Shown: positions 1 to 64,000 of the stretch, in pieces
Layout: the number at the start of each line of letters is the position of its first letter
Position numbering within the stretch: the stretch's first letter is position 1
Assembly: GCA_032622095.1 (NCBI GenBank)
Contig: CP136066.1
Span: forward strand, 157,007,152 to 157,071,151
Length of the DNA: 64,000 nucleotides
From: Siphonodentalium dalli
Taxonomy: Eukaryota; Mollusca; Scaphopoda; Gadilida; Siphonodentaliidae
Reading direction: 5' to 3'
Notes under the pieces: generated by a model
Seen by the model: only the letters and a program-made list of their open reading frames with translations
Databases searched by the model: none
What the model was told of the DNA's origin: nothing
Program-made: the position numbers and the translations under genes

Positions 1-192
1 AGCTGCCATAAAAAGTACATGATCTGAACTTGTAAAAGGCTCGAATGGCAATTTAATTGAGTTCAATACTGCATCAAGAATCTCAAAATTATGTTTAATA
101 TGTGTGTGCTGGAAACTGGTGAACATCTGTTTAGCAAGAATTGATATAAACCTTCGAGTTTTAGCCTCAATTTTAGGTCCATTGCCAAATTC
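1..192 (-). CDS. RGS22: RGS22-like exon 22 (runs off the left edge): rest of RGS-like module 4
   Basis: The acceptor taagctatag sits before GAATTTGGC; the frame is open for 64 codons to the window edge. The residues are helical: EFGNGPKIEAKTRRFISILA, KQMFTSFQHTHIKHNFEILD, AVLNSIKLPFEPFTSSDHVL. Other frames contain stops. The exon end and any downstream exons lie outside the window. Confidence 0.83.
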
Positions 193-281
193 CTATAGCT
201 TACCAAATATCTCCAACACTGTGACCTATGGTTGATTGCTTGCAGCTCTTGAGTGGACTGACCTGCACTCCAACATTGGGC

Positions 282-480
282 TACAGTAATGCCCTAAATA
301 ATCAACTCCTTAACCACAGCATAATTATGGGTAATTTTTCAGGATTTTGTCGGAAATATGGCTTGTTGCCATTCATCGGAAAGCTCTCTGTGAGAGCTTT
401 CCGATGAATGGCAACAAGCCATATTTTCGACTAAATCCTGAAAAGTTACCTATAATTCTGCTGTGGTTAAGGAGTCGATT
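282..480. mobile_element. Palindromic pogo-like MITE, right end lost
   Basis: Starts TACAGTAATGCCC and folds back on itself around GAAAGCTCTC. The right arm stops at gagtcgattg, so the terminal ~12 bp are missing. Confidence 0.85.
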
Positions 481-568
481 GATATGATCGGTCATGTGAT
501 TGTGGTTGCACCTAAACTTGCATGTTAATTAATATAAAAATCATCAAATCTATTCACATCTTTTGCAG

Positions 569-646
569 ATAATACCACTGGACATCCCGGCTCCTCTTGG
601 GCGGCGACTAGATAGAAAAGTCAGAGTGAACTCAAGGAAAGACCTG
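569..646 (+). CDS. Orphan exon-like segment on the plus strand, inside the RGS22-like intron
   Basis: A strong acceptor (atcttttgcag) and donor (GACCTG|gtgaga) enclose 78 nt that are open and visibly richer in G+C than their surroundings, reading IIPLDIPAPLGRRLDRKVRV then NSRKDL. The minus-strand frame that would fit between exons 21 and 22 has a stop, so it is not an extra exon of that gene. It could be an exon of a nested antisense gene, a captured fragment, or chance. No partner exons found. Confidence 0.3.
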
Positions 647-661
647 GTGAGAATGTAGATC

Positions 662-878
662 TACAGTAATGCTCTAAATAATCGACTCCTTAACCACAGC
701 AGAATTATGGGTAATTTTTCAGGATTTTGCCGGAAATATGGCTTGTTGTCATTCATCGGAAAGCTCTCGGTGAGAGCTTTCCGATGAATGGCAACAAGCC
801 ATATTTTCGATTAAATCCTGAAAAGTTACCCATAATTCTGCTGTGGTTAAGGAGTCGATTATTTAGGGCATTACTGTA
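662..878. mobile_element. Palindromic pogo-like MITE, full length
   Basis: A 217-bp near-perfect palindrome bounded by TA. Termini CAGTAATGC, subterminal GACTCCTTAACCACAGC, centre gagctttccgatgaatg. The TA duplication and CAGT termini are typical of Tc1/mariner-pogo elements. It has no coding capacity, so a transposase supplied elsewhere is assumed. It ends 17 nt from the exon 21 donor. Confidence 0.9.
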
Positions 879-895
879 TTTGCAAACCTGCTTAC

Positions 896-1087
896 CTTGA
901 ACTTTTGCACCTCGAGGTAGAAGAATAGATCTTTGTCGATCAGTGGACATCCATCTTCCTCACCATGTTTGAGCAGATATTTATAGAAATAGAGCATTTG
1001 GATTTTGATGTGTCCCAAGGCCGACTGATTCAAGGCCTGCAGGAGTTCTACTTTGTCGTCCTTGCTTGGTGGTGCTCGTCCTGTAGG
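896..1087 (-). CDS. RGS22: RGS22-like exon 21: start of RGS-like module 4
   Basis: The acceptor gatatttctag gives phase 0 after exon 20; the donor TTCAAG|gtaagc is strong. It has 64 codons: PTGRAPPSKDDKVELLQALN, then SALGHIKIQMLYFYKYLLKH, GEEDGCPLIDKDLFFYLEVQ, KFK. The Y.YLLK...E.G.PL.....FYLE pattern recurs in C-terminal RGS22 modules as I recall them. A palindromic MITE ends 17 nt past the donor. Confidence 0.88.
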
Positions 1088-2121
1088 CTAGAAATATCAT
1101 CGCAAATTTTATCAGAGAGGGAAAAGGAGAGAGCCAGACACGGTCTGATTGGAAGATTGTTAAATGGACCCAAGGCGCTCGCAGTGGGTAAATGTGCATA
1201 CAGTGGGGAATCACGTGGTTTCGAGTTGATGATTATCACGGATTCAAAATGGCTGAGGCGATCTAGAATTCGATCAGAAGCAAGGAAAAAAAATAATAAA
1301 CTAAGATATGACATATTACATAGTATTTTGACAGCTATGAGCAGATGCTATACTGTTTTTCAAACAAGCTGATACCTCATTTATGTCCAAATTCACATTT
1401 GTTTGCTCTAACATTCTGACCAAAGTTGTCAGTCGAAGGATTTTCCAAGATGTACGGACTGGTGAATTCCACGCACCTCCGACATGCAACTTTGGTCAGA
1501 ATGTTATAGAAAGCCACTAAGTATTTCTGAACAAATAAGGTATCGACTTGTTCGAAAAATAAACCAGCATTATGCTTGTAACAGTCAAACTGCTATGTTT
1601 TGTGTCAGTTCCTCGTATATTATTATTTTGTGCATTTGCACATTTTGAATGCGTGGTACTCACCAACCTCGAAACTACGTGATTCCCCACCTTGGTACAA
1701 AATATACAAAAGTCGGTAAAAACAGCACCACTAAAAAGGACATCATAACATTCAAATGAGAAATTAAGATACATGTCATTATTCTCCAATTATTTCTCAA
1801 TGTTAATTATTAAAATGGATCTTTTTAAAAACTTTAGCAGTGCTCAGTCGTTTGCATCCTTTTATGGCGTTTTCTGTGTTTTACCATTGACAAATGTAGA
1901 TGTTCGGACACATAGAGAATTAGAATATACATAATCGTAACGAAAAATCCATCAGTGATAGACAATTCTTATTACTGAATCCTAGTTCAAAATAAAAATA
2001 ATATATAATTTATAACTTTTTGACATTTATGTACTGCCAGAGGATAATTTTAATTTACTTACCGGGTAAGGGGCTGTGGAAGCACTGGCCAGTATAGGCC
2101 CCTGTGTCATATAATATAAAG

Positions 2122-2271
2122 TTATTATACAATGTTGTGTACAGTATGTGTTTTTCTTGTACGAGTCCAGGTTGTGGTGAAAAGTCATATGCGTGTCGAG
2201 TCCAATATGACTTTTCACCACAACCTGGACGAGTACAAGAAAAACTCATACTGTACACAACATTGTATAAT
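2122..2271. repeat. 150-bp near-perfect palindrome
   Basis: Arms TTATACAATGTTGTGTACAG and CTGTACACAACATTGTATAA with AGGTTGTGGTGAAAAGTCAT inside; the centre is GCGTGTCGAGTCC. No terminal duplication recognised. Open frames on both strands here mirror each other and are not genes. Confidence 0.82.
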
Positions 2272-2692
2272 GACATTTTTATTATCCATCTGTATGTTTA
2301 TCCAAATTTTGGTGAATAAAACTTGTGTGGTTATTTTTGGTATTTGTCGGCACTTAATTCTCTATAAAAGCCTGTATTTTGATCATCAGAAAGCATGATT
2401 GGGAAAAGTAAACACGGAAGTGAGAAAAAAAACTCAATGCGGAAGTGAAACGTCTGCTAAAATCCATCAGTGTTGAGCGCGCATCACAATTTCACCGATT
2501 CATTTTGCAATAGAGTTAATTCGTGACGTCACGGAGTCCAATAAAAAGTGATATTGCACAGTCGGGAGTCCAATATGACTTTTTCCAGGACTATCACGGG
2601 GCGGCTTTTGCCCAATCGGAAATGGTGTTAGTTAAGGGATGGATAATAACATTAATTATGTACTTATATTTATATACATGTATTGTTTGTTA

Positions 2693-2880
2693 AAGATGGC
2701 CTATCTTTTCCCACAAAGTTTTATGTAGATTCTGGGGTATAAAATAATAGATATGAATCAAGGACACCTGTCCGGGAAGATTCTTAAAATTAATATAAAT
2801 TTTATTTACAATTTCTCATCACATCAGTGAGAGTTTTATCAGCCATTTTTAGAAGGGAAATCTGCATGAAAATTGTCAGA
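2693..2880. repeat. AAAGATGGCCTATC-type repeat, one arm
   Basis: Matches an arm of the foldback at 11,829 (CACAAAGTTTTATGTAGATT, GGACACCTGTCCGGGAAG), then continues into a segment shared with 26,262-26,450. Confidence 0.62.
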
Positions 2881-3348
2881 GCGTGGCCAGGACAACCCTT
2901 TCTTGTAAGCAGATTCAATAATGGCAAATATCGTTTAAACTATAGATCCTACAATGATGTTACGAACGAAATAAACCACTTTATTATGACTTTATAGACA
3001 AATAATATACCCAAACTTTCAGATTTTATTCAAAAAATAACTCTTTGTAGTCTTAAAATCAGGATTTATAAATATTATGTTGTTGTTGAAATTGTGGCCT
3101 ATAAGAGATAGATCATCTTTAAGTAATTGTGCGAATAAAGTTTTATGCTTGCAAATAAAATGAAAACCACACTGAGATGGTAACATTCTCTGCTACAAAC
3201 TGTCATCTTGGTTCGATTAATAACAAGAAATTTTATACTGAAATATAGTTTCCTGAACACATTTCCATGCTAAAAATAGAATTTCTGCATTAGCATGCTA
3301 ACTGTATATTGCAAAGGATGTAATATGATCCTCTGAACAACTGAGCTA

Positions 3349-3802
3349 TTTTAAAGATGCATAATCCGATTAAGTGCTCCTCAATTACTATTTATTTGAA
3401 TTCGGGGGTAAACAATATTTGATTCTAGTCGAGGAACCCACGTATCAAAGCTCAGAGTTATTAGATATCGACATTTGAAATCTGTTATTTTTCACCATCA
3501 ATAATTATTAGTGACCCAGTAAACAGTCGATGAGCCAACGGTCTGGGACCAAATTTGCGGAAGAAGAAGGATAACTCTAAAATCAAGAGGCTTTCTGTTA
3601 ATAATAAGGCCAAATTTCGTCGAGCAACATGTTGATAAATAACATGTTTTGGGCAATTTTATACTATAGTTGACAGTGGTTAGCATTATTTTTGGGCAAT
3701 TAATCGATTCTGATAACTGAATCAGCATTTCTAAAAATGTTGTTGTTGTTGTTGTTGGAATCTGATTATATGGGGACCATCGAATCGAATTGAGTACCTT
3801 TA
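3349..3802. repeat. 0.45-kb repeat (TTTAAAGATGCATAATCC / GGTACTCAATC ends), copy 1
   Basis: Carries AACATGTTGATAAATAACAT and a (TTG)n tract near 3,738. Reverse orientation relative to 27,118. Confidence 0.72.
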
Positions 3803-4160
3803 ATACATGCATTTCTGAGCTGATAAATTGACTGGATACAGAAAATTATGACATGAGTGAGTACAAATACAGCTGTCCAAGAACAACAACCTGAAACAAA
3901 ACTCTTATGGAAACCTGTTATCCGAACACTCGCATGGAAACAGCTTCTAGTGTCGGAAATACACTCACCATGAAGTTTTACACAGAAATAATTCTTAATC
4001 TACACGTTCCATATTTATATAGGAACACATAAATATAAGATATGAACTTTAAACTATTTTGTATAACAGTGACATATCTGTCTATGTTTAAAATGAGAAC
4101 AATGAAAATTCTCAATCAAACTCCGTAAATATTATTTCCAATTTTGAAATCCACAAAAAC

Positions 4161-4540
4161 CATTAAAGACATATTATGCACTTGTTCGAGTGCGTAAAAC
4201 TGATAAGATACCATTCAGGTGCTATGCCAACTGGAGGAATGTAGCATTCTGCAATCATTGCTGAAAATCTCAAGCAAATTGACCATACCACTCCATAGAA
4301 AACATCGCCTGAACACCGCTCAAATGTAAATATTTAGCTCTCGATTCGGGACTCAACTATCGTCTATAAACTAACGAAAATGAATTCACCATCAAGAGTT
4401 ACTGAATTTAATTAATATATAAGAATGACGATGGGAGTTGGTGTCAATTTGGATATAATATTTGTAAAAATAACTACTTTTAGCAAAATTATTTTCAATT
4501 TATATTTTATCACCCTACCAGTGTTTCACATCACTTTAAA
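4161..4540. repeat. TTTAAAG-ended 0.38-kb repeat, copy 1
   Basis: Reads TTAAAGACATATTATGCACT to GTGTTTCACATCACTTTAAA. Found in the opposite orientation at 23,510 and 56,747. Probably a DNA transposon; class unclear. Confidence 0.7.
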
Positions 4541-5466
4541 TTCACTATATCCAAATTGAGCAATATCTCACACTTTTGTTAACTTAATTGAAAATTTGTG
4601 TGTGCTGTCCCGACAAAGCTAGGACTGGAATTGAATTGAATATATACACTCCAATGATTTCCCTCCGAAATCAGTAATCAGATAACAACTTTTCATTGGC
4701 TGCTTCCAAAATGAAAACTCTGCCTGCTCATAACATACATTATTCATCGAGCTGTGAATAAAATATTTTCGTGCAAATACAAAAAAAATTGTACGGAAGT
4801 TATCAATCTATTGGTGAGCCTTAAATCTGACAAGAATCAGAATCAGGATTCTGACAGTTTGATTCTCGTAAAAGCAGCTGATTCGCTGTAGAATTACTGT
4901 ATTTTGATTCTCGCAAAAATATATGAATTTTAAGTCCTGTTAGCATATAACTAACATGACTTCTCATCTAGGCTGTCTCACATAAATATTTCCGCATAAT
5001 ATAAGAGGTTGGTTTAGTGCTGAAACAAACAATATTGCAGCTAACAAACGTCGACTATGGTCATTGAGTGTGGGCAGCAGGGATTGCAGGACATAGCAAT
5101 AATGTTAGTAGAGCCACACAAAGCAGGGAATGGGAAATGGAATATGGAAAATCATAAAATGACGGAACTAAACTGGGAATAGGATATCTATAGCGTTGGG
5201 TATGAATACAAGCAGCAATGGAAACTATGGTACCGTTTTCGCTAACAATATGCTATGTGTGGTTTGGCGGGACCTAATGTCATTGGATATGAGTATAAGC
5301 ATGAATACATTCTGATTATATTTCAGCCAATGGAACTGCTCATAGTTAATATGGGAGGTGCTACAATTAAGTTATGGGAGGCTACAATATTCGCATGCTA
5401 TATGGTATCCATCAAGCTTTTTGCAAATGCGATCAAAGCAGGGATATAGTGGGAGAAAACTGATAC

Positions 5467-5760
5467 CTTCTTCCGCCGACGAGTTGTGGACCCAGAATTA
5501 GTTGAATCTACAACTTTGTTCAATGAGATTATGCTACTGCTCTTGAGACGAGAGTGATCTTTAGACAGATCTTTTGAGGCTTCCTTTGAGAGGTTTGAGC
5601 GCTGACTCAATGTTTTAGCTTGTTTGTTTGATTTTGAGGCAGACGGAACCTGCTTGTGGGAATTTTTCGCTGACTGGGAGCTTGAATGTGTCAGCTTTAT
5701 GCCAAATTCTTCCTGTGGTACTTCTTCAACTTTTGGCGGCGCTTTTTCTTCTTCGGGTTC
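5467..5760 (-). CDS. RGS22: RGS22-like exon 20: Ser/Lys-rich disordered linker
   Basis: The largest exon, 98 whole codons, with the acceptor tttaaaatag and the donor AAGAAG|gtatca. It opens acidic (EPEEEKAPPKVEEVPQEEFG), then becomes Ser/Lys rich (SASKSNKQAKTLSQRSNLSK, EASKDLSKDHSRLKSSS) and ends TTRRRKK. It is typical of an unstructured, phosphorylatable linker. Phase 0 at both ends. Confidence 0.85.
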
Positions 5761-6428
5761 CTATTTTAAACATAAAACAACCGATTGAAGTAAACTTATG
5801 TTTACGGAATAGCATTTGATACATCGTTAATTATACTATGTAAAAACATTATAGAAACGAAATTTATTATTATTAATAATTATTAAAGGCTGAAAAATAT
5901 GAGACAAACTTTCTGAAACCAAAACGCAACAAGCAAAACAAAGAATAACTGACAAGTTATGTGGCCTGAAGCAATAATCATAATAGGTTGATAATAGCCA
6001 CATTCAGCTACAGGTACATGTAACTTTTATAGTGTGTTAGTACGGTATTACTATGGTGATGCACTTGGTGGGAAAATCGCATGATTTTACAACACAAACC
6101 TACATGTTTATAGATATCGTTCCAGCATGTAGGAAAATGTGTAAAAAATAGTCGTTCATCATGCATTCATATGCCTAAACGGCTTCATTCAAAATAAGCT
6201 CTTCCCACACAAATTGTCATTCTCACACTTCCTGTATATCGTTGGTCATTCATACGGTTATTAGAAGATTGCTACAAGATTTGTATGCTACATGTTGGGC
6301 ACAAAACTTCTGAATGGTTTAACTGTGTATGTGTAGCATGCGAAATAGTCGCATGATTCATGATTCAGGTGACTTCCGTTTGCATTGGCAACACACGTTA
6401 TAGGTACATGTAGCTGAACCTGGCTAAT
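5761..6428. other. Intron 19, left part: nothing recognised
   Basis: AT-rich sequence without open frames, hairpins or family matches that I can see. Confidence 0.5.
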
Positions 6429-6626
6429 ACAATAATGCCCTAAATAATCGACTCCTTAACCACAGCAGAATTATGGGTAATTTTTCAGGATTTAGAAATA
6501 TGGCATGTTGCCATTCATCGGAAAGCTCTCAGTGAGAGCTTTCCGATGAATGGCAACAAGCCATATTTCCGACTAAATCCTGAAAAGTTACCCATAATTC
6601 TGTCAATTATTTAGAGCATTACTGTA
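6429..6626. mobile_element. Palindromic pogo-like MITE with small arm deletion
   Basis: Same element as 662-878, but a CTGTGGTTAAGGAGTCG-type block is missing from the right arm and the left end has decayed (aataatgccc). Confidence 0.85.
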
Positions 6627-6976
6627 GCTGAGGAATTTACAATACAACATATTCCTATTAAGATCAAAATCAACTTCGTAGGTTATAGGGAGACTATATA
6701 AATTTGGTCATATGTCATGGGGTATCTTCTCTGTCCAACAGAACATATGGAACCAATGAATACATTTGAGTTGACAATGAAAGCAAAATACAATAAACAA
6801 AAAAGTATGTGAAGTACCACATAGTAATAAACGAAAATATAGATTAAGCCTTTTATGTGTTTTTGGTATATTATTGTCAGGTATCTCATGTTGAATTTAT
6901 TTGAGTGAACGATGAAAATGCAAAATACGCTCAAGTACAAAATTACATGAAACATGGTAGTTTAAGTTAAATAAAA

Positions 6977-7632
6977 GGTCGGTAGACCTCATGTCCGCCT
7001 CTAAGTGTCGGCTTGATACGACCGTTGTTTGCGCATAAAAACCTGTCTTTAGTGCTAGTAAACATACATACCAAATTTAATTTCATTCAGTACACATTTA
7101 CTAAAGTTATCATCCGGAAACCTCAAATTGGCAAAAATTCGAACTTGACCTGTGTTTTGCTGGGAGAAAGACACATACCAACTTTGGTTCAGATCAAATA
7201 ATCCAAACTGGAGTTATCGGTCGGAAACCAAAAATGTTAACAGACGGTCAAATTCTAAGTCGAAAAAGGGCCGTAACTCATGTATAAATAATTGGACGGA
7301 ACCCATATTCGAACTTGGCCTGTATCTTTAGCTAGGAAATACACATACCAACTTTGGTTCAGATCAAATAATCCAAACTGGAGTTATCGGTCGGAAACCA
7401 AAAATGTTAACAGACAGTCAAATTCTAAGTCGAAAAAAAGGGGCATAACTCTGTTGAAAATTGGCGGACGGAACCAGAATTCGAACTTGACCTGTCTTTT
7501 CTGCTAGTAAACCCACATACCAAATTTAATTTAATTTGGTTCACTCTAACTAAAGTTATCATCCGGTAACCTTGGACGCACGGACGGACGTGCTGATTAT
7601 AATAGTCCTCCGAACCCGTTGGGTCGGCGGAC
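6977..7632. repeat. Tandem-unit element with terminal GGTCGG repeats
   Basis: Three units carry the shared phrase CATACCAACTTTGGTTCAGA then CCAAACTGGAGTTATCGG. Ends AAGGTCGGTAGACC and GGGTCGGCGG; GCACGGACGGACG near the right end. Confidence 0.7.
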
Positions 7633-7647
7633 AAAAAAGTAAATGAC

Positions 7648-8113
7648 TTAGCCCTTTCAGTGCCAGGGGCCGATCTTATCGGCCAATTATTAACGGTCTG
7701 TAAAATCGGCCCTAAAAACATTAAAAAAAATAAAAAAATTGGGTTTAATTTTTTTTGGGTATGCTTAAGCATGCTATAGCGAATTTAAAAACAAACTGGA
7801 TAAAACCTTAGGGGCATGTTATAACTCAAAACTATCACCAAGTATTCATAGTAATAATTTTGATGCCCATGAAAAACGTAAGATTCCCTGGCACTAAACC
7901 TACAAAATAAGTCTGTTAAAGAATATAAGAAATAATTATTAAAATTGTAAAACAAATTGTAAAAAATAATAACAAATGATGAAAAATTGTTAGGCCAATG
8001 CATTCTCTTATATATGCAAGGCGACCTATGGTCGACTCGCATATATAAGAGAATGCATTGGCACGGGGTATATGGGTTGATACAAAAATCGGACCTGGCA
8101 CTGAAAGGGTTAA
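7648..8113. mobile_element. piggyBac-like MITE, GGCACTG-ended family, long copy
   Basis: Ends CCCTTTCAGTGCCAGG and CCTGGCACTGAAAGGG. The right flank is TTAA; the left is degraded to TTAG. TTAA targets with CCC-starting inverted ends are the hallmark of piggyBac elements. Contains GGCCGATCTTATCGGCC and one hairpin of the shared cassette (GCCAATGCATTCTCTTATA arms) with loop CGACCTATGGTCG. Confidence 0.75.
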
Positions 8114-8519
8114 AACCATTTATTAAATTGCTTAAGCCAACCACTTAGCTTTCAATAAGCATGTGTGATATGCCATACTTTGTGCATTTGAATGTATATT
8201 TATATTGCATTTAATTGTTCTTGTCGAGTATATTAGGAAATTACTGAATATAAATTGGCTAGATTTTATGTACAGTCTCCATTTAATTGAAGCAAAAATT
8301 AAGGTACATGTAAATAAATATTCAACAACACGAACAAAAAGAAGCATTAAATTTTATAAATTACGAAAGACTGTTTGCCCATTTTCATAGGTATTGCAGA
8401 GTTATCTTTCCTGGTGAGGATATCTTATGAAATTAACACACCTGCCAATTCTGGCAAGCAATTTGTTTTTACGTTTACTCATGCAGTCATATCTCATTGT
8501 TAAGACAAATGTTTATTAA

Positions 8520-8780
8520 TTAACCCCTTCATGACGGGAGCTGCCCTGGTTCAGTATTAAAGACCATGTGCCAGTGCATTCTCTTATATATGCGAGTCTC
8601 CCATAGGGAGCCTCGCATATAAGAGAATGCACTGTCTTACAAGGTCAAGGTAAATATTGTTAGGCCAATGTAATCTCTTATATATGCAAGGCTCCCTATG
8701 GGAGACTCACATATATAAGAGAATGCATTGGCACAGTGTCTTCACAAAATTCCAAGAGGCTCCAGTTATGGCAGGGTTAA
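8520..8780. mobile_element. piggyBac-like MITE, TCATGAC-ended family
   Basis: TTAACCCCTTCATGAC to a decayed right end (TTATGGCAGGGTTAA) encloses two cassette hairpins (stem GTGCATTCTCTTATA, loops CTCCCATAGGGAG and CTCCCTATGGGAG) joined by CAAGGTCAAGGTAAATATTG. Confidence 0.78.
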
Positions 8781-9009
8781 TAGTTCCACATAAAATAGAG
8801 AAAATTATGGAACTTCCATTGTCGTATATCAAGAGAAAATATAAATAAATTTGAGACAAAACGAATCAGACAGTTATCTCGCAAGGTATCATTCTCAGGA
8901 AAGATAATGCTGCAAAACATACGAACGTGAGACAAACAGTTATATTAAAGGTGGATCGTGGGATGGGTTCAGGAATTATGACACCTACACAACAGTTATG
9001 TTGTGGTAC

Positions 9010-9141
9010 CTTCGGTGTTCGACTTTTCTTCTTTTCAAAGTTGTAAGTCAAAGTGTGAACTGGTTGACCTTTCTCATATGACGTAACCTCCACATTTGGA
9101 ATAACTGGTGTTTTTCCTAACGTGATATCTCTATGTGATTT
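9010..9141 (-). CDS. RGS22: RGS22-like exon 19: basic linker
   Basis: The donor CCGAAG|gtacca is clear. For the acceptor I chose ctgcataag at 9,141/9,142 because it gives phase 0, matching exon 18; catag 8-10 nt further in is an alternative but breaks phase. This gives 44 codons: KSHRDITLGKTPVIPNVEVT, SYEKGQPVHTLTYNFEKKKS, RTPK. Start less certain than for the other exons. Confidence 0.72.
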
Positions 9142-9333
9142 CTTATGCAGTAAAACAAAGAATATTAATGAGAGCGAAAAAATTATAAACTTTATAACAA
9201 TGAAATAGTGAAAGCGACTTTCCTAAAAAGTGATTTATAAAGAAATGTTAGAAGATAGTGTCAGGGACCCAATATCATAAACACAACAAAACTGCTGGGG
9301 GAAAAAATTCACCACGATGCAAAATATAGTATA

Positions 9334-9642
9334 ACTAGCTGATGTGCCCGACTTCATCCAGGCTATTTCTTAACTGAGCGAACAACGTTGAAAAGTATTA
9401 GGAGAAAGAAAAAATCTATTGTTCAATTGGTCCAGAAACATGCCGATATGAGCGTATATGAGCGAAGCCAAGGTAAAGGACACGGTCGCATGTGAAATTG
9501 GATCCACACATATTGTTCCCCGGATCAAAGTAGGCCAACCTACCAAATTTGAGTCGGATCGGTTGAGCAGTTTTCGAGTCTATAACACACACACACACAC
9601 ACACACAGACAGATAGACAAAAGTTCCAAAATATATAGTAGA
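9334..9642 (-). mobile_element. Short Helitron-like element with (GT)n tract
   Basis: On the minus strand it starts TCTACTATATATTTTGGAAC, has a GT/AC microsatellite near the start, and ends with a GC-rich near-hairpin (GCCTGGATGAAGTCGGGC) then CTAGT. TC start, 3' hairpin and CTRRT end without a target duplication are Helitron features. Confidence 0.65.
9581..9608. repeat. (AC)n microsatellite
   Basis: About 13 AC units within the Helitron-like element at 9,334-9,642. Confidence 0.9.
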
Positions 9643-9709
9643 TGACAAAGAAAATTGAATGTCTGATCAGGGATACAAGTTAGACAAAATTTAGGGTTGG
9701 TTGGTAGGC

Positions 9710-9850
9710 TTAAAGATTGTCTGTCTCTTCCTATAACTAATTTTATAGAGCTTCTTGGGCATAAAATAGTATATATGAATCGAAGTCCCCTCTCTGGAAA
9801 CACTTCTATCAATTAATATTGATTTTATTTAAAATATATGGATATTTTAA
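9710..9850. repeat. AAAGATTGTCTGTC-type repeat, one arm
   Basis: TCTGTCTCTTCCTATAACTA and ATATGAATCGAAGTCCCCTC match the foldback arm at 11,829. Confidence 0.6.
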
Positions 9851-10035
9851 TGCTCACGGAGCATAGCAAGCGGTAGAAATGTATCCCTATCTGAGATCGC
9901 CGGAAAGATCATGACGACATGTTCTAAAAATAGTAAAGAAAAAATGTCCCAATTAATTATTGCATTATAAGAAAATATCAATATAAAATCGATAGAATTA
10001 ATTCCGGACTCATATTTTTTATTTAACCTATTCAC

Positions 10036-10320
10036 TGCTAATGAAGTTATGACATCATGTGCTGGGCCGTTGATGTTATGGCCATTTCGAGTGGAAAAAT
10101 ATAACGGGAATATCACGAAAACCATAAAACTAACTCAATTGAATGGCTAGTTTCATTAACAATTGTGGAACGTCATACACTGTTTGAAAACTTCGAGATA
10201 CAGTTGTTCCGATGTATCAATATGTGAGTTCCAGTTATAAAATATGGCCGAGTGCTAGTGTGCTGAAGAAGGTCCGTACGGACGTATAGCACACAGCGTG
10301 ACATTTTACATCCGTACTCA
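10036..10320. repeat. Dispersed repeat with GTTGATGTTATGGCCATTTC, copy 1
   Basis: Ends in the phrase GTGCTAGTGTGCTGAAGAAG then GCACACAGCGTGACATTTTA. Diverged copies at 25,138 and 33,298. Class unknown. Confidence 0.55.
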
Positions 10321-10331
10321 GTACTGACATA

Positions 10332-10547
10332 TACAGTAATGCTCTAATTAATCGACCTCTTAACCACAGCAGAATTATGGGTAACTTTTCAGGATTTAGT
10401 CGGAAATATGGCTTGTTGCCATACTTCGGAAAGCTCTCAGTGAGAGCTTTCCGATGAATGACAACAAGCCATATTTCAAACTAAATCCTGAAAAGTTACC
10501 CATAATTCTGCTGTGGTTAAGGGTCGATTAATTAGAGCATTACTGTA
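10332..10547. mobile_element. Palindromic pogo-like MITE, full length
   Basis: Both arms complete, with TACAGTAATGC and GCATTACTGTA termini. A few arm-specific substitutions (atacttcgg versus attcatcgg) show mild ageing. Confidence 0.9.
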
Positions 10548-10559
10548 GCTGCCAAGAGG

Positions 10560-11828
10560 GTAATACCCCCGGAAACAATATTAAACATATCTAGGTCTAG
10601 GAAGAGACAGATCATCTTTAAAATATAATTTAATATTTTATCAGCATGACTGAGCTAAAAGATTCATTCTGATTATCTTTGTATAAACTGTAATACACAC
10701 AATGCTTTGATTGAGAAATCAATCCATTCTGAGACAATATGCAGGTTGCGAATTACTTGTTCCCATTCAAACGGCTAATGCCAAGCTGTAAATTGGGTGA
10801 AAACATAACTAATTTCATGGTTCGATTTTAGTCAGTGACTTGAAGTTCGCATTCAGTAGATAGTTACAATTATTTCACACTGAAAGTATACACGGATATC
10901 AAAATTAGGGTGAACAAAGAATTTTCGTTGATCAAGCGAACGGTTCAGAAGCTGATAGGTAGAAAATATCGGCTAATAATTATTTGATTGACAGCTTTGA
11001 AAAGGTCTGTTAGAGTACATATGCAGCCAAGAATACTTATATACAGCATATATTGTGAGAAAATTGCCATCTCCACCACTTCTCGATTAGCCTGATGTTC
11101 TAATTTGGCAGTGCCATCCACAAAATTGTTTGGTTTGCATGCAATTGGTTGGGCAATTTCATGGTTACAATGGATGTATAGTCATACGAGAGCTTGAGAT
11201 TTTACCTATCAAATCACTTATGTAAGTTAGCGAGGTAATTTATTTTAAAATCACATCAGGACCCTGACACTATCTTTAAAATTAGCAAGATACCTTTCCA
11301 TTGTGTAACAATAATGTATCTTTATGCTGAAATATGTTGAAATTATATTCTGGTAATATTCTTAAATTCTGAGGCAGAATAAATATTAAGGCAAACATGA
11401 ATGCTCAAGTAAAAAAATGTGTCCCTTAGAAAATAATGAAAACTGGATTGTCACTGGATGAAAAAGAGAATAGGAAAAAGCATGAAATTATGTCAACTAC
11501 TCATCACCAAAAGCTACTGATGACAATAAGTTATAGGATCTGATAGATAAGTACATGTACTAGAACATGGTGAATTTCACAGCAACCAAAATGGTGTTTC
11601 ATAATAATAAGTATGAGAAAACCACAATCTAATTGAGGCCACCTTTTTTAATTTGTTGATTTAAATTATGGATAATTTTTTTTAAATAAGGGAGGATGAA
11701 AAAATTAAATTTTAGACGTATTTGGTAATATATAAAGTTTGTAAAAGACATCAAAGAATATTAATCGGGAGCTCATCATGAATTAAAATTTTTCAATGAT
11801 CATCATGATTTTTATGGTGGGAGTATCC
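10560..11828. other. Intron 18, middle: no recognised element
   Basis: Starts with a worn piece of the AAAGATGG-type repeat (gagacagatcatctttaaa near 10,605). Phrase TTCGATTTTAGTCAGTGACT (10,822) recurs at 12,922. Otherwise featureless. Confidence 0.5.
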
Positions 11829-12202
11829 TCAAAGATGGTCTATCTCTTCCTAAACATGTTCTATATAGTTTCCAGGGTTAAAATAATAGACACGAGTCGA
11901 AGACATCTGTCCAGAAATGCTTCTATCAATTAATATTTATTTGATATCAATATTTTCTTAATATATAATGTGATAATCAATTGGAACATTTTTTCGTTAC
12001 TATTTTTAGAATTTTCCACAAACGAACTCAATCCGTAAAATGTCCCAAATTGACTGTATGTATATTATACCATAAAAATCTAAATAAGATCAATATTAAT
12101 TGATAGAAGCATTTCCAGACAGGTGTCTTTGATTCATATTTATTAATTTATACTCAGGAAACTATATTAAACTTGCTACAGAAAAGATAGACCATCTTTA
12201 AA
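11829..12202. repeat. Foldback element, AAAGATGGTCTATC ends
   Basis: CAAAGATGGTCTATCTCTTC and GATAGACCATCTTTAAA bound arms of about 120 bp (CAATTAATATTTATTTGA / TCAATATTAATTGATAGAAG) around a ~110-bp centre. Confidence 0.75.
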
Positions 12203-12337
12203 CCAACAATTAATAAGAGTGACCTAATCAGTAAACAACATATATGTGAACTTTTGATGGATTTGCCATGCAGGGCACCAGCCTAGAAGACAATGCAAAT
12301 TTATTCTGCCTGAATTGTATCACTTAATTGGTCCCCC

Positions 12338-12742
12338 AAGCCTGGGAATAGTGTGTCTGACATTTGCAGATTGAGGTCCCCAGAGGGTGATTTTAGTGAT
12401 GCTACCCTCACAGCTGGCTAGCATCACCAAATTCACCCTCTGGGGACCTCATTCTGTTTAGGCCTCATCTTCTGCGAAGTATCTAATCTCAAATTAACAT
12501 TGTTTTTAGTTACTTTTTTCCCTTCTGTTCAGTTTCTACATGCTCTAATTTGCAGAAGATACAATGCATAATTGATGTGACTAATGGGTGAACATCACCA
12601 ACTTCAACTGGGGAACTTCAATCCGAGGACTCCCATAGCAGTTAAGGCCTAAGAGGTTCCCAGAGGCTGAATTTGGTGATGCTAGCCCACCATGCAGAAT
12701 ATCGTCACTAAATTCACCATCTAGGGACCACTTTCTGCACAT
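12338..12742. mobile_element. hAT-like two-hairpin MITE (CAAGCCTG family)
   Basis: Left end aagcctgggaatagtgtgtctg; hairpin 1 with CCCCAGAGGGTGA arms; inner spacer; hairpin 2 ends ctctttctgcac-like and abuts the next MITE at 12,749. The right terminal repeat is lost. Confidence 0.75.
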
Positions 12743-12748
12743 AGAGAA

Positions 12749-12930
12749 TTAACCCTTCCATGACTGGAGCTTCCTGAAATTTTGCAAAAACCCTGTGCTG
12801 ATGCATGAGAGTATCCCATAGGGAGCCTCGCATATATAAGAGTATGCATTGGGCCAACAGTATTTACCTTAACCTTGTAAGCCAGTGCATTCTCTTATAT
12901 ATGCAAGGCTCACTAACCGTGGTTCGATTT
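12749..12930. mobile_element. piggyBac-like MITE, TCATGAC-ended family, right half lost
   Basis: Starts TTAACCCTTCCATGAC; the first hairpin and spacer are present. The second hairpin breaks off at aaggctcact. Confidence 0.7.
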
Positions 12931-13017
12931 CAGTCAGTGACTTGCAGTTCATGTTCAGTAGATAGTTACATTGGAACGCGGTTACGGGTAATTAAGTTTC
13001 ATGAAGACCACGTAGAG

Positions 13018-13285
13018 AATTAGCCCTTCCATGACTGGAGCTTCCTAAAATTTTGTGAAAACACTGTGCCAATGCGTTCTCTTATATATGTGAGTGAGTA
13101 TCCCATAGGGAGTCTCACATATATAACAGAATACATTGGCCTAACAATTTTTACCTTGACCTTGTAAGCCAGTGCATTCTCTTATATAAGCGAGGCTTCC
13201 TATTGGAGACTCGCATATATAAGAGAATGCACTGGCACAGGAAATTTAATAATGCGCCAGCGCAGTCCTGTCATGAAAGGGTTAA
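13018..13285. mobile_element. piggyBac-like MITE, TCATGAC-ended family, full length
   Basis: Left flank TTAG (degraded TTAA), right GTCATGAAAGGGTTAA. Two hairpins are separated by AACAATTTTTACCTTGACC. Confidence 0.78.
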
Positions 13286-13388
13286 AGAGATAAAGTTGTG
13301 TTTGCTAATTGTAAGGGGACTTTCACAGCCAAATAATGATTATCAAAACATAGAACACTGGTACTAATTAAACTTCAGATTTTATGAC

Positions 13389-13633
13389 TTAACCCTTTCT
13401 ATACTAAATACTCATTGACGATTAGTTATCCCTTAGGAAATGTTCAGATAATAAGTTAAAACAATGACCATAGGTCATTTGTTGAACTTATTATCTGAAC
13501 ATTTCAGTGCATTCATTAAATAGGAATGTCGTCTGCATATTTCTCCTGAACACCCCTCCAGATGAGTAATAGACAATTCCGATCTATACTTTTTAACTGA
13601 GTGGGAGAATCCATTTAGTATGGAAAGGGTTAA
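13389..13633. mobile_element. piggyBac-like MITE, CTATACTAAAT-ended family
   Basis: TTAACCCTTTCTATACTAAA to TTTAGTATGGAAAGGGTTAA. Inside is the inverted pair AAATGTTCAGATAATAAGTT / AACTTATTATCTGAACATTT. Confidence 0.82.
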
Positions 13634-13649
13634 TATTCTGCCCGATAAA

Positions 13650-14533
13650 TGTCTACTTCTTCTTAACAAACAGGGAGTTGCTTTGAAATGGAGGTGCCAC
13701 GATTATTTATTTTGATAATTGATAATCGGTCGTCAACAATCAACTATAAATTGATTTATCGCAACTAATATTAATAACATCAGTGGAAGTATAATGTAAT
13801 ATGGCATATTGGCCGGGTGCTGGTTAACTGCTGTCACTGTTTGTTTCAGGCATCGGCTGATGTAATTGTTATGTTAACAAAGTGGATCATAAACCACTGG
13901 TAATGACTAATAAGCACAATGTATTCAATACCAGCACAGTTCTCGGCGATGTCATGGTTATAATATTTACGAGCTCATTAGAACGAATGTAGCAATTTAT
14001 TTCAGTGTTATGAATAGCCAAACATACAAACAATATAAAAGTAGGAATGCATGATGGACCGCCAGCTGTTCCTAAAAAAAGGAATCTAATGTTCCGGAAA
14101 TTATAAATTTCAGCAAAACTTTCAGAGTGTGGATAACAATTACAAAGGTGGGCCCCCACCCGCAAATTTCAGGACTCAGAACAAGTTAAGTCGCCATAAG
14201 TTCAAAGCTGCAGTGCCACCAATTTGTAGAATATACAACAATATGAAGAGTAACCATGTCGCATCATCAAATGAACTGCCGGCTGTTTGCAACATATTGT
14301 CCGAATCTCTTTGATACGCGATCAAAGGTTGTTAACCCCTTGGTTGTAGATTAAACTGTGTAAAACAAACACGGTATTCAATAATACCTGGCATTTTCCG
14401 ACGTCCGAAATAACAGTTTAATTGAAGACGGATAATGTTTCATCGATTATACGATTAAAATCGTGGCACCCCTACTTTGAAGAGCCAACGTTAAACTTAT
14501 CAATAAACTATAAACTACTTGTAAGATACATAC
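13650..14533. other. Intron 18, right end: nothing firm
   Basis: Short open frames on both strands (for example 14,129-14,314) lack splice context and any recognisable motif. Confidence 0.5.
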
Positions 14534-14668
14534 CTTTCCTTTACCACGCCCCTTCTTGTTCCAGGCAGAGAGAAGCGTCTTATCGCTGTTATCCATTCGC
14601 AGTGCGAGTTCAGACTGAGATAGCCCTGCCAAATCATTCGGATTCATTCCTAACTCATCTGCTTGGAA
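14534..14668 (-). CDS. RGS22: RGS22-like exon 18: linker after RGS module 3
   Basis: The acceptor caactttcag and the donor GGAAAG|gtatgt give 45 whole codons (phase 0 at both ends). The sequence runs FQADELGMNPNDLAGLSQSE, then LALRMDNSDKTLLSAWNKKG and a basic tail RGKGK. No domain recognised. As a phase 0-0 exon it could be skipped without a frameshift. Confidence 0.86.
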
Positions 14669-14885
14669 CTGAAAGTTGATTATAAATAGTAATGAGTCAA
14701 TGAGGAAAAAATATCTTTAACAATCTCTAAACTCGGTGCATAAGGGCAGTGCGGAGAGGTGGGAGGCAGCCATGTCATGTCGGTAATATTTCACAGGGAT
14801 GTTAGCGTTGGATGTATATTAATATTTTTTATCAATAGCAAAGCCGCTTGTAACATGCACTGCTGCCCCAACTCTCGTCCCCTCA

Positions 14886-14990
14886 TAGAATCATCAGTAT
14901 AAAAGAGTACATTGGAATGGTCTATTATTCTTCTGGAGTGGTGTTCAGAACAATAAGCAGATGACAGATAATAAAAGAGCAGCAGGGCTT
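14886..14990. mobile_element. Fragment of the CTATACTAAAT-ended MITE
   Basis: Matches the interior only (tacattggaatggtctatta, gtgttcag, gacagataataaaagagcag). Confidence 0.5.
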
Positions 14991-15574
14991 AAAATATGAC
15001 GATCATCAGAATAATGATTCTTAAGTTTGATTCTCGTAAAAGCAGCTGATTCACTGTAAAAATGCTATGTTTTGATTATCACAAAATTTAATGGATTCTA
15101 ACGCCTGGAGACGAGACAAATTACATTTGTTGGTTTTATGGATCTGCCGCACCAAATTTTTTCAAAAATTGAAATAAAAATTTAATTCCGAATTGCTAAA
15201 ATATTTTTTCCCACCGCTATAAAAATCGACAAAGAAAATAGAGTAATATAAAATTATATTTTCTATCGGAAAGAAGTGGAGCGTCTCTGTTATGAACATC
15301 AATAGAACATCGCAAAACGCCAACAATAGCCCGTAATAGAAATGCGGTATGTTATAATTAAAGTCTGCGAAACGATATAAACAATATATAACGACAACTC
15401 CGTATGCTTCTGGTTAGCAACATGGCAGACACCGGCGATGTCATATATTTTCACCTAACAACTGATGGGACAGGGACTCGCTGGAGCATAATTTTTTCCC
15501 CTCCTCCTACTCCCCAATTTTTCTGCAGAAAAATCCGTAAACCAATAAATAAAAAAACACTATTAATTGGAGTC
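14991..15574. other. Intron 17, left part: nothing recognised
   Basis: AT-rich; contains only the short dispersed segment at 15,020-15,080. Confidence 0.5.
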
Positions 15575-15622
15575 AAATGTTCAGATAATTATCTGAACAT
15601 TTCCTAAGGGATAACTAATCAG
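15575..15622. mobile_element. Hairpin fragment of the CTATACTAAAT-ended MITE
   Basis: A short perfect hairpin, AAATGTTCAGATAATTATCT and its complement, followed by TCCTAAGGGATAACTA. Confidence 0.55.
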
Positions 15623-15688
15623 CCTGTAGCGGTCGCGTTGTAAATATAGAAGGCCGATGACTTCTCTGGTCGAGAGGTCTAGATCTCT

Positions 15689-15797
15689 TGGTCACGGTCG
15701 TTAGACGCTTTGTGTGATCACCGAAGTTAAGCAACGTCGAGCCCGGTTACTACCTGGATGGGTGACCGGTGGCCTGAGATTTCGGGTGTTGCCAACT
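15689..15797 (+). rRNA. 5S rRNA-like sequence (diverged gene or 5S-derived SINE head)
   Basis: The central part closely follows animal 5S rRNA: CCGAAGTTAAGCAACGTCGA, then GCCCGGTTACTACCTGGATG and GGTGACCG, covering box A, the intermediate element and box C of its internal promoter. The ends TTGG and CCAA can pair, closing the molecule. Helices II-III are shortened, giving ~107 nt instead of ~120. The upstream GGTCGAGAGGTCTAGA resembles a tRNA A box, so a chimeric SINE head is possible. No second copy seen in the window. Confidence 0.55.
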
Positions 15798-16005
15798 TTC
15801 GGTGCGACTCCCGCACTTCTCTCTCTCGTTCTGTTACAAGCCCATAATTAAAATATGGTTTGTTTCCCCTCTCCCGACAGACATATTGTTTTGCTGCCGA
15901 CTTAAAATATTATATTTGTCTTGTTTAAAATTTTTTTTTTTATTACAAGCGAGTTAGGTTAAAATAACATTTATATTTAACAAACAGTGATTTCTGAGAA
16001 CTTTG

Positions 16006-16190
16006 TTAAACCTTTCATGACAGGAGCTATGCTGGTGCAGCATTAAAGATCCTGTCTCAGCACATTTTCTTATATATGCGAGTCTCCCACAGGGAGCCTG
16101 GCATATATAAGAGAATGCACTGGCTTACAAGGTCAAGGTAAATATTGTTAGGTCAATGTATTCTCTTATATATGCCAGACTCCCTCTCGA
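16006..16190. mobile_element. piggyBac-like MITE, TCATGAC-ended family, truncated
   Basis: Begins TTAAACCTTTCATGAC; the second hairpin ends abruptly after CCAGACTCCCT. Confidence 0.72.
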
Positions 16191-16689
16191 TCACACAGAA
16201 AGCTCGAACAATAAAATTTGGCATTATTTTTTGGTATACCATTCTTCAACATTCATTGTCCTTGATTTCAATTAAAAAAAAACAAATTTAAAAACAAAAC
16301 TTCAGTGTTAGACGCGCCATCGTCTGGATGGACTTTTGGTGTTTACTTTAGTTCAGACTTGAAACTGGACACTGTACATGTATGCTCAATAAACAAACAC
16401 AAATAAAAAATTGGAATGAAAAGCCGATGTTCAACCTTAAGTTCAGTTTGTCAACCAATAGGCTAACATTAGCTGATTGCTAATGCCATTCATAGTCGAA
16501 TCACTACAAATATCGTAGCTCAGAAAAGGAAACATTTGAACGTTAACAAGAAATTCAAACCTCATATTCCACCTAAATTAGAAATATATCCATCAAGAAT
16601 TGTAATCCTAATGAGTTGTTTTCATATCTGGCAGGGGACAGTACGTGCCACAAAAATGAATACAAGGGTTCAGTAATACCTGAACAACC

Positions 16690-17143
16690 AAGTCTGAGTT
16701 TAGTGTGCCTGTCATTTGCAGAATGAGGTCCCCAGAGGGTGAATTTAGTGATGCTATCCCGCATAGCGGGCTAGCATAACCAAATTCACCCTCTGGGGAC
16801 CTCATTCTGCATGCCCTCATCTGCTATGGGAGACTCAGACTGAGAAAATGGTGAATATTGTGATGTACACCCATTGCGAACCTCGATTATGTAATGTGTT
16901 GTCTGCCAATTTGGACATATAGTTAAACTATACTAAAAAAGAAATAGAATCTATGTGAAGATGTTTCCATAGAAATTTGATAATAAAGAAACTTTCCAGA
17001 GAAGATGAGGCATAAGCAGAATGTGGTCCCCAGAGGTTGAAGTTAGTGATGCTAGCCTGCTATGCAGGATAGCATCACTAAATTTACCCTCTGGGGACCT
17101 CATCCTGCAAATGACAGGCACACTATTATAAAACTCAGGCTTG
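16690..17143. mobile_element. hAT-like two-hairpin MITE, full length
   Basis: Left AAGTCTGAGTTTAGTGTGCC, right GGCACACTATTATAAAACTC then aggctt. Two hairpins (GAGGTCCCCAGAGGGTGAAT arms) flank a ~190-bp spacer with CTCGATTATG. Confidence 0.82.
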
Positions 17144-17621
17144 TAAACAACCCGGGTGAAAAATCAAAGCAATGGAGTTATGAAGCGAAATACATACTCA
17201 AAGGGAATGCGACTATTAAATCAAATCTGACCAAGTGATAGTTGCTAACATCAGCCTGTATGTCCTTTCATTCTTTGTGAGAAAATATATGACTGGAACA
17301 GTTCATGGGATGCTTTGTCACATCAAAAAAACTTTTATATTCCCAAAACTATTATAATATTGGTTTATTGTTTTATGATAAACCTCTGGAGGGATCAAAA
17401 TAATTACAATTTAGATGTTGCCAGGATAGATTCATTGTGCTCAAACAAAGATAGCATTGAATTTACATGCACTTCAAAATCAGGCCAATCTGCGGACAAT
17501 TAATTCAATGTTAGCCACACTTACATGCGGAACCTAATTGATCCAACCTCGGAGATCTATTAAAGAACTAAACATTACCCGCACCCCCAACACGGGGATA
17601 TCCGCAAATTCAATCAGGATA

Positions 17622-18327
17622 AATTTTATACGCCCTTTTGAAAAAAGGTTGTATTATGTAATGAGTCTGTCTGTCCATCTGTCCATCAGTCTCTCCATCT
17701 GTTAACATTTTTGGTTTCCGATCAATAACTCCAGTTTGGATTATTTGATCTGAACCAAAGTTGGTATGTGTATTTCCCATCTAAAAATATAGGCCAAGTT
17801 CGAATATGGGTTTCCGTCCAATTATTTTTACATGAGTTAGGGCCCTTTTTCGACCGTCTGTTAACATTTTTGGTTTCAGATCGATAACTACAGTTTGAAT
17901 TATTTGATCTGAACCAAAGTTAGTAGGTGTATTTCCCAGCTAAAACTGCAGGCCAAGTTCGAATATGGGCTCCATCCAATTATTTTTACATGAGTTACGG
18001 CCCTTTTTCAACGTAGAATTTGACCCATTTCATAACATTTTGGTTTCTGACTGATAACTCCAGTTTGGATTATTTTATCTGAACCAAAGCTGGTATGTGT
18101 ATTTCCCAGCTAAAACTACAGGCCAAGTTCGAATACAGGTTCTGTCCAATTATTTTCACATGAGTTATGGCCATTATTCTACTTAGTATTTGACCACATT
18201 TTGGCATTGAAATTAGGGTATATCAGATATTCTTTGTAAGCTCAAATTATTATTTTATTTTGCGGTAGTACAATTCAAAATGGCTAAAGGGCGTATTTTG
18301 TCATGAACTAGCAATGCTCTTGTTTTT
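17622..18327. repeat. Tandem-unit element, opposite orientation, ATACGCCC ends
   Basis: Shares its units with 6,977-7,632 in reverse (TCTGAACCAAAGTTGGTATG, three times at ~160-bp spacing) but has different ends, ATACGCCCTTTTG and AAAGGGCGTATTTTG. The same core is therefore carried by two terminus types. Confidence 0.7.
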
Positions 18328-18881
18328 ACATCTGTGATCTTTATAGGGAATCAACCAATCAATAATGCCTCACATACCCAGTGTATAAAATGCAAACCCT
18401 ATCTACAACCAACTCGTACATCAAAGAAGGTACTGACGAAGATTTATTAAAATTGAAAGCGCTAGACCAGCTTCAGACTTTCTCCGAGATATTTCCCTGG
18501 AGTTTATACTTGATTACTTGCCTAACCCGTACTCTCTCTTATCTCTTGGATCTGGCCACACATGTGTCTCTCACAACACCACAACCAGTGGAAATTATCC
18601 ACTCTGAACTAACCCCATTTACTGGGGAGAAACAGGAAGGGCTTTTTAATAGCCGATTCTAATTCTCTTCATTGATTCATTGCGCTTTGATATCAGAGGT
18701 GGAAAAGCCTGTAATTTGTAACTGTGGGATAGGATAATAAAGAGCATATATTTAGGACAAATAAATAAAAATAAGTGTTCTCAGGCACCTCATCACCACC
18801 ACCAGAGAGCCTCATAAAAAAATACTTATTGGATAAATTTTTGAAAAGTTCAAAACATAATCAGGAATGCACAATTAGAAA
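18328..18881. other. Intron 17: open stretch without clear gene identity
   Basis: 18,381-18,662 is open on the plus strand for 93 codons and, in an overlapping frame, reads SDFLRDISLEFILDYLPNPY. Neither frame has convincing splice sites or a family I can name; it may be a transposon remnant. Confidence 0.4.
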
Positions 18882-19315
18882 TTAAAGATGCATAATCCGA
18901 ATTAACGATCCCAAATTACTATTTCTTTGGCTTCGGGAGTAAAAAATATTTGATTCGAGTCGAGGAACCCACCCATCGAAGTTCAGAGTGATCATATATC
19001 GATTTTTTAAATTTTTTATTTTTCAAAATGTATACTTATTTGTGGCCCAGAAAAAGTCGTCAAACCGACGGTCTCGGACAAAATTGCGGATGAAGTAGTA
19101 TAACTCTTAAAACTTGTGGTAATACAGCCAAATTTAGTTGAACAACATGTTGATAAATAACACGTTTTGGGAAATTTTATACCATAGTTGACAGCAGTTA
19201 GCATTATTTTGTTGTAATTAATTGATTCTGATAACTAAAGTGTATTTTTAAGAAATGTTATTGTTCTTATAACTTGATGATATGGGGACCGTCAGATCGG
19301 ATTGAGTCCCCTTTA
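18882..19315. repeat. 0.45-kb repeat, copy 2
   Basis: ATTAAAGATGCATAATCCGA to GATTGAGTCCCCTTTAAG; same orientation as 3,349. Confidence 0.72.
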
Positions 19316-19470
19316 AGATAAGCTTCTGTTTCTATATTCCCCTCTAATCTTTATACTAGTATTATGAAATAAAAATATTCAGCAAGTTTACAACAAATGA
19401 AGTCTTTGTATTGCATTTGTACACAAAGAGCTTGGTGGATCAACGGATAGTGTTTGACTTGTAGTCACTG

Positions 19471-19727
19471 TTAACCCTTTCATGAAGGGAGCATGCTGGT
19501 GCAGCATTGAATATCCTGTGCCAGTACATTCTCTTTATTATGCAAGTCTCCCATAGGGAGCCTCGCATACAAAATAGAATGCACTGTCTTACAATGTGAA
19601 GGTCAATATTGTTAGGCCAATGCATTCTCTTATATAGGGAGCCTTGCATATATAAGAGAATGCACTGGTTTACAATGTAAATGTAAATATTGTTTTCGCA
19701 ATACTTCAGAAAAACTGGAAGGGTTAA
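19471..19727. mobile_element. piggyBac-like MITE, TCATGAC-ended family
   Basis: TTAA on both sides. Hairpin 2 has lost part of one stem (TATATAGGGAGCC). Confidence 0.78.
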
Positions 19728-19787
19728 CACAGTGGCATAAATTCGAAGCTCGCTGAGTTTCATAATAGTGCAGGCTGGGTTTCGAGT

Positions 19788-19839
19788 TAGAGTAATGCCC
19801 TAAATAATCGACTCCTTAACCACAGCAGAATTATGGGTA
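19788..19839. mobile_element. Left part of a palindromic pogo-like MITE split by another transposon
   Basis: Runs from agtaatgccc to atgggta, then breaks at the inserted element 19,840-21,177. The remainder resumes at 21,178. Confidence 0.88.
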
Positions 19840-21177
19840 CTGTAAATTTCGGTGTATAAGTCGCATCTTTTTTACCTGAATATATAGCCCAGAATATTGG
19901 TGCGCCTTATACAACAGTAACTCAAAATGGGGGTGAAATCTTGACTCATTTTCAGGAGAGTTTGAGCCACGACCGGTAAGTACACAAGTGTCGGGAAGAC
20001 AAGGAGATATTCACAGCAAATATCGGCGGAGATTCAGCCACAAAACTCTCCATAAAGAAGGATAATATTCATTGAATTAAAATATTGAACACAGTTATCT
20101 TACTCTTCACTATTATGAACTTTTATTCCCAAAATCCCGGAAAGAAAGTGTGATATAACCGGATATGTGTGAAACCGAAAGTACAAATTCTGAATAAACA
20201 ACAAAATGGACTCGCCTTACGGTTTCACCTCTAAAAGAAATGGACTCATTATTACACCATTTATTATACAAATAAACACCCCATCTTCACTGTTATTATA
20301 TTTATGATATTATATGCATTAGTATCTGAGAATTCAACGGCAAACAGCAGCAAATTCATAAACAGTTGGCGTCCTTGACCTGACTGTGTAACAATTCTGG
20401 ACACGTGCACAATTGACCCACATTCAATGACTGCGGTGTGATCGCTTTTATGTCTCCAGTGTTGCGACATAGTAAACTGTTTACAAGCTGCACGTGGCTA
20501 CAAACTTCTACCAGATTACGTCACATCGGAATGTTTATTTAAAGCCCGGGAATGAGCATAATAAAAACCTTGACTCCAAATATTTTAATGAGGCTTCAGT
20601 GCGAAGCCGCGAACTCCTGTTGATATTACATAAACATTATTTTATGCTGTACGCTTCGGGTGCAAACATTTAATCCCCACATTGAGTATATTTAACACTT
20701 AATACTGAGGAGTGCATTGCATCACTATTAGCCCAAAGCGTTTGCATTCATGATCCGCGACAATTAGGCGACAACTAAATTAACGATGCCAGCATTATCC
20801 TAAAACAACAGTAAGCCGAGTCTCAATTTTATATTCCTATAAATGATAGGATATTTTGTGTCTTTCCTCATACCGTAAATCTCTATATATATTCACATAC
20901 TTCGATCATTACGAAACCAGATTTTAGTTGGAAGTTTGCAGAACTTAACGGTAACCGTGCTGCCGAAAGAAAGCATTCTAACGTAAATAACTTTCTTCAT
21001 TTCTTCTCCCCCCAAATGTGATGTGTGAATACTTGCTCTCAATACTTACATGTACCACGGCAGTTTTTTGAAATTCCAGCATCTAAAAATGGGTGCGTCT
21101 TATACAAAGGTATTTCACAAAAGGCAGGATTTGGGTTTGAAAAATGGGGGGTGCGTCTTATACACCGAAATTTACGG
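19840..21177. mobile_element. Non-autonomous Tc1/mariner-like transposon (1,338 bp) nested in a MITE
   Basis: Its ends are CTGTAAATTTCGGTGTATAA and its complement TTATACACCGAAATTTACGG, with TA on both sides. Those TA copies rebuild the host MITE sequence GGGTAACTTTT when the element is removed. No open frame resembles a transposase. Related internal sequence (gaaaccgaaagtac and nearby) recurs at 38,840-39,490. Confidence 0.85.
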
Positions 21178-21275
21178 TAACTTTTCAGGATTTAGTCGGA
21201 TTTCCGACTAAATCCTGAAAAGTTACCCATAATTCTGCTGTGATTCGGGAGTCGATTATTTAGGGCATTAATGTA
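21178..21275. mobile_element. Right part of the split palindromic MITE
   Basis: Continues from taacttttcagg through a shortened centre (gtcggatttccgac) to the right terminus. The loop region was lost, leaving the arms directly joined. Confidence 0.85.
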
Positions 21276-21662
21276 GTGGAGTGTGACAAAATCCCGCCCC
21301 TAGTTGTGACACATGAGCAAGGCCACTCGTACCATGACAGCTTCGCACCACTCACATCGAAAGACCTTAATTGCTATGTGATATCCGATTTGGCAACTTC
21401 TGAGAGATATTTACCAAAAATATTCATTTGGCAAAAATTTATTTGAGACCTGCTGGTAAGGGTCACCCTGATAATTTATTTCTCTCTCTTCAGCTAACAA
21501 AACACCTAATCAAATAATTAATTGACCATTCCAATGCATAAATGTTCAACTGAATGGGAAAATCCATTGACGTATGAAATGGTTATATAGCATGCCTTTC
21601 ATTGTCTTCTGGTTCAGTCATCCTGTTTTTTCTAATCAATCATCATGGCTGCACATACCTAC

Positions 21663-21822
21663 CTTTATATATTCTTTGAAAGCTTCTTCCATCTTTAAAT
21701 GCAGATATTTCTGTATATCTGATAATGTTGGTGATTTCGGCCGCTCTTTTTCAGACGCCAGCTTACTGCTGATTTTGTCCGACATAATGACATGTTTCCG
21801 TGATTGGGCATCTAGATATGTT
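21663..21822 (-). CDS. RGS22: RGS22-like exon 17: later helices of RGS module 3
   Basis: The acceptor catttgcag and the donor ATAAAG|gtaggt frame 53 codons after one base. The reading TYLDAQSRKHVIMSDKISSK, PTLSDIQKYLHLKMEEAFKE, YIK fits the RGS pattern of a Y....A.....V helix, a long loop, then an M...F..Y. terminal helix. It ends at phase 0. Confidence 0.88.
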
Positions 21823-22553
21823 CTGCAAATGTAACACAATGCAATGTTGGTACATTCTATGTAAAGCTCACACATATATTTATCAAATGGATGTACCCTT
21901 GTGACATTGACACTCCCTACACATTGTACACAGCGAGAGTGGCATATATGGGGTCTGTGCAAAATGTTGTAAGAGTCAACAAGGAATCATTTTACGTGAT
22001 CAAGAACTACAGGCGGTATGTGAACACTACTAGGATATTATACCATGCTCCAAAATTTATCCGTGAATGACTTTTCATTCTCACAGAAAAACTACTTTTG
22101 TAATTTAAGGCACATTAGTCCACATTCTGTTCGAAAACGTGGGAATCCCCATAGGCGTGACAGCAAACATTATAAACAAAACGATCCCACAAGACATGTT
22201 TTACCAATCAGAGGTTGAATGCATTATGTGAGCTTGCGAACTCAACACATAAACAATGATTCCACGCGCTTACTATTCATATCATCTCAACAACCCACAT
22301 TTTGTAATTAAAATACTAACCACTGATTGTGGAATATCATATGATATGGATGTATATTTGGCTATACATAAATAGACCGTGTTGCTGTTAACTGAGGATT
22401 CGGAAAGACGTTTATGCAATTGACTAAAATATTAATTGTAAACATTTTTACAGGGGGGGCGACTCAATGCCATTGAACATAAGTGAGAGTATATGGGGTT
22501 GAAACTTAACTAGGATATACCAATATGGTAAGCAGGATTGGTATTGCTGTGTG

Positions 22554-22698
22554 TACAGTAATGCCATAAATAATCGATTCCTGAACCACAGCAGAATTAT
22601 GGGTAATATTTCAGGACTTAAGTCAGAAATATGGCTTGTTGCCATATTTCCATAATTCTGCTGCAGTTAAGGAGTCAATTATTAAGGGCATTACTGTA
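22554..22698. mobile_element. Palindromic pogo-like MITE, 145-bp centre-deleted copy
   Basis: Both termini intact, TA flanked. The inner arms and centre are deleted up to the CTTGTTGCCATA region. Confidence 0.87.
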
Positions 22699-22767
22699 TG
22701 TTGTCATCGTGGGAGTATCAACTGTGCACCTTGATCTGGGTTTGATTGCTCGTCAGGGTCATGCTTT

Positions 22768-23014
22768 TGAACCATTTCGTGATGAGAGCTGCACTAGTGC
22801 AGCATTAAAGATCCTGTGCCAGTGCATTCTCTTATATATGCGAGTCTCATATATAAGAGAATGCGCTGGCTTACAAGATCATGGTAAATATTGTTAGGCC
22901 AATGTATTCACTTATATATGCGAGACTCCCTATGGCAGACTCGCATATATAAGAGAATGCATTGGCACAAGGTTTTCGCAAAATTTCAGAAAACTCCAGT
23001 CATGGAAAGGTCAA
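22768..23014. mobile_element. piggyBac-like MITE, TCATGAC-ended family, diverged ends
   Basis: Both ends mutated (ttgaaccatttcgtgatg, catggaaaggtcaa). Hairpin 1 has a collapsed loop (GCGAGTCTCATATAT); hairpin 2 is intact. Confidence 0.7.
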
Positions 23015-23107
23015 TACTTATATACGAATAGTCACTTTGTCATTTATAATTTTATGTATTCAGACAAATAAATATATTTAAGTTAAAACACGAGCCATCC
23101 AGCTTGC

Positions 23108-23254
23108 CTGTATATAAATGTAGCATGGCCGTCTTTCTTCTGCTTATTAACACCAAGTAAGTTGTACGTCTCTATATCCATAAACAGCATCAAAGCGTTG
23201 GAATTATCTTTATCTTCCTGGTTACCTACGTATTTCCTGAATCCATTCATTATC
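23108..23254 (-). CDS. RGS22: RGS22-like exon 16: start of RGS module 3, GC donor
   Basis: The acceptor ttttatag and the donor TACAG|gcaagc give 48 codons plus split codons. MNGFRKYVGNQEDKDNSNAL then MLFMDIETYNLLGV matches an RGS opening, with MD replacing the usual Trp-acidic pair. The donor is GC rather than GT, with otherwise strong consensus (CAG|GCAAG); GC-AG introns are a known minor class of normal splicing. Exon 17 resumes in phase. Confidence 0.86.
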
Positions 23255-23509
23255 CTATAAAAATCATGAAATGAGATATATTATTATAAATTATTGTGGT
23301 CAAATGATAATATTATGTGACATTGATAGCTTGAAGTTTATGTTAAATGTGGAAAGATGAGGTTGAACATAAGGCTCGAAACCAGACTATTCTTGTTAAA
23401 TACATTGAATGAAAGAATGGACACAAGTAAGAACATCTACGATAATATAACTAGATAAAGTAAACGAATCATAACTGAGTGTTTATCTTGGCAAACATAT
23501 AGGTAATTT

Positions 23510-23890
23510 TTTAAAGTGATGTGAAACACCCCGGTAGGGTGATCAAATAGAAATTAAGAATAATCTTGCTCAAAGTTGTTATTTTTTATGAATATTAATC
23601 CAAATTGACAACACATGGCGTCATTACCGTATTATATATTAATTAAACAACGACTCTTGATGGTGATATAATTTGTGTTAGTTTGTCGCCGATAGTTGCG
23701 TCCTGAATCGAGATGTAAATATTTACAATTGAGCACAGTTCAGATGATGTTTTCTATGGAGTGGTATGGTCGATTTCTTTGAAATTTACGGCGTTGTTAG
23801 TAGAATGCTACATTCCCCATATTGACATAGCACCTGAGTACTAACTTATCAATTTCATGCACCCGAACAAGTCCATAATATGTCTTTAAT
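23510..23890. repeat. TTTAAAG-ended 0.38-kb repeat, copy 2
   Basis: Contains GTATGGTCGATTTCTTTG and ATGCTACATTCCCCAT, and ends CCATAATATGTCTTTAA. Confidence 0.7.
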
Positions 23891-23972
23891 GTTTTCATTG
23901 GCACTGCATAAAATTGTAAATAAATATTGAGATGATGATAATGAGGTATTATTGGGGTGATGACAATTTAGG

Positions 23973-24189
23973 TACAGTAATGCTCTAAGTAATCGACTCC
24001 TTAACCACAGCAGAATTATGGGTAACTTTTCAGGATTTAGTCGGAAATATGGCCTGTTGCCATTCATCGGAAAGCTATCGGGGAGAGCTTTCCGATGAAT
24101 GGCAACAAGCCATATTTCCGACTAAATACTGAAAAGTTACCCATAATTCTGCTGTGGTTAAGGAGTCGATTACTTAGAGCATTACTGTA
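23973..24189. mobile_element. Palindromic pogo-like MITE, full length
   Basis: Nearly perfect 217-bp palindrome; the terminal variant GCTCTAAGTAATCG is present in both arms, which indicates arm homogenisation. Confidence 0.9.
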
Positions 24190-24243
24190 TATATTTGTTA
24201 TGGTCTGAGACACTGCAATCTCTTCAGTTCTCTAGCTACTTCC

Positions 24244-24707
24244 AGGCCTCAAAATATGATGCTGGACATTTGCAGAATGAGTTCCACAGAGGGTGAAATT
24301 AGTTATGCTGCTCCACACAGCAGGCTAACATCACCAAATTCATCCTCTGGGGACCTCACTCTGCATGGCCTAGCTCATCTGCAATTGGAAACCTAAACAC
24401 AGATTTAAGTTCCCAGATGTTGAAGATGGTGATATGCACCCACTGGGCACCTCGATTATGCATAGTTTCATCTGCCAGGGATGTAGAGAAACTACTAAAC
24501 TAAAAGAAGTTTCTAAAGATACTAAAAAATAGTTAATTTGATAACAAAGATAATTTCCGGAGAAGATCAGGCCTAAAGCAGAATGAGGTCCCCCAGAAGG
24601 TGAATTTAGTGATGCTAGCCTTTTAGTGAACACAAGATTATTTATCACTAAACTCACCCTCTGGGAACCTAATTTTGCAAATGTCCGGTACCATATTTTG
24701 AGGCCTA
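24244..24707. mobile_element. hAT-like two-hairpin MITE, variant ends, near the exon 15 donor
   Basis: The ends read AGGCCTCAAAATATGATGCT and CCATATTTTGAGGCCT, a subfamily shared with 38,434-38,582. It stops 22 bp from the exon 15 donor. Confidence 0.78.
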
Positions 24708-24729
24708 GCTACTTCCATGTCCCACTTAC

Positions 24730-24824
24730 TGCTTGTTGGAATGAATCTCACTGAACGTCGGCAGTTGTTTTGATTTTTGGTCAATCAAATCTGCATCAAG
24801 TTCATCTTGTTCCTCCTCTCCTTT
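24730..24824 (-). CDS. RGS22: RGS22-like exon 15: acidic linker
   Basis: The acceptor gttattttag and the donor AAGCA|gtaagt frame 31 codons plus 2 nt. The reading KGEEEQDELDADLIDQKSKQ then LPTFSEIHSNK is acidic then polar. Just past the donor an in-frame TAA would end translation if the intron were retained. A hAT-like MITE ends 22 bp into the intron. Confidence 0.82.
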
Positions 24825-24980
24825 CTAAAATAACATATGCAGAAAAAAAAACAATATAATGTCATTTTATTATCACCACCACATTCTAGAATATTTCTCC
24901 ATAGTAAGGCATGGTTGGAACAGACTGTCGAAGAATACTAGATTGTGGTCCGAAATTACACTTTGTTTTGAATATAGATA

Positions 24981-25137
24981 TTAACCCTTTCATGACGGGA
25001 GCTGCGCATCAGCAGCATTAAAGATCCTATGACAGTGCATTCTCTTATATTTGCGAGTCTCCCATTGGGAATTCACTGATTTACAAGGTCAAGGTAAATT
25101 TTTATAAGCCAATGTATTCTCTTATATATGTGAGGCT
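24981..25137. mobile_element. piggyBac-like MITE, TCATGAC-ended family, truncated
   Basis: TTAACCCTTTCATGACGGGA start; one stem deleted; it joins an unrelated repeat at gtgaggctgtaaaat. Confidence 0.72.
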
Positions 25138-25345
25138 GTAAAATGTCAAGCTGTGTGCTATATGTCCATACTGAGTCCGTACACTATCATTTGGCCATTA
25201 TTCATAACTGGAACTCATCGATTGGTGCATCGGAACGTATCTTGAAGTTTTAAACAGCGTATGATGTTCCAGGATTGTGAAAGATAATAGCTAACCAGAT
25301 TTAGGATTTTCATCATATTCCTGTTACATTTTTCCACTGGAAAAA
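25138..25345. repeat. Dispersed repeat, copy 2 (reverse)
   Basis: TAAAATGTCAAGCTGTGTGC, CATCGGAACGTATCTTGAAG, ATGATGTTCC. Confidence 0.55.
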
Positions 25346-25731
25346 GGTAAAAACTCCATTGTTAACCGATCAGCAGCCGATGCTGGTATGGTAGATATGG
25401 CAAGAAACGTGGTCAAAAAAATTGGCAAAAAAAATGCATACCCTAATTTTGTTTACCACGTTTCTTGCCTTATATGTGGTATGGTGAATCGTAAAACTAA
25501 ATTAGCGAATCTCGACCAATCACATTGCATGTTTCAGAGACAAATATTCTAGTTAAATTACAATCTAATATACATGACGAAAACCATTGTAAAATTGAAG
25601 AATTAGCTTTCCAACATCACTTTGCATGCAAAAGTTATTTATGTCATACAGCTAAATGTACTTTTAGAGGATAAATATGTTATTATTTTTCTATAGCAAA
25701 ATGACAGTCTTCCGTATAATATTAGGCTTAC

Positions 25732-25915
25732 AAGTTTCTTATTAGCTTTCTGTAGCTTGACTCTAGCATAGGCAGCTTTTATTGCCTTCTTTCGTTCTTT
25801 TTCCATCAGCTTCTTCCTTTCTTTGAGGAGCCGTTTCTGCTCTAATCGTCTCTCCCGATCGACAGGATCAAGCAGGGACAATCTGTTTGGTCGGTGTGCG
25901 ACATTACCAGAATAC
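25732..25915 (-). CDS. RGS22: RGS22-like exon 14: highly charged coiled-coil-like helix
   Basis: The acceptor tgaattag and the donor AAACTT|gtaagc give 61 codons after one completing base. After YSGNVAHRPNRLSLLDPVDR come about 40 residues of nearly continuous Arg, Lys and Glu (ERRLEQKRLLKERKKLMEK, RKKAIKAAYARVKLQKANKK), predicted to form a long single helix or coiled coil between RGS modules 2 and 3. Such a basic helix could bind nucleic acid, microtubules or acidic partners, but that is speculation. Confidence 0.85.
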
Positions 25916-26261
25916 CTAATTCACGATAAAAATTAAATTATTTTAGAACACAAGATTATTTACCCTTTGACAGGTGAGAATGTCATTTTTGATGTGATAT
26001 CCATGGGTGAATATATTATTGCAAATAAAAAGAGAAATATTGTAACAATTGCCTATTGTAACAAATAAATCATACAGACAACATTGTTAAAAGCATGAAT
26101 CAATGTGAATAATAAAAATAATATCCATCTGCATGATATCTATGAAAAGTACCAATTTAGGAGATGATTTTTCGAAGTTAACTTTATTTACAAATTAACA
26201 TGATATCACCATAGAACTACGGTAAACGACATAGATGTCATTCCATGCACCAACAGTACGA

Positions 26262-26450
26262 AGTTGATAGATTCCGGGGTATAAAGTAATAGATATGAAA
26301 TGAGGACTGGAAGAGTTTCTATCAATTAATCTATATTTTATTTAGAAATTCTCGTCACATCAGCTGGACAGTTTTAGGGTCTATTTTTAGAACAGAAATC
26401 CTTGTGAAAACGTTTAGAGCATACCAAAAAGAGTACCAAGAAGGACAACT
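26262..26450. repeat. AAAGATGGTCTATC-type repeat, internal part
   Basis: TAGATTCCGGGGTATAAAGT to AGAGCATACCAAAAAGAG; resembles 2,735-2,900. Confidence 0.58.
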
Positions 26451-26455
26451 CTAAC

Positions 26456-26631
26456 TACAGTAATGCCCTAAATAATGGACTCCTTAACCACAGCAGAATT
26501 ATGGATAAGTTTTCCGGATTTAGTTGGAAATATGGCTTGTTGCCAATCATGCCATATTTCCGACTAAATCCGGAAAAGTTACCCATAATTCTGCTGTGGT
26601 TAAGGAGTCCATTATTTAGGGCATTACTGTA
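26456..26631. mobile_element. Palindromic pogo-like MITE, 176-bp centre-deleted copy
   Basis: Arms match up to GGCTTGTTGCCAATCATGCC, where the centre is lost. The variant AATGGACTCC is mirrored in the other arm as GGAGTCCATT. Confidence 0.88.
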
Positions 26632-27117
26632 GTTAACAGCGTCAATCACAGCAAATTGCATTTAAACTATAGATTCCACCACGATCTTATGATCGAAATA
26701 AACCACTTTATTATATCTTTATAGACAAATAATTTACCCAATCTCAGTTTCATCTGTATTTTATTCACAAAATAGCTATTTGTTGTCTTGAAATCGGGAT
26801 TTATAATAATTATGTTGTTGTTGTAATTGTGACCTGGTGTTCTTTAAAACACATCAATATGGAACCTTAGAATACTATCTTGAACAAAGTCAAATTTTCA
26901 AAACTTCTTAAATCTGGCTACTGATTTCTTGGAAATATCTAAGAGTTAACTGTGGGCATGTTTAAAAAACATATTATTGCTTATTTCAGTGAAGAAAAAA
27001 CCTACAAGACCCCTGAAAGATTTAGCGGTAAAACTAACACCTCCAAAATTCCACCCACAGAGATTGTACCTTTTCAGTAAAACACAATGTCTGAATTACG
27101 CACAATTGTAAATATTC

Positions 27118-27572
27118 AAAGGTACTCAATCTGATCAGATGGTCCCCATATCATCAAGATACAACAACATTTCTTCAAAATACGCTTTAGTCATCAAAAT
27201 AAAATAACGCGAACCACTGTAAAATATGGTATAAAATTTCCCCAAAACATGTTATATATCAACATTTTGTTCAAAGAAATATGGCTGTATTATCAGTTGA
27301 GTATCAAAATATTTGGCCATATTACCACTTGATTTTACAGTTATCCATCTTCATCCGCAATTTTGTCTGAAACTGATGGTTTGACTACTGTTTTCAGGGC
27401 CACAAATAATTGCACATCTCGAGAAATTACAAACTTCAAAAATTTATATCTGTTCACTCTGAGCTTTGATGGTCGGTTCCTCGACTCGAATCAAATATTT
27501 TTTACCCCCCCCCCCCCCCAAAGCCAAAGAAATAGTAATTTGGGAGCGTTAATTCGGATAATGCATCCTTAA
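27118..27572. repeat. 0.45-kb repeat, copy 3, with a poly-C tract
   Basis: AAAGGTACTCAATCTGATCA to GGATAATGCATCCTTAA. A C13-C14 run at about 27,506-27,519 replaces the usual ACCCCC. Confidence 0.72.
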
Positions 27573-27714
27573 TTTGGGATGAACATTTACTTGATAAACC
27601 AACAGCAATTATTTTAAAAGGAATCGTTGCATATGATCAGTGTAAGAGTGGCCGCGCCTTTTGAACATAAAGGATGAAAATATCTGTTTTGAGGAAGAAT
27701 TCAAGATTATTCTG

Positions 27715-28203
27715 TATTTCATATTCAATCACCACCAAGGAGTGTTCCACATCACTTTAAAGGTACTCAATCTGATTTGATGTATCCCATATCACCAGAT
27801 TACAACAACATTTTTTGAAATGCCACTTCACTTATCAGAATCGAGTAATTGCCCAAAAATAATTCTAGCCAGTCAACTATAATATAAAATTGCCCTTAAC
27901 CTGTTATTTATCAACATTTTGTTCAATGAAATTTTGCCGGTATGTCAAATATCTGACACAAAAAAAACACTTGATTTTAGAGTAATCCATCTTCATTCGC
28001 AATTTGGTCAGAGACAGTCTTCTCGTCGACTGTTTACTGGGCCACTTTAAATTATCGGTGATGAAAAAAAATAGATTTCAAACATCGATATTTGATCACT
28101 CAGCTTTGATGGGCGGGTTCCTTGACTCAAATCAAATATTTTTTACCCCCAAAGGCAAAGAAATAGTAATTTAGGAGTGTTAATTCGGATAATGCATCTT
28201 AAA
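27715..28203. repeat. 0.45-kb repeat, copy 4, preceded by a fragment of the 0.38-kb repeat
   Basis: GTTCCACATCACTTTAAAGG joins the end of the 0.38-kb family to this one at a shared TTTAAA. It continues to GGATAATGCATCTTAAA. Confidence 0.7.
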
Positions 28204-29099
28204 TATATAACAATATGAATTATCGGAAACATGCGAGAGTGAACATTCAGCGAAAATGCATAATATATAAGTGACATTATAAGTGTGTAATTTATCGGAA
28301 GTGGTTGACAGTGAACTATGGAAATTGCTTTATCTATATTCCATTATAACTTATCTGAAATGGGTGAGAATTAAACTTGTTCTGATACATTATGCTATCA
28401 GAAATAAGTGTTGTGTTCAGGCAATGCCCACATCAATTTCAACAACTGCAACAAACTGTTTTGCAAGGAATATTTTCGGAGCATCGTTAGATGACAATGA
28501 TTATTTTGTGTTATCTATCGAAGTTATAATGATTCACAATTAAATTCAATTTAGTATTGAATTCATATCCTAAAGGAAGAGATAATTAATTCAATATAAG
28601 TGTGGAATTTCAAATAAATATTTTTGAGATTATCTGCTAACTGAGAACATAACCTGTAAACCTATTGAAAGGGTGACTGGTGATCTATAGGAAATATAAA
28701 AAAAGTGGATATGAAATATTATCTGAAAATAGGGTAATAATGAGAGGATCTCCTGCCATAGGAAGTGCTCATGTCATGCTTTTCATCAAAAGGAAGTCAC
28801 CATGAATTATGTTGAGTTCCATGTGAAAGTCCAGAGCATATTAGAGAAAGCCACATTTGATACAGCATTGAAACTAATTCACTTTATCTGACATGTATAT
28901 TTGACATGTGTTTGTTTCATTATTATGATTTTTCATCATCATTTTTGTAGCTTTTTAATTTGATTTTGGGTAATAATTTGAAATATAGATTTGAAGTTGT
29001 AATTTATAAATTAAAAATCTTTAAATTGAGTTCCTTAAAATCTTCCCTCTAAATTTTAGTTTGTGAATTTCCCTTCAAAATAGGTCACTTGCCCAGCTC
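28204..29099. other. Intron 13: nothing recognised
   Basis: AT-rich with phrases such as TTATCTGAAATGGGTGAGAA recurring loosely every 60-70 bp (28,290-28,360, 28,720), perhaps an old degenerate tandem array. Confidence 0.4.
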
Positions 29100-29212
29100 T
29101 TTCCCATTCTCCAATTACACCAAAGTCTCCAATTAAATTGATGTATCAAATTAAACTGAAGTCTCCAATTACACTGAGGTCTCAAATTACACTGAGGTCT
29201 CCAATTAGGTAA
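29100..29212. repeat. Degenerate tandem repeat, ~20-25-bp unit
   Basis: Four to five copies of a unit like TCTCCAATTACACTGAGG with substitutions. No gene context. Confidence 0.75.
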
Positions 29213-29428
29213 AAATGAACAGCAGTTGATATAATCCAAGTTTCCTTCGATGTAAACCAGCTAGTGTGAAAACAGTTGGGATAATGCGGTTTTACATTAA
29301 AGTCCAGTGTACATGTATATATCTTTCTATATCAGGGTTTAGCATTGTTGACCCGCTCAAGTAAAGTCCCTAATAACTGTAACAAAATGTCACAATTGTG
29401 ACAGTAAACTCATTTTTTCCATATATTA

Positions 29429-30175
29429 TCTATTATATATTTTGAAAGATCTGTTTGTTTGTGTGTGTGTTTGTTTGTTTGTGTGTGTGTTTGAAATCGA
29501 TGGACTCCAAAACGACTAAGCCAATTTCGATGAAATTTGGTATTTTAGGGTATTTTCGGCCGGAGACGAACATAGGCATATTTATTTGTCCGTGCGAGGT
29601 CAACTTTTCACGTGCGGAGGTCAAATCTGTTTTTACGCCGTTTTTGCGCTAATATATTTCAGTTCGGTGCTCACAAATCGATTCGATATAGCGCGAATAA
29701 TAAATTGCCAGTCATATAATTTGCACGGTTAGAATCTGTGGCGTGTCCTCTTTCCAACGATATATAATATGTATGTATCCGTTTTAGTTATCTGCCTCAA
29801 TTATTAGGTACAAGTGGTCCGATGCTTTTATCGGGATAAAATCAATGCGTAATTTCTATGACGTCGTCAGAGGTCATAAAGTTGGATTACGTTAACTCTC
29901 ACCCTGCCGATGCATTTGACTGTGTCGCGTTAACTCATCACCGGCCGAGGTATCCGCAAATGACATTGGGCTATATATCTCGCAAACGGGTGTAGCTATC
30001 GACTTGAAATTTGGTATGTGAATGTATCTTGCCCCGGATACGAATTTTATCGGGTCGCCGAGCACGTGCGACACCAGCTTCGCGCATGCGCAGACCAGAT
30101 CTAGGAAACGGGTGGAGCTATCGACTTGAAATTTGGTTTTTGAATAGCCCGGACGAAGTCGGGTCACCTTCTAGT
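29429..30175 (+). mobile_element. Helitron-like element with (GT)n tract
   Basis: Starts TCTATTATATATTTTGAAAG and soon carries TTTGTTTGTGTGTGTGTTTG. It ends with CCCGGACGAAGTCGGG, then CTAGT. Same design as 9,334-9,642 but longer. No helicase frame, so non-autonomous. Confidence 0.68.
29455..29492. repeat. (TG/TTTG)n microsatellite
   Basis: Alternating TTTG and GTGTGTGT near the 5' end of the Helitron-like element at 29,429. Confidence 0.88.
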
Positions 30176-31085
30176 ATTATATATGTTCTGAACTCCACAA
30201 GAGTTTTTCAACTGAAAGTAGTAATCTAATGTGAACAATATATTTTATGTCAATGTTTACATAAATACAAACTAATTTATGTTGCGAAGTGACAGTGTAA
30301 ATTAAATGTAAACAAAAATAAGGTTACTCGTAATTACATAGCATCTATACGCAATTTAACATGAAAGTTTGATTATAATACATCATTATGACTGCAAGAT
30401 GACACTCTTTCTGATGTAAATAACATCATGTATAGATTTGCAGGGTAAAATAAATTAAAATTGACAAAAAATGCCACCACTGGATCTGTGTTTAAAGTCT
30501 GCTATATAATGATATATACATGGAACTTGGACGTAAAATAGCATTATCCCATACCGATTCCGCTAGTTGGTTTATGTCAAAAGAAACTTGGACAAGAGTT
30601 GATACAACTGTTAAAGCTACATTCTGATATTTATATGTTATATTTATAGAACGTTATTTTAGTCTTTATATAATTCATTTCATTCGCATGTTTAATACGT
30701 AAATTTAATTCTTATTTCATATGATACATTGAATTTAAATTGACAATTTAAACTGATATTCAATGTTCAAGAATTTGTTGCGCAAACTAATTTTTCTTCA
30801 ACTTTTGCCGAGTATGTATTTTCTTCAATGCTAAATACATGTACATGAACACTTCCCAACTATCTAGTACAACGGTGTCAGGGTAATCAAGGATATTGGG
30901 AAGGTTTAGATCGTTAAAACAGCAAACTTCAAACTTGGGTCGCTATTAGCTTCTGACTGTCAGCTGAGTCAAGTGATAGCCGTTTAGATCATTCACAGTT
31001 CATACCATCATACTTGTAGCAAGCGTGATAACCCAAAGGATTTGTTGCAACTACTTCTTTCAGTAGCTGAAGTTCGTCCTCTTCA
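30176..31085. other. Intron 13, right part: nothing recognised
   Basis: AT-rich; no long frames, no hairpins above 20 bp. Confidence 0.5.
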
Positions 31086-31352
31086 TTAATCCTTTCATGA
31101 CTGGAGCTTTCTCAAATTTTGCGAAAACCCTGTGCCAATGCATTCTCTAATATATGCGAATCTCCCATAACGAGCCTTGCATATATAAGAGAATACATTT
31201 GCCTAACAATATTTTATTACCTTGACTGTGTAAACCAGTGCATTCTCTTATATATGTGAGGCTCCCTATGGGAGACCCCCATGTATAAGAAAATGCACTG
31301 GCACAGGATATTTAATGCTGCACCAGCGCAGCTCCCATAATGAAATGGTTAA
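31086..31352. mobile_element. piggyBac-like MITE, TCATGAC-ended family, full length
   Basis: TTAA at both ends; two hairpins, the second with several stem mismatches (ACCCCCATGTATAAG). Confidence 0.77.
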
Positions 31353-31529
31353 AACAAAGAAGTGTTTTCCTCTTTGCTTTCAAATATATATAAAATGGCA
31401 CTTCGTCATAAAAAAAATTCAATGGAACCCAAGTTTGAAGTTGGCCGTTTTACAATCCAGACGTCCCTATTAACATCTCTGTGCCTATCTGGTGACTAAC
31501 TACATGCAGATATTCAACAGTTTACATAC

Positions 31530-31718
31530 GACACCACAGATTCGTGGTCCTGCTCAAGTTCTGCTTCCGAATTTCCGCTCTTAACTGAATGGTGATAGAG
31601 CACGCCACTCGGCTCTCGTTTATAATTCATACTATGTCGACTAATATGAGTCGGTTCTCTCGATACGTCCAGGGCTCCCATAGGAGTTTGAACAGATATA
31701 GCTGTAGGTGCTCGTTTT
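31530..31718 (-). CDS. RGS22: RGS22-like exon 13: linker, with read-through stop just past the donor
   Basis: The acceptor gatttatag and the donor GTGTC|gtatgt frame 62 codons (1 nt in, 2 nt out). The residues are polar (TAISVQTPMGALDVSREPTH, then SVKSGNSEAELEQDHESVV). If the donor is skipped, the frame continues S-Y-V-N-C and stops at about 31,515, giving a possible short isoform ending after RGS module 2. The spliced reading is preferred because exon 14 restores phase exactly. Confidence 0.78.
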
Positions 31719-31779
31719 CTATAAATCACAATTATACAGAATGAATAGAATATGGAACAAGCATATAGCGTATAAATAT

Positions 31780-31922
31780 AAAGTAATGCCCTAAACAATC
31801 GACTCCTTAACCACAGCAGAATTATGGGTAACTTTTCAGGATTTAGTTGGAAATATGGCTTGTTGCCATTCATTGGAAAGCTCTCAGTGATTAAGGAGTC
31901 GATTATTTAGGGCATTACTGTA
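31780..31922. mobile_element. Palindromic pogo-like MITE, right arm mostly deleted
   Basis: Complete left arm and centre, then a jump from CTCTCAGTGA to TTAAGGAGTCGATTATT. It lies 61 bp from the exon 13 acceptor. Confidence 0.87.
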
Positions 31923-31985
31923 TTAATGATATTGATATATAAAAACACAAATTAATAGATTGTAAATAAAGTCTTTGTTCAGTAA

Positions 31986-32251
31986 ATTATCCCTTTCTAT
32001 GCTGAATGGATTGTTCCATTCTGTTATGAAAGTATACATTGGAACAGTCTATTATTCATTCGGAGGGGTGTTCAGGCAACAACAGCAGACGATAGTCAGA
32101 AAAACAGATAATACAAGAGCAGAGGGATTCAAATTTATTGGTGGGAAATGTTCAGATAATAAGTTCAACAAATGATGTTTATTGAACTTATTATCTGAAC
32201 ATTTCCTAAGGGAACTACTCATCACCGAGTATTTAGTATAGAATGGGTTAA
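31986..32251. mobile_element. piggyBac-like MITE, CTATACTAAAT-ended family, first of a tandem pair
   Basis: Right end TTTAGTATAGAATGGGTTAA. It shares that TTAA with the next copy, so the two insertions are exactly adjacent. Confidence 0.8.
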
Positions 32252-32466
32252 CCCTTTTCTTACTAATTACTCATTGACGAGTAGTTCCCTTAGGAAATGT
32301 TCAGGTAATAAATTTAACAAATGACCAATTAATAGTAGCATAATCCTTCTGCACTTGTATTATCTTTTTGTAGTCTGTCATCCGCTCATTTTACCTGGAC
32401 ACCTCTCCAAATGATTAATACTTTTATAACTGGGTGAGAGAATTCATTTAGTAAAGAAAGGGTTAA
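32248..32466. mobile_element. piggyBac-like MITE, CTATACTAAAT-ended family, second of a tandem pair
   Basis: Same orientation problem as all palindromic copies; ends TTAACCCTTTTCTTACTAAT and TTTAGTAAAGAAAGGGTTAA. Uses the shared TTAA at 32,248. Confidence 0.78.
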
Positions 32467-32720
32467 GGCTTGATGAAGAAGTGAATTACTGTTTGATCCG
32501 AACATACATTTATTGTTCACTATTGCTAGAAAAATAATAAATATCATACATGCTACAGAGCAACACCAAGTATAATATATTTTTGCTAGTATAAGATAAC
32601 GAGAGGCCAAACATGATCAGCAGATGTTTAACCCATCCCTTGGCAATAGCAAATTGCTATGATTGGAATCATAATCTAGAGTTTTAATGCTGAATTATAG
32701 AGTATACTGTTATGTACCAA

Positions 32721-33138
32721 CAGGGCTTGAAATGTTCCAAATTTTCTACCTGTCGCAGGTGACAGGTTTTCAAATTTTCTAACTGACTCCACATGAGCTG
32801 ACCTGAACATTCATTTAATTTTGTCAACTTCGAATTATATTATGGCATTAAAATGTCTACAATAATGAAGTTATGACAGTTTTGGCAGTTGATTATGATA
32901 GATTTAATTACAATAGAGATAAACACACTCCTTTTCGTTCGATATTTGTGGATTTGACTGTAAATAAACTATTTGAAATAAACTCAATGAAGTATCTCCT
33001 ATTAGAGTCATAACAAATGATGTTTACCATACTTTATGAAGCAGATGCAAGATTCTAAAATTAAATGTCACCAGAGAAATTAACCTGTCAGTGACAGGTA
33101 GACAGTGACAGGTAGACAGGTGTACATTTCGAGCCCTG
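32721..33138. mobile_element. hAT-like non-autonomous element, CAGGGCT ends
   Basis: CAGGGCTTGAAATGTTCC and TGTACATTTCGAGCCCTG ends; flanks TGTACCAA and TGTACTAA (7 of 8 identical) are the target duplication. Internal tandem GTGACAGGTAGACA near the right end. Confidence 0.85.
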
Positions 33139-33297
33139 TGTACTAAACTACCAGTAGTACATGTATAGACAACCAGTAGTTGTTGCTTAAATATGATATA
33201 TCCTACTAAGAGGTATATTGTGTCAAACAAGATACAAGGACCATAAAACAAAGTATGCATGAACACCTTGTGTGCCTAAACCTCTTAGCTTCTAAAT

Positions 33298-33535
33298 GAT
33301 GTGTCACAATATCATGGGCTGAGATGTTGATGTTATGGTAATTATGCAGTAGAAAAGTATAGATTGGGGAATATTGTAAAGACATGCAAAGGTTATTATC
33401 GGGAACATCATAAATTATTTCAAATGTTACGAGGCTGTAATTTCTCAGTTCCCATTATGAATGGCGGCTGACTGCTAGTGCACTGATGTAGGTCAGTATT
33501 TAGTAAGGATATATAGTTAGTACACAGCATCACAG
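33298..33535. repeat. Dispersed repeat, copy 3
   Basis: CTGAGATGTTGATGTTATGG to GTACACAGCATCACAGTGTA; more diverged than the other two. Confidence 0.52.
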
Positions 33536-33682
33536 TGTACATCCGACTCAGTATTGTTGTATAGCAGCTAAGAGGTTGATGGTCATACTCTCTGGTTTTT
33601 GTCTTTGTTTCCATTGAATAAATTGTTTCCATTAACAATAAAATAATAACCAGTAAGTTTGTTCATACCACATATATAGGTC

Positions 33683-34040
33683 ATTATGCTCCTTTTGTCA
33701 TACCCAAAAAGATATGACCCTCCACCTGTTCTATGAATGTTCAGCAACAAAAACTCTTTTGCCAGAGATCAATCCAGGATAGACTGACAGAAAAATGTAA
33801 TATAAAATTTGAACTAACACCAGAACTTGTCATTTTACAAATAACTCAAAATACAAAAAATGATGAACTTGAGGATAACATCCTATTATTATGCCTACTT
33901 CTTTATAAAAGTTATGTTAATGCCTGCAAATTTAAAAAAAAAGTACTCTGTCTCTTAGTGGCTTAATAGAAAGAATCAAGAATTATAAACAAATTGATGA
34001 AGTTTTTTCAAACTCATTCGCAACAAAAAACAAACAAAAA
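33683..34040 (+). pseudogene. Decayed LINE ORF2 C-terminal fragment
   Basis: In plus-strand frames the segment reads CSFCHTQKDMTLHLFYECSA, then after a frameshift ELTPELVILQITQNTKNDEL, EDNILLLCLLLYKSYVNACK. The CxxC...HLFYEC pattern and the N-DEL-NILLLC-Y....K helix are what I recall from the zinc-binding tail after the reverse transcriptase of non-LTR retrotransposons. Stops, a frameshift and loss of all upstream domains make it non-functional. LINE clade not assignable. Confidence 0.5.
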
Positions 34041-34496
34041 AAAGGTTATTTCTAGCAAGATAGGATCTTATAGCTGCCCTAATGTAATTTGATAAATAAG
34101 TTTTCATGACATCAAAACAAATAACCAAAATCTCATTGGATGCCAGTCCTTCTCAATCAGGATATTATGGTACATTAATAATAATGACATCACATTCCAA
34201 GAAATAAAGCAAATCTTGGATACCAGACTGGTACTACCAGTTGACAATTCCCCTCTCCCCCACATAATTAACTGAATAATTTACAGGCTTCAAATGTATA
34301 CATCCTTTATTTGATTTACACATATAAACATGTATGTTGTTATAAAATTCATATATTTTTCGATCCAAATAAAAAATATTAGAAAAAAAAACATATATAG
34401 GCCAGCTAACTTCCTATCTGCTATATAAGATGTCACACTGGATTAGGCCAAAGAAAAACTTTTTGTGGTTGGGGTTTCCATACTGACCATATTTTA

Positions 34497-34590
34497 AACA
34501 TTTCTATACTAGATGGATTCTCACAGACACATAAAATGGTATCATTCATGAGGAGGGGTGTTCAGGTAATAAAACGATAGACATTCTTTC
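34497..34590. mobile_element. Fragment of the CTATACTAAAT-ended MITE
   Basis: Tctatactagatggattctc followed by ggggtgttcaggtaata; both ends lost. Confidence 0.5.
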
Positions 34591-35194
34591 GATGAAATTA
34601 TATATATATGATAAACAGACTGCAAAACTAAGAACAATTTCAATATCATATAAATTGGCTTTATTTATGAAAATTGATCTCTTAGCCATGCAAATAGGTC
34701 ATAGATTTGAAAAATAAAGCATAATAATTGTCAAATAAAAACAAATTCAGCAATAAAAATGTGAAGACTACCTAACAGCCATTTTTTCTAATCAGTAACC
34801 CCAACCAGATATTTAAATTTCTTCGGCCTTAGAGTTAGAAAATATCTATTACAAAACCATACAGGAGTCTATATAATCAGGGTTTCCGCTAGAGGGGCAC
34901 AGGGTTCCTTATTGGGTACCTTTCCCCTCATCCAAATTTCCCCTGACATATTCTCCTACACGATCTATGGATTATGCCTACATCACATGTGTATCTGGCT
35001 ATCTGCCACTAAATAAAACAAACAAGGAGCAATAAACAAAGATAATTTTACATGGCGCTGGTGCTGATCATAAGTGAACCATTTGGCAGGAAAAGAATAC
35101 TTCTTAAGTCTACACACACATCAACAATTATTGCCTTATTCTAAAAGATATCAAACTGGACATCACTCAAAGCCACGTGGTTGATTCTGCCTGG

Positions 35195-35328
35195 TTAACC
35201 CTTTCAGTGCAAGTCCGATTTTTGTATCAACCCATATTTCCTTGATCATTTTTCAAATTTATTGATTATAATATTAATGTAATACATTGATGGAAAGAGC
35301 TCTAAAGACTTGGCACTGAAAGGGTTAA
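35195..35328. mobile_element. piggyBac-like MITE, GGCACTG-ended family, minimal copy
   Basis: Only 134 bp: TTAACCCTTTCAGTGC, then CGATTTTTGTATCAACCCAT, and a GGCACTGAAAGGGTTAA end. The hairpin cassette is entirely absent, so the ends can exist without it. Confidence 0.8.
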
Positions 35329-35696
35329 GCCGCGATTACATTCTCAACTAAACATGGTGTTCTAACTGGTTCTGATTAATGAGTATGTGCATGAGGTCTA
35401 GATGTTAGCCACCGAAGAATGATCAGGAATATTTCAATGTATAACACGTTGTCATGAATGTAGTGATGTCAGACATAGAAATAAATTGCAAATTTTAACA
35501 ATTTCCTCTGCCGTTGTTATTGTCAGTACACTTATTTAACTTTACATTTTGTCGCAATGTTTACGGTACTGGTATCTATACAATATCAATGCTAATATGC
35601 AGTGCCATATGACATAATCTTTATATTAAACCTTCAAATTGTCAAAAATAAAATAATTCCGATTCATTGAATATATCTACTTATATTACCATTAGA

Positions 35697-36923
35697 CAGG
35701 TCAGGGAGAACCCAAAATCGATGTACTAAACCTCGATTTGTGTAAAAAACCTAGATCGAGGTTCTTCGAGACCATGTGATCACTGGTCAAAACATACACC
35801 CATGATATAAGGGGAAACACTCTAAACCAAATATGATACTAATGGAAGTAATATAGTGTAAGTGGTATAATGTGGAGTATTTCATTTTACACGTATGGGA
35901 GGGCAATTTCACATTTAACTAGAGGTGTGACTGTCCCAATGGGACTACGGATACCCCCCTGTTTTTAAAATACTAAGATGTTTCACATGTCAGTAAACAT
36001 TTAGTTAAAATAATAAAATAACAGTTCCCATTGCAGGTGTACAACCATAACCCTAATCTTAAACCTATTGACCGAAAAATGTAGGAATAAAAGCTTGGAC
36101 AAAATTATGTATGTTGCGAAAAAAAGTTGTAAAAGGGGAATAACTCCACCAAAAAATGTCGGACAGACGTCATAATCGCAGGTGCACAGGTTCCCATGGT
36201 ACTAAATATCAGTGCCAAGATTAAAAATCATTGACCGAAAAATGTAGGAATAAAAGCTCGGACAAAATTATGAATGTTGCAAAAAAAGTTTCTAAATAAA
36301 TAAAGGGGGATAACTCCACCAAAAAATGTCGGACAGACGTCATAATCGCAAGTGCACAAGTTCCCATGGTACTAAATATCTGTGCCACGTTTTAAAAAAA
36401 TTGACTGAAAAATGTAGGAATAAAAGCTCGGACAAAAGTATACATGTTGTGAAAATTTTCTAAGTCGAAAAAGGGGGGATAACTCCACTAAAAAAAGTCC
36501 AACAGACGTCATAATCGCAGGTGCACAGGTTCCCATGGTGGTTGATGTCTGTGCCAAGTTTCACGGAAATTGATAAAAAAAACGACTGAGAAAAACTCCG
36601 GACAAATTTGTGTCCACGGACGGACGACGCCGACGGATGGACGACGCCGACGGACGGACGCCGACGGACGGACGGACAAGCTGACTCCAGTATACCCCCC
36701 CTAACTTCGTTGCGGGGGGTATAATAATTAATTGTGCTTAAGCGCAATCAAGCACAATTAATTATTAAATGTGAATCTCGCCTCTCATAAGTGTAAGATG
36801 AAATACTCCACACTATATCACCAGTGGTCATATGGTCTTGAAAAACCTCGATCTAGGTTTTTTACACAAATCAAGGTTTAGTAACATCAATTTTGGGTTC
36901 TCCCTGACCTGTTAGATATTCAG
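35697..36923. mobile_element. Long inverted-repeat element nested inside the hAT-like element
   Basis: The arms CAGGTCAGGGAGAACCCAAA and TTTGGGTTCTCCCTGACCTG extend inward for about 150 bp each with mismatches (through AACCTAGATCGAGGTT and GGAGTATTTCAT). Confidence 0.72.
35930..36725 (+). repeat. Element of ~150-bp tandem units with G-rich terminal hairpin
   Basis: Begins AACTAGAGGTGTGACTGTCC, then three or four similar units (each with GGATAACTCCACCAAAAAAT, CGGACAGACGTCATAATCG, CACAGGTTCCCATGG). Then come a GACGGACG minisatellite (about 36,605-36,685) and a terminal ACCCCCC...GGGGGGT hairpin. I recall such elements from mollusc genomes. Confidence 0.75.
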
Positions 36924-37122
36924 AACTTGGCTTAAGTTTTCAACTGATTTACTAGATACTGTTAGATATTCGCAGTTTGTTGATTGACTAATATTTCCCC
37001 CAGCAGCTATGGGGGTACCATTCCCCCAACCCCTAGTGGAAACCCTGATATAATCGTCACAAAAGTCATCAACATTCACAAGCACAAAAACCAAAACTGA
37101 AATCTTGAATCATGATTCTCAC

Positions 37123-37233
37123 CTTTTCAACCAAGGTCGTGGCCATTTGATAAGCAGATCATCGTTGCTGAGAATAACTTCGATGACGTCGGCTGTGCTA
37201 GGAGGGCTCCCATCACTCGGTCTCATACGGCAA
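37123..37233 (-). CDS. RGS22: RGS22-like exon 12: end of RGS module 2 and linker
   Basis: The acceptor tctcacag and the donor GAAAAG|gtgaga give 36 codons plus split codons. The sequence CRMRPSDGSPPSTADVIEVI then LSNDDLLIKWPRPWLKR reads as a polar turn followed by an amphipathic, Trp-rich segment. Only 422 bp separate it from exon 11, the shortest intron in the gene. That intron holds a small deletion copy of the two-hairpin MITE. Confidence 0.85.
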
Positions 37234-37269
37234 CTGTGAGAAACAAACGGTATTTATAGTTACATAGTA

Positions 37270-37363
37270 CCAGATTTAGTGTGTCTGACATTTGCAGAAT
37301 CAGGTCCCCAGAGGGTGAATTTGGTGATGCCATCCCGTATGTCAGACACACTAAATTCAGGCA
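37270..37363. mobile_element. hAT-like MITE, internally deleted miniature
   Basis: Only about 94 bp: TTTAGTGTGTCTGACATTTG on the left and TGTCAGACACACTAAATTC on the right, with one arm of hairpin 1 between. It fills a quarter of the shortest intron and starts about 36 bp from the exon 12 acceptor. Confidence 0.75.
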
Positions 37364-37655
37364 TGCATATCACCATAGCGGCGGGGTCGGAATCAATCGG
37401 AGTTCAAATTAAAATATGAAGCCAAACCTTTCATTGAACTATATCAATTGATGATTCTGATGTGTCAAGTTATGGAATATTATAAATATATAGACCGAAC
37501 TTGGGTTGTTTTTTATTAGTGATTATCGCGTGTGAGCTGATTGGACACCCTGAGAGCCGTATGCTCAAGGGGTATCCTTCCACAATCCGCTCGAGTGCAG
37601 TAATCTCTAAGCAAAACCTATTGTGGACCTTTTCTATCACATAATTAATACTCAC

Positions 37656-37815
37656 TCTAAAAACGTCTTTAAATCCTCCTTCAGGAACCTGATCCAACTT
37701 TTTTCGAGTTTGTCGACGACATGAGATTTCCCGGCATCGAACACAGAGGCCTCGATGTAATCTTTAGCCAGCAATAACTTCTCATGTAACTTATCCCTCT
37801 CCTCCTTCTGCAGCC
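37656..37815 (-). CDS. RGS22: RGS22-like exon 11: C-terminal helices of RGS module 2
   Basis: The acceptor cttgcag and the donor TTAGA|gtgagt frame 52 codons (2 nt in, 2 nt out). The reading EERDKLHEKLLLAKDYIEAS, VFDAGKSHVVDKLEKSWIRF, LKEDLKTFL fits the later RGS helices: a V/IFD.A segment, then a terminal W..FL...L. The spacing after exon 10 is right for one complete module. Confidence 0.9.
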
Positions 37816-38433
37816 CTGCAAGTTATAAGATAATTAGTTTAGTTTCCTCATAAAACTTTAATACATGTACCGGTAATGATCATGAACAAGAGGAGTTAAC
37901 AGGTTTTGCACTGCCGTTTGCCATAAATAATTTTCCCAATTGCAAAAATAATTAACAATTGGCAAAACTTTTGGCAAGTTACTTTTCAATTCCCCAATTA
38001 AGTTGAAACTATTTAAATTAATAACATCCATTTCAGGAAAGCCTCACAATTAGTGGTGGCTTATAAGGTTAGGAAATGCTGATATTTATAGAATCGACAG
38101 GTGGACGGATTTTACATGGTGCATGTGGTGTTTATATATTTTGTTTCAAAGTGCCCTTTCAATGAAGTAACCCTTTTACAATCTATATTTCGGTGATTGG
38201 TTTATTGTTTTATGCTAGATCGGAGACGAAAATTATTAATAATTACATGCAACAGCTTGTAACAAATCCGAAGACTCAATGTTGCAAAACCCTAATCATA
38301 CTCCCTGTATGATTTCAATTTCCCAGAAACTTTTTATATCACATACCTAATCGGAGGTTGAGGCCCCTTATCAAAATTTTTTAATTGGAAAATTTTATGC
38401 AATAAATCAATCAATCTAAGAACTGTGTCATAG

Positions 38434-38582
38434 AGGCCTCAAAGTATGGTGCTGGACATTTGCAGAATGAGGTTCCTAGAGGGTGAGTTTAGTGATGCTA
38501 CCCCGCACAGCGGGCTAGCATAACCAAATGCATCCTCTGCAGACCTCATTCTGCAAATATCCAGCATCATATTTTGAGGACT
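38434..38582. mobile_element. hAT-like MITE, single-hairpin form, variant ends
   Basis: A solo hairpin with AGGCCTCAAAGTATGGTGCT and CATCATATTTTGAGGACT ends; loop CCCCGCACAGCGGG. Confidence 0.78.
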
Positions 38583-38839
38583 GGTATCATATCTTGAGTT
38601 CTCATCAGACCTGTTAAGTTTTGAAAATGTCAATCCGTGAGATTTTTGCGGGAGGTATGCCCAAATATGTTCATGTTCCAAAAATAATTTTTATGATGAA
38701 GATTGCATAATTTTTATGAGTTTCTATTTTATAAATATATAGACCTAAATAAAATGGCAATGAATGTCCTGTTGGTAATTGTAATAGAGCTGCTCTGTTG
38801 GGAGATACCACCATTTATTAAAAAGAAAGAAGCAGATCA

Positions 38840-39490
38840 CACTTCGTAAAAATACTCAGAATTCCACCGGAAACAGCCGGATATGCGCGAAACCGAAAGT
38901 ACAACATCGTAATAAACGACAAAATGGACTCATCTTACGGTTTAACCCACAAAAGAAATGCACAAATTCCACCATTTATTAACAAATTTTAAGAAGCAGA
39001 AACTTTGTTTAAAGTTAGTCAAAACGAATACGAGTTACACAGGTTACAACCGGACATGTATGCGTGAAACCGAAAGTACAAAATGACCCGTCTTAAAAGT
39101 TTTACCCGCAAAATAAAAGACTCATTCCGTTCTCAATGCATACCACTATCAGTGAACTTAAATCATAAAGTATCCATTACTTATGTTCATCAATGAGGCC
39201 TCACAATACAGCTGCACACTTGTGATTAAACGTATTGTTTTATTTCGTTTGCAATGCATGCCACTAATCCGTTACTAAGAAATGTTCATCAATGAGGCCT
39301 AACAATACAGAACTTTGCACACTTGTGATTATACATATTGTTTACTAAAACAACACCCTCCATACGTGTGGCTTCACCAGAGTGTGAAAATCAATTAATA
39401 TCAGTCACAGTTCACCACAAATTGAGTCTTCAATCAAAAGTTACCGACGATACATTCTGTGAATGTTAATGTGTGGGTATTTACGGTACC
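38840..39490. repeat. Diverged relative of the 19.8-kb Tc1/mariner-like element
   Basis: Shares GAAACCGAAAGTACAA, AAAATGGACTC and TTACGGTTT phrases, partly duplicated here (38,890 and 39,070). Terminal GTGTATAAG repeats not found; TTTACGGTACCGG at 39,480 may be a worn end. Confidence 0.5.
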
Positions 39491-39809
39491 GGAAATAAGG
39501 AAGTCACTGTCATTTGGGGAATTCCTGCAAATGCACGAATTTAAAAAATAAAAAAAACTTCGTTTTTGGATTTTCAATGTGGGGTTTTGACGAATCCGTG
39601 AGAAATTGGGGGTTATCCGTGTTTGCGGAATTGCCGTGGAAATCCGTGAGTCTCACGGACAATCCGTGGAACTTAACAGCTCTGGTTCTCATACTGAAAC
39701 ACTTTGAAAAATGTTGGTGAAAAAAAGACATTCCTCTTCTGTAAGAACAACTGATGTTAACCTAAATTACTGAATTATTCAGATATTAAAATTGGGGTAA
39801 ACTTTGGTA

Positions 39810-40053
39810 CAACCTTTCTATACTAAATACTCATTGAAGAGTAGTTCCCATAGGAAATGATCAGATACTAAGTTCAACAAACAACCTAAATTATTATCTG
39901 AACATATTCCGCTAATGAATAGGATTCCTTTGCAATTTCTATTATCTGTCGTCTGCTTATATTTCCTGAACAACTCTCCAGATGAATAATAGACTATTCC
40001 AATGTGTACTTTTATAACTGATGGGAGAATCCATATAGTATAGAAAGGGTTAA
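39810..40053. mobile_element. piggyBac-like MITE, CTATACTAAAT-ended family
   Basis: The left end has decayed (acaacctttctatactaaat); the right end ATATAGTATAGAAAGGGTTAA is intact. It lies 100 bp past the exon 10 donor. Confidence 0.78.
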
Positions 40054-40152
40054 TCTATATATTGGAAGCATTAACATTAAACTATTTATGACCAGCAGCT
40101 GGTATCGACAACAATCATACACAACATCAAAACATTTATTATAAGGCCTTAC

Positions 40153-40310
40153 CTATATGGTACTGTTCATCCGACGACACATGTTTATTATATATTCCCC
40201 AGGCGTTGACCAATCGCAGCAACCGATCGGCAGATCTGTGCTCAGCTACTCCATATTCGGTAGCTTCTTGCCAGAAGGTGAGCATCGAGAGCAGTTCAAA
40301 CTTGCAATTA
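40153..40310 (-). CDS. RGS22: RGS22-like exon 10: core of RGS module 2
   Basis: The acceptor tatcttacag and the donor ATATAG|gtaagg give 52 codons with split codons. The reading KFELLSMLTFWQEATEYGVA followed by ADRLLRLVNAWGIYNKHV matches the L.FW.E.....Y core of an RGS fold, with helices and a V/SSDE turn after it. An obvious continuation of exon 9. Confidence 0.92.
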
Positions 40311-40347
40311 CTGTAAGATAATAAACCATACTGAGACCATATATAGC

Positions 40348-40440
40348 CAGGGTTTCTGCTAGGCTTTGGGGGGAATGGAACCCCTATAGCCACTGAGGGA
40401 AATGTCAGTCCATGCAAGGAACTGCGAATATCTAATATTA
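40348..40440. mobile_element. Half-copy of the 34.9-kb hAT-like element
   Basis: CAGGGTTTCTGCTAGGCTTT through CTGCGAATATCTAATATTAG matches the right end of 34,879-37,047 in reverse. Confidence 0.6.
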
Positions 40441-41130
40441 GTACATCAGCCCATGATATAGTATTTGTAAATCAGCGCTGGTGCAGCATTAAAGATCCTG
40501 TTCCAGTGCATTATCTTATATTTACATACATCTAATATCGCTTCCGATTCCCCCATAGCGTTACGGTAGACACGCCCCCTGAGTCAATGTGTTCATAAAC
40601 CTAGGAACGTAACGTGACGTCACTTTCAATGTCGTTCATATGTTTATGAACACATTGATCCCGGAAATCACCAGAGATTGTCGGATATGTCTGCTTGACT
40701 ATTCCGCAAGTCCGGATTTGGCAAGCAATTTGTTTTGGTCTATAATCAGTGTTGTTACCCTGCACCTAAAACTCATCTCCTCTGATTACACAACCCACGA
40801 CCTCACAATTATATCATTATGGTAGAACGGCGTGTTGTCAATTTCTTATCATCCACAACCGAAACTTAATTGTTAATTTCAGATACTGTCATTCTTGAAA
40901 TCAACACGTCTGCATTCATTACAAGCTAAACAAGATATTTCGTCATATGTGTATACTTTTCTGTGAAATTGCGTTTTTCCGTAAACGGATTCTCACAATG
41001 TTTGGTTTTCTAAAAAGCAAGGATTCAAACTGTCCGAACTGAACTACATGCGTTCATTTAAAGTTGAATAAATAGTGGGAAAGACATACAATCCTAGATA
41101 ATGAATATAAGTATATAAATATAAATAATA

Positions 41131-41260
41131 AACGGCGGATTCAACGTGGTCATGTGTTTTGACCGCGATAAAAATTCAGCAATGAACCCCTTTGGGGTTC
41201 ATGCAGTCTGCTGATTTTTTCTCGCGGTCAAAATCCCATGACCACATTGAAACCGCCGTT
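41131..41260. repeat. Perfect-type palindrome, 130 bp
   Basis: The arms AACGGCGG...CCGCCGTT include TTTTGACCGCGA and TCGCGGTCAAAA around the centre AACCCCTTTGGGGTT. One arm carries one to two mismatches. No TIR or TSD recognised; it directly abuts a cassette-type MITE fragment. Confidence 0.8.
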
Positions 41261-41261
41261 C

Positions 41262-41468
41262 ATTTCTTATATGCATGCGAGTCTCCCATAGGGAGCCTCC
41301 CATATATAAGAGAATAAATTGGCTTACAAGGTTAAGGTAAATATTGTTAGGCCAATGTATTCTCTTATATATCTGAGGCTCCCTGTGGGAGACTCGCATA
41401 TATAAGAGAATGCACTGGAACAGGGTTTTCACAAAATGTCAGGAAGGTCCAGTAACAGAAGGGTTAAT
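41262..41468. mobile_element. piggyBac-like MITE, TCATGAC-ended family, left end lost
   Basis: Two cassette hairpins survive and the right end is weakly preserved (aacagaagggttaat). The left terminus is replaced by the palindrome at 41,131-41,260. Confidence 0.7.
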
Positions 41469-41532
41469 GTCATTAATGAAGGACCACCAGCTAGCTTGTT
41501 ACAGTAATGAAAGATTAAGTTAATATGACTTA

Positions 41533-41745
41533 GAGAAATGCCCTAAATAAACGACTCCTTAACCACAGCAGAATTATGGGTAACTTTTCATTATTTAGTC
41601 GGAAATATGGCTTGTTGCCATTCATCGGAAAGCTCTTTCCGAGAGCTTTCTGATGAATGGCAACAAGCCATATTTCCGACTAAATCCTTAAAAGTTACCC
41701 ATAATTATCCTGTGGTTAAGGAGTCGATTATTTAGGGCATTACTG
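41533..41745. mobile_element. Palindromic pogo-like MITE inserted into the exon 9 splice donor
   Basis: The element is bounded by TA at 41,531-41,532 and 41,746-41,747. On the minus strand the exon ends CTAGAGAG, then GTA and the element terminus CAGTAATGCCC. Beyond the element the host continues AGTCATATT. Joining the flanks at one TA gives CTAGAGAG|GTAAGT, a consensus donor. Confidence 0.9.
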
Positions 41746-41748
41746 TAC

Positions 41749-41826
41749 CTCTCTAGATACTTCATGAAGGGACCACCAGCTAGCTTCTCAGCACTAAGTG
41801 CCAAAATGAATCTCTCCTTGTTTGAT
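41749..41826 (-). CDS. RGS22: RGS22-like exon 9: start of RGS module 2, donor embedded in a MITE end
   Basis: This short exon (25 codons plus split codons) has the acceptor tttatttcag and reads SNKERFILALSAEKLAGGPF then MKYLE. The PF.KYLE run opens the second RGS module, continued by exon 10. The donor is GTACAG: its G is host sequence, TA is the insertion site of a palindromic MITE, and CAG is the element terminus. Phase matches both neighbours, so the exon is needed for an intact frame. Confidence 0.87.
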
Positions 41827-42493
41827 CTGAAATAAATTAGAGAAAATTCAATCAGATGTAATTTCATGTGCAAGCGCCAGCAAATATGAATTCAACATTC
41901 TAAATTATTAACATTTTGCCAGGGCATATGCTATTGATGTTTTCAGAAAATACACAAGATCAATATATTATTTTACAATGGCATGTTGCATTATAAATTT
42001 TCTGCGATACTCTTAACCAATATTGACACTAAAAATTGGGCATCTATATAAAGAAGTGTTTACCCATTCAACCAATAGTAAAAAATTCTGAAAATATCCC
42101 TTTCCAGGGCAAATTTCATATAGAAATAAAGCTTATTGTCCCATCATTATGATCAAAGCAGCCTTAATATTGGGGCTCTTTTTTGTATTTATGAGAAACT
42201 AGTACAGCATACCCCTATTCACCGCTGCGACATATTATTTCAATCCTTGCTTTGAGGAACTCCACTGAAAAACCTAATATAGGTAATTTACATCCACTCT
42301 CATGCTATGTAAACATAGAAAAGAAGATCAATAAATATCCAATCATATATTAAATGTTCTGGAAAGATCAACATGGTAATATAAAAAATTGCCTCAAAAA
42401 GATTCACTTCACGGAGACATCTGGAATCAATAAGCTCGTTCATGTTAGAGGGACCCAAGGCAATGGGTAAATATGCAAAAAATATAAATGTGG

Positions 42494-42846
42494 TATGCTT
42501 AAGCATGCTATAGCGAATTTAAAAACAAACTGGATAAAACCTTAGGGGCATGTTATAACTCAAAACTATCACCAAGTATTCATAGTAATATTTTTGATGC
42601 CCATGAAAAACGTGAGATTCCCTGGCACTAAACCTACAAAATAATTCTGTAATAAAGAATATAAGAAAAAATTATTAAAATTGTAAAAAATTGTAAAAAA
42701 TAATAACAAATGATGAAAAATTGTTAGGCCAATGCATTCTCTTATATATGCGAGGCGACTATGGTCGACTCGCATATATAAGAGAATGCATTGGCACAGG
42801 GTATATGGGTTGATACAAAAATCGGACCTGGCACTGAAAGGGTTAA
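42494..42846. mobile_element. piggyBac-like MITE, GGCACTG-ended family, left end replaced
   Basis: Near-identical to 7,759-8,113 from GGTATGCTTAAGCATGC onward, with one hairpin and an intact right end plus TTAA. The left terminal repeat is missing. Confidence 0.75.
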
Positions 42847-45170
42847 AACATCACCGCTAAGTCTCTAAGAACATGGAGAAATAGATCAACTTTTTCGTTC
42901 ATTATTGATAGTTCTCCAATAATAAAATTTCTCATGTTGAACTTTTGTTACGTAAACAAAACTGTTACAGTGATTTGTCAACAAACATCACTAATCGCGT
43001 AGTATTTTCAAATATTTTCAGAAATTTCTCAGTGCTTTGAACTTTTCCAATGTTTACCATCAAGTTTTTACTTTTATTGGTAATTCCACTTTAACAGTAA
43101 TGTTTACATAACAATAGTTTTGACATGCAAACTCTCAAAATTGGAGAGCTATTAATAATACTATTTTTTCATGTAGCCTACGTGTTGATGATTGTTGTTT
43201 TACAGACTTTTGTGTTATTTCACATGAAACCACTTTGAAGTCATTGAGTCCCTTTAAGGGTGAAAAATAAAAGCCAACAACAAGTAAACAAATCTTCCTT
43301 CTAATGTAAGAGTAAAACAAAATTCATGATATCACAATAACTTAATCAACTATTAACAGCATGTTAGTTGGGTATGTCTTGTGAATCACGGTAGTTTTGT
43401 ATAAAGCCAAGAGTAGAAATATAAACATGCTGATATAGATAGAGAAAGTAAAAGCAATATATTCTTCTGGTAAACAATGCAGGTACATGTATATAGAATA
43501 CACCCATAGTAGCCGAGAATAATAAATTTTCAACACGAGTGAGCCTTTGGCGAGTGGTTAACCCTTTACCCAACAGAACGGCCCTGTGCCAATGCATTCT
43601 CTTATATATGCGAGTCGACCATAGGTCGCCTCGCATATATAAGAGAATGCATTGGCTTAACACATTAAAAATTATAAAATTGTTAAAGAATGTAAGAAAA
43701 AATGGTAAAAAAAGATTTTTTTTAGGCCAATGCATTCTCTTATATATGCGAGGCGACCTATGGTCGACTCGCATATATAAGAGAATGCATTGGCACAGGG
43801 CATAACTGTAACCATCACAATGTGGTCAGTGAGCCGGTTCCAATGATATCCATATTTGTATGGTTCTATTGAGACAGACCGAAGATATTTTAGGCTGTTG
43901 AAGCTTTATTTGGCCGGTTTTGGCCGGTTTGTTGGGTAAAGGGTTAAAACCACAATTCCATGAGTGGTGAATTTTTTTTATTCTACTATGGGTGTATTTT
44001 GTTTATGCCATAATTATTATTCTTTGGTCGTTTCATAAATGTATTGCTACTCTGTTGGTAACTGTTAAAATGTATGCACACCGTGTGACCCAAATATTTT
44101 AAGCTATCAGGAATGTGGGTCACTCGTAGTAATACATACTTCTAGGCAATTCGGTGATCCGCCACTTTCTAGGGCATCAGTCAGTTGATATGAATACACA
44201 TTCAGATTTCCCTCATTGCAGATAACATTAACAATTTAAGTTGCTGTAAAAGTGTAAGCCGTCGTTCGCTTTAAACACGGAAGGCAGACGAACATGTGCA
44301 TCTGTTTTTGTTTACATTTTCAACAGCTGTCGCCGACCTAGATAAAACGTGTACTTTGTCGGTGCAGTTAGCATAAAACATCGTTAAACTAACTTTAATC
44401 TGTCATTTTTTGACAAGTAAACACAGTATATGGAATTGGATAGTATATATCTCTGTGTTTTGAACACTTATCGCATTTCAGAGTGTTTTGAGTCGGCAAA
44501 ATTGTGTATTTACTTCGCGAAGCGGGCGTGATGAAAAATTGGGCTAAATTTAGACAGCGAGGCCACCAAAGGTCAACTGCTGTGTCGTTCTACTATGGGT
44601 ATAAACGCTTAACCCATGAAGTGCCTTTGAAACATTTACACAACAGTAGAAATTTATACCAATAGTAGGAATCTTTATACACACAGTAGGGTGTAAAGAT
44701 GAAATTTACAAAATAGGTGTTATACACACAATAGCATAGCCAATTATGGTATAAAATAAGAACAGCAATATTAAACAGCCGTTAAATTTTATGCAAAATA
44801 TAACTTTTCCAGTCACTTCGAAATTTCTAATATTTCAGCCGCCTTCCCATCTCCTCCTCATTGGTTTTTAAATGCATCCGGGGTGGTTATTTCATGTTCA
44901 TTTTGATGATTTCATCAGCTTTGTTTGTTTGTTGGCTTTAATTTTGTCTTTTTGTGGGACTGTGCCGGGGCGTCTGGCCTTTGTGCACACAACTGTTATT
45001 TGGATTATTCATTACAAAAATTAAAGCCGACCATAATTGGAACTAAGATATCTAGTATGTTACTCTCTTGATTTGCAGGATAAACAAAAGTGTTAAACTG
45101 TGAACTTGCATAATATGAATAAAAATTAAATTGCAACTATGTCAAAACTATCCACACCGTGATTCAAAGA
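42847..45170. other. Intron 8, middle: mostly unassigned
   Basis: Apart from the MITE at 43,558-43,947 and the inverted repeat it interrupts, the phrase TCTACTATGGGTATAAACG at 44,588 and AGTAGG-type repeats to 44,750 suggest a worn copy of that outer element. The rest is featureless. Confidence 0.45.
43558..43947. mobile_element. piggyBac-like MITE, ACCCAACA-ended family, copy 1
   Basis: TTAACCCTTTACCCAACA and TGTTGGGTAAAGGGTTAA ends enclose two perfect cassette hairpins, then a unique 3' segment with TTTGGCCGGTTTTGGCCGG. It sits inside an older inverted repeat (atacacccatagtag at 43,500; ctactatgggtgtat at 43,985). Confidence 0.85.
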
Positions 45171-45605
45171 CAAGCCTGGAAATAGTGTGTCTGATATTTG
45201 CAGATTGAGGTCCCTTGAGGGTGAACTTAGTGATGCTATCAGGCATGGCAGGCTAGCATCACCAAATTCACCCTCAACTTAGGCCTCAACTGATATGGGA
45301 GACCTTGGATCAGATTCAAGTTCCCCAGTTGAAGTTGGTGATGTTCACTCATTGGTCACCTCGGTTATGCATTTAATCTTCTGCAAATTAGGGGATATAG
45401 AAACTGAACAGAAGACAAAAAGTAACTAAAAACAATGTTAATTTGAGACTATAGATACTTCCCAGAAGATCCATGCTGCCTAGGCAGAATGAGTTTCCCA
45501 GAGGATGAAGTTGGTGATGCTAGCCCACTGTGTGGGATAGCATCACTAAATTCACACTTTGGTGACCTCATTCTGCAAATGTCAGACACACTATATCCAG
45601 GCATG
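45171..45605. mobile_element. hAT-like two-hairpin MITE with 8-bp duplication
   Basis: CAAGCCTGGAAATAGTGTGT to ACACACTATATCCAGGCATG; flanks ttcaaaga and tgcaaaga match in 7 of 8 positions. Confidence 0.83.
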
Positions 45606-45832
45606 TGCAAAGAAATAAATTGAAACTTGGAAGCAAGCACTATCTATAATATATAGATGCTGTAGTTCAATTATAACTTACTCCCATAACACTAAATCAT
45701 TCAAAGCTGCAAGTCCAATGTGCACCAAGTACATGTCTATCCCCCATCCTCATTGATATAAAACACAAATGAAGCAATTTTGAGGGTAGACACCTCCTCC
45801 AAGATCCAAAAGCCTCTAGCAATAACGTATAG

Positions 45833-46650
45833 TTGGTTTTAGACCAAGTCTTCCCGGCCCACAACAGATTGAGATATATGTTGGGTTGATGCTGTTTTGG
45901 ACTGAGTCCCATCCCGTTACTCTTCCATAACGGACTTTCATTCAAAAGATGTATTAAATGTACACATGGAGCCTGGGAATTCACGTAAACCTCTGAATGT
46001 GACTAATCATCTGACATGTCAACGATTAATCTGTCTTCAAAATGTTATATTGTTTAACGTGATAGAAAAAGGTATACTAGTGATGATATGATCGATTAAT
46101 ATATTGCATGTTTACATATATTTTCTGACAGCACGACAAATTGAAATTCTCTGGAAAGCAAGGTTTTGTTTACTTACTTACTCTGTTTACGCCCAGAATC
46201 GTGGGCAGGAGTTATCTTGCTTGTATGTCTTCGGATTAGGTCAAATGGAAGCTTTGCATATAAGAACATAGAGCGCAGCCTTTCCCCAGCACGATGATAT
46301 CAAACATGCATATATCAAAGGTCCATTAAATGCTGAAGCAATTTGATTTGTTGCGCTATCAGAAAATGCATGTAAACAATGCATTTAACGATTGTATCAT
46401 CACTATACCTTTGTCTATCATGGTTAGTGATATATCATTTTGAAGACAGATTAATTGCGAATATGTCAGATGATTAATCACATTCAGGGGTTTATGTGAA
46501 TGCCCTGGCTCCATGTGTACATGTAGTACGTCTTTTGAATGAAAGTCTGTTGTAGAAGAGCAACGGGGCGGGACTCAGTCCAAAACAGCATCATCCCATC
46601 CGATATCCCAAGCTGTTGTGGACCATGAAGACTTGATCTAAATTGGTTTG
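45833..46650. repeat. Large foldback element, ~315-bp arms
   Basis: TTGGTTTTAGACCAAGTCTT and AGACTTGATCTAAATTGG bound two diverged inverted arms (about 45,833-46,148 and 46,332-46,650) containing TCAAAAGATGT, CATCTGACATGTC and AATCTGTCTTCAAAATG. The centre holds CGCCCAGAATCGTGGGCAGG. A second, damaged copy is at 61,649-62,215. Confidence 0.75.
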
Positions 46651-46986
46651 AAACTTATCAAGGTCTGTCATAATAATTTCTAGCACATCATGCATACCGA
46701 AACAATAACATATATCAGGTCTCTAGCGGGAACATCCTAAATTCAATTATTATAATTTATTACACTCATATGCACGATTTCCATTGAAAACAGCGTTAAA
46801 TAAAATGGAAATGTCACCAGTGAATTATGTCATTTCTTGTGACGTCATTGACGTTACGTCGCTTACTAATATTTAGATTTAATTTTTTATGGTTGATCTT
46901 TCTCCGCATGGGGACTTTTATGCATTAATTCTGGGTGTTTTAATGATATTTGGCGAACCAAATTGATGCAGAAGTGTAATAAATAG

Positions 46987-47119
46987 AGTTCCGTGAATAA
47001 CGTTAAATAATTCACTTGAGGCGAGAGATGTTCAGGTAAGAAATTTGTGCGCTAATCGCACTCGTTTCTTACCGACATCTCTCGCCTCTCGAGAATTATT
47101 TAATGCAATTCTCGGAACT
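46987..47119. repeat. 133-bp palindrome
   Basis: GAGTTCCGTGAATAACGTTA and its near-complement, with AGGCGAGAGATGT / ACATCTCTCGCCT and a centre around TGCGCTAATCGCAC. Confidence 0.8.
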
Positions 47120-47537
47120 TGATTACTCTCTATATAGAATACGGATATTGCCGTTTTGTGGATTCAATACAAGAGGCATATACCCAAACAAGAGATTGAC
47201 TTGTGGCATACCTATTACCTATGACTGATATACTCAGACAGATGGACCCAAAAATCAGCATTTTCATATAAACAAAGATGAATAACTCTAGAATGGAAAA
47301 CCCGAACAAAACGATTGAACTCTCAATTAAATGTCCTCATCAACAGACATCAGATGGACAGACAAATGGACGTACGGACGGACGCACGAATAGCTGCAAA
47401 ACAGTATACCCCCATTTTTTTTTAAATATCACACAAATGATTAAAAATAATGTTACATAAAATTATGTGCTGCATTTGTTTTGTAACAAATTAGGATGAA
47501 TGTGAATGTTTCCACAAAATAGTTCACAATGGTGCAT

Positions 47538-47967
47538 AGAGCCTTCAGATAGTGTGTCTGAAATTTGCAGAATGAGGTCGCCAGAGGGTGAATTTAATGA
47601 CTATCCCACACAATCGGCTAGCATCACCAAATTCACCCACTGGGAATCTCATTCTGTTTAAGCCTCAACTGCTATGGAAGACCAAGGACCGACCAGGTTG
47701 ATGTTCACCCAATAGTCACCACCTCGATTATGCATTTTATCTTCTGCAAATTAGGGGAAATAGAAACTGAACAAAAGGGAAAAAGTAACTATTAAAAACA
47801 ATGTTAAAATGAGACTATAGATGTTTCTCAGAAGTTGAGTCATAAGCAGAATGAGGTCCCCAGAAGGTGAATTTGGTGATGCTAGCCAGCTGTGCGGGTT
47901 AGTGTCACTAAATACACCCTCTGAGAACCTCATTGTGCAAATGTCAGACACACTATTTCAAGGCTTG
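47538..47967. mobile_element. hAT-like two-hairpin MITE
   Basis: Left end GAGCCTTCAGATAGTGTGTC, right end CACTATTTCAAGGCTTG. It lies just 28 bp from the solo hairpin at 47,995. Confidence 0.8.
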
Positions 47968-47994
47968 TATATAGTTGAATTTAGGATGTGCCAG

Positions 47995-48145
47995 CAAGCC
48001 TTGAAATAGGGTGTCTGTCATTTGCAGAATGAGGTCCCCAGAGGGTGAATTTGGTGATGCTAGCCCGCTATGCGGGGTAGCATCACTAAATTCACCCTCT
48101 GGGGACCTCATTCTGCAAATGACAGACACCCTATTTCAAGGCTTG
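47995..48145. mobile_element. hAT-like MITE, near-perfect solo hairpin with perfect 8-bp duplication
   Basis: CAAGCCTTGAAATAGGGTGT and its complement bound a 151-bp palindrome with loop CCGCTATGCGGGG. TGTGCCAG flanks it on both sides (47,987-47,994 and 48,146-48,153), which assigns the family to hAT-like transposition. The youngest-looking copy. Confidence 0.88.
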
Positions 48146-48153
48146 TGTGCCAG

Positions 48154-49439
48154 ACCTGTATATCTTCATGAAATCCTTGCAATGTATAGATTCATGCTGT
48201 TAGTATAACTTAAACATGCAATAGTGGCTAGCAAACAATGAAATATGTGCAAGATGTTAGTGTCTATGTCCATAACCAAGAATTCAAAATGAGAATAACC
48301 AGAACAAACCTGTTAACTGATCGTGATATGATAATTCTAAAATGTATATGATGCAAAAGATGTAAAAAGGATTAATAGAAGGGTTTTGCTAAATGGATGA
48401 TCTCTAATGAGTCGCAATTCTATACAAAATGTATTAAATGAGTGCACCAAATGCGACTCGAGCCAAGCTTAATATATTTTATATAAAGTTGTGACGAATT
48501 TGAGATAAATTTTTTAACATAATCACATTTTAGCTAGGAAAAACGATCTCAAAATGGCTGCGGTTAAAAACAAATTAATATTGATTTCCTTATCACAACT
48601 AAAGAGGAAATAAAGATGCATTCAGGATAAAATATAGTTCCATTTAAATGTGTCTTTTCACATTGACAAAATTGTTCAGCCACCCTTATCACAGTCAACA
48701 CTAAATAACCCAATACAAATCGAATATCATAATTATATTCTAATGAAAATAATAATAAAGTTACATCATTGGCATTGACATCATCATTCTAAGCGTTTAC
48801 GTCACTGCGTGTGTGCCGATAATACACGCGAGTTTTACTAAAACAAAATGAGGCCAAGTTTAGAGGTTAATTATGTGATAAAAAGAATTATGATTATAAT
48901 TCATTGGTGCATTTCTATAAAATGCATCCCCCCCAAACTGTTTTGAAAGCTCAAAATTTGGTCAAATTCGGGCAAATTGAATGACGTTTCAGAGGGAAAT
49001 TGTAGCAAATTACAATATTTTTCACATTTCTGCCCACATTATACATATTATAGGTTAATTTGAATCTATCTTATTATATTTCTGTGTATATACAAGGTAT
49101 ATTCTGCAAAAACTGTGTTTACAACCATGAATATATCATGTAAAAAAATAATCCAGGCAAAAAGTCTGAGCCCCCCCCCCACAAATATTTGGGTGCCTGT
49201 ATGGCTATTAATACAACCACACATGAAAGCTCATGATTACAGTGTTATCGATATTCAGCCATAAACCTCCTGATTATTTGGCAGGGTTGTTGTCATATAC
49301 AAAAAAAATAAATGGAATAACTTTGCCTGTCTTGCACATTTCAAACAAGTAATAAAAGGTTGATGACCAAAATGTCCCCCAACACGAAGGTGGCAGGTTT
49401 GAAGGATTTCTGGTTGATAAATGGCAATACATCAGACAT
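48154..49439. other. Intron 8, right part: nothing recognised
   Basis: AT-rich; short poly-C runs at 48,928 and 49,172. No family matches seen. Confidence 0.5.
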
Positions 49440-50040
49440 AAATCTGAATGAGTAACGAGCTAAAATCAAGAAAAATTGGCAAAAAATGGCAAGAACTCCA
49501 CCAAAATGAGTCCAACCAAACTCAGAATATCACAGGTTGCAATGATGGTTAATATATGAGCCAAGTTTTAAAAAAAATTGACTGGAAAATGACAGAATAC
49601 AGGTTCGGACAAAGATGCATCCCAGGATGTACGATTCTATGTCGAAATGGCAATAACTCAGCCAAAATTACTCTGACTGAACTCAAAATCGCAGGTGCGC
49701 AGGGTTCCATGCTGTTTGACATCTGTGCCAAGTTTTTTTTAAATTAACCAAAAAATGACGGAATATAGACTTGGATAAAGATGTGCCCCAGGATGTACAA
49801 TTCTATGTCGAAAAATGGCAATAACTCCGCCAAAATGAGTCCAAACGAACTCAAAATCGTAGGTGCGCAGGTTCCAATGCTGGTTGATATATGTGTCAAG
49901 TTTTTTAAAAATTGACCAGAAAATGACAGAATACAGACTCGGACAAAGTTCCAAATAGACAGACCCAGGTATGGACGGATGCATGGATGCACGTAAGCAC
50001 AGACAAGGGTCAATACTATAGTTCTCCGACGGAATGGGGG
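49440..50040. repeat. Tandem-unit element, third type
   Basis: Three ~155-bp units with AAAATGACAGAATACAG, AGGATGTACGATTCTATGTC and CGCAGGTGCGCAGG; ends near TATGGACGGATGCATGGATG. Confidence 0.68.
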
Positions 50041-50237
50041 ACAGTTAAGTCTCAACGAGATTATGGTGTTGCTGGGCAGGCGCTCTAGATATTTTAGCGA
50101 TAATGTAAACAAGACACATGTGAGTTTACGCAAGTATTTTTGCGTTACGGGTTGAAAGGGTTAAAAACAAATTCAACATTTTACCATCATTGAATCATAA
50201 GTAAATATGCTAATAGGATGACGCCATAACTACTCAC

Positions 50238-50471
50238 CTATTTCTCTGTATTTGACCACCTTGTCTTATTTTTGCTGATTTGACCCTATCGTCGAGTTTC
50301 CTGCCTCCCTTGCTGACGGTCTCCCAGTTAGCCACCTCGGAATAAGACAGTAAACTATCTGGGATTATTGGCATGGAATTAACAAGACATATTGATGGGA
50401 AGAAAGGCAGAGACGATTTCTGCTCATCCAGCTCGAAAACTGTCTTGTGGTTTGATCGCACATTCGCGATG
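50238..50471 (-). CDS. RGS22: RGS22-like exon 8: inter-RGS linker
   Basis: The acceptor ctttcattatgcag and the donor AAATAG|gtgagt frame 77 codons (1 nt in, 2 nt out). The residues include FELDEQKSSLPFFPSICLVN, then a basic tail (RKLDDRVKSAKIRQGG). No catalytic motif; it links RGS modules 1 and 2. The following intron (41,827-50,237) is the largest in the window. Confidence 0.88.
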
Positions 50472-50525
50472 CTGCATAATGAAAGATATCAAAAGAAAAA
50501 TATAAAATATTTGTATGGTATTTAT

Positions 50526-50810
50526 TGAAGATGGTCTATCTCTTCCAAAGATGTTTTATATAGTTTCTGTGGTATTAAATAATAGATATGAATCGATGAC
50601 ACCTATCTGGAAATGTTGCTATCAATTATTACTGATTTTATAAAAATATTTTCTAATATAATTTGGGAATTTTTTTATTATTATTTTTATAATAGACTGC
50701 CACCAAGCGTTCAAGCGATCTCAGATAGAGATAGAGTTCTCCCACTCCTGATTCATATCTATTATTTTATACCCAGGGAACTATGCAAGTCATTCAATAA
50801 AAGATTCTCA
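50526..50810. repeat. AAAGATGGTCTATC-type foldback
   Basis: GAAGATGGTCTATCTCTTCC on the left; the right arm has TCATATCTATTATTTTATAC and ends AAAAGATTCTC, more decayed. Confidence 0.65.
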
Positions 50811-51895
50811 ATTAAGATGTGTGTTCCATTCTGTCTATTTAATTGTAAATGTATATAAAGAATAGCACAATCGATTAGTACTACTGATACTTTCTGGCGT
50901 CTGAAAGGAACAAACTGCAACCAATTTCGAGTGATGATCTACACTATGCACCCGTGGCTAGTTGATTCAATTCAAAATTGACATCCGCCCCCCAATTCAA
51001 AATTGACAAAAATTTACATCAACCTCCCAATTCGATATCGGATTTAGAATTTGCCAAAAAAAATACCAATTCGCAGGGCCCAAAACCCAGCACTATAATT
51101 TGAAGAATAATGATTTTAAGCTAGGTTACATATACAAACTTGACCTCTGTGGTAATTCAAAACGGGCCTAGATCTTCACAATATTGACGTTATGCCAAGT
51201 ACAGTGTTGACTATCGCAATATGGCTAAATAGAGTGGACAATTTTTGTGGTGAAAATCTGCTGACTGATATTACGTTCATCACTTTCACAGTGATATCGT
51301 ATTTGCAAGCTAAATCAAAGACCAACGAATTATCATGAAATGGGAAACAAACCGTGTGTTACTTTATACACTCTTAAACAAATTGCCTGGGCTTCACTTA
51401 GTGAACATTCAGACCACAATTCAATCGTAAGTGGAAAGTTTTCAGCCGTGGGTAGTACTTAACTGGTAGTTGGACTGCGCATGCTCACGGCTAGATAAAA
51501 AAATAATATCAGGACTGTTTGATTTTAGATGTGAAATCGTGGCATATCCTTGGTTACCTCCACTTGCGACAGAATCGCAGTCGTGTGTACGTAAAAATCG
51601 TAGATGGAAAGATCGTAGGGTAATCAATCATGTGTTTATCCATAATACAAACAACCCATGATATCCTCATCTGCAGCAACATCGCTATCGTGTGAACAAA
51701 CTATCCATGATATTGTTGGGCCCGATTCCTCCACTAATTACGTTTGAACATTTGAACATCTGAACATTCACTTAAGATTAAAAAACAAAATAATCATAAT
51801 TTCAATTTAATTTTTAACTATATTACATATTCCAGGATCTAACTGGGAATTCTGATTGCTTTACATGGCCTGTAGTGAATCTATCATTATTAAAT
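50811..51895. other. Intron 7, right part: one long imperfect inverted repeat
   Basis: CTAGATAAAAAAATAATATC (51,491) region followed by CGACAGAATCGCAGTCGTGT; phrases CATGATATCC / CCATGATATT recur at 51,657 and 51,705. No class assigned. Confidence 0.4.
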
Positions 51896-52600
51896 GATTA
51901 AATCATGCCATGAATCTGGCTAAAGCCCGTAGAGATCAAATTCCACCAGTAAAAAACCTGAGAACTTTTGACAGGAAACCTCATAAAGTCGAAAAAATAA
52001 CGCAGGAAATATATTTCTTACTTATTACCTGTTCCTTAATTAACCCTTTGAGTGCCAGGGGCCGATCTAATCGGCCCTAAACCTACACAATAAGTCTGTT
52101 AAAGAATATAATAAAATATTGTTAGGCCAATGCATTCTCTTATATATGCGAGGCGACCTATGGTCGACTCGCATATATAAGAGAATGCATTGGCACAGGG
52201 TATATGGGTTGATACAAAAATCGGCCTGGCACTCAAAGGGTTAATAACGTAGTTCATTGTAAGTAAAGGTCGCAACTCAAAATTTCATGATTTAAGTGAC
52301 ATTGTGAGCGATTTTGCTTTGCATCGCTTACAATTATGGAATTTCTCCTGGGTAATTAATTTCAATGTTTATTGCGATATCGGCTCACAAAAGAATGCAA
52401 TTTTGAGTTGGGACCTTCACCTGCAGTGAAGTGTATTATTAACGAGCAGATAGTAACTAAAAACTGTATTCCACCTGTTATTTTTTCGACTTTATAAGGA
52501 TCCCTGTCAAACCTTCAAAAAATTCCCAGGTTTTGTACTGGTGGAATATGATCTCTATGGGCGTTAGCCAGAGTAGAGACTCATGGCATGATATTGATTA
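51896..52600. repeat. Foldback element split by a piggyBac-like MITE
   Basis: ATCATGCCATGAATCTGGCT and CAGAGTAGAGACTCATGGCATGAT-type arms (shared AAATTCCACCAGT / ACTGGTGGAAT, CGAAAAAATAAC / GTTATTTTTTCG). TGATTA occurs on both outer flanks. Interrupted at 52,040-52,244. Its right end is about 18-25 nt from the exon 7 donor. Confidence 0.72.
52040..52244. mobile_element. piggyBac-like MITE, GGCACTG-ended family, nested in a foldback element
   Basis: Compact 205-bp copy with TTAA on both sides and one perfect hairpin. It splits the foldback 51,896-52,600 between its arms. Confidence 0.82.
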
Positions 52601-52617
52601 AACACACGAGTACATAC

Positions 52618-52806
52618 CCTATATGTTTACTGGCCCTTTGACTCTGGAGAATGAACCTTGGAACCCAGTAAGCCCTCAATCTTCTCAACGCATCATACTG
52701 CGTTCTGATGAAAATTGTGTGACTTAAGCCCAAATTAGACGCAGCCTTCACCAGCTGGTCTTTGGCCTCTTTGGTTAGGTTCAGCTTGTATTTATCTTGA
52801 ATATCC
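52618..52806 (-). CDS. RGS22: RGS22-like exon 7: rest of RGS module 1
   Basis: The acceptor cttaaactttcag and the donor TATAGG|gtatgt give 62 codons plus split codons. The residues are helical (DIQDKYKLNLTKEAKDQLVK, IFIRTQYDALRRLRAYWVPR, FILQSQRASKHI). The tract with YDALRRL and YWVPRF fits the later RGS helices followed by the linker typical of this protein. A foldback element ends about 18-25 bp past the donor. Confidence 0.9.
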
Positions 52807-52962
52807 CTGAAAGTTTAAGATGACAGTAAATCAAGGAAATTCCATGTCATATCAGTGTTTGCAGGAGTTTAGTGAGGTCAGATATAAAAAAACTGATTTT
52901 TATCAGGCCACACAAAGTTTATTATCTGTTTCTCGGACACGTGTTTTATCAAAATGGGCACA

Positions 52963-53315
52963 GCAGTCTATCATCACCAAATTCACCCTTTGGAACCTCA
53001 TTCTGCTCAAGCCTCAATTGCTATGGGAGACTAGGATCAGATTGAAGTTCCCCAGTTGAAATTGGTGATGTTCACGCATTAGTCACCTCGATTATACATT
53101 ATATCTTCTGCAAATTAGGGGATATAGAAACTGAACAGAACGAAAAAGTTACCAAAAACATTGATAATTTGAGACAAAAGATATTTCCCAGAAGATGAGG
53201 CCTAAGCAGAATGAGGTCCCCAAAGGGTGAATTTGGTGATGCTAGCCATCTGTGCGAGATAATATCACTAAATTCACCCTCTGGGGACCTCATTTTACAA
53301 ATGTCAGACACACTA
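52963..53315. mobile_element. hAT-like two-hairpin MITE, left end truncated, near the exon 6 donor
   Basis: Starts inside hairpin 1 (tatcatcaccaaattcaccc); the right end TGTCAGACACACTACATGTA is 28 bp from the exon 6 donor. Confidence 0.78.
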
Positions 53316-53343
53316 CATGTATATCCATGTTTGTTATTATTAC

Positions 53344-53492
53344 CTGAACAATTTCGTCCTGAGTACTGAGCTGGTGTTCTCGTCCAGGTCTTCCATTAAA
53401 TCTTTGAAGTATTCACAGTCGATCCAGAAGTTTAGTAGTTGATAACCAGCCGTGTCTCTCAAGAAGTCTTTGTAGCACTCCATCCCGGGAAA
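53344..53492 (-). CDS. RGS22: RGS22-like exon 6: start of RGS module 1
   Basis: The acceptor aatttcag and the donor TTCAG|gtaata frame 49 codons plus 2 nt. The reading FPGMECYKDFLRDTAGYQLL followed by NFWIDCEYFKDLMEDL is the clearest RGS signature in the window: the helix with F..FL, the aromatic/Trp of L.FW, and the acidic residue after it. The exon is squeezed between MITEs: one ends about 20 bp upstream of its acceptor and another about 28 bp past its donor. Confidence 0.92.
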
Positions 53493-53511
53493 CTGAAATT
53501 AAACATTGAGG

Positions 53512-53739
53512 TTTAAGCTATACTAAGTATTCATTGATGAGTAGTTATCCCTTAGGAAATGTTCAGATAATAAGATCAACAAGGAACTTATTATCTAAAC
53601 ATTTCCGTCCAATAAATAGGACTCCTTCTGCACTTGTATTATCTGTTGTCTGTTTATATTTTTCTATGAATGATAGACTATTCCAATGTATATACTTCTA
53701 TAACTAAATGGGAGAATCTATCTGGTAAAGAAATGTTAA
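53512..53739. mobile_element. piggyBac-like MITE, CTATACTAAAT-ended family, against the exon 6 acceptor
   Basis: Left end tttaagctatactaagtatt, right end gtaaagaaatgttaa. Its left end is about 20 bp from the exon 6 acceptor, so the element borders the polypyrimidine tract. Confidence 0.75.
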
Positions 53740-53820
53740 TAGTTCCAAGTTGACAATAGTTTCAAAACATATTCTGTTTTGTTGACTCTTCTTGTATTTT
53801 GATGGTCAAATTTGATTATC

Positions 53821-54083
53821 TTAACCCTTCCATGACTGGAGCTTCCTGAAATTTTGCGAAAACCCTGTGCCAATGCATTCTCTAACATATGCGAGTCTCC
53901 CATAGGGAGCTTCGCATAAATAAGAGAATACTTTGCCCTAACAATATTTACCTTGACCTTGTAAGCCAGTGCATTCTCTTGTATATGCAAGGCTGTCCAT
54001 GGGAGACTCGCATATATAAGAGAATGCACTGGCACATGATCTTTAATGCTGAACCAGCGCAGCTCCCATCATGAAAGGGTTAA
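53821..54083. mobile_element. piggyBac-like MITE, TCATGAC-ended family, full length
   Basis: TTAACCCTTCCATGACTGGA and CCATCATGAAAGGGTTAA ends; two hairpins around TTTACCTTGACCTTG. Confidence 0.8.
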
Positions 54084-54562
54084 TTGGTTTATTACACAGT
54101 TCTTATAAATGTTGATTTTATTGGGTGATAAAATATAATTTCAATTAATATTTACCATGCACTAAATTAGTAAATATTAATTAAAAAGCTCCCTTCATAG
54201 ATGGGTTAAACAGGGTTCAACACCTATCCAAGATAAAATTCCATGACTTTTCCAAAAACTTTTCCAGGATTTTCAGGGATGTTGCTTAATTTCTCGGACT
54301 CAAGCTGCTGAAATTTCAATTTTCCTTACCTGGCTAAGCAGGATGTCCAATAAATGTAAGAAAGAAGTTAAATAGTTATCTTCACGACTTGGCTTCAGTA
54401 TCAATTAATTATTTCAATTGAAAGATTATTATGTCGACTTGCATTTTACCCACGAGTTTCAATTTCACGGATATTTTCATGATGCCAAACTGGCAGCAGA
54501 TACTGGTGGAATTTTCTAGAACTTTCCATGATGATTAAATCAATATTATCAAAACACCCCTC

Positions 54563-54638
54563 AAAATTAATAGTAGACCATGCCAGTGTATACCTCTATA
54601 ACTGGATGGGAGAATCCATTAATTAATTAAAGTGTTAA
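54563..54638. mobile_element. Decayed end of a CTATACTAAAT-type MITE at the exon 5 donor
   Basis: About 76 bp match the right end of this family (gtagaccatgccagtgtata, ggatgggagaatccattaat, ending agtgTTAA). On the minus strand the exon 5 donor reads GTA followed by that TTAA. Confidence 0.6.
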
Positions 54639-54641
54639 TAC

Positions 54642-54873
54642 CGTTCCAAGTGTTTCAGACTTCATCTGCTGAAACGGAACCTTTAGCCTGCCTTCCATGT
54701 TCCGGACATCGTTTTCGGTCTGTGCGAGACTAATACTGTCATCCTCAAACTTAATGTAAGCATTCCCAGACGGCTCTGGTTCGTCGCCTAACAACATGTC
54801 GTAATCGGCGAAAACAGGTGGCTCCATAACAGGGTCAGCGAAGTCCTCATAATCTAAGGGTACTGACAAAGCT
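54642..54873 (-). CDS. RGS22: RGS22-like exon 5: acidic segment before the first RGS module
   Basis: The acceptor ttttcag and the donor GGAACG|gtatta give 77 codons. The sequence is strongly acidic (LDYEDFADPVMEPPVFADYD, then LLGDEPEPSG) and ends KVPFQQMKSETLGT, running straight into exon 6 at phase 0. The TTAA at donor positions +4 to +7 coincides with the end of a decayed TTAA-type MITE. Confidence 0.87.
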
Positions 54874-55165
54874 CTGAAAAATATACAGGAAGAATAGAAG
54901 TGTGAATGTCCCGATGTGACTAAGAATATATACCTTTTGCACTTGGGACAGCAAATGGGGTCTTAATTTTTTAGATCAGAAATAATTCTAGTACTCAAAA
55001 TCACAGCTGCAAAGATTTATGTGTTGGTTAATCAAACGAAGAAGTTTAAACAAAAATTACAGTGAATTACTGTGAATAGGATTTCAGGTAAAACAAATTC
55101 TCTAAATAAAATTATTTTCAAGCCGAAAAAAGTCAAGGTCATACAAAATTATTTATAAAAAGCTG

Positions 55166-55385
55166 TTAAACCTTTCTATACTAAATACTCATTGACTAGT
55201 AGTTCCCTTAGGAAATGTTCAGATAATAAGTTCAACAAACGGTAGCCATATTATCTGAATATTTCCCGAATAGGAATCCTTCTGCACTTGAATTATATTT
55301 TCGCCTATCCAGATGAATAATAGACCATAGCAATGTATACTATTATAACTGAATGGGAGAGTCCATTCAGAATAGAATGGGTTAA
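55166..55385. mobile_element. piggyBac-like MITE, CTATACTAAAT-ended family
   Basis: TTAAACCTTTCTATACTAAA to TCAGAATAGAATGGGTTAA; the inner stem is partly deleted. Confidence 0.78.
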
Positions 55386-55534
55386 GCCAATTTTCTTTGA
55401 CCCCATGGACTGAGACCAGTGGATGGATGGATAATTTTTCAAACTAAAGTCTGAGAAAAGACTTTCTCATTTGATCCTGGTCAAACTGAAAGCAATGCAC
55501 ATATAAATCATTTTATTCCACTCGTCTCCACTCA

Positions 55535-55942
55535 TTTATCATTTGCAGAATGAGGTCGCCAAAAGGTGAATTTAATTAGGCTACCCCACACAGCGGGCTA
55601 GATTCACTAAATTCACCTTCTGGGGACCTCATTCTGCTTAGGCTAATTTTTTCTGGAAAGTACCTTTAATTATTATTAAATTGACAATGTTTTTAGTTTG
55701 TTTAGAAAGTTTATTTTTTCTTTTTTAGTTTAGATTCTCTATATCCCCAAATTGGCAGACAACACAATGCATAATCAAGGTGCCCAATGGGTGCCCATCA
55801 CAACTTCATCATCTGGGAACTTAAAGCTAGGTCTAGATCTCCAATAGCAGATGAGGTCATGCAGAATGAGGTCCCCCAGAGGATGCATTTGGTGATTCTA
55901 GTACCAAATTCACCATCTGGGGACCTCATTCTGTAAATGTGT
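55535..55942. mobile_element. hAT-like two-hairpin MITE, diverged ends, inverted spacer
   Basis: Both hairpins present; the spacer runs opposite to the copies at 45,171 and 59,902 (CAAATTGGCAGACAACACA). Confidence 0.74.
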
Positions 55943-56439
55943 GAACTTAACCTGTATTTTCATTTGGGTCATCCACATACAAAATTTGAAAACAATCAGA
56001 TAACTACAACTAATGTTATCATCCGGAAACAATCTGGGATGGCATGGCATAATAGCGAGACGCACGTATGGACACCGGTGATTTCTATAGTCCCTCACAA
56101 AAAAAAATTTCAGGGGACAATTATGGTAGTTATAGTATCCATGGATGTCACAGTTAAGGATCGAGTTCACCCGAAAAAAAGGGTGTGGAATAAATAAAAA
56201 ACACAACTTGCATCAGAATCTCAAATCTTTTTTCGAACTTGTTGCAGACAGTGTACATTTCCCTTGACTTCCGCTCTTGTAAAATATATTTTTGTATTGT
56301 CGCAACTCATTTGAAAATAAAAATGCTGATTAAGATTTGTGTTGTGTTCAGTCTATATCTAAGCAACATGATCATGCTACATTCACAAATTGTCAATCAA
56401 ATTAGCCTCTACTATTACTCATGTTGTAACATTATATAC

Positions 56440-56581
56440 CTAGCTTGCCGAATGAATTCAGCTTCAGTGGCTGAAGTAGCACCAGAATAATGTGATCTTG
56501 CACCAAATTTTGGTGAATCTCTGTCCTCTAAATTTGAGCCTTTAAATTTCACTAACTGGCTTGGCTGACTGGGTTGGTCTT
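56440..56581 (-). CDS. RGS22: RGS22-like exon 4: Gln/Ser-rich linker
   Basis: The acceptor tattttcag and the donor GCTAG|gtatat frame 46 codons plus split codons (2 nt in, 2 nt out). Residues begin DQPSQPSQLVKFKG and end with a predicted helix (SATEAEFIRQA) leading into exon 5. No domain recognised. Confidence 0.84.
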
Positions 56582-56746
56582 CTGAAAATAAAATAGTTAT
56601 TAGTACATTGTGTCTATAAGAATGGATCAAACTTCACACAATGGCAAGAAATACATCAAATATCAGCTAAACAGCATTGTTATATTGTTCTAAGAGAGAA
56701 ATATACAATTTATAGTCGCTTGGTATGAGCTAGGTCCCCAAATGTG

Positions 56747-57120
56747 CTTTAAAGTGATGTGAAACACTCTGTATGGTGATCAAATAGAAATGGAGAATAA
56801 TCTTGTTCAAAGTAGTAATTTTAACAAATAGTATATCCAAATTGACAACACACACCATCCTTATATATGAATCAAATGCAGTGACTCTCGGTGGCGAAAT
56901 CGTTTTAGTTAGTTTATCGCTGATAGATGCGTCCCGAATCGAGTAGTAAATATTTACAATTGAGCGTAGTTCTGATGATGTTCTCTATGGAGTGGTACAG
57001 TCGAGTTGCTTCAATTTTCGGCGATGTTAGTAGAATGTTACATTCCTCCAGTTATGATAGCGCCTGAATACTAACTTATCAGTTTCACGCACCCGAACAA
57101 GTACATAATATGTCTTTAAA
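56747..57120. repeat. TTTAAAG-ended 0.38-kb repeat, copy 3
   Basis: CTTTAAAGTGATGTGAAACA to ACATAATATGTCTTTAAA. Confidence 0.72.
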
Positions 57121-57248
57121 ATGTGGTATGATTTCCAAAATTTAGCCATTTTGTCATTTATGTCAATACCTCTGACAAATATAATACCCTTTTCTGGAAG
57201 TTGTCCTCCCATCTCTGATTACCTGCAGTTCCTATGTCATCGCGAGTT

Positions 57249-57413
57249 ATATAAGGATTAACTGTCATGTGGACTGTTTTTATGGAGATGTAACGGTGAG
57301 GTAAGTGGACATAACTTGTGTAAAACCCGAAGGGTTTTACATACAAGTTATGTCCACTTACCTCACCGTTACATCTCCATAAAAATAGTCCACATGACAG
57401 TTAATCCTTATAT
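57249..57413. repeat. 165-bp almost perfect palindrome
   Basis: TATATAAGGATTAACTGTCA to GACAGTTAATCCTTATA with centre AAAACCCGAAGGGTTTTA. Only one or two mismatches between arms, hence young or maintained. Confidence 0.85.
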
Positions 57414-57957
57414 TTATATACATTTAGCGAAAAAGCCACTTTTGTAAATATATTTAAATCGAAAAGTGTATCGTGACAAGATCAGCCCAAAATACCCAAT
57501 AGCACCCTTGGCATAAGTTAATAGGAACAATTTCTCTTCATGTCGAAACCCGATGATGTATTAAGTCAATCCTGCGCGAGTCAAAATGCGCCCAAAGCAC
57601 TACACGTTCGTCTTTCCAAACCTAATGGCGTATAGATGGTGTTATTAGCTTGGTGTTATTAGGCGTTGCGCATTCACCGAGAAATAACTGCAACTAGCCA
57701 CGTGGGCGCCGACCAATCAGAATGCTGGATTTAGTGATGACAACACTTAGTGTGTAAATATATATAGTTACACAGGAATTACACCCAGTGACATTACTAG
57801 TACTCTGCACTTCAAGTACATTTCACTGTTGGGGGGAAAAACTAACCAATCAACTATGTTGTTATATAGTGATACCTGAAAGCGAGTATATTGGCTTTCT
57901 GCAGTCTACCAAGAAGCTAACATGTTTGCCGCAGTCAAAGGGTTAACGGTTAATTAA

Positions 57958-58310
57958 TTAACCTTTCAACCACTGGAGCTTCCTGAAATTTGGCGAAAAA
58001 CCCTGTGCCAATGCATTCTCTTATATAATGGAGTCTCCCATTGCATCGGTCATATAAGAGAATGCATTGGCCTAACAATATTTACCTTGACCTTGTAAGC
58101 CAGTGCATTCTCTGATATATGCGAGGCTCCCTATGGGAGACTCGCATTTATATGAGAATGCGCTGGCTCACAAGGTCAAGGTAAATATTGTTAGGCCAAT
58201 GCATTCTCTTATATATGCAAGGCTCCTTATGGGAGACTCGCATATATAAGAGAATGCATTGGCACAGGGTTTCAGAAAATTTCAGGAAGCTCCAGTCATG
58301 AAAGGGTTAA
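57958..58310. mobile_element. piggyBac-like MITE, TCATGAC-ended family, three-hairpin copy
   Basis: Unlike other copies it holds three hairpins: the spacer AAGGTCAAGGTAAATATTG appears in both orientations between them. TTAA flanks both ends. It could be a duplication or recombination product. Confidence 0.77.
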
Positions 58311-58331
58311 TTCTCCACCAGCACAGCTTCC

Positions 58332-58701
58332 TTAACCCTTTACCCAACAAACCGGCCAAATAAAGCTTCAACAGCCTAAAATATCTTCGGTCTGTCTCAA
58401 TAGAACCATACAAATATGGATATCATTGGAACCGGCTCCTTGACCACATTGTGATAGTTACAGTTATGCCCTGTGCCAATGCATTCTCTTATATATGCGA
58501 GTCGACCATAGGTCGCCTCGCATATATAAGAGAATGCATTGGCCTAAAAAATACATTTTTTTCTTACATTCTTTAACAATTTTATAATTTTTAATGTGTT
58601 AAGCCAATGCATTCTCTTATATATGCGAGGCGACCTATGGTCGACTCGCATATATAAGAGAATGCATTGGCACAGGGCCGTTCTGTTGGGTAAAGGGTTA
58701 A
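58332..58701. mobile_element. piggyBac-like MITE, ACCCAACA-ended family, copy 2 (opposite orientation)
   Basis: Almost the reverse complement of 43,558-43,947, with the same two perfect hairpins; one GGCCGG unit is missing. High identity implies recent activity. It ends 61 bp past the exon 3 donor. Confidence 0.85.
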
Positions 58702-58762
58702 TGAAAGGATAAATACTATGCCTTCAAATTTTAGTTTTTGCTCAATGTTCTCTTCTATTTAC

Positions 58763-58872
58763 CTGAAATATCGAAAGACACCATTGTGTTCTCTCGTGTC
58801 CAGGCTTTCTTCGCTTCTTTTGTAATGTCACTTCCGTCCAAATCTAAATCAAGATTCTCGTCGCTCTTCAAT
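58763..58872 (-). CDS. RGS22: RGS22-like exon 3: acidic linker
   Basis: The acceptor attttcag and the donor TTTCAG|gtaaat give 36 codons with split codons at each side. The sequence is acidic then basic (DENLDLDLDGSDITKEAKKA ... WTRENTMVSFDIS). The end of a piggyBac-like MITE lies 61 bp past the donor. Confidence 0.82.
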
Positions 58873-59178
58873 CTGAAAATACAATAATGTGCCGCATTAT
58901 GAAATAAAAATCATTATCAAATAAGTCACATTGAATAATAACATCAACATATGATCACCTTTAAAGAACATGGATTAAACATGTAAACATCATAAATGCC
59001 CCTACTCACAGGATCCAGATAACCGTACGGGTCTGAATAAGAGTACAGAGTTAACAAAAAAGGGTAAACTGTACGGGATGGCAACTGGGAGGCAAGTCAG
59101 TCTGTTACACTATAGTATCAATCATATATATTTCTCCAGCTCAAATGCTCAAATACTCAAATAGTAAGTGTAATATCC

Positions 59179-59539
59179 ATGAGCACAGTGGGCTAGCATC
59201 ACCAAATTCAGCCTCTGGGGACCTAATTCTGCTTAAGTCTCATCTTCTAGGAAGTATCTATAGTCTCAAATTAACATTGCTTTTTAGTTACTTTTTCACT
59301 TGTGTTCAGTTTCTAATATCCCCTAATTTGCAGAAGATAAATGTAACACCAAATTCAAATTGAGGAAGTTCAATCTGAGCCTAGGTCTCCCATAGCAGTT
59401 GAGGCCTAAGCAGAATGATCGAGGTTCCCAGAGGGTGAATTTGCTGATGCTTAAGCTCGCTGTGTGGGATAACGTCACTAAATTCACCATCTGGGAACCT
59501 CATTCTGCAACTATCAGACAAACTATATCCAGACTTGGT
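59179..59539. mobile_element. hAT-like two-hairpin MITE, left end truncated
   Basis: Begins in the loop of hairpin 1 (gagcacagtgggctagcatc); right end CAGACAAACTATATCCAGAC. Confidence 0.76.
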
Positions 59540-59900
59540 TGCATCTACTGATATAAAGATGGACGGGAAAGCTGATCAATTCCAGATATGCCTCACACAA
59601 CGTTATTACACAACTGTTGTTGTGTTTTTAGTTTGAGCCTATGTGGTAATTAACGTGTTTGCTCTTGGGTGATCCTGGATTCTCCCAGGAGACACATGAA
59701 GTGATTACGTTGCTACAGGCGAAGTAACAAGAATTTTAGAAGTCTAAAATATCAAAATCATTGCAAAACAACGAATGTCGATCAAAATCACAACACAATA
59801 TCCCTTTTGTTTGTGTTTGTGATATGAAATAAGTATAGATCAGCACTCATGTTGGGTTTTTATTTTTTAGACATTACAGCACCCGAGTGGTTTGTGGAAT

Positions 59901-60327
59901 CAAGCCTGCAAATAGCGCCTGTCATTTGCAAAATGAGGTCCCCAGAGGGTAAATTTAGTGATGCTATCCCGCATGAAGGGCTAGCATCACCAAATTCACC
60001 TTCTGGTGCCCTCAACTGCTATGTGAGACCTAAGATCAGATTGAAGTTCCCCAATTGAAACTGGTGATGTTCACCCATTAGTCACCTCGATTATGCATTT
60101 TATCTTCTGAAAATTAAGGTATATAAAAACTTCACAGAAGGGAAAAAGTAACTAAAATCAATGCTAATTCAAGACTATAGATACTTCCCAGTAGATGAGG
60201 TCTAAGCAGAATGAGGTTCCCAGAGAATGAACTTGGTGATGCTACCCCACTGAGTGGCATAGAATCACTAAATTAACCCTCTGGGGACCTCATTCTGCAA
60301 ATGACAGACACACTATTTGCAGGCTTG
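59901..60327. mobile_element. hAT-like two-hairpin MITE with perfect 8-bp duplication
   Basis: CAAGCCTGCAAATAGCGCCT to CACTATTTGCAGGCTTG; TGTGGAAT at 59,893-59,900 and 60,328-60,335. The second family copy with a perfect duplication. Confidence 0.87.
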
Positions 60328-60434
60328 TGTGGAATGATAACCCTTCGCCATCCACTCTCATGCCATAACCACTAAATCAAAACAACACAGTGTGGCTCTG
60401 TATATTTATTGCCCGTGGTGTAGTAATTGCTTAC

Positions 60435-60582
60435 CCTGGAGGCTGTGCATTCTCTGTGTTGTCATCGGGTCTGTTTTTCACAGATTTTAAATTTCCTTTT
60501 GTAGGCTGTGTTATCGACTGCTTTGTCGCACTCTTTGAGGATCTAGTTTCAACAGAACTCTGGTATCGCATTGTGCCGTAAC
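60435..60582 (-). CDS. RGS22: RGS22-like exon 2: polar Ser/Thr/Lys linker
   Basis: The acceptor ttttctag and the donor CCAGG|gtaagc frame 48 codons plus split codons on both sides (2 nt in, 2 nt out). The residues are low-complexity and polar (YGTMRYQSSVETRSSKSATK ... NAQPPG), consistent with a disordered linker. Only this frame is open and matches the phases of both neighbours. Confidence 0.82.
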
Positions 60583-61117
60583 CTAGAAAAAAAAACAAAA
60601 GAAGTTAAAAAAAATTTAATTTGATTATAATAAAATTTCAATTTCAATTCATTTAGAATTTTTTTTAAATATCTGCAGTGATAAAACCAGGAATATTTTA
60701 CATTATTTCCACCACTAAATGGTCACCTGTTGACTACCAACTATTTCCCAGTTTGGATCCATATATTAGACAGCTCATGTTGGCATGATACTGGCAAACT
60801 GTGTGGATTACCAGGATACACTATAGATGAGACATCACCAATAAGAAAATAGAGAACAAACATTTATCTAGTTTGCACACCAGAGTATTCCTTTTATAGA
60901 ATTAAAAATAAGGGATAATAGAAACTGTGGATTCAACAACACACATCACTTAATTCAACCAAGCCACTATTGTACATGTATGTGTGAAACTCACAATAGT
61001 CCATTGGTGGCAGGCTGTGAACTCATCTCGATGTGTTGACAGTGAAGACAAGCCCGACCCACTAACCATTAGACCACTGAGCTCCACAAACCACAAGTTA
61101 CAAGACAAACCTCTCTA

Positions 61118-61205
61118 TTAACCCTTTCTATACTAAATGGATTCTCCCACCATGTTATAAAAGTATATATTGGAATAGTCTATATTCATTTGGAGGGACA
61201 TTCAG
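61118..61205. mobile_element. Left part of a CTATACTAAAT-type MITE, split by a hAT-like element
   Basis: TTAACCCTTTCTATACTAAA through tttggagggacattcag, then interrupted at 61,206. Confidence 0.8.
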
Positions 61206-61269
61206 CAGGGATGCAGAAGCAAGCCCATTTGAAGCAATGATCACTCATACTGAGTCCGTGCCTCCATAA

Positions 61270-61332
61270 ATCTGATATATAATACATAAGGACCGAGTAT
61301 GTGGATATATAATACATAAGGACCGAATATGT
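61270..61332. repeat. 31-bp tandem duplication
   Basis: GATATATAATACATAAGGAC followed by CGAGTATGTG, repeated with one change (CGAATATGTG). Confidence 0.85.
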
Positions 61333-61427
61333 GGATATTTCGAGTGCATTTGAAGATAATATCATTTTTCAACAACATTGCGCTTGTGTGAAATGAGGGG
61401 GTACAACTGTTCCAATTATAGTCTATA

Positions 61428-61646
61428 TACAGTAATGCCTTAATTAATCAACTCCTTTAACCACAGCAGAATTATGGGTAACTTTTCAGGATTTAGTCGG
61501 AAATATGGCTTGTTGCCATTCATCGGAAAGCTCTCGGGGAGAGCTTTCCGATGAATGGCAACAAGCCATATTTCCAACTAAATACTGAAAAGTTACCCAT
61601 AATTCTGCTGTGGTTAAAGGAGTCGATTAATTAGGACATTACTGTA
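61428..61646. mobile_element. Palindromic pogo-like MITE inside a hAT-like element
   Basis: Full length with a slightly longer TTTAACC/GGTTAAAG variant in both arms. It lies inside the larger insertion 61,206-62,472. Confidence 0.9.
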
Positions 61647-61648
61647 GA

Positions 61649-62215
61649 CAGGTAGACCAAGTCTTCTCAGTCCGTAACAGCTTGGGATATCGGTTGGGAT
61701 GATGCTGTATTTGGACCGAGTCTCGCCCCGTTGCTCTTCAACGAATTTTCATTCAAAAGACTACTATATGTACACGTGGAGCCCGGGCATTCACGTAAAA
61801 CCCATGAATGTGATTAATCATCTGACAGGTCCGCAATTAATCTGTCTTTTCAAAATAATATATCATTTAGAAACAGGTATAGTGATGATACAATCGTTTA
61901 ATATATTGTTTACATGTATTTCTGATAGCGTGACAAATCTAAATTATCTGGAAAACAAGGCTTTGTTTACTTGTAAATCTAGTTGCTTTGACATTTTAAT
62001 AACAGACCTCTAATATACGCATGTTTGATATCATCTATAATCATACATGCAAAGCTTCCATTTTGTCTAATCCGAAGACATACAAGCAAGATAACTCCCG
62101 CCCACGATTCTGGGTGTGACTTCCATTATAGAAGAGTAAGAGGATGGGACACAGCATCAACCCAACCGATATCCCAAGCTATTGTGGACCAAGAAGACTT
62201 AATTGGTCTAAAAGA
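61649..62215. repeat. Second copy of the large foldback, right arm mostly deleted
   Basis: TAGACCAAGTCTTCTCAGTC to AAGACTTAATTGGTCTA. The left arm is complete; the right arm retains only the outer ~100 bp. Confidence 0.72.
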
Positions 62216-62472
62216 CAGGGAACTATTGGAGTAGGACAATTATATGTAACAGGACAGTGTGAGCTACAGACATTATTAAAGTACATAATTTCAACACAGT
62301 GGACTTGGTTTTCAAGTGTTATGTTGCGCTACTTGATAAACTAAGTAGTTTATTCATATAAAGGTGGACCTGACCACTTTTTACCAGTCCAGACATGAGA
62401 ATCGGACTGCAGAGGACTGGACCGGACCGGACCAGACTGGACCGCCTTGTTAGTGTCTGGTCTGCATCCCTA

Positions 62473-62641
62473 ATGTTCAGGTAATATTAAAATTGGAGAA
62501 GGATTCCTATTCATTGGTGGGAAATATGTTCAGAAAATAAGTTCAACAAACAACATTATAATGGTCGTTTGTTGAACTTATTATCTGAGCAATAAGAGGG
62601 ATAACTACTCTTCAGTGAGTATTTAGTAAAGAAAGGGTTAA
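62473..62641. mobile_element. Right part of the split CTATACTAAAT-type MITE, against the exon 1 donor
   Basis: Resumes at atgttcagg and ends TTTAGTAAAGAAAGGGTTAA. Its TTAA begins 13 nt inside the intron after exon 1. Confidence 0.82.
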
Positions 62642-62654
62642 ATTCTATAATTAC

Positions 62655-62923
62655 CTTGTAGGAGTTTTGCTGGCACACTGAGCGCTCTGCTTCCAGGTCG
62701 CTGGTACTTATCGAGCAGCGAAGGATGAATGCCGAATATTTCATGGTCGACGTCCATGGATAAGTTACTGTTTGCATCACTATTGCTGAGACTAGAGACA
62801 TAGCTTTCAGTTTGCCGGCTGTAACCACGTAGGCGCCCACTGGAGCTTGCTTTTGCCGAGTATCTCTCATCTAGAGGTCTCAGCAGCAGCTTACATATTT
62901 TGAACTCACGGAAAAGTTGTGTA
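62655..62923 (-). CDS. RGS22: RGS22-like exon 1 (first visible): linker upstream of the RGS modules
   Basis: The acceptor tcttcag precedes TACACAAC and the donor is AAG|gtaatt. One base completes a codon from an unseen upstream exon, 89 codons follow, and one base carries over. The residues are polar and basic early (LLLRPLDERYSAKA), then Ser-rich, ending DKYQRPGSRALSVPAKLL. No catalytic motif is seen. The incoming split codon means more exons lie to the right of 62,923; I could not identify one before 64,000. A TTAA-type MITE begins 13 nt inside the following intron. Confidence 0.8.
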
Positions 62924-63819
62924 CTGAAGAAAAAACAAAACGTTGCATCACATGTGCTGGCTAGATCATGCCATCAATCTCTATTCTGGCTACGTCATCA
63001 TATCCACCAATTCAAAACATGGGAACTTTTTGACTATCTGATGGGGAACTTTAGAACAATGAAAATATAATGCGGGTGATACATTTCTTAGTTAATACCT
63101 GTTCCCTAATAATGTATTTCACAGCAGGTCAAGGTCCCAGCTCGAGATTACATGATTTAGGCGAATTCTGAGAGTCAATTTTGCACAAAGCAATATATTA
63201 CACGCACTATTTGTTCAATGTAAGAAGCTTCCCCGTCAGTCATTAAAAATTCCCATGTTCACACTCTGTAATCACTTGATTGTGATTCGGTGTTATGTCA
63301 TTTCTCGGTAGTTAACTAGTTAGCTGTCCCATTCTTGATGTGCATTTTTTTCAACACTGCCGAATTTAAACACAAAATGGTGTGTATTTCAAAATAATTC
63401 TATTATTTCTCCACGTTATCAGGTAGGCCAGATATTCAGTCATATTGTTATTGATATAAATAGAGCATAGATGCCATGTTGTTATGAGAAAATTGTCATT
63501 ATTTTCTTTTATAGGCTACACAACAAGAGTTTTCATTTGTCGCACAGTGTTAATCTGGCCACACAATTCAACACCCAACATATAAAATGGTATTTGAAGA
63601 TGAAATGAGCATTTATTCCAGTCATAAATTACACCAGGTATTAAATTTTCACAACGTTAGTGATCTTGAGGCACAAATAAATGTTTAATTCTACTTTTAT
63701 TTGTTTGTTGCCGAATTGTCTATTAAAGCACAGTTAATGCCACCAATGAACACCATTCATAAGACAATATGAGGACCCACCAAATAGTATAAACTATCAT
63801 AAGTATGAAAGCATATAAT
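62924..63819. other. Upstream of the first visible exon: no further exon found
   Basis: Apart from the foldback arm at 62,960-63,125 the sequence is AT-rich. I looked on the minus strand for an exon ending at phase 2 before a GT and did not find a convincing one. Confidence 0.5.
62960..63125. repeat. One arm of the 51.9-kb foldback type
   Basis: ATCATGCCATCAATCTCTAT through AATACCTGTTCCCTAAT, diverged. Confidence 0.55.
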
Positions 63820-63956
63820 TACAGTAATGCCTTAAATAATTGACTCAGTGAGAGCTTTCCGATGAACGGCAACAAGCCATATTTCCGACTAAATCCTGAA
63901 AAGTTACCCATAATTCTGCTGTGGTTAAGGACTCAATTATTTAGGACATTACTGTA
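63820..63956. mobile_element. Palindromic pogo-like MITE, left arm mostly deleted
   Basis: The left terminus TACAGTAATGCCTTAAATAA jumps directly to cagtgagagctttccg; the right arm is complete. It mirrors the deletion at 31,780-31,922. Confidence 0.87.
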
Positions 63957-64000
63957 AGAAGCTCTTTAAGATTTGTATCACCAATTGGACAGCAAAAGCA

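Follow-up and report, generated by a model that had tools for sequence, protein, structure and literature searches.

A palindromic MITE within a splice donor of a multi-RGS gene of Siphonodentalium dalli, and its probable reading by U1 around a bulged cytosine

In the 64,000-nt stretch of Siphonodentalium dalli DNA analysed here (the window), a palindromic MITE lies inside the donor site at which exon 9 of a conserved animal multi-RGS gene ends. We favor, with more confidence than doubt, the account that this MITE split an ancestral donor and that U1 pairing around a bulged C keeps the exon 9 boundary in place. According to this proposal, a non-autonomous TA-targeting DNA transposon entered the TA of an ancestral GAG/GTAAGT donor (the slash marks the exon end), as the anatomy of the site and the homologues show. 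The boundary would then be held at 41749 by GUA-[C]-AGUA, with U1 predicted to form nine pairs around bulged C+4, and we propose that it stayed there owing to CAGTA, the end of the element that comes directly after GTA. U1 probably binds the emerging donor before the second hairpin arm is transcribed, and exon 9 would still be spliced at the old junction, perhaps with lower efficiency. Coordinates of the features are collected in Table 1.

Table 1. Features around the exon 9 donor (window positions) and at a second split donor (locus L067, C6)
Feature	Position	Strand	Description
Exon 8, coding part seen	50238..50419	-	donor TAG/GTGAGT
Exon 9	41749..41826	-	78 nt; phase 2 at either end; start of second RGS module
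Present donor GTACAGTA	41741..41748	-	predicted U1 pairing as GTA-[C]-AGTA, bulged C at 41745
TA target-site copy	41746..41747	-	doubles as donor +2/+3
213-bp palindromic MITE	41533..41745	-	termini CAGTAATGCCC (donor side) and GGGCATTTCTC (far side); 12/213 off consensus
Second TA target-site copy	41531..41532	-	host AGTCATATT comes next; its AGT was +4..+6 of the old donor
Partial direct copy of exon 9	41473..41497	-	in intron 9, past the element; 17 exact nt, or ~26 nt if one gap is allowed
Exon 10	40153..40310	-	acceptor cttacag ends at 40311; donor TAG/GTAAGG
Exon 11	37657..37815	-	same RGS module as exons 9 and 10
GFM2-like exon plus element	L067:1373-1721 = C6:219379525-219379873		exon C6:219379525-219379653

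The position of the exon 9 boundary is indicated by homology. A hand-joined query searched against proteins matched 16, among them those of Mya arenaria and Batillaria and one JGI protein, and these three then served to mark the exons by tblastn; the closest named relatives found in this search are molluscan. When exons 9–11 are joined at 41749, the product scores 27.5 bits against the RGS profile PF00615, above the gathering cut-off of 23.9, which places it within the RGS domain family. A hand-made join of the exons that used other junctions gave no PF00615 match. Across the join from 41749 to 40310 the translation reads ...GGPFMKYLE-S-NCKFELLSMLTFWQEATEY... and aligns without a gap to both the Mya arenaria protein (65/130 identities) and the JGI protein (68/132), which makes 41749 the ancestral exon 9/10 junction, probably still used today. 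The preliminary description had stated that the gene reads in frame across the insertion and that exon 9 opens the second RGS module, and both statements agree with this join. With the Mya arenaria protein as reference for alternative joins of exons 8–11, the canonical join scores 210 bits, compared with 199 bits for a donor 12 nt upstream of 41749, 168 bits for the product that skips exon 9, and 97 bits for the product of an element-internal donor. A genome search with exon 10 gave a single match. At the end of one exon of the gene there is an apparent GC donor, CAG/GCAAGC (window 23107-23108).

Read on the minus strand, the last letters of exon 9 are ...GTATCTAGAGAG, and the sequence continues as GTA, CAGTAATGCCC...GGGCATTTCTC, TA, and host AGTCATATT; that is, the donor side reads CTAGAGAG/GTA-CAGTAATGC and the far side TA-AGTCATATT. 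This is the arrangement given in the preliminary description, which had recognized a palindromic MITE, its TA duplication, and a hairpin-forming palindrome that begins at intron position +4. Counted with TA, each inverted arm spans 106 nt; the arms are 92% complementary and lie 5 nt apart, and the folded strand reaches −160.9 kcal/mol (z −19.7 versus shuffles). With three or fewer mismatches allowed, the terminus has 23 matches in the window, including both ends of the donor copy, where 0.14 are expected; the exact 20-mer TACAGTAATGCCCTAAATAA is found in 33,771 places in the 2.23-Gb genome. A consensus was derived from 43 copies, namely 39 fetched as the most similar to the donor copy and four from the window, the latter being a sample without selection by similarity, and over its 213 bp it is perfectly palindromic (106+1+106). 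Of the 44 other copies for which both ends were examined, 40 have TA on either side (one of the 44 is only 172 bp long, and L009 and L040 are duplicates with common flanks). Given these TA flanks and the palindromic, high-copy family, the element is therefore a TA-targeting MITE: it is short and non-coding and has terminal inverted repeats, a high copy number, and a target-site duplication of fixed length (TA). By its TA target and its CAGT-like ends, and by these two features only, it is linked to Tc1/mariner elements; its ends resemble those of Tc1.

Removal of the element and one TA leaves CTAGAGAG/GTAAGT, that is, GAG/GTAAGT. The same hexamer appears in 0 of 80 oriented empty sites of other copies, and on the donor strand of the window 8 of 782 GTA triplets belong to GTAAGT. 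There is therefore a strong case that a consensus donor once ended exon 9 and that the MITE entered its TA, as had been claimed from the sequence at the outset. The accompanying claim that GTA was kept while AGT at +4 to +6 was replaced by CAG is accurate, and we add that the element supplies AGT anew, as C-AGT. A further copy of the MITE is present in the same gene from intron position +20 (window 662-896), behind the intact donor AAG/GTAAGC of an exon that ends at 896.

The donor copy is more divergent from the consensus than any of the 43 others (the four window copies differ by 3.8–5.2%), and 8 of its 12 differences are missing from every window copy compared. At 10 of the 12, the mirror position has the consensus base. 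It speaks against a great age that 11 of the differences recur in one or more of the 43 copies, but they do so piecemeal and without linkage, as expected if copies are selected for similarity. We consider the insertion old and assign it no date; dating by subfamily was attempted and gave none, the 12 differences being scattered over the most similar copies without linkage.

What remains of the donor can be judged by its predicted pairing with U1. The 5′ end of U1, ATACTTACCTG, was read at four of four U1 loci, out of 42 matches in the genome. These matches include a tandem array with a spacing of ~2.15 kb (C1:103842444-103879156) and a cluster at C6:94883137-94996301. In the transcript, the element end that follows GTA gives GUA-[C]-AGUA, in which AGT is re-supplied with one extra base. 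The duplex prediction leaves C+4 bulged and pairs A−2 to A+3 and A+5 to A+8, and this bulged register is the best U1 pairing predicted for the exon 9 donor. Its predicted strength is −8.5 kcal/mol, compared with −10.7 kcal/mol for the empty site; nine other donors of the gene span −7.0 to −12.5 kcal/mol, and three of them are weaker than that of exon 9. This range comes from donors that pair in the normal place, with 5 of 14 rows excluded for guessed boundaries or, in one case, a GC donor. Among the 3460 GTs of the donor strand, 48 reach −8.0 kcal/mol or better. In the standard register +5G is lost, and a vertebrate donor matrix that is blind to bulges scores the exon 9 donor at 0.1 bits versus 7.8 for the empty site. 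Seven exon ends were tried, and with each of them the bulge costs 2.2 kcal/mol. The rescue by CAGT is not specially tuned: when all 256 four-base ends are placed behind GAGGTA, CAGT comes 43rd, and among random six-base ends 12% do equally well in pairing with U1.

The pattern GGTA[element]TAAGT is found at 23 places in the genome, and one of them provides a second case. At C6:219379653-219379874 the same MITE, here 10/213 from the consensus, lies in the TA of a CTG/GTAAGT donor of a GFM2-like gene. The exon upstream encodes part of a GTPase domain of the elongation-factor type (PF00009, E 4.4e-13), is 129 nt long, a multiple of 3, and ends in the donor CCTG/GTA[213 bp]TAAGTCAAG; tacttctcag precedes the next exon, whose first base is L070:522, and the frame continues across the junction as NLIDTP-G-HVDFTIEV. 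The best solved match of the hand-joined exons is mitochondrial ribosome-releasing factor 2 (GFM2, mitochondrial EF-G2) at 317 bits, ahead of the best bacterial EF-G (265 bits) and mitochondrial EF-G1 (201 bits). The genome contains no second full match, and one 60% paralogue is located on C4. Its donor has a predicted U1 pairing of −6.9 kcal/mol now and −9.1 kcal/mol when empty, and opening costs 13.8 kcal/mol now (−2 to +8) and 1.3 kcal/mol at the empty site (−3 to +6). If this gene works, the split-donor class works. Since the sole full match would lose part of its GTPase domain without the exon, a split donor of the GTA-[MITE] class, whose structure is directly visible here, is very likely usable in S. 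dalli.

Among the 23 places, exon ends were demonstrated at the RGS and GFM2-like sites only. Nine peptides from seven other places had no Pfam match, and the remaining places were assessed by open frames and acceptors only. A possible third split donor is located near position 1501 of L055 (minus strand), where CAG/GTA[MITE]TAAGT is found together with an open stretch of 54 nt, which has no Pfam match, and an acceptor that is strong. AG precedes GTAAGT in 12 of the 23 places (L069 and L075 are apparent duplicates), compared with five places of the related pattern AGGTA[MITE]TAAGV, where reading of open frames and acceptors showed no exon. As a background for this contrast, and a local one only, AGGTAAGT accounts for 2 of 11 AGGTAAGN in 114 kb.

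A further question is whether the hairpin hides the donor. With both arms present, a perfect palindrome is calculated to need 12.95 kcal/mol for opening of −2 to +8, and the exon 9 copy 6.0 kcal/mol; over −3 to +6, the exon 9 copy requires 5.7 kcal/mol and the empty site 5.87 kcal/mol. When only the left arm has been made, opening of −2 to +8 costs 4.3–4.6 kcal/mol. By pairing probabilities, G+1 and U+2 are mostly paired in six of six part-length windows (unpaired 0.00–0.19), and they are mostly paired in the empty allele too (0.08 and 0.02). The relief in the exon 9 copy is due to far-end changes at element positions 210 and 213. When the 44 other copies were placed in the exon 9 flanks (88 placements), four opened at 6.0 kcal/mol or less, and one of those four keeps the U1-pairing end; the base at position 210 is found in 11 of 43 copies. 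Selection of these far-end changes to free the donor is a suggestive reading that we keep as weak and post hoc. The GFM2-like copy retains a fully paired hairpin base, and this second case argues that hairpin relief is not needed.

For the partial copy of exon 9 that lies beyond the element in intron 9, 500 base shuffles of the intron never had more than 12 nt in common with exon 9, and the 17-mer common to exon and copy has just two occurrences in the genome. The copy is preceded by CATTACTGTA (41509-41500), an inverted element terminus that contains TACTGTA, the kind of footprint that Tc1-like excision leaves. It is possible that the copy marks a break repaired with copied filler. Another inverted-repeat family is represented at window 41264-41418 by a TATATAAGAGAAT motif with arms of 63 and 32 nt, and many similar stretches are found elsewhere in the window. 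A search of the window against Rfam at gathering scores found nothing.

The main rival to continued splicing at 41749 is skipping of exon 9. The weakened donor may have turned exon 9 into an alternative or mostly skipped cassette, with the gene surviving because the remaining in-frame protein, which lacks the start of the second RGS module, matters. The exon would permit this: with 78 nt and phase 2 at both ends, its skipping keeps the frame, as the preliminary description had pointed out, and the skip product is open. The GFM2-like exon is likewise a multiple of 3, the predicted protein of the gastropod Batillaria lacks the exon 9–10 stretch in the alignment, and bulge registers are linked to more alternative donor choice in a review (PMC9311317). 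Against skipping, exon 9 is as similar to its homologues as the neighbouring exons are, and the donor class seems to work in the GFM2-like gene, where exon loss would damage the only full match. We regard skipping as unlikely, although it deserves more weight than any of the other alternatives. That the gene is non-functional, or that its transcript is retained or ended at the donor and the open frame is a leftover, strikes us as improbable. The loss of +5G in the standard register would fit such an outcome, as would the read-through from exon 9 into the element, which is open for ~20 codons. Against it, the 14 exon segments of the gene contain 0 stops in 2193 nt, a count that is biased because the segments were hand-picked by similarity; the neutral chance of this is 0.068 at 3.5% change, 0.026 at 4.5%, and 0.009 at 5.6%, but 0.20 at 2%, a value that would apply if few of the 12 differences post-date the insertion and that would make the absence of stops weak evidence.

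The fold itself suggests another arrangement, in which the hairpin base juxtaposes the old donor halves GUA and AGU and U1 pairs across the junction of a split site. The stability of the hairpin and the host AGT at its base are in keeping with this idea, but the bulged-C register requires no such bridge and the papers listed by the literature searches offered no precedent; we find it very improbable. Least credible of all is that an assembly artefact, or a polymorphic allele of recent origin, accounts for the insertion. One genome was examined, and 11 of the 12 differences recur among copies that were mostly chosen for similarity, yet the 8 differences absent from the window copies compared, the lack of any subfamily linkage seen, and a TA duplication cleaner than an assembly error would be expected to produce all speak against this.

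If the exon 9 boundary is indeed kept by U1 pairing around a bulged C, a more general idea can be put forward tentatively, and we think it somewhat less likely to be right than wrong. TA-target transposons with CAGT(A) ends might carry a built-in donor repair, in that a GTAAGT donor that is hit becomes GTA-[C]-AGT(A), readable by U1 with a bulged C. The CAG footprint of excision would pair alike, with the same predicted −8.5 kcal/mol. Donors hit by such families might come to unusually little harm and remain split throughout the genome, which the RGS and GFM2-like cases would then suggest. The two genes are natural experiments that bear on the extent to which a 5′ splice site can be reduced and still serve the spliceosome of an animal. 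The simple rule by which TA plus CAGT gives GTA(C)AGT predicts which transposons can enter donors without killing the gene. The end sequence of a transposon, U1 pairing with a bulge, and a donor covered by a hairpin thus come together in one testable place.

Several known systems share parts of this arrangement. Tc1/mariner-type MITEs have a TA duplication, a CAGT terminus, and inverted repeats, all of which are found here, with the family's exact termini present in tens of thousands; the S. dalli family differs in that its consensus is palindromic over the entire length. Among the papers listed by the literature searches, several of which had far larger result sets, none reports a TA element that splits a donor between +3 and +4. 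MITE-like elements are described from clam globin introns (PMC4732748). Introners are introns derived from DNA transposons (PMC9860276), and they too are non-autonomous elements whose ends and target duplications jointly form splice sites. They differ in giving rise to a new intron with both of its splice sites, whereas here the donor of a pre-existing intron was replaced from +4 on. The MITE appears not to have created an intron, because the exon 9/10 junction is gapless against the homologues (compared as proteins) and a host acceptor stands before 40310. In stwintrons, too, an inserted sequence splits a donor, and the insert is itself an intron that is spliced first (PMC12403724); the MITE runs CAGTAATG...GGGCATTTCTC, that is, CA...CTC, and is not a GT-AG intron. 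Closest in how the donor would be read are the human donors with bulged U1 registers (PMC9311317 and PMC12527174, and Roca et al. 2012 through these), in which U1 pairing likewise leaves one nucleotide of the donor strand bulged. What would set the exon 9 donor of S. dalli apart from these sites is the origin of its predicted bulge, which comes from the end of a transposon.
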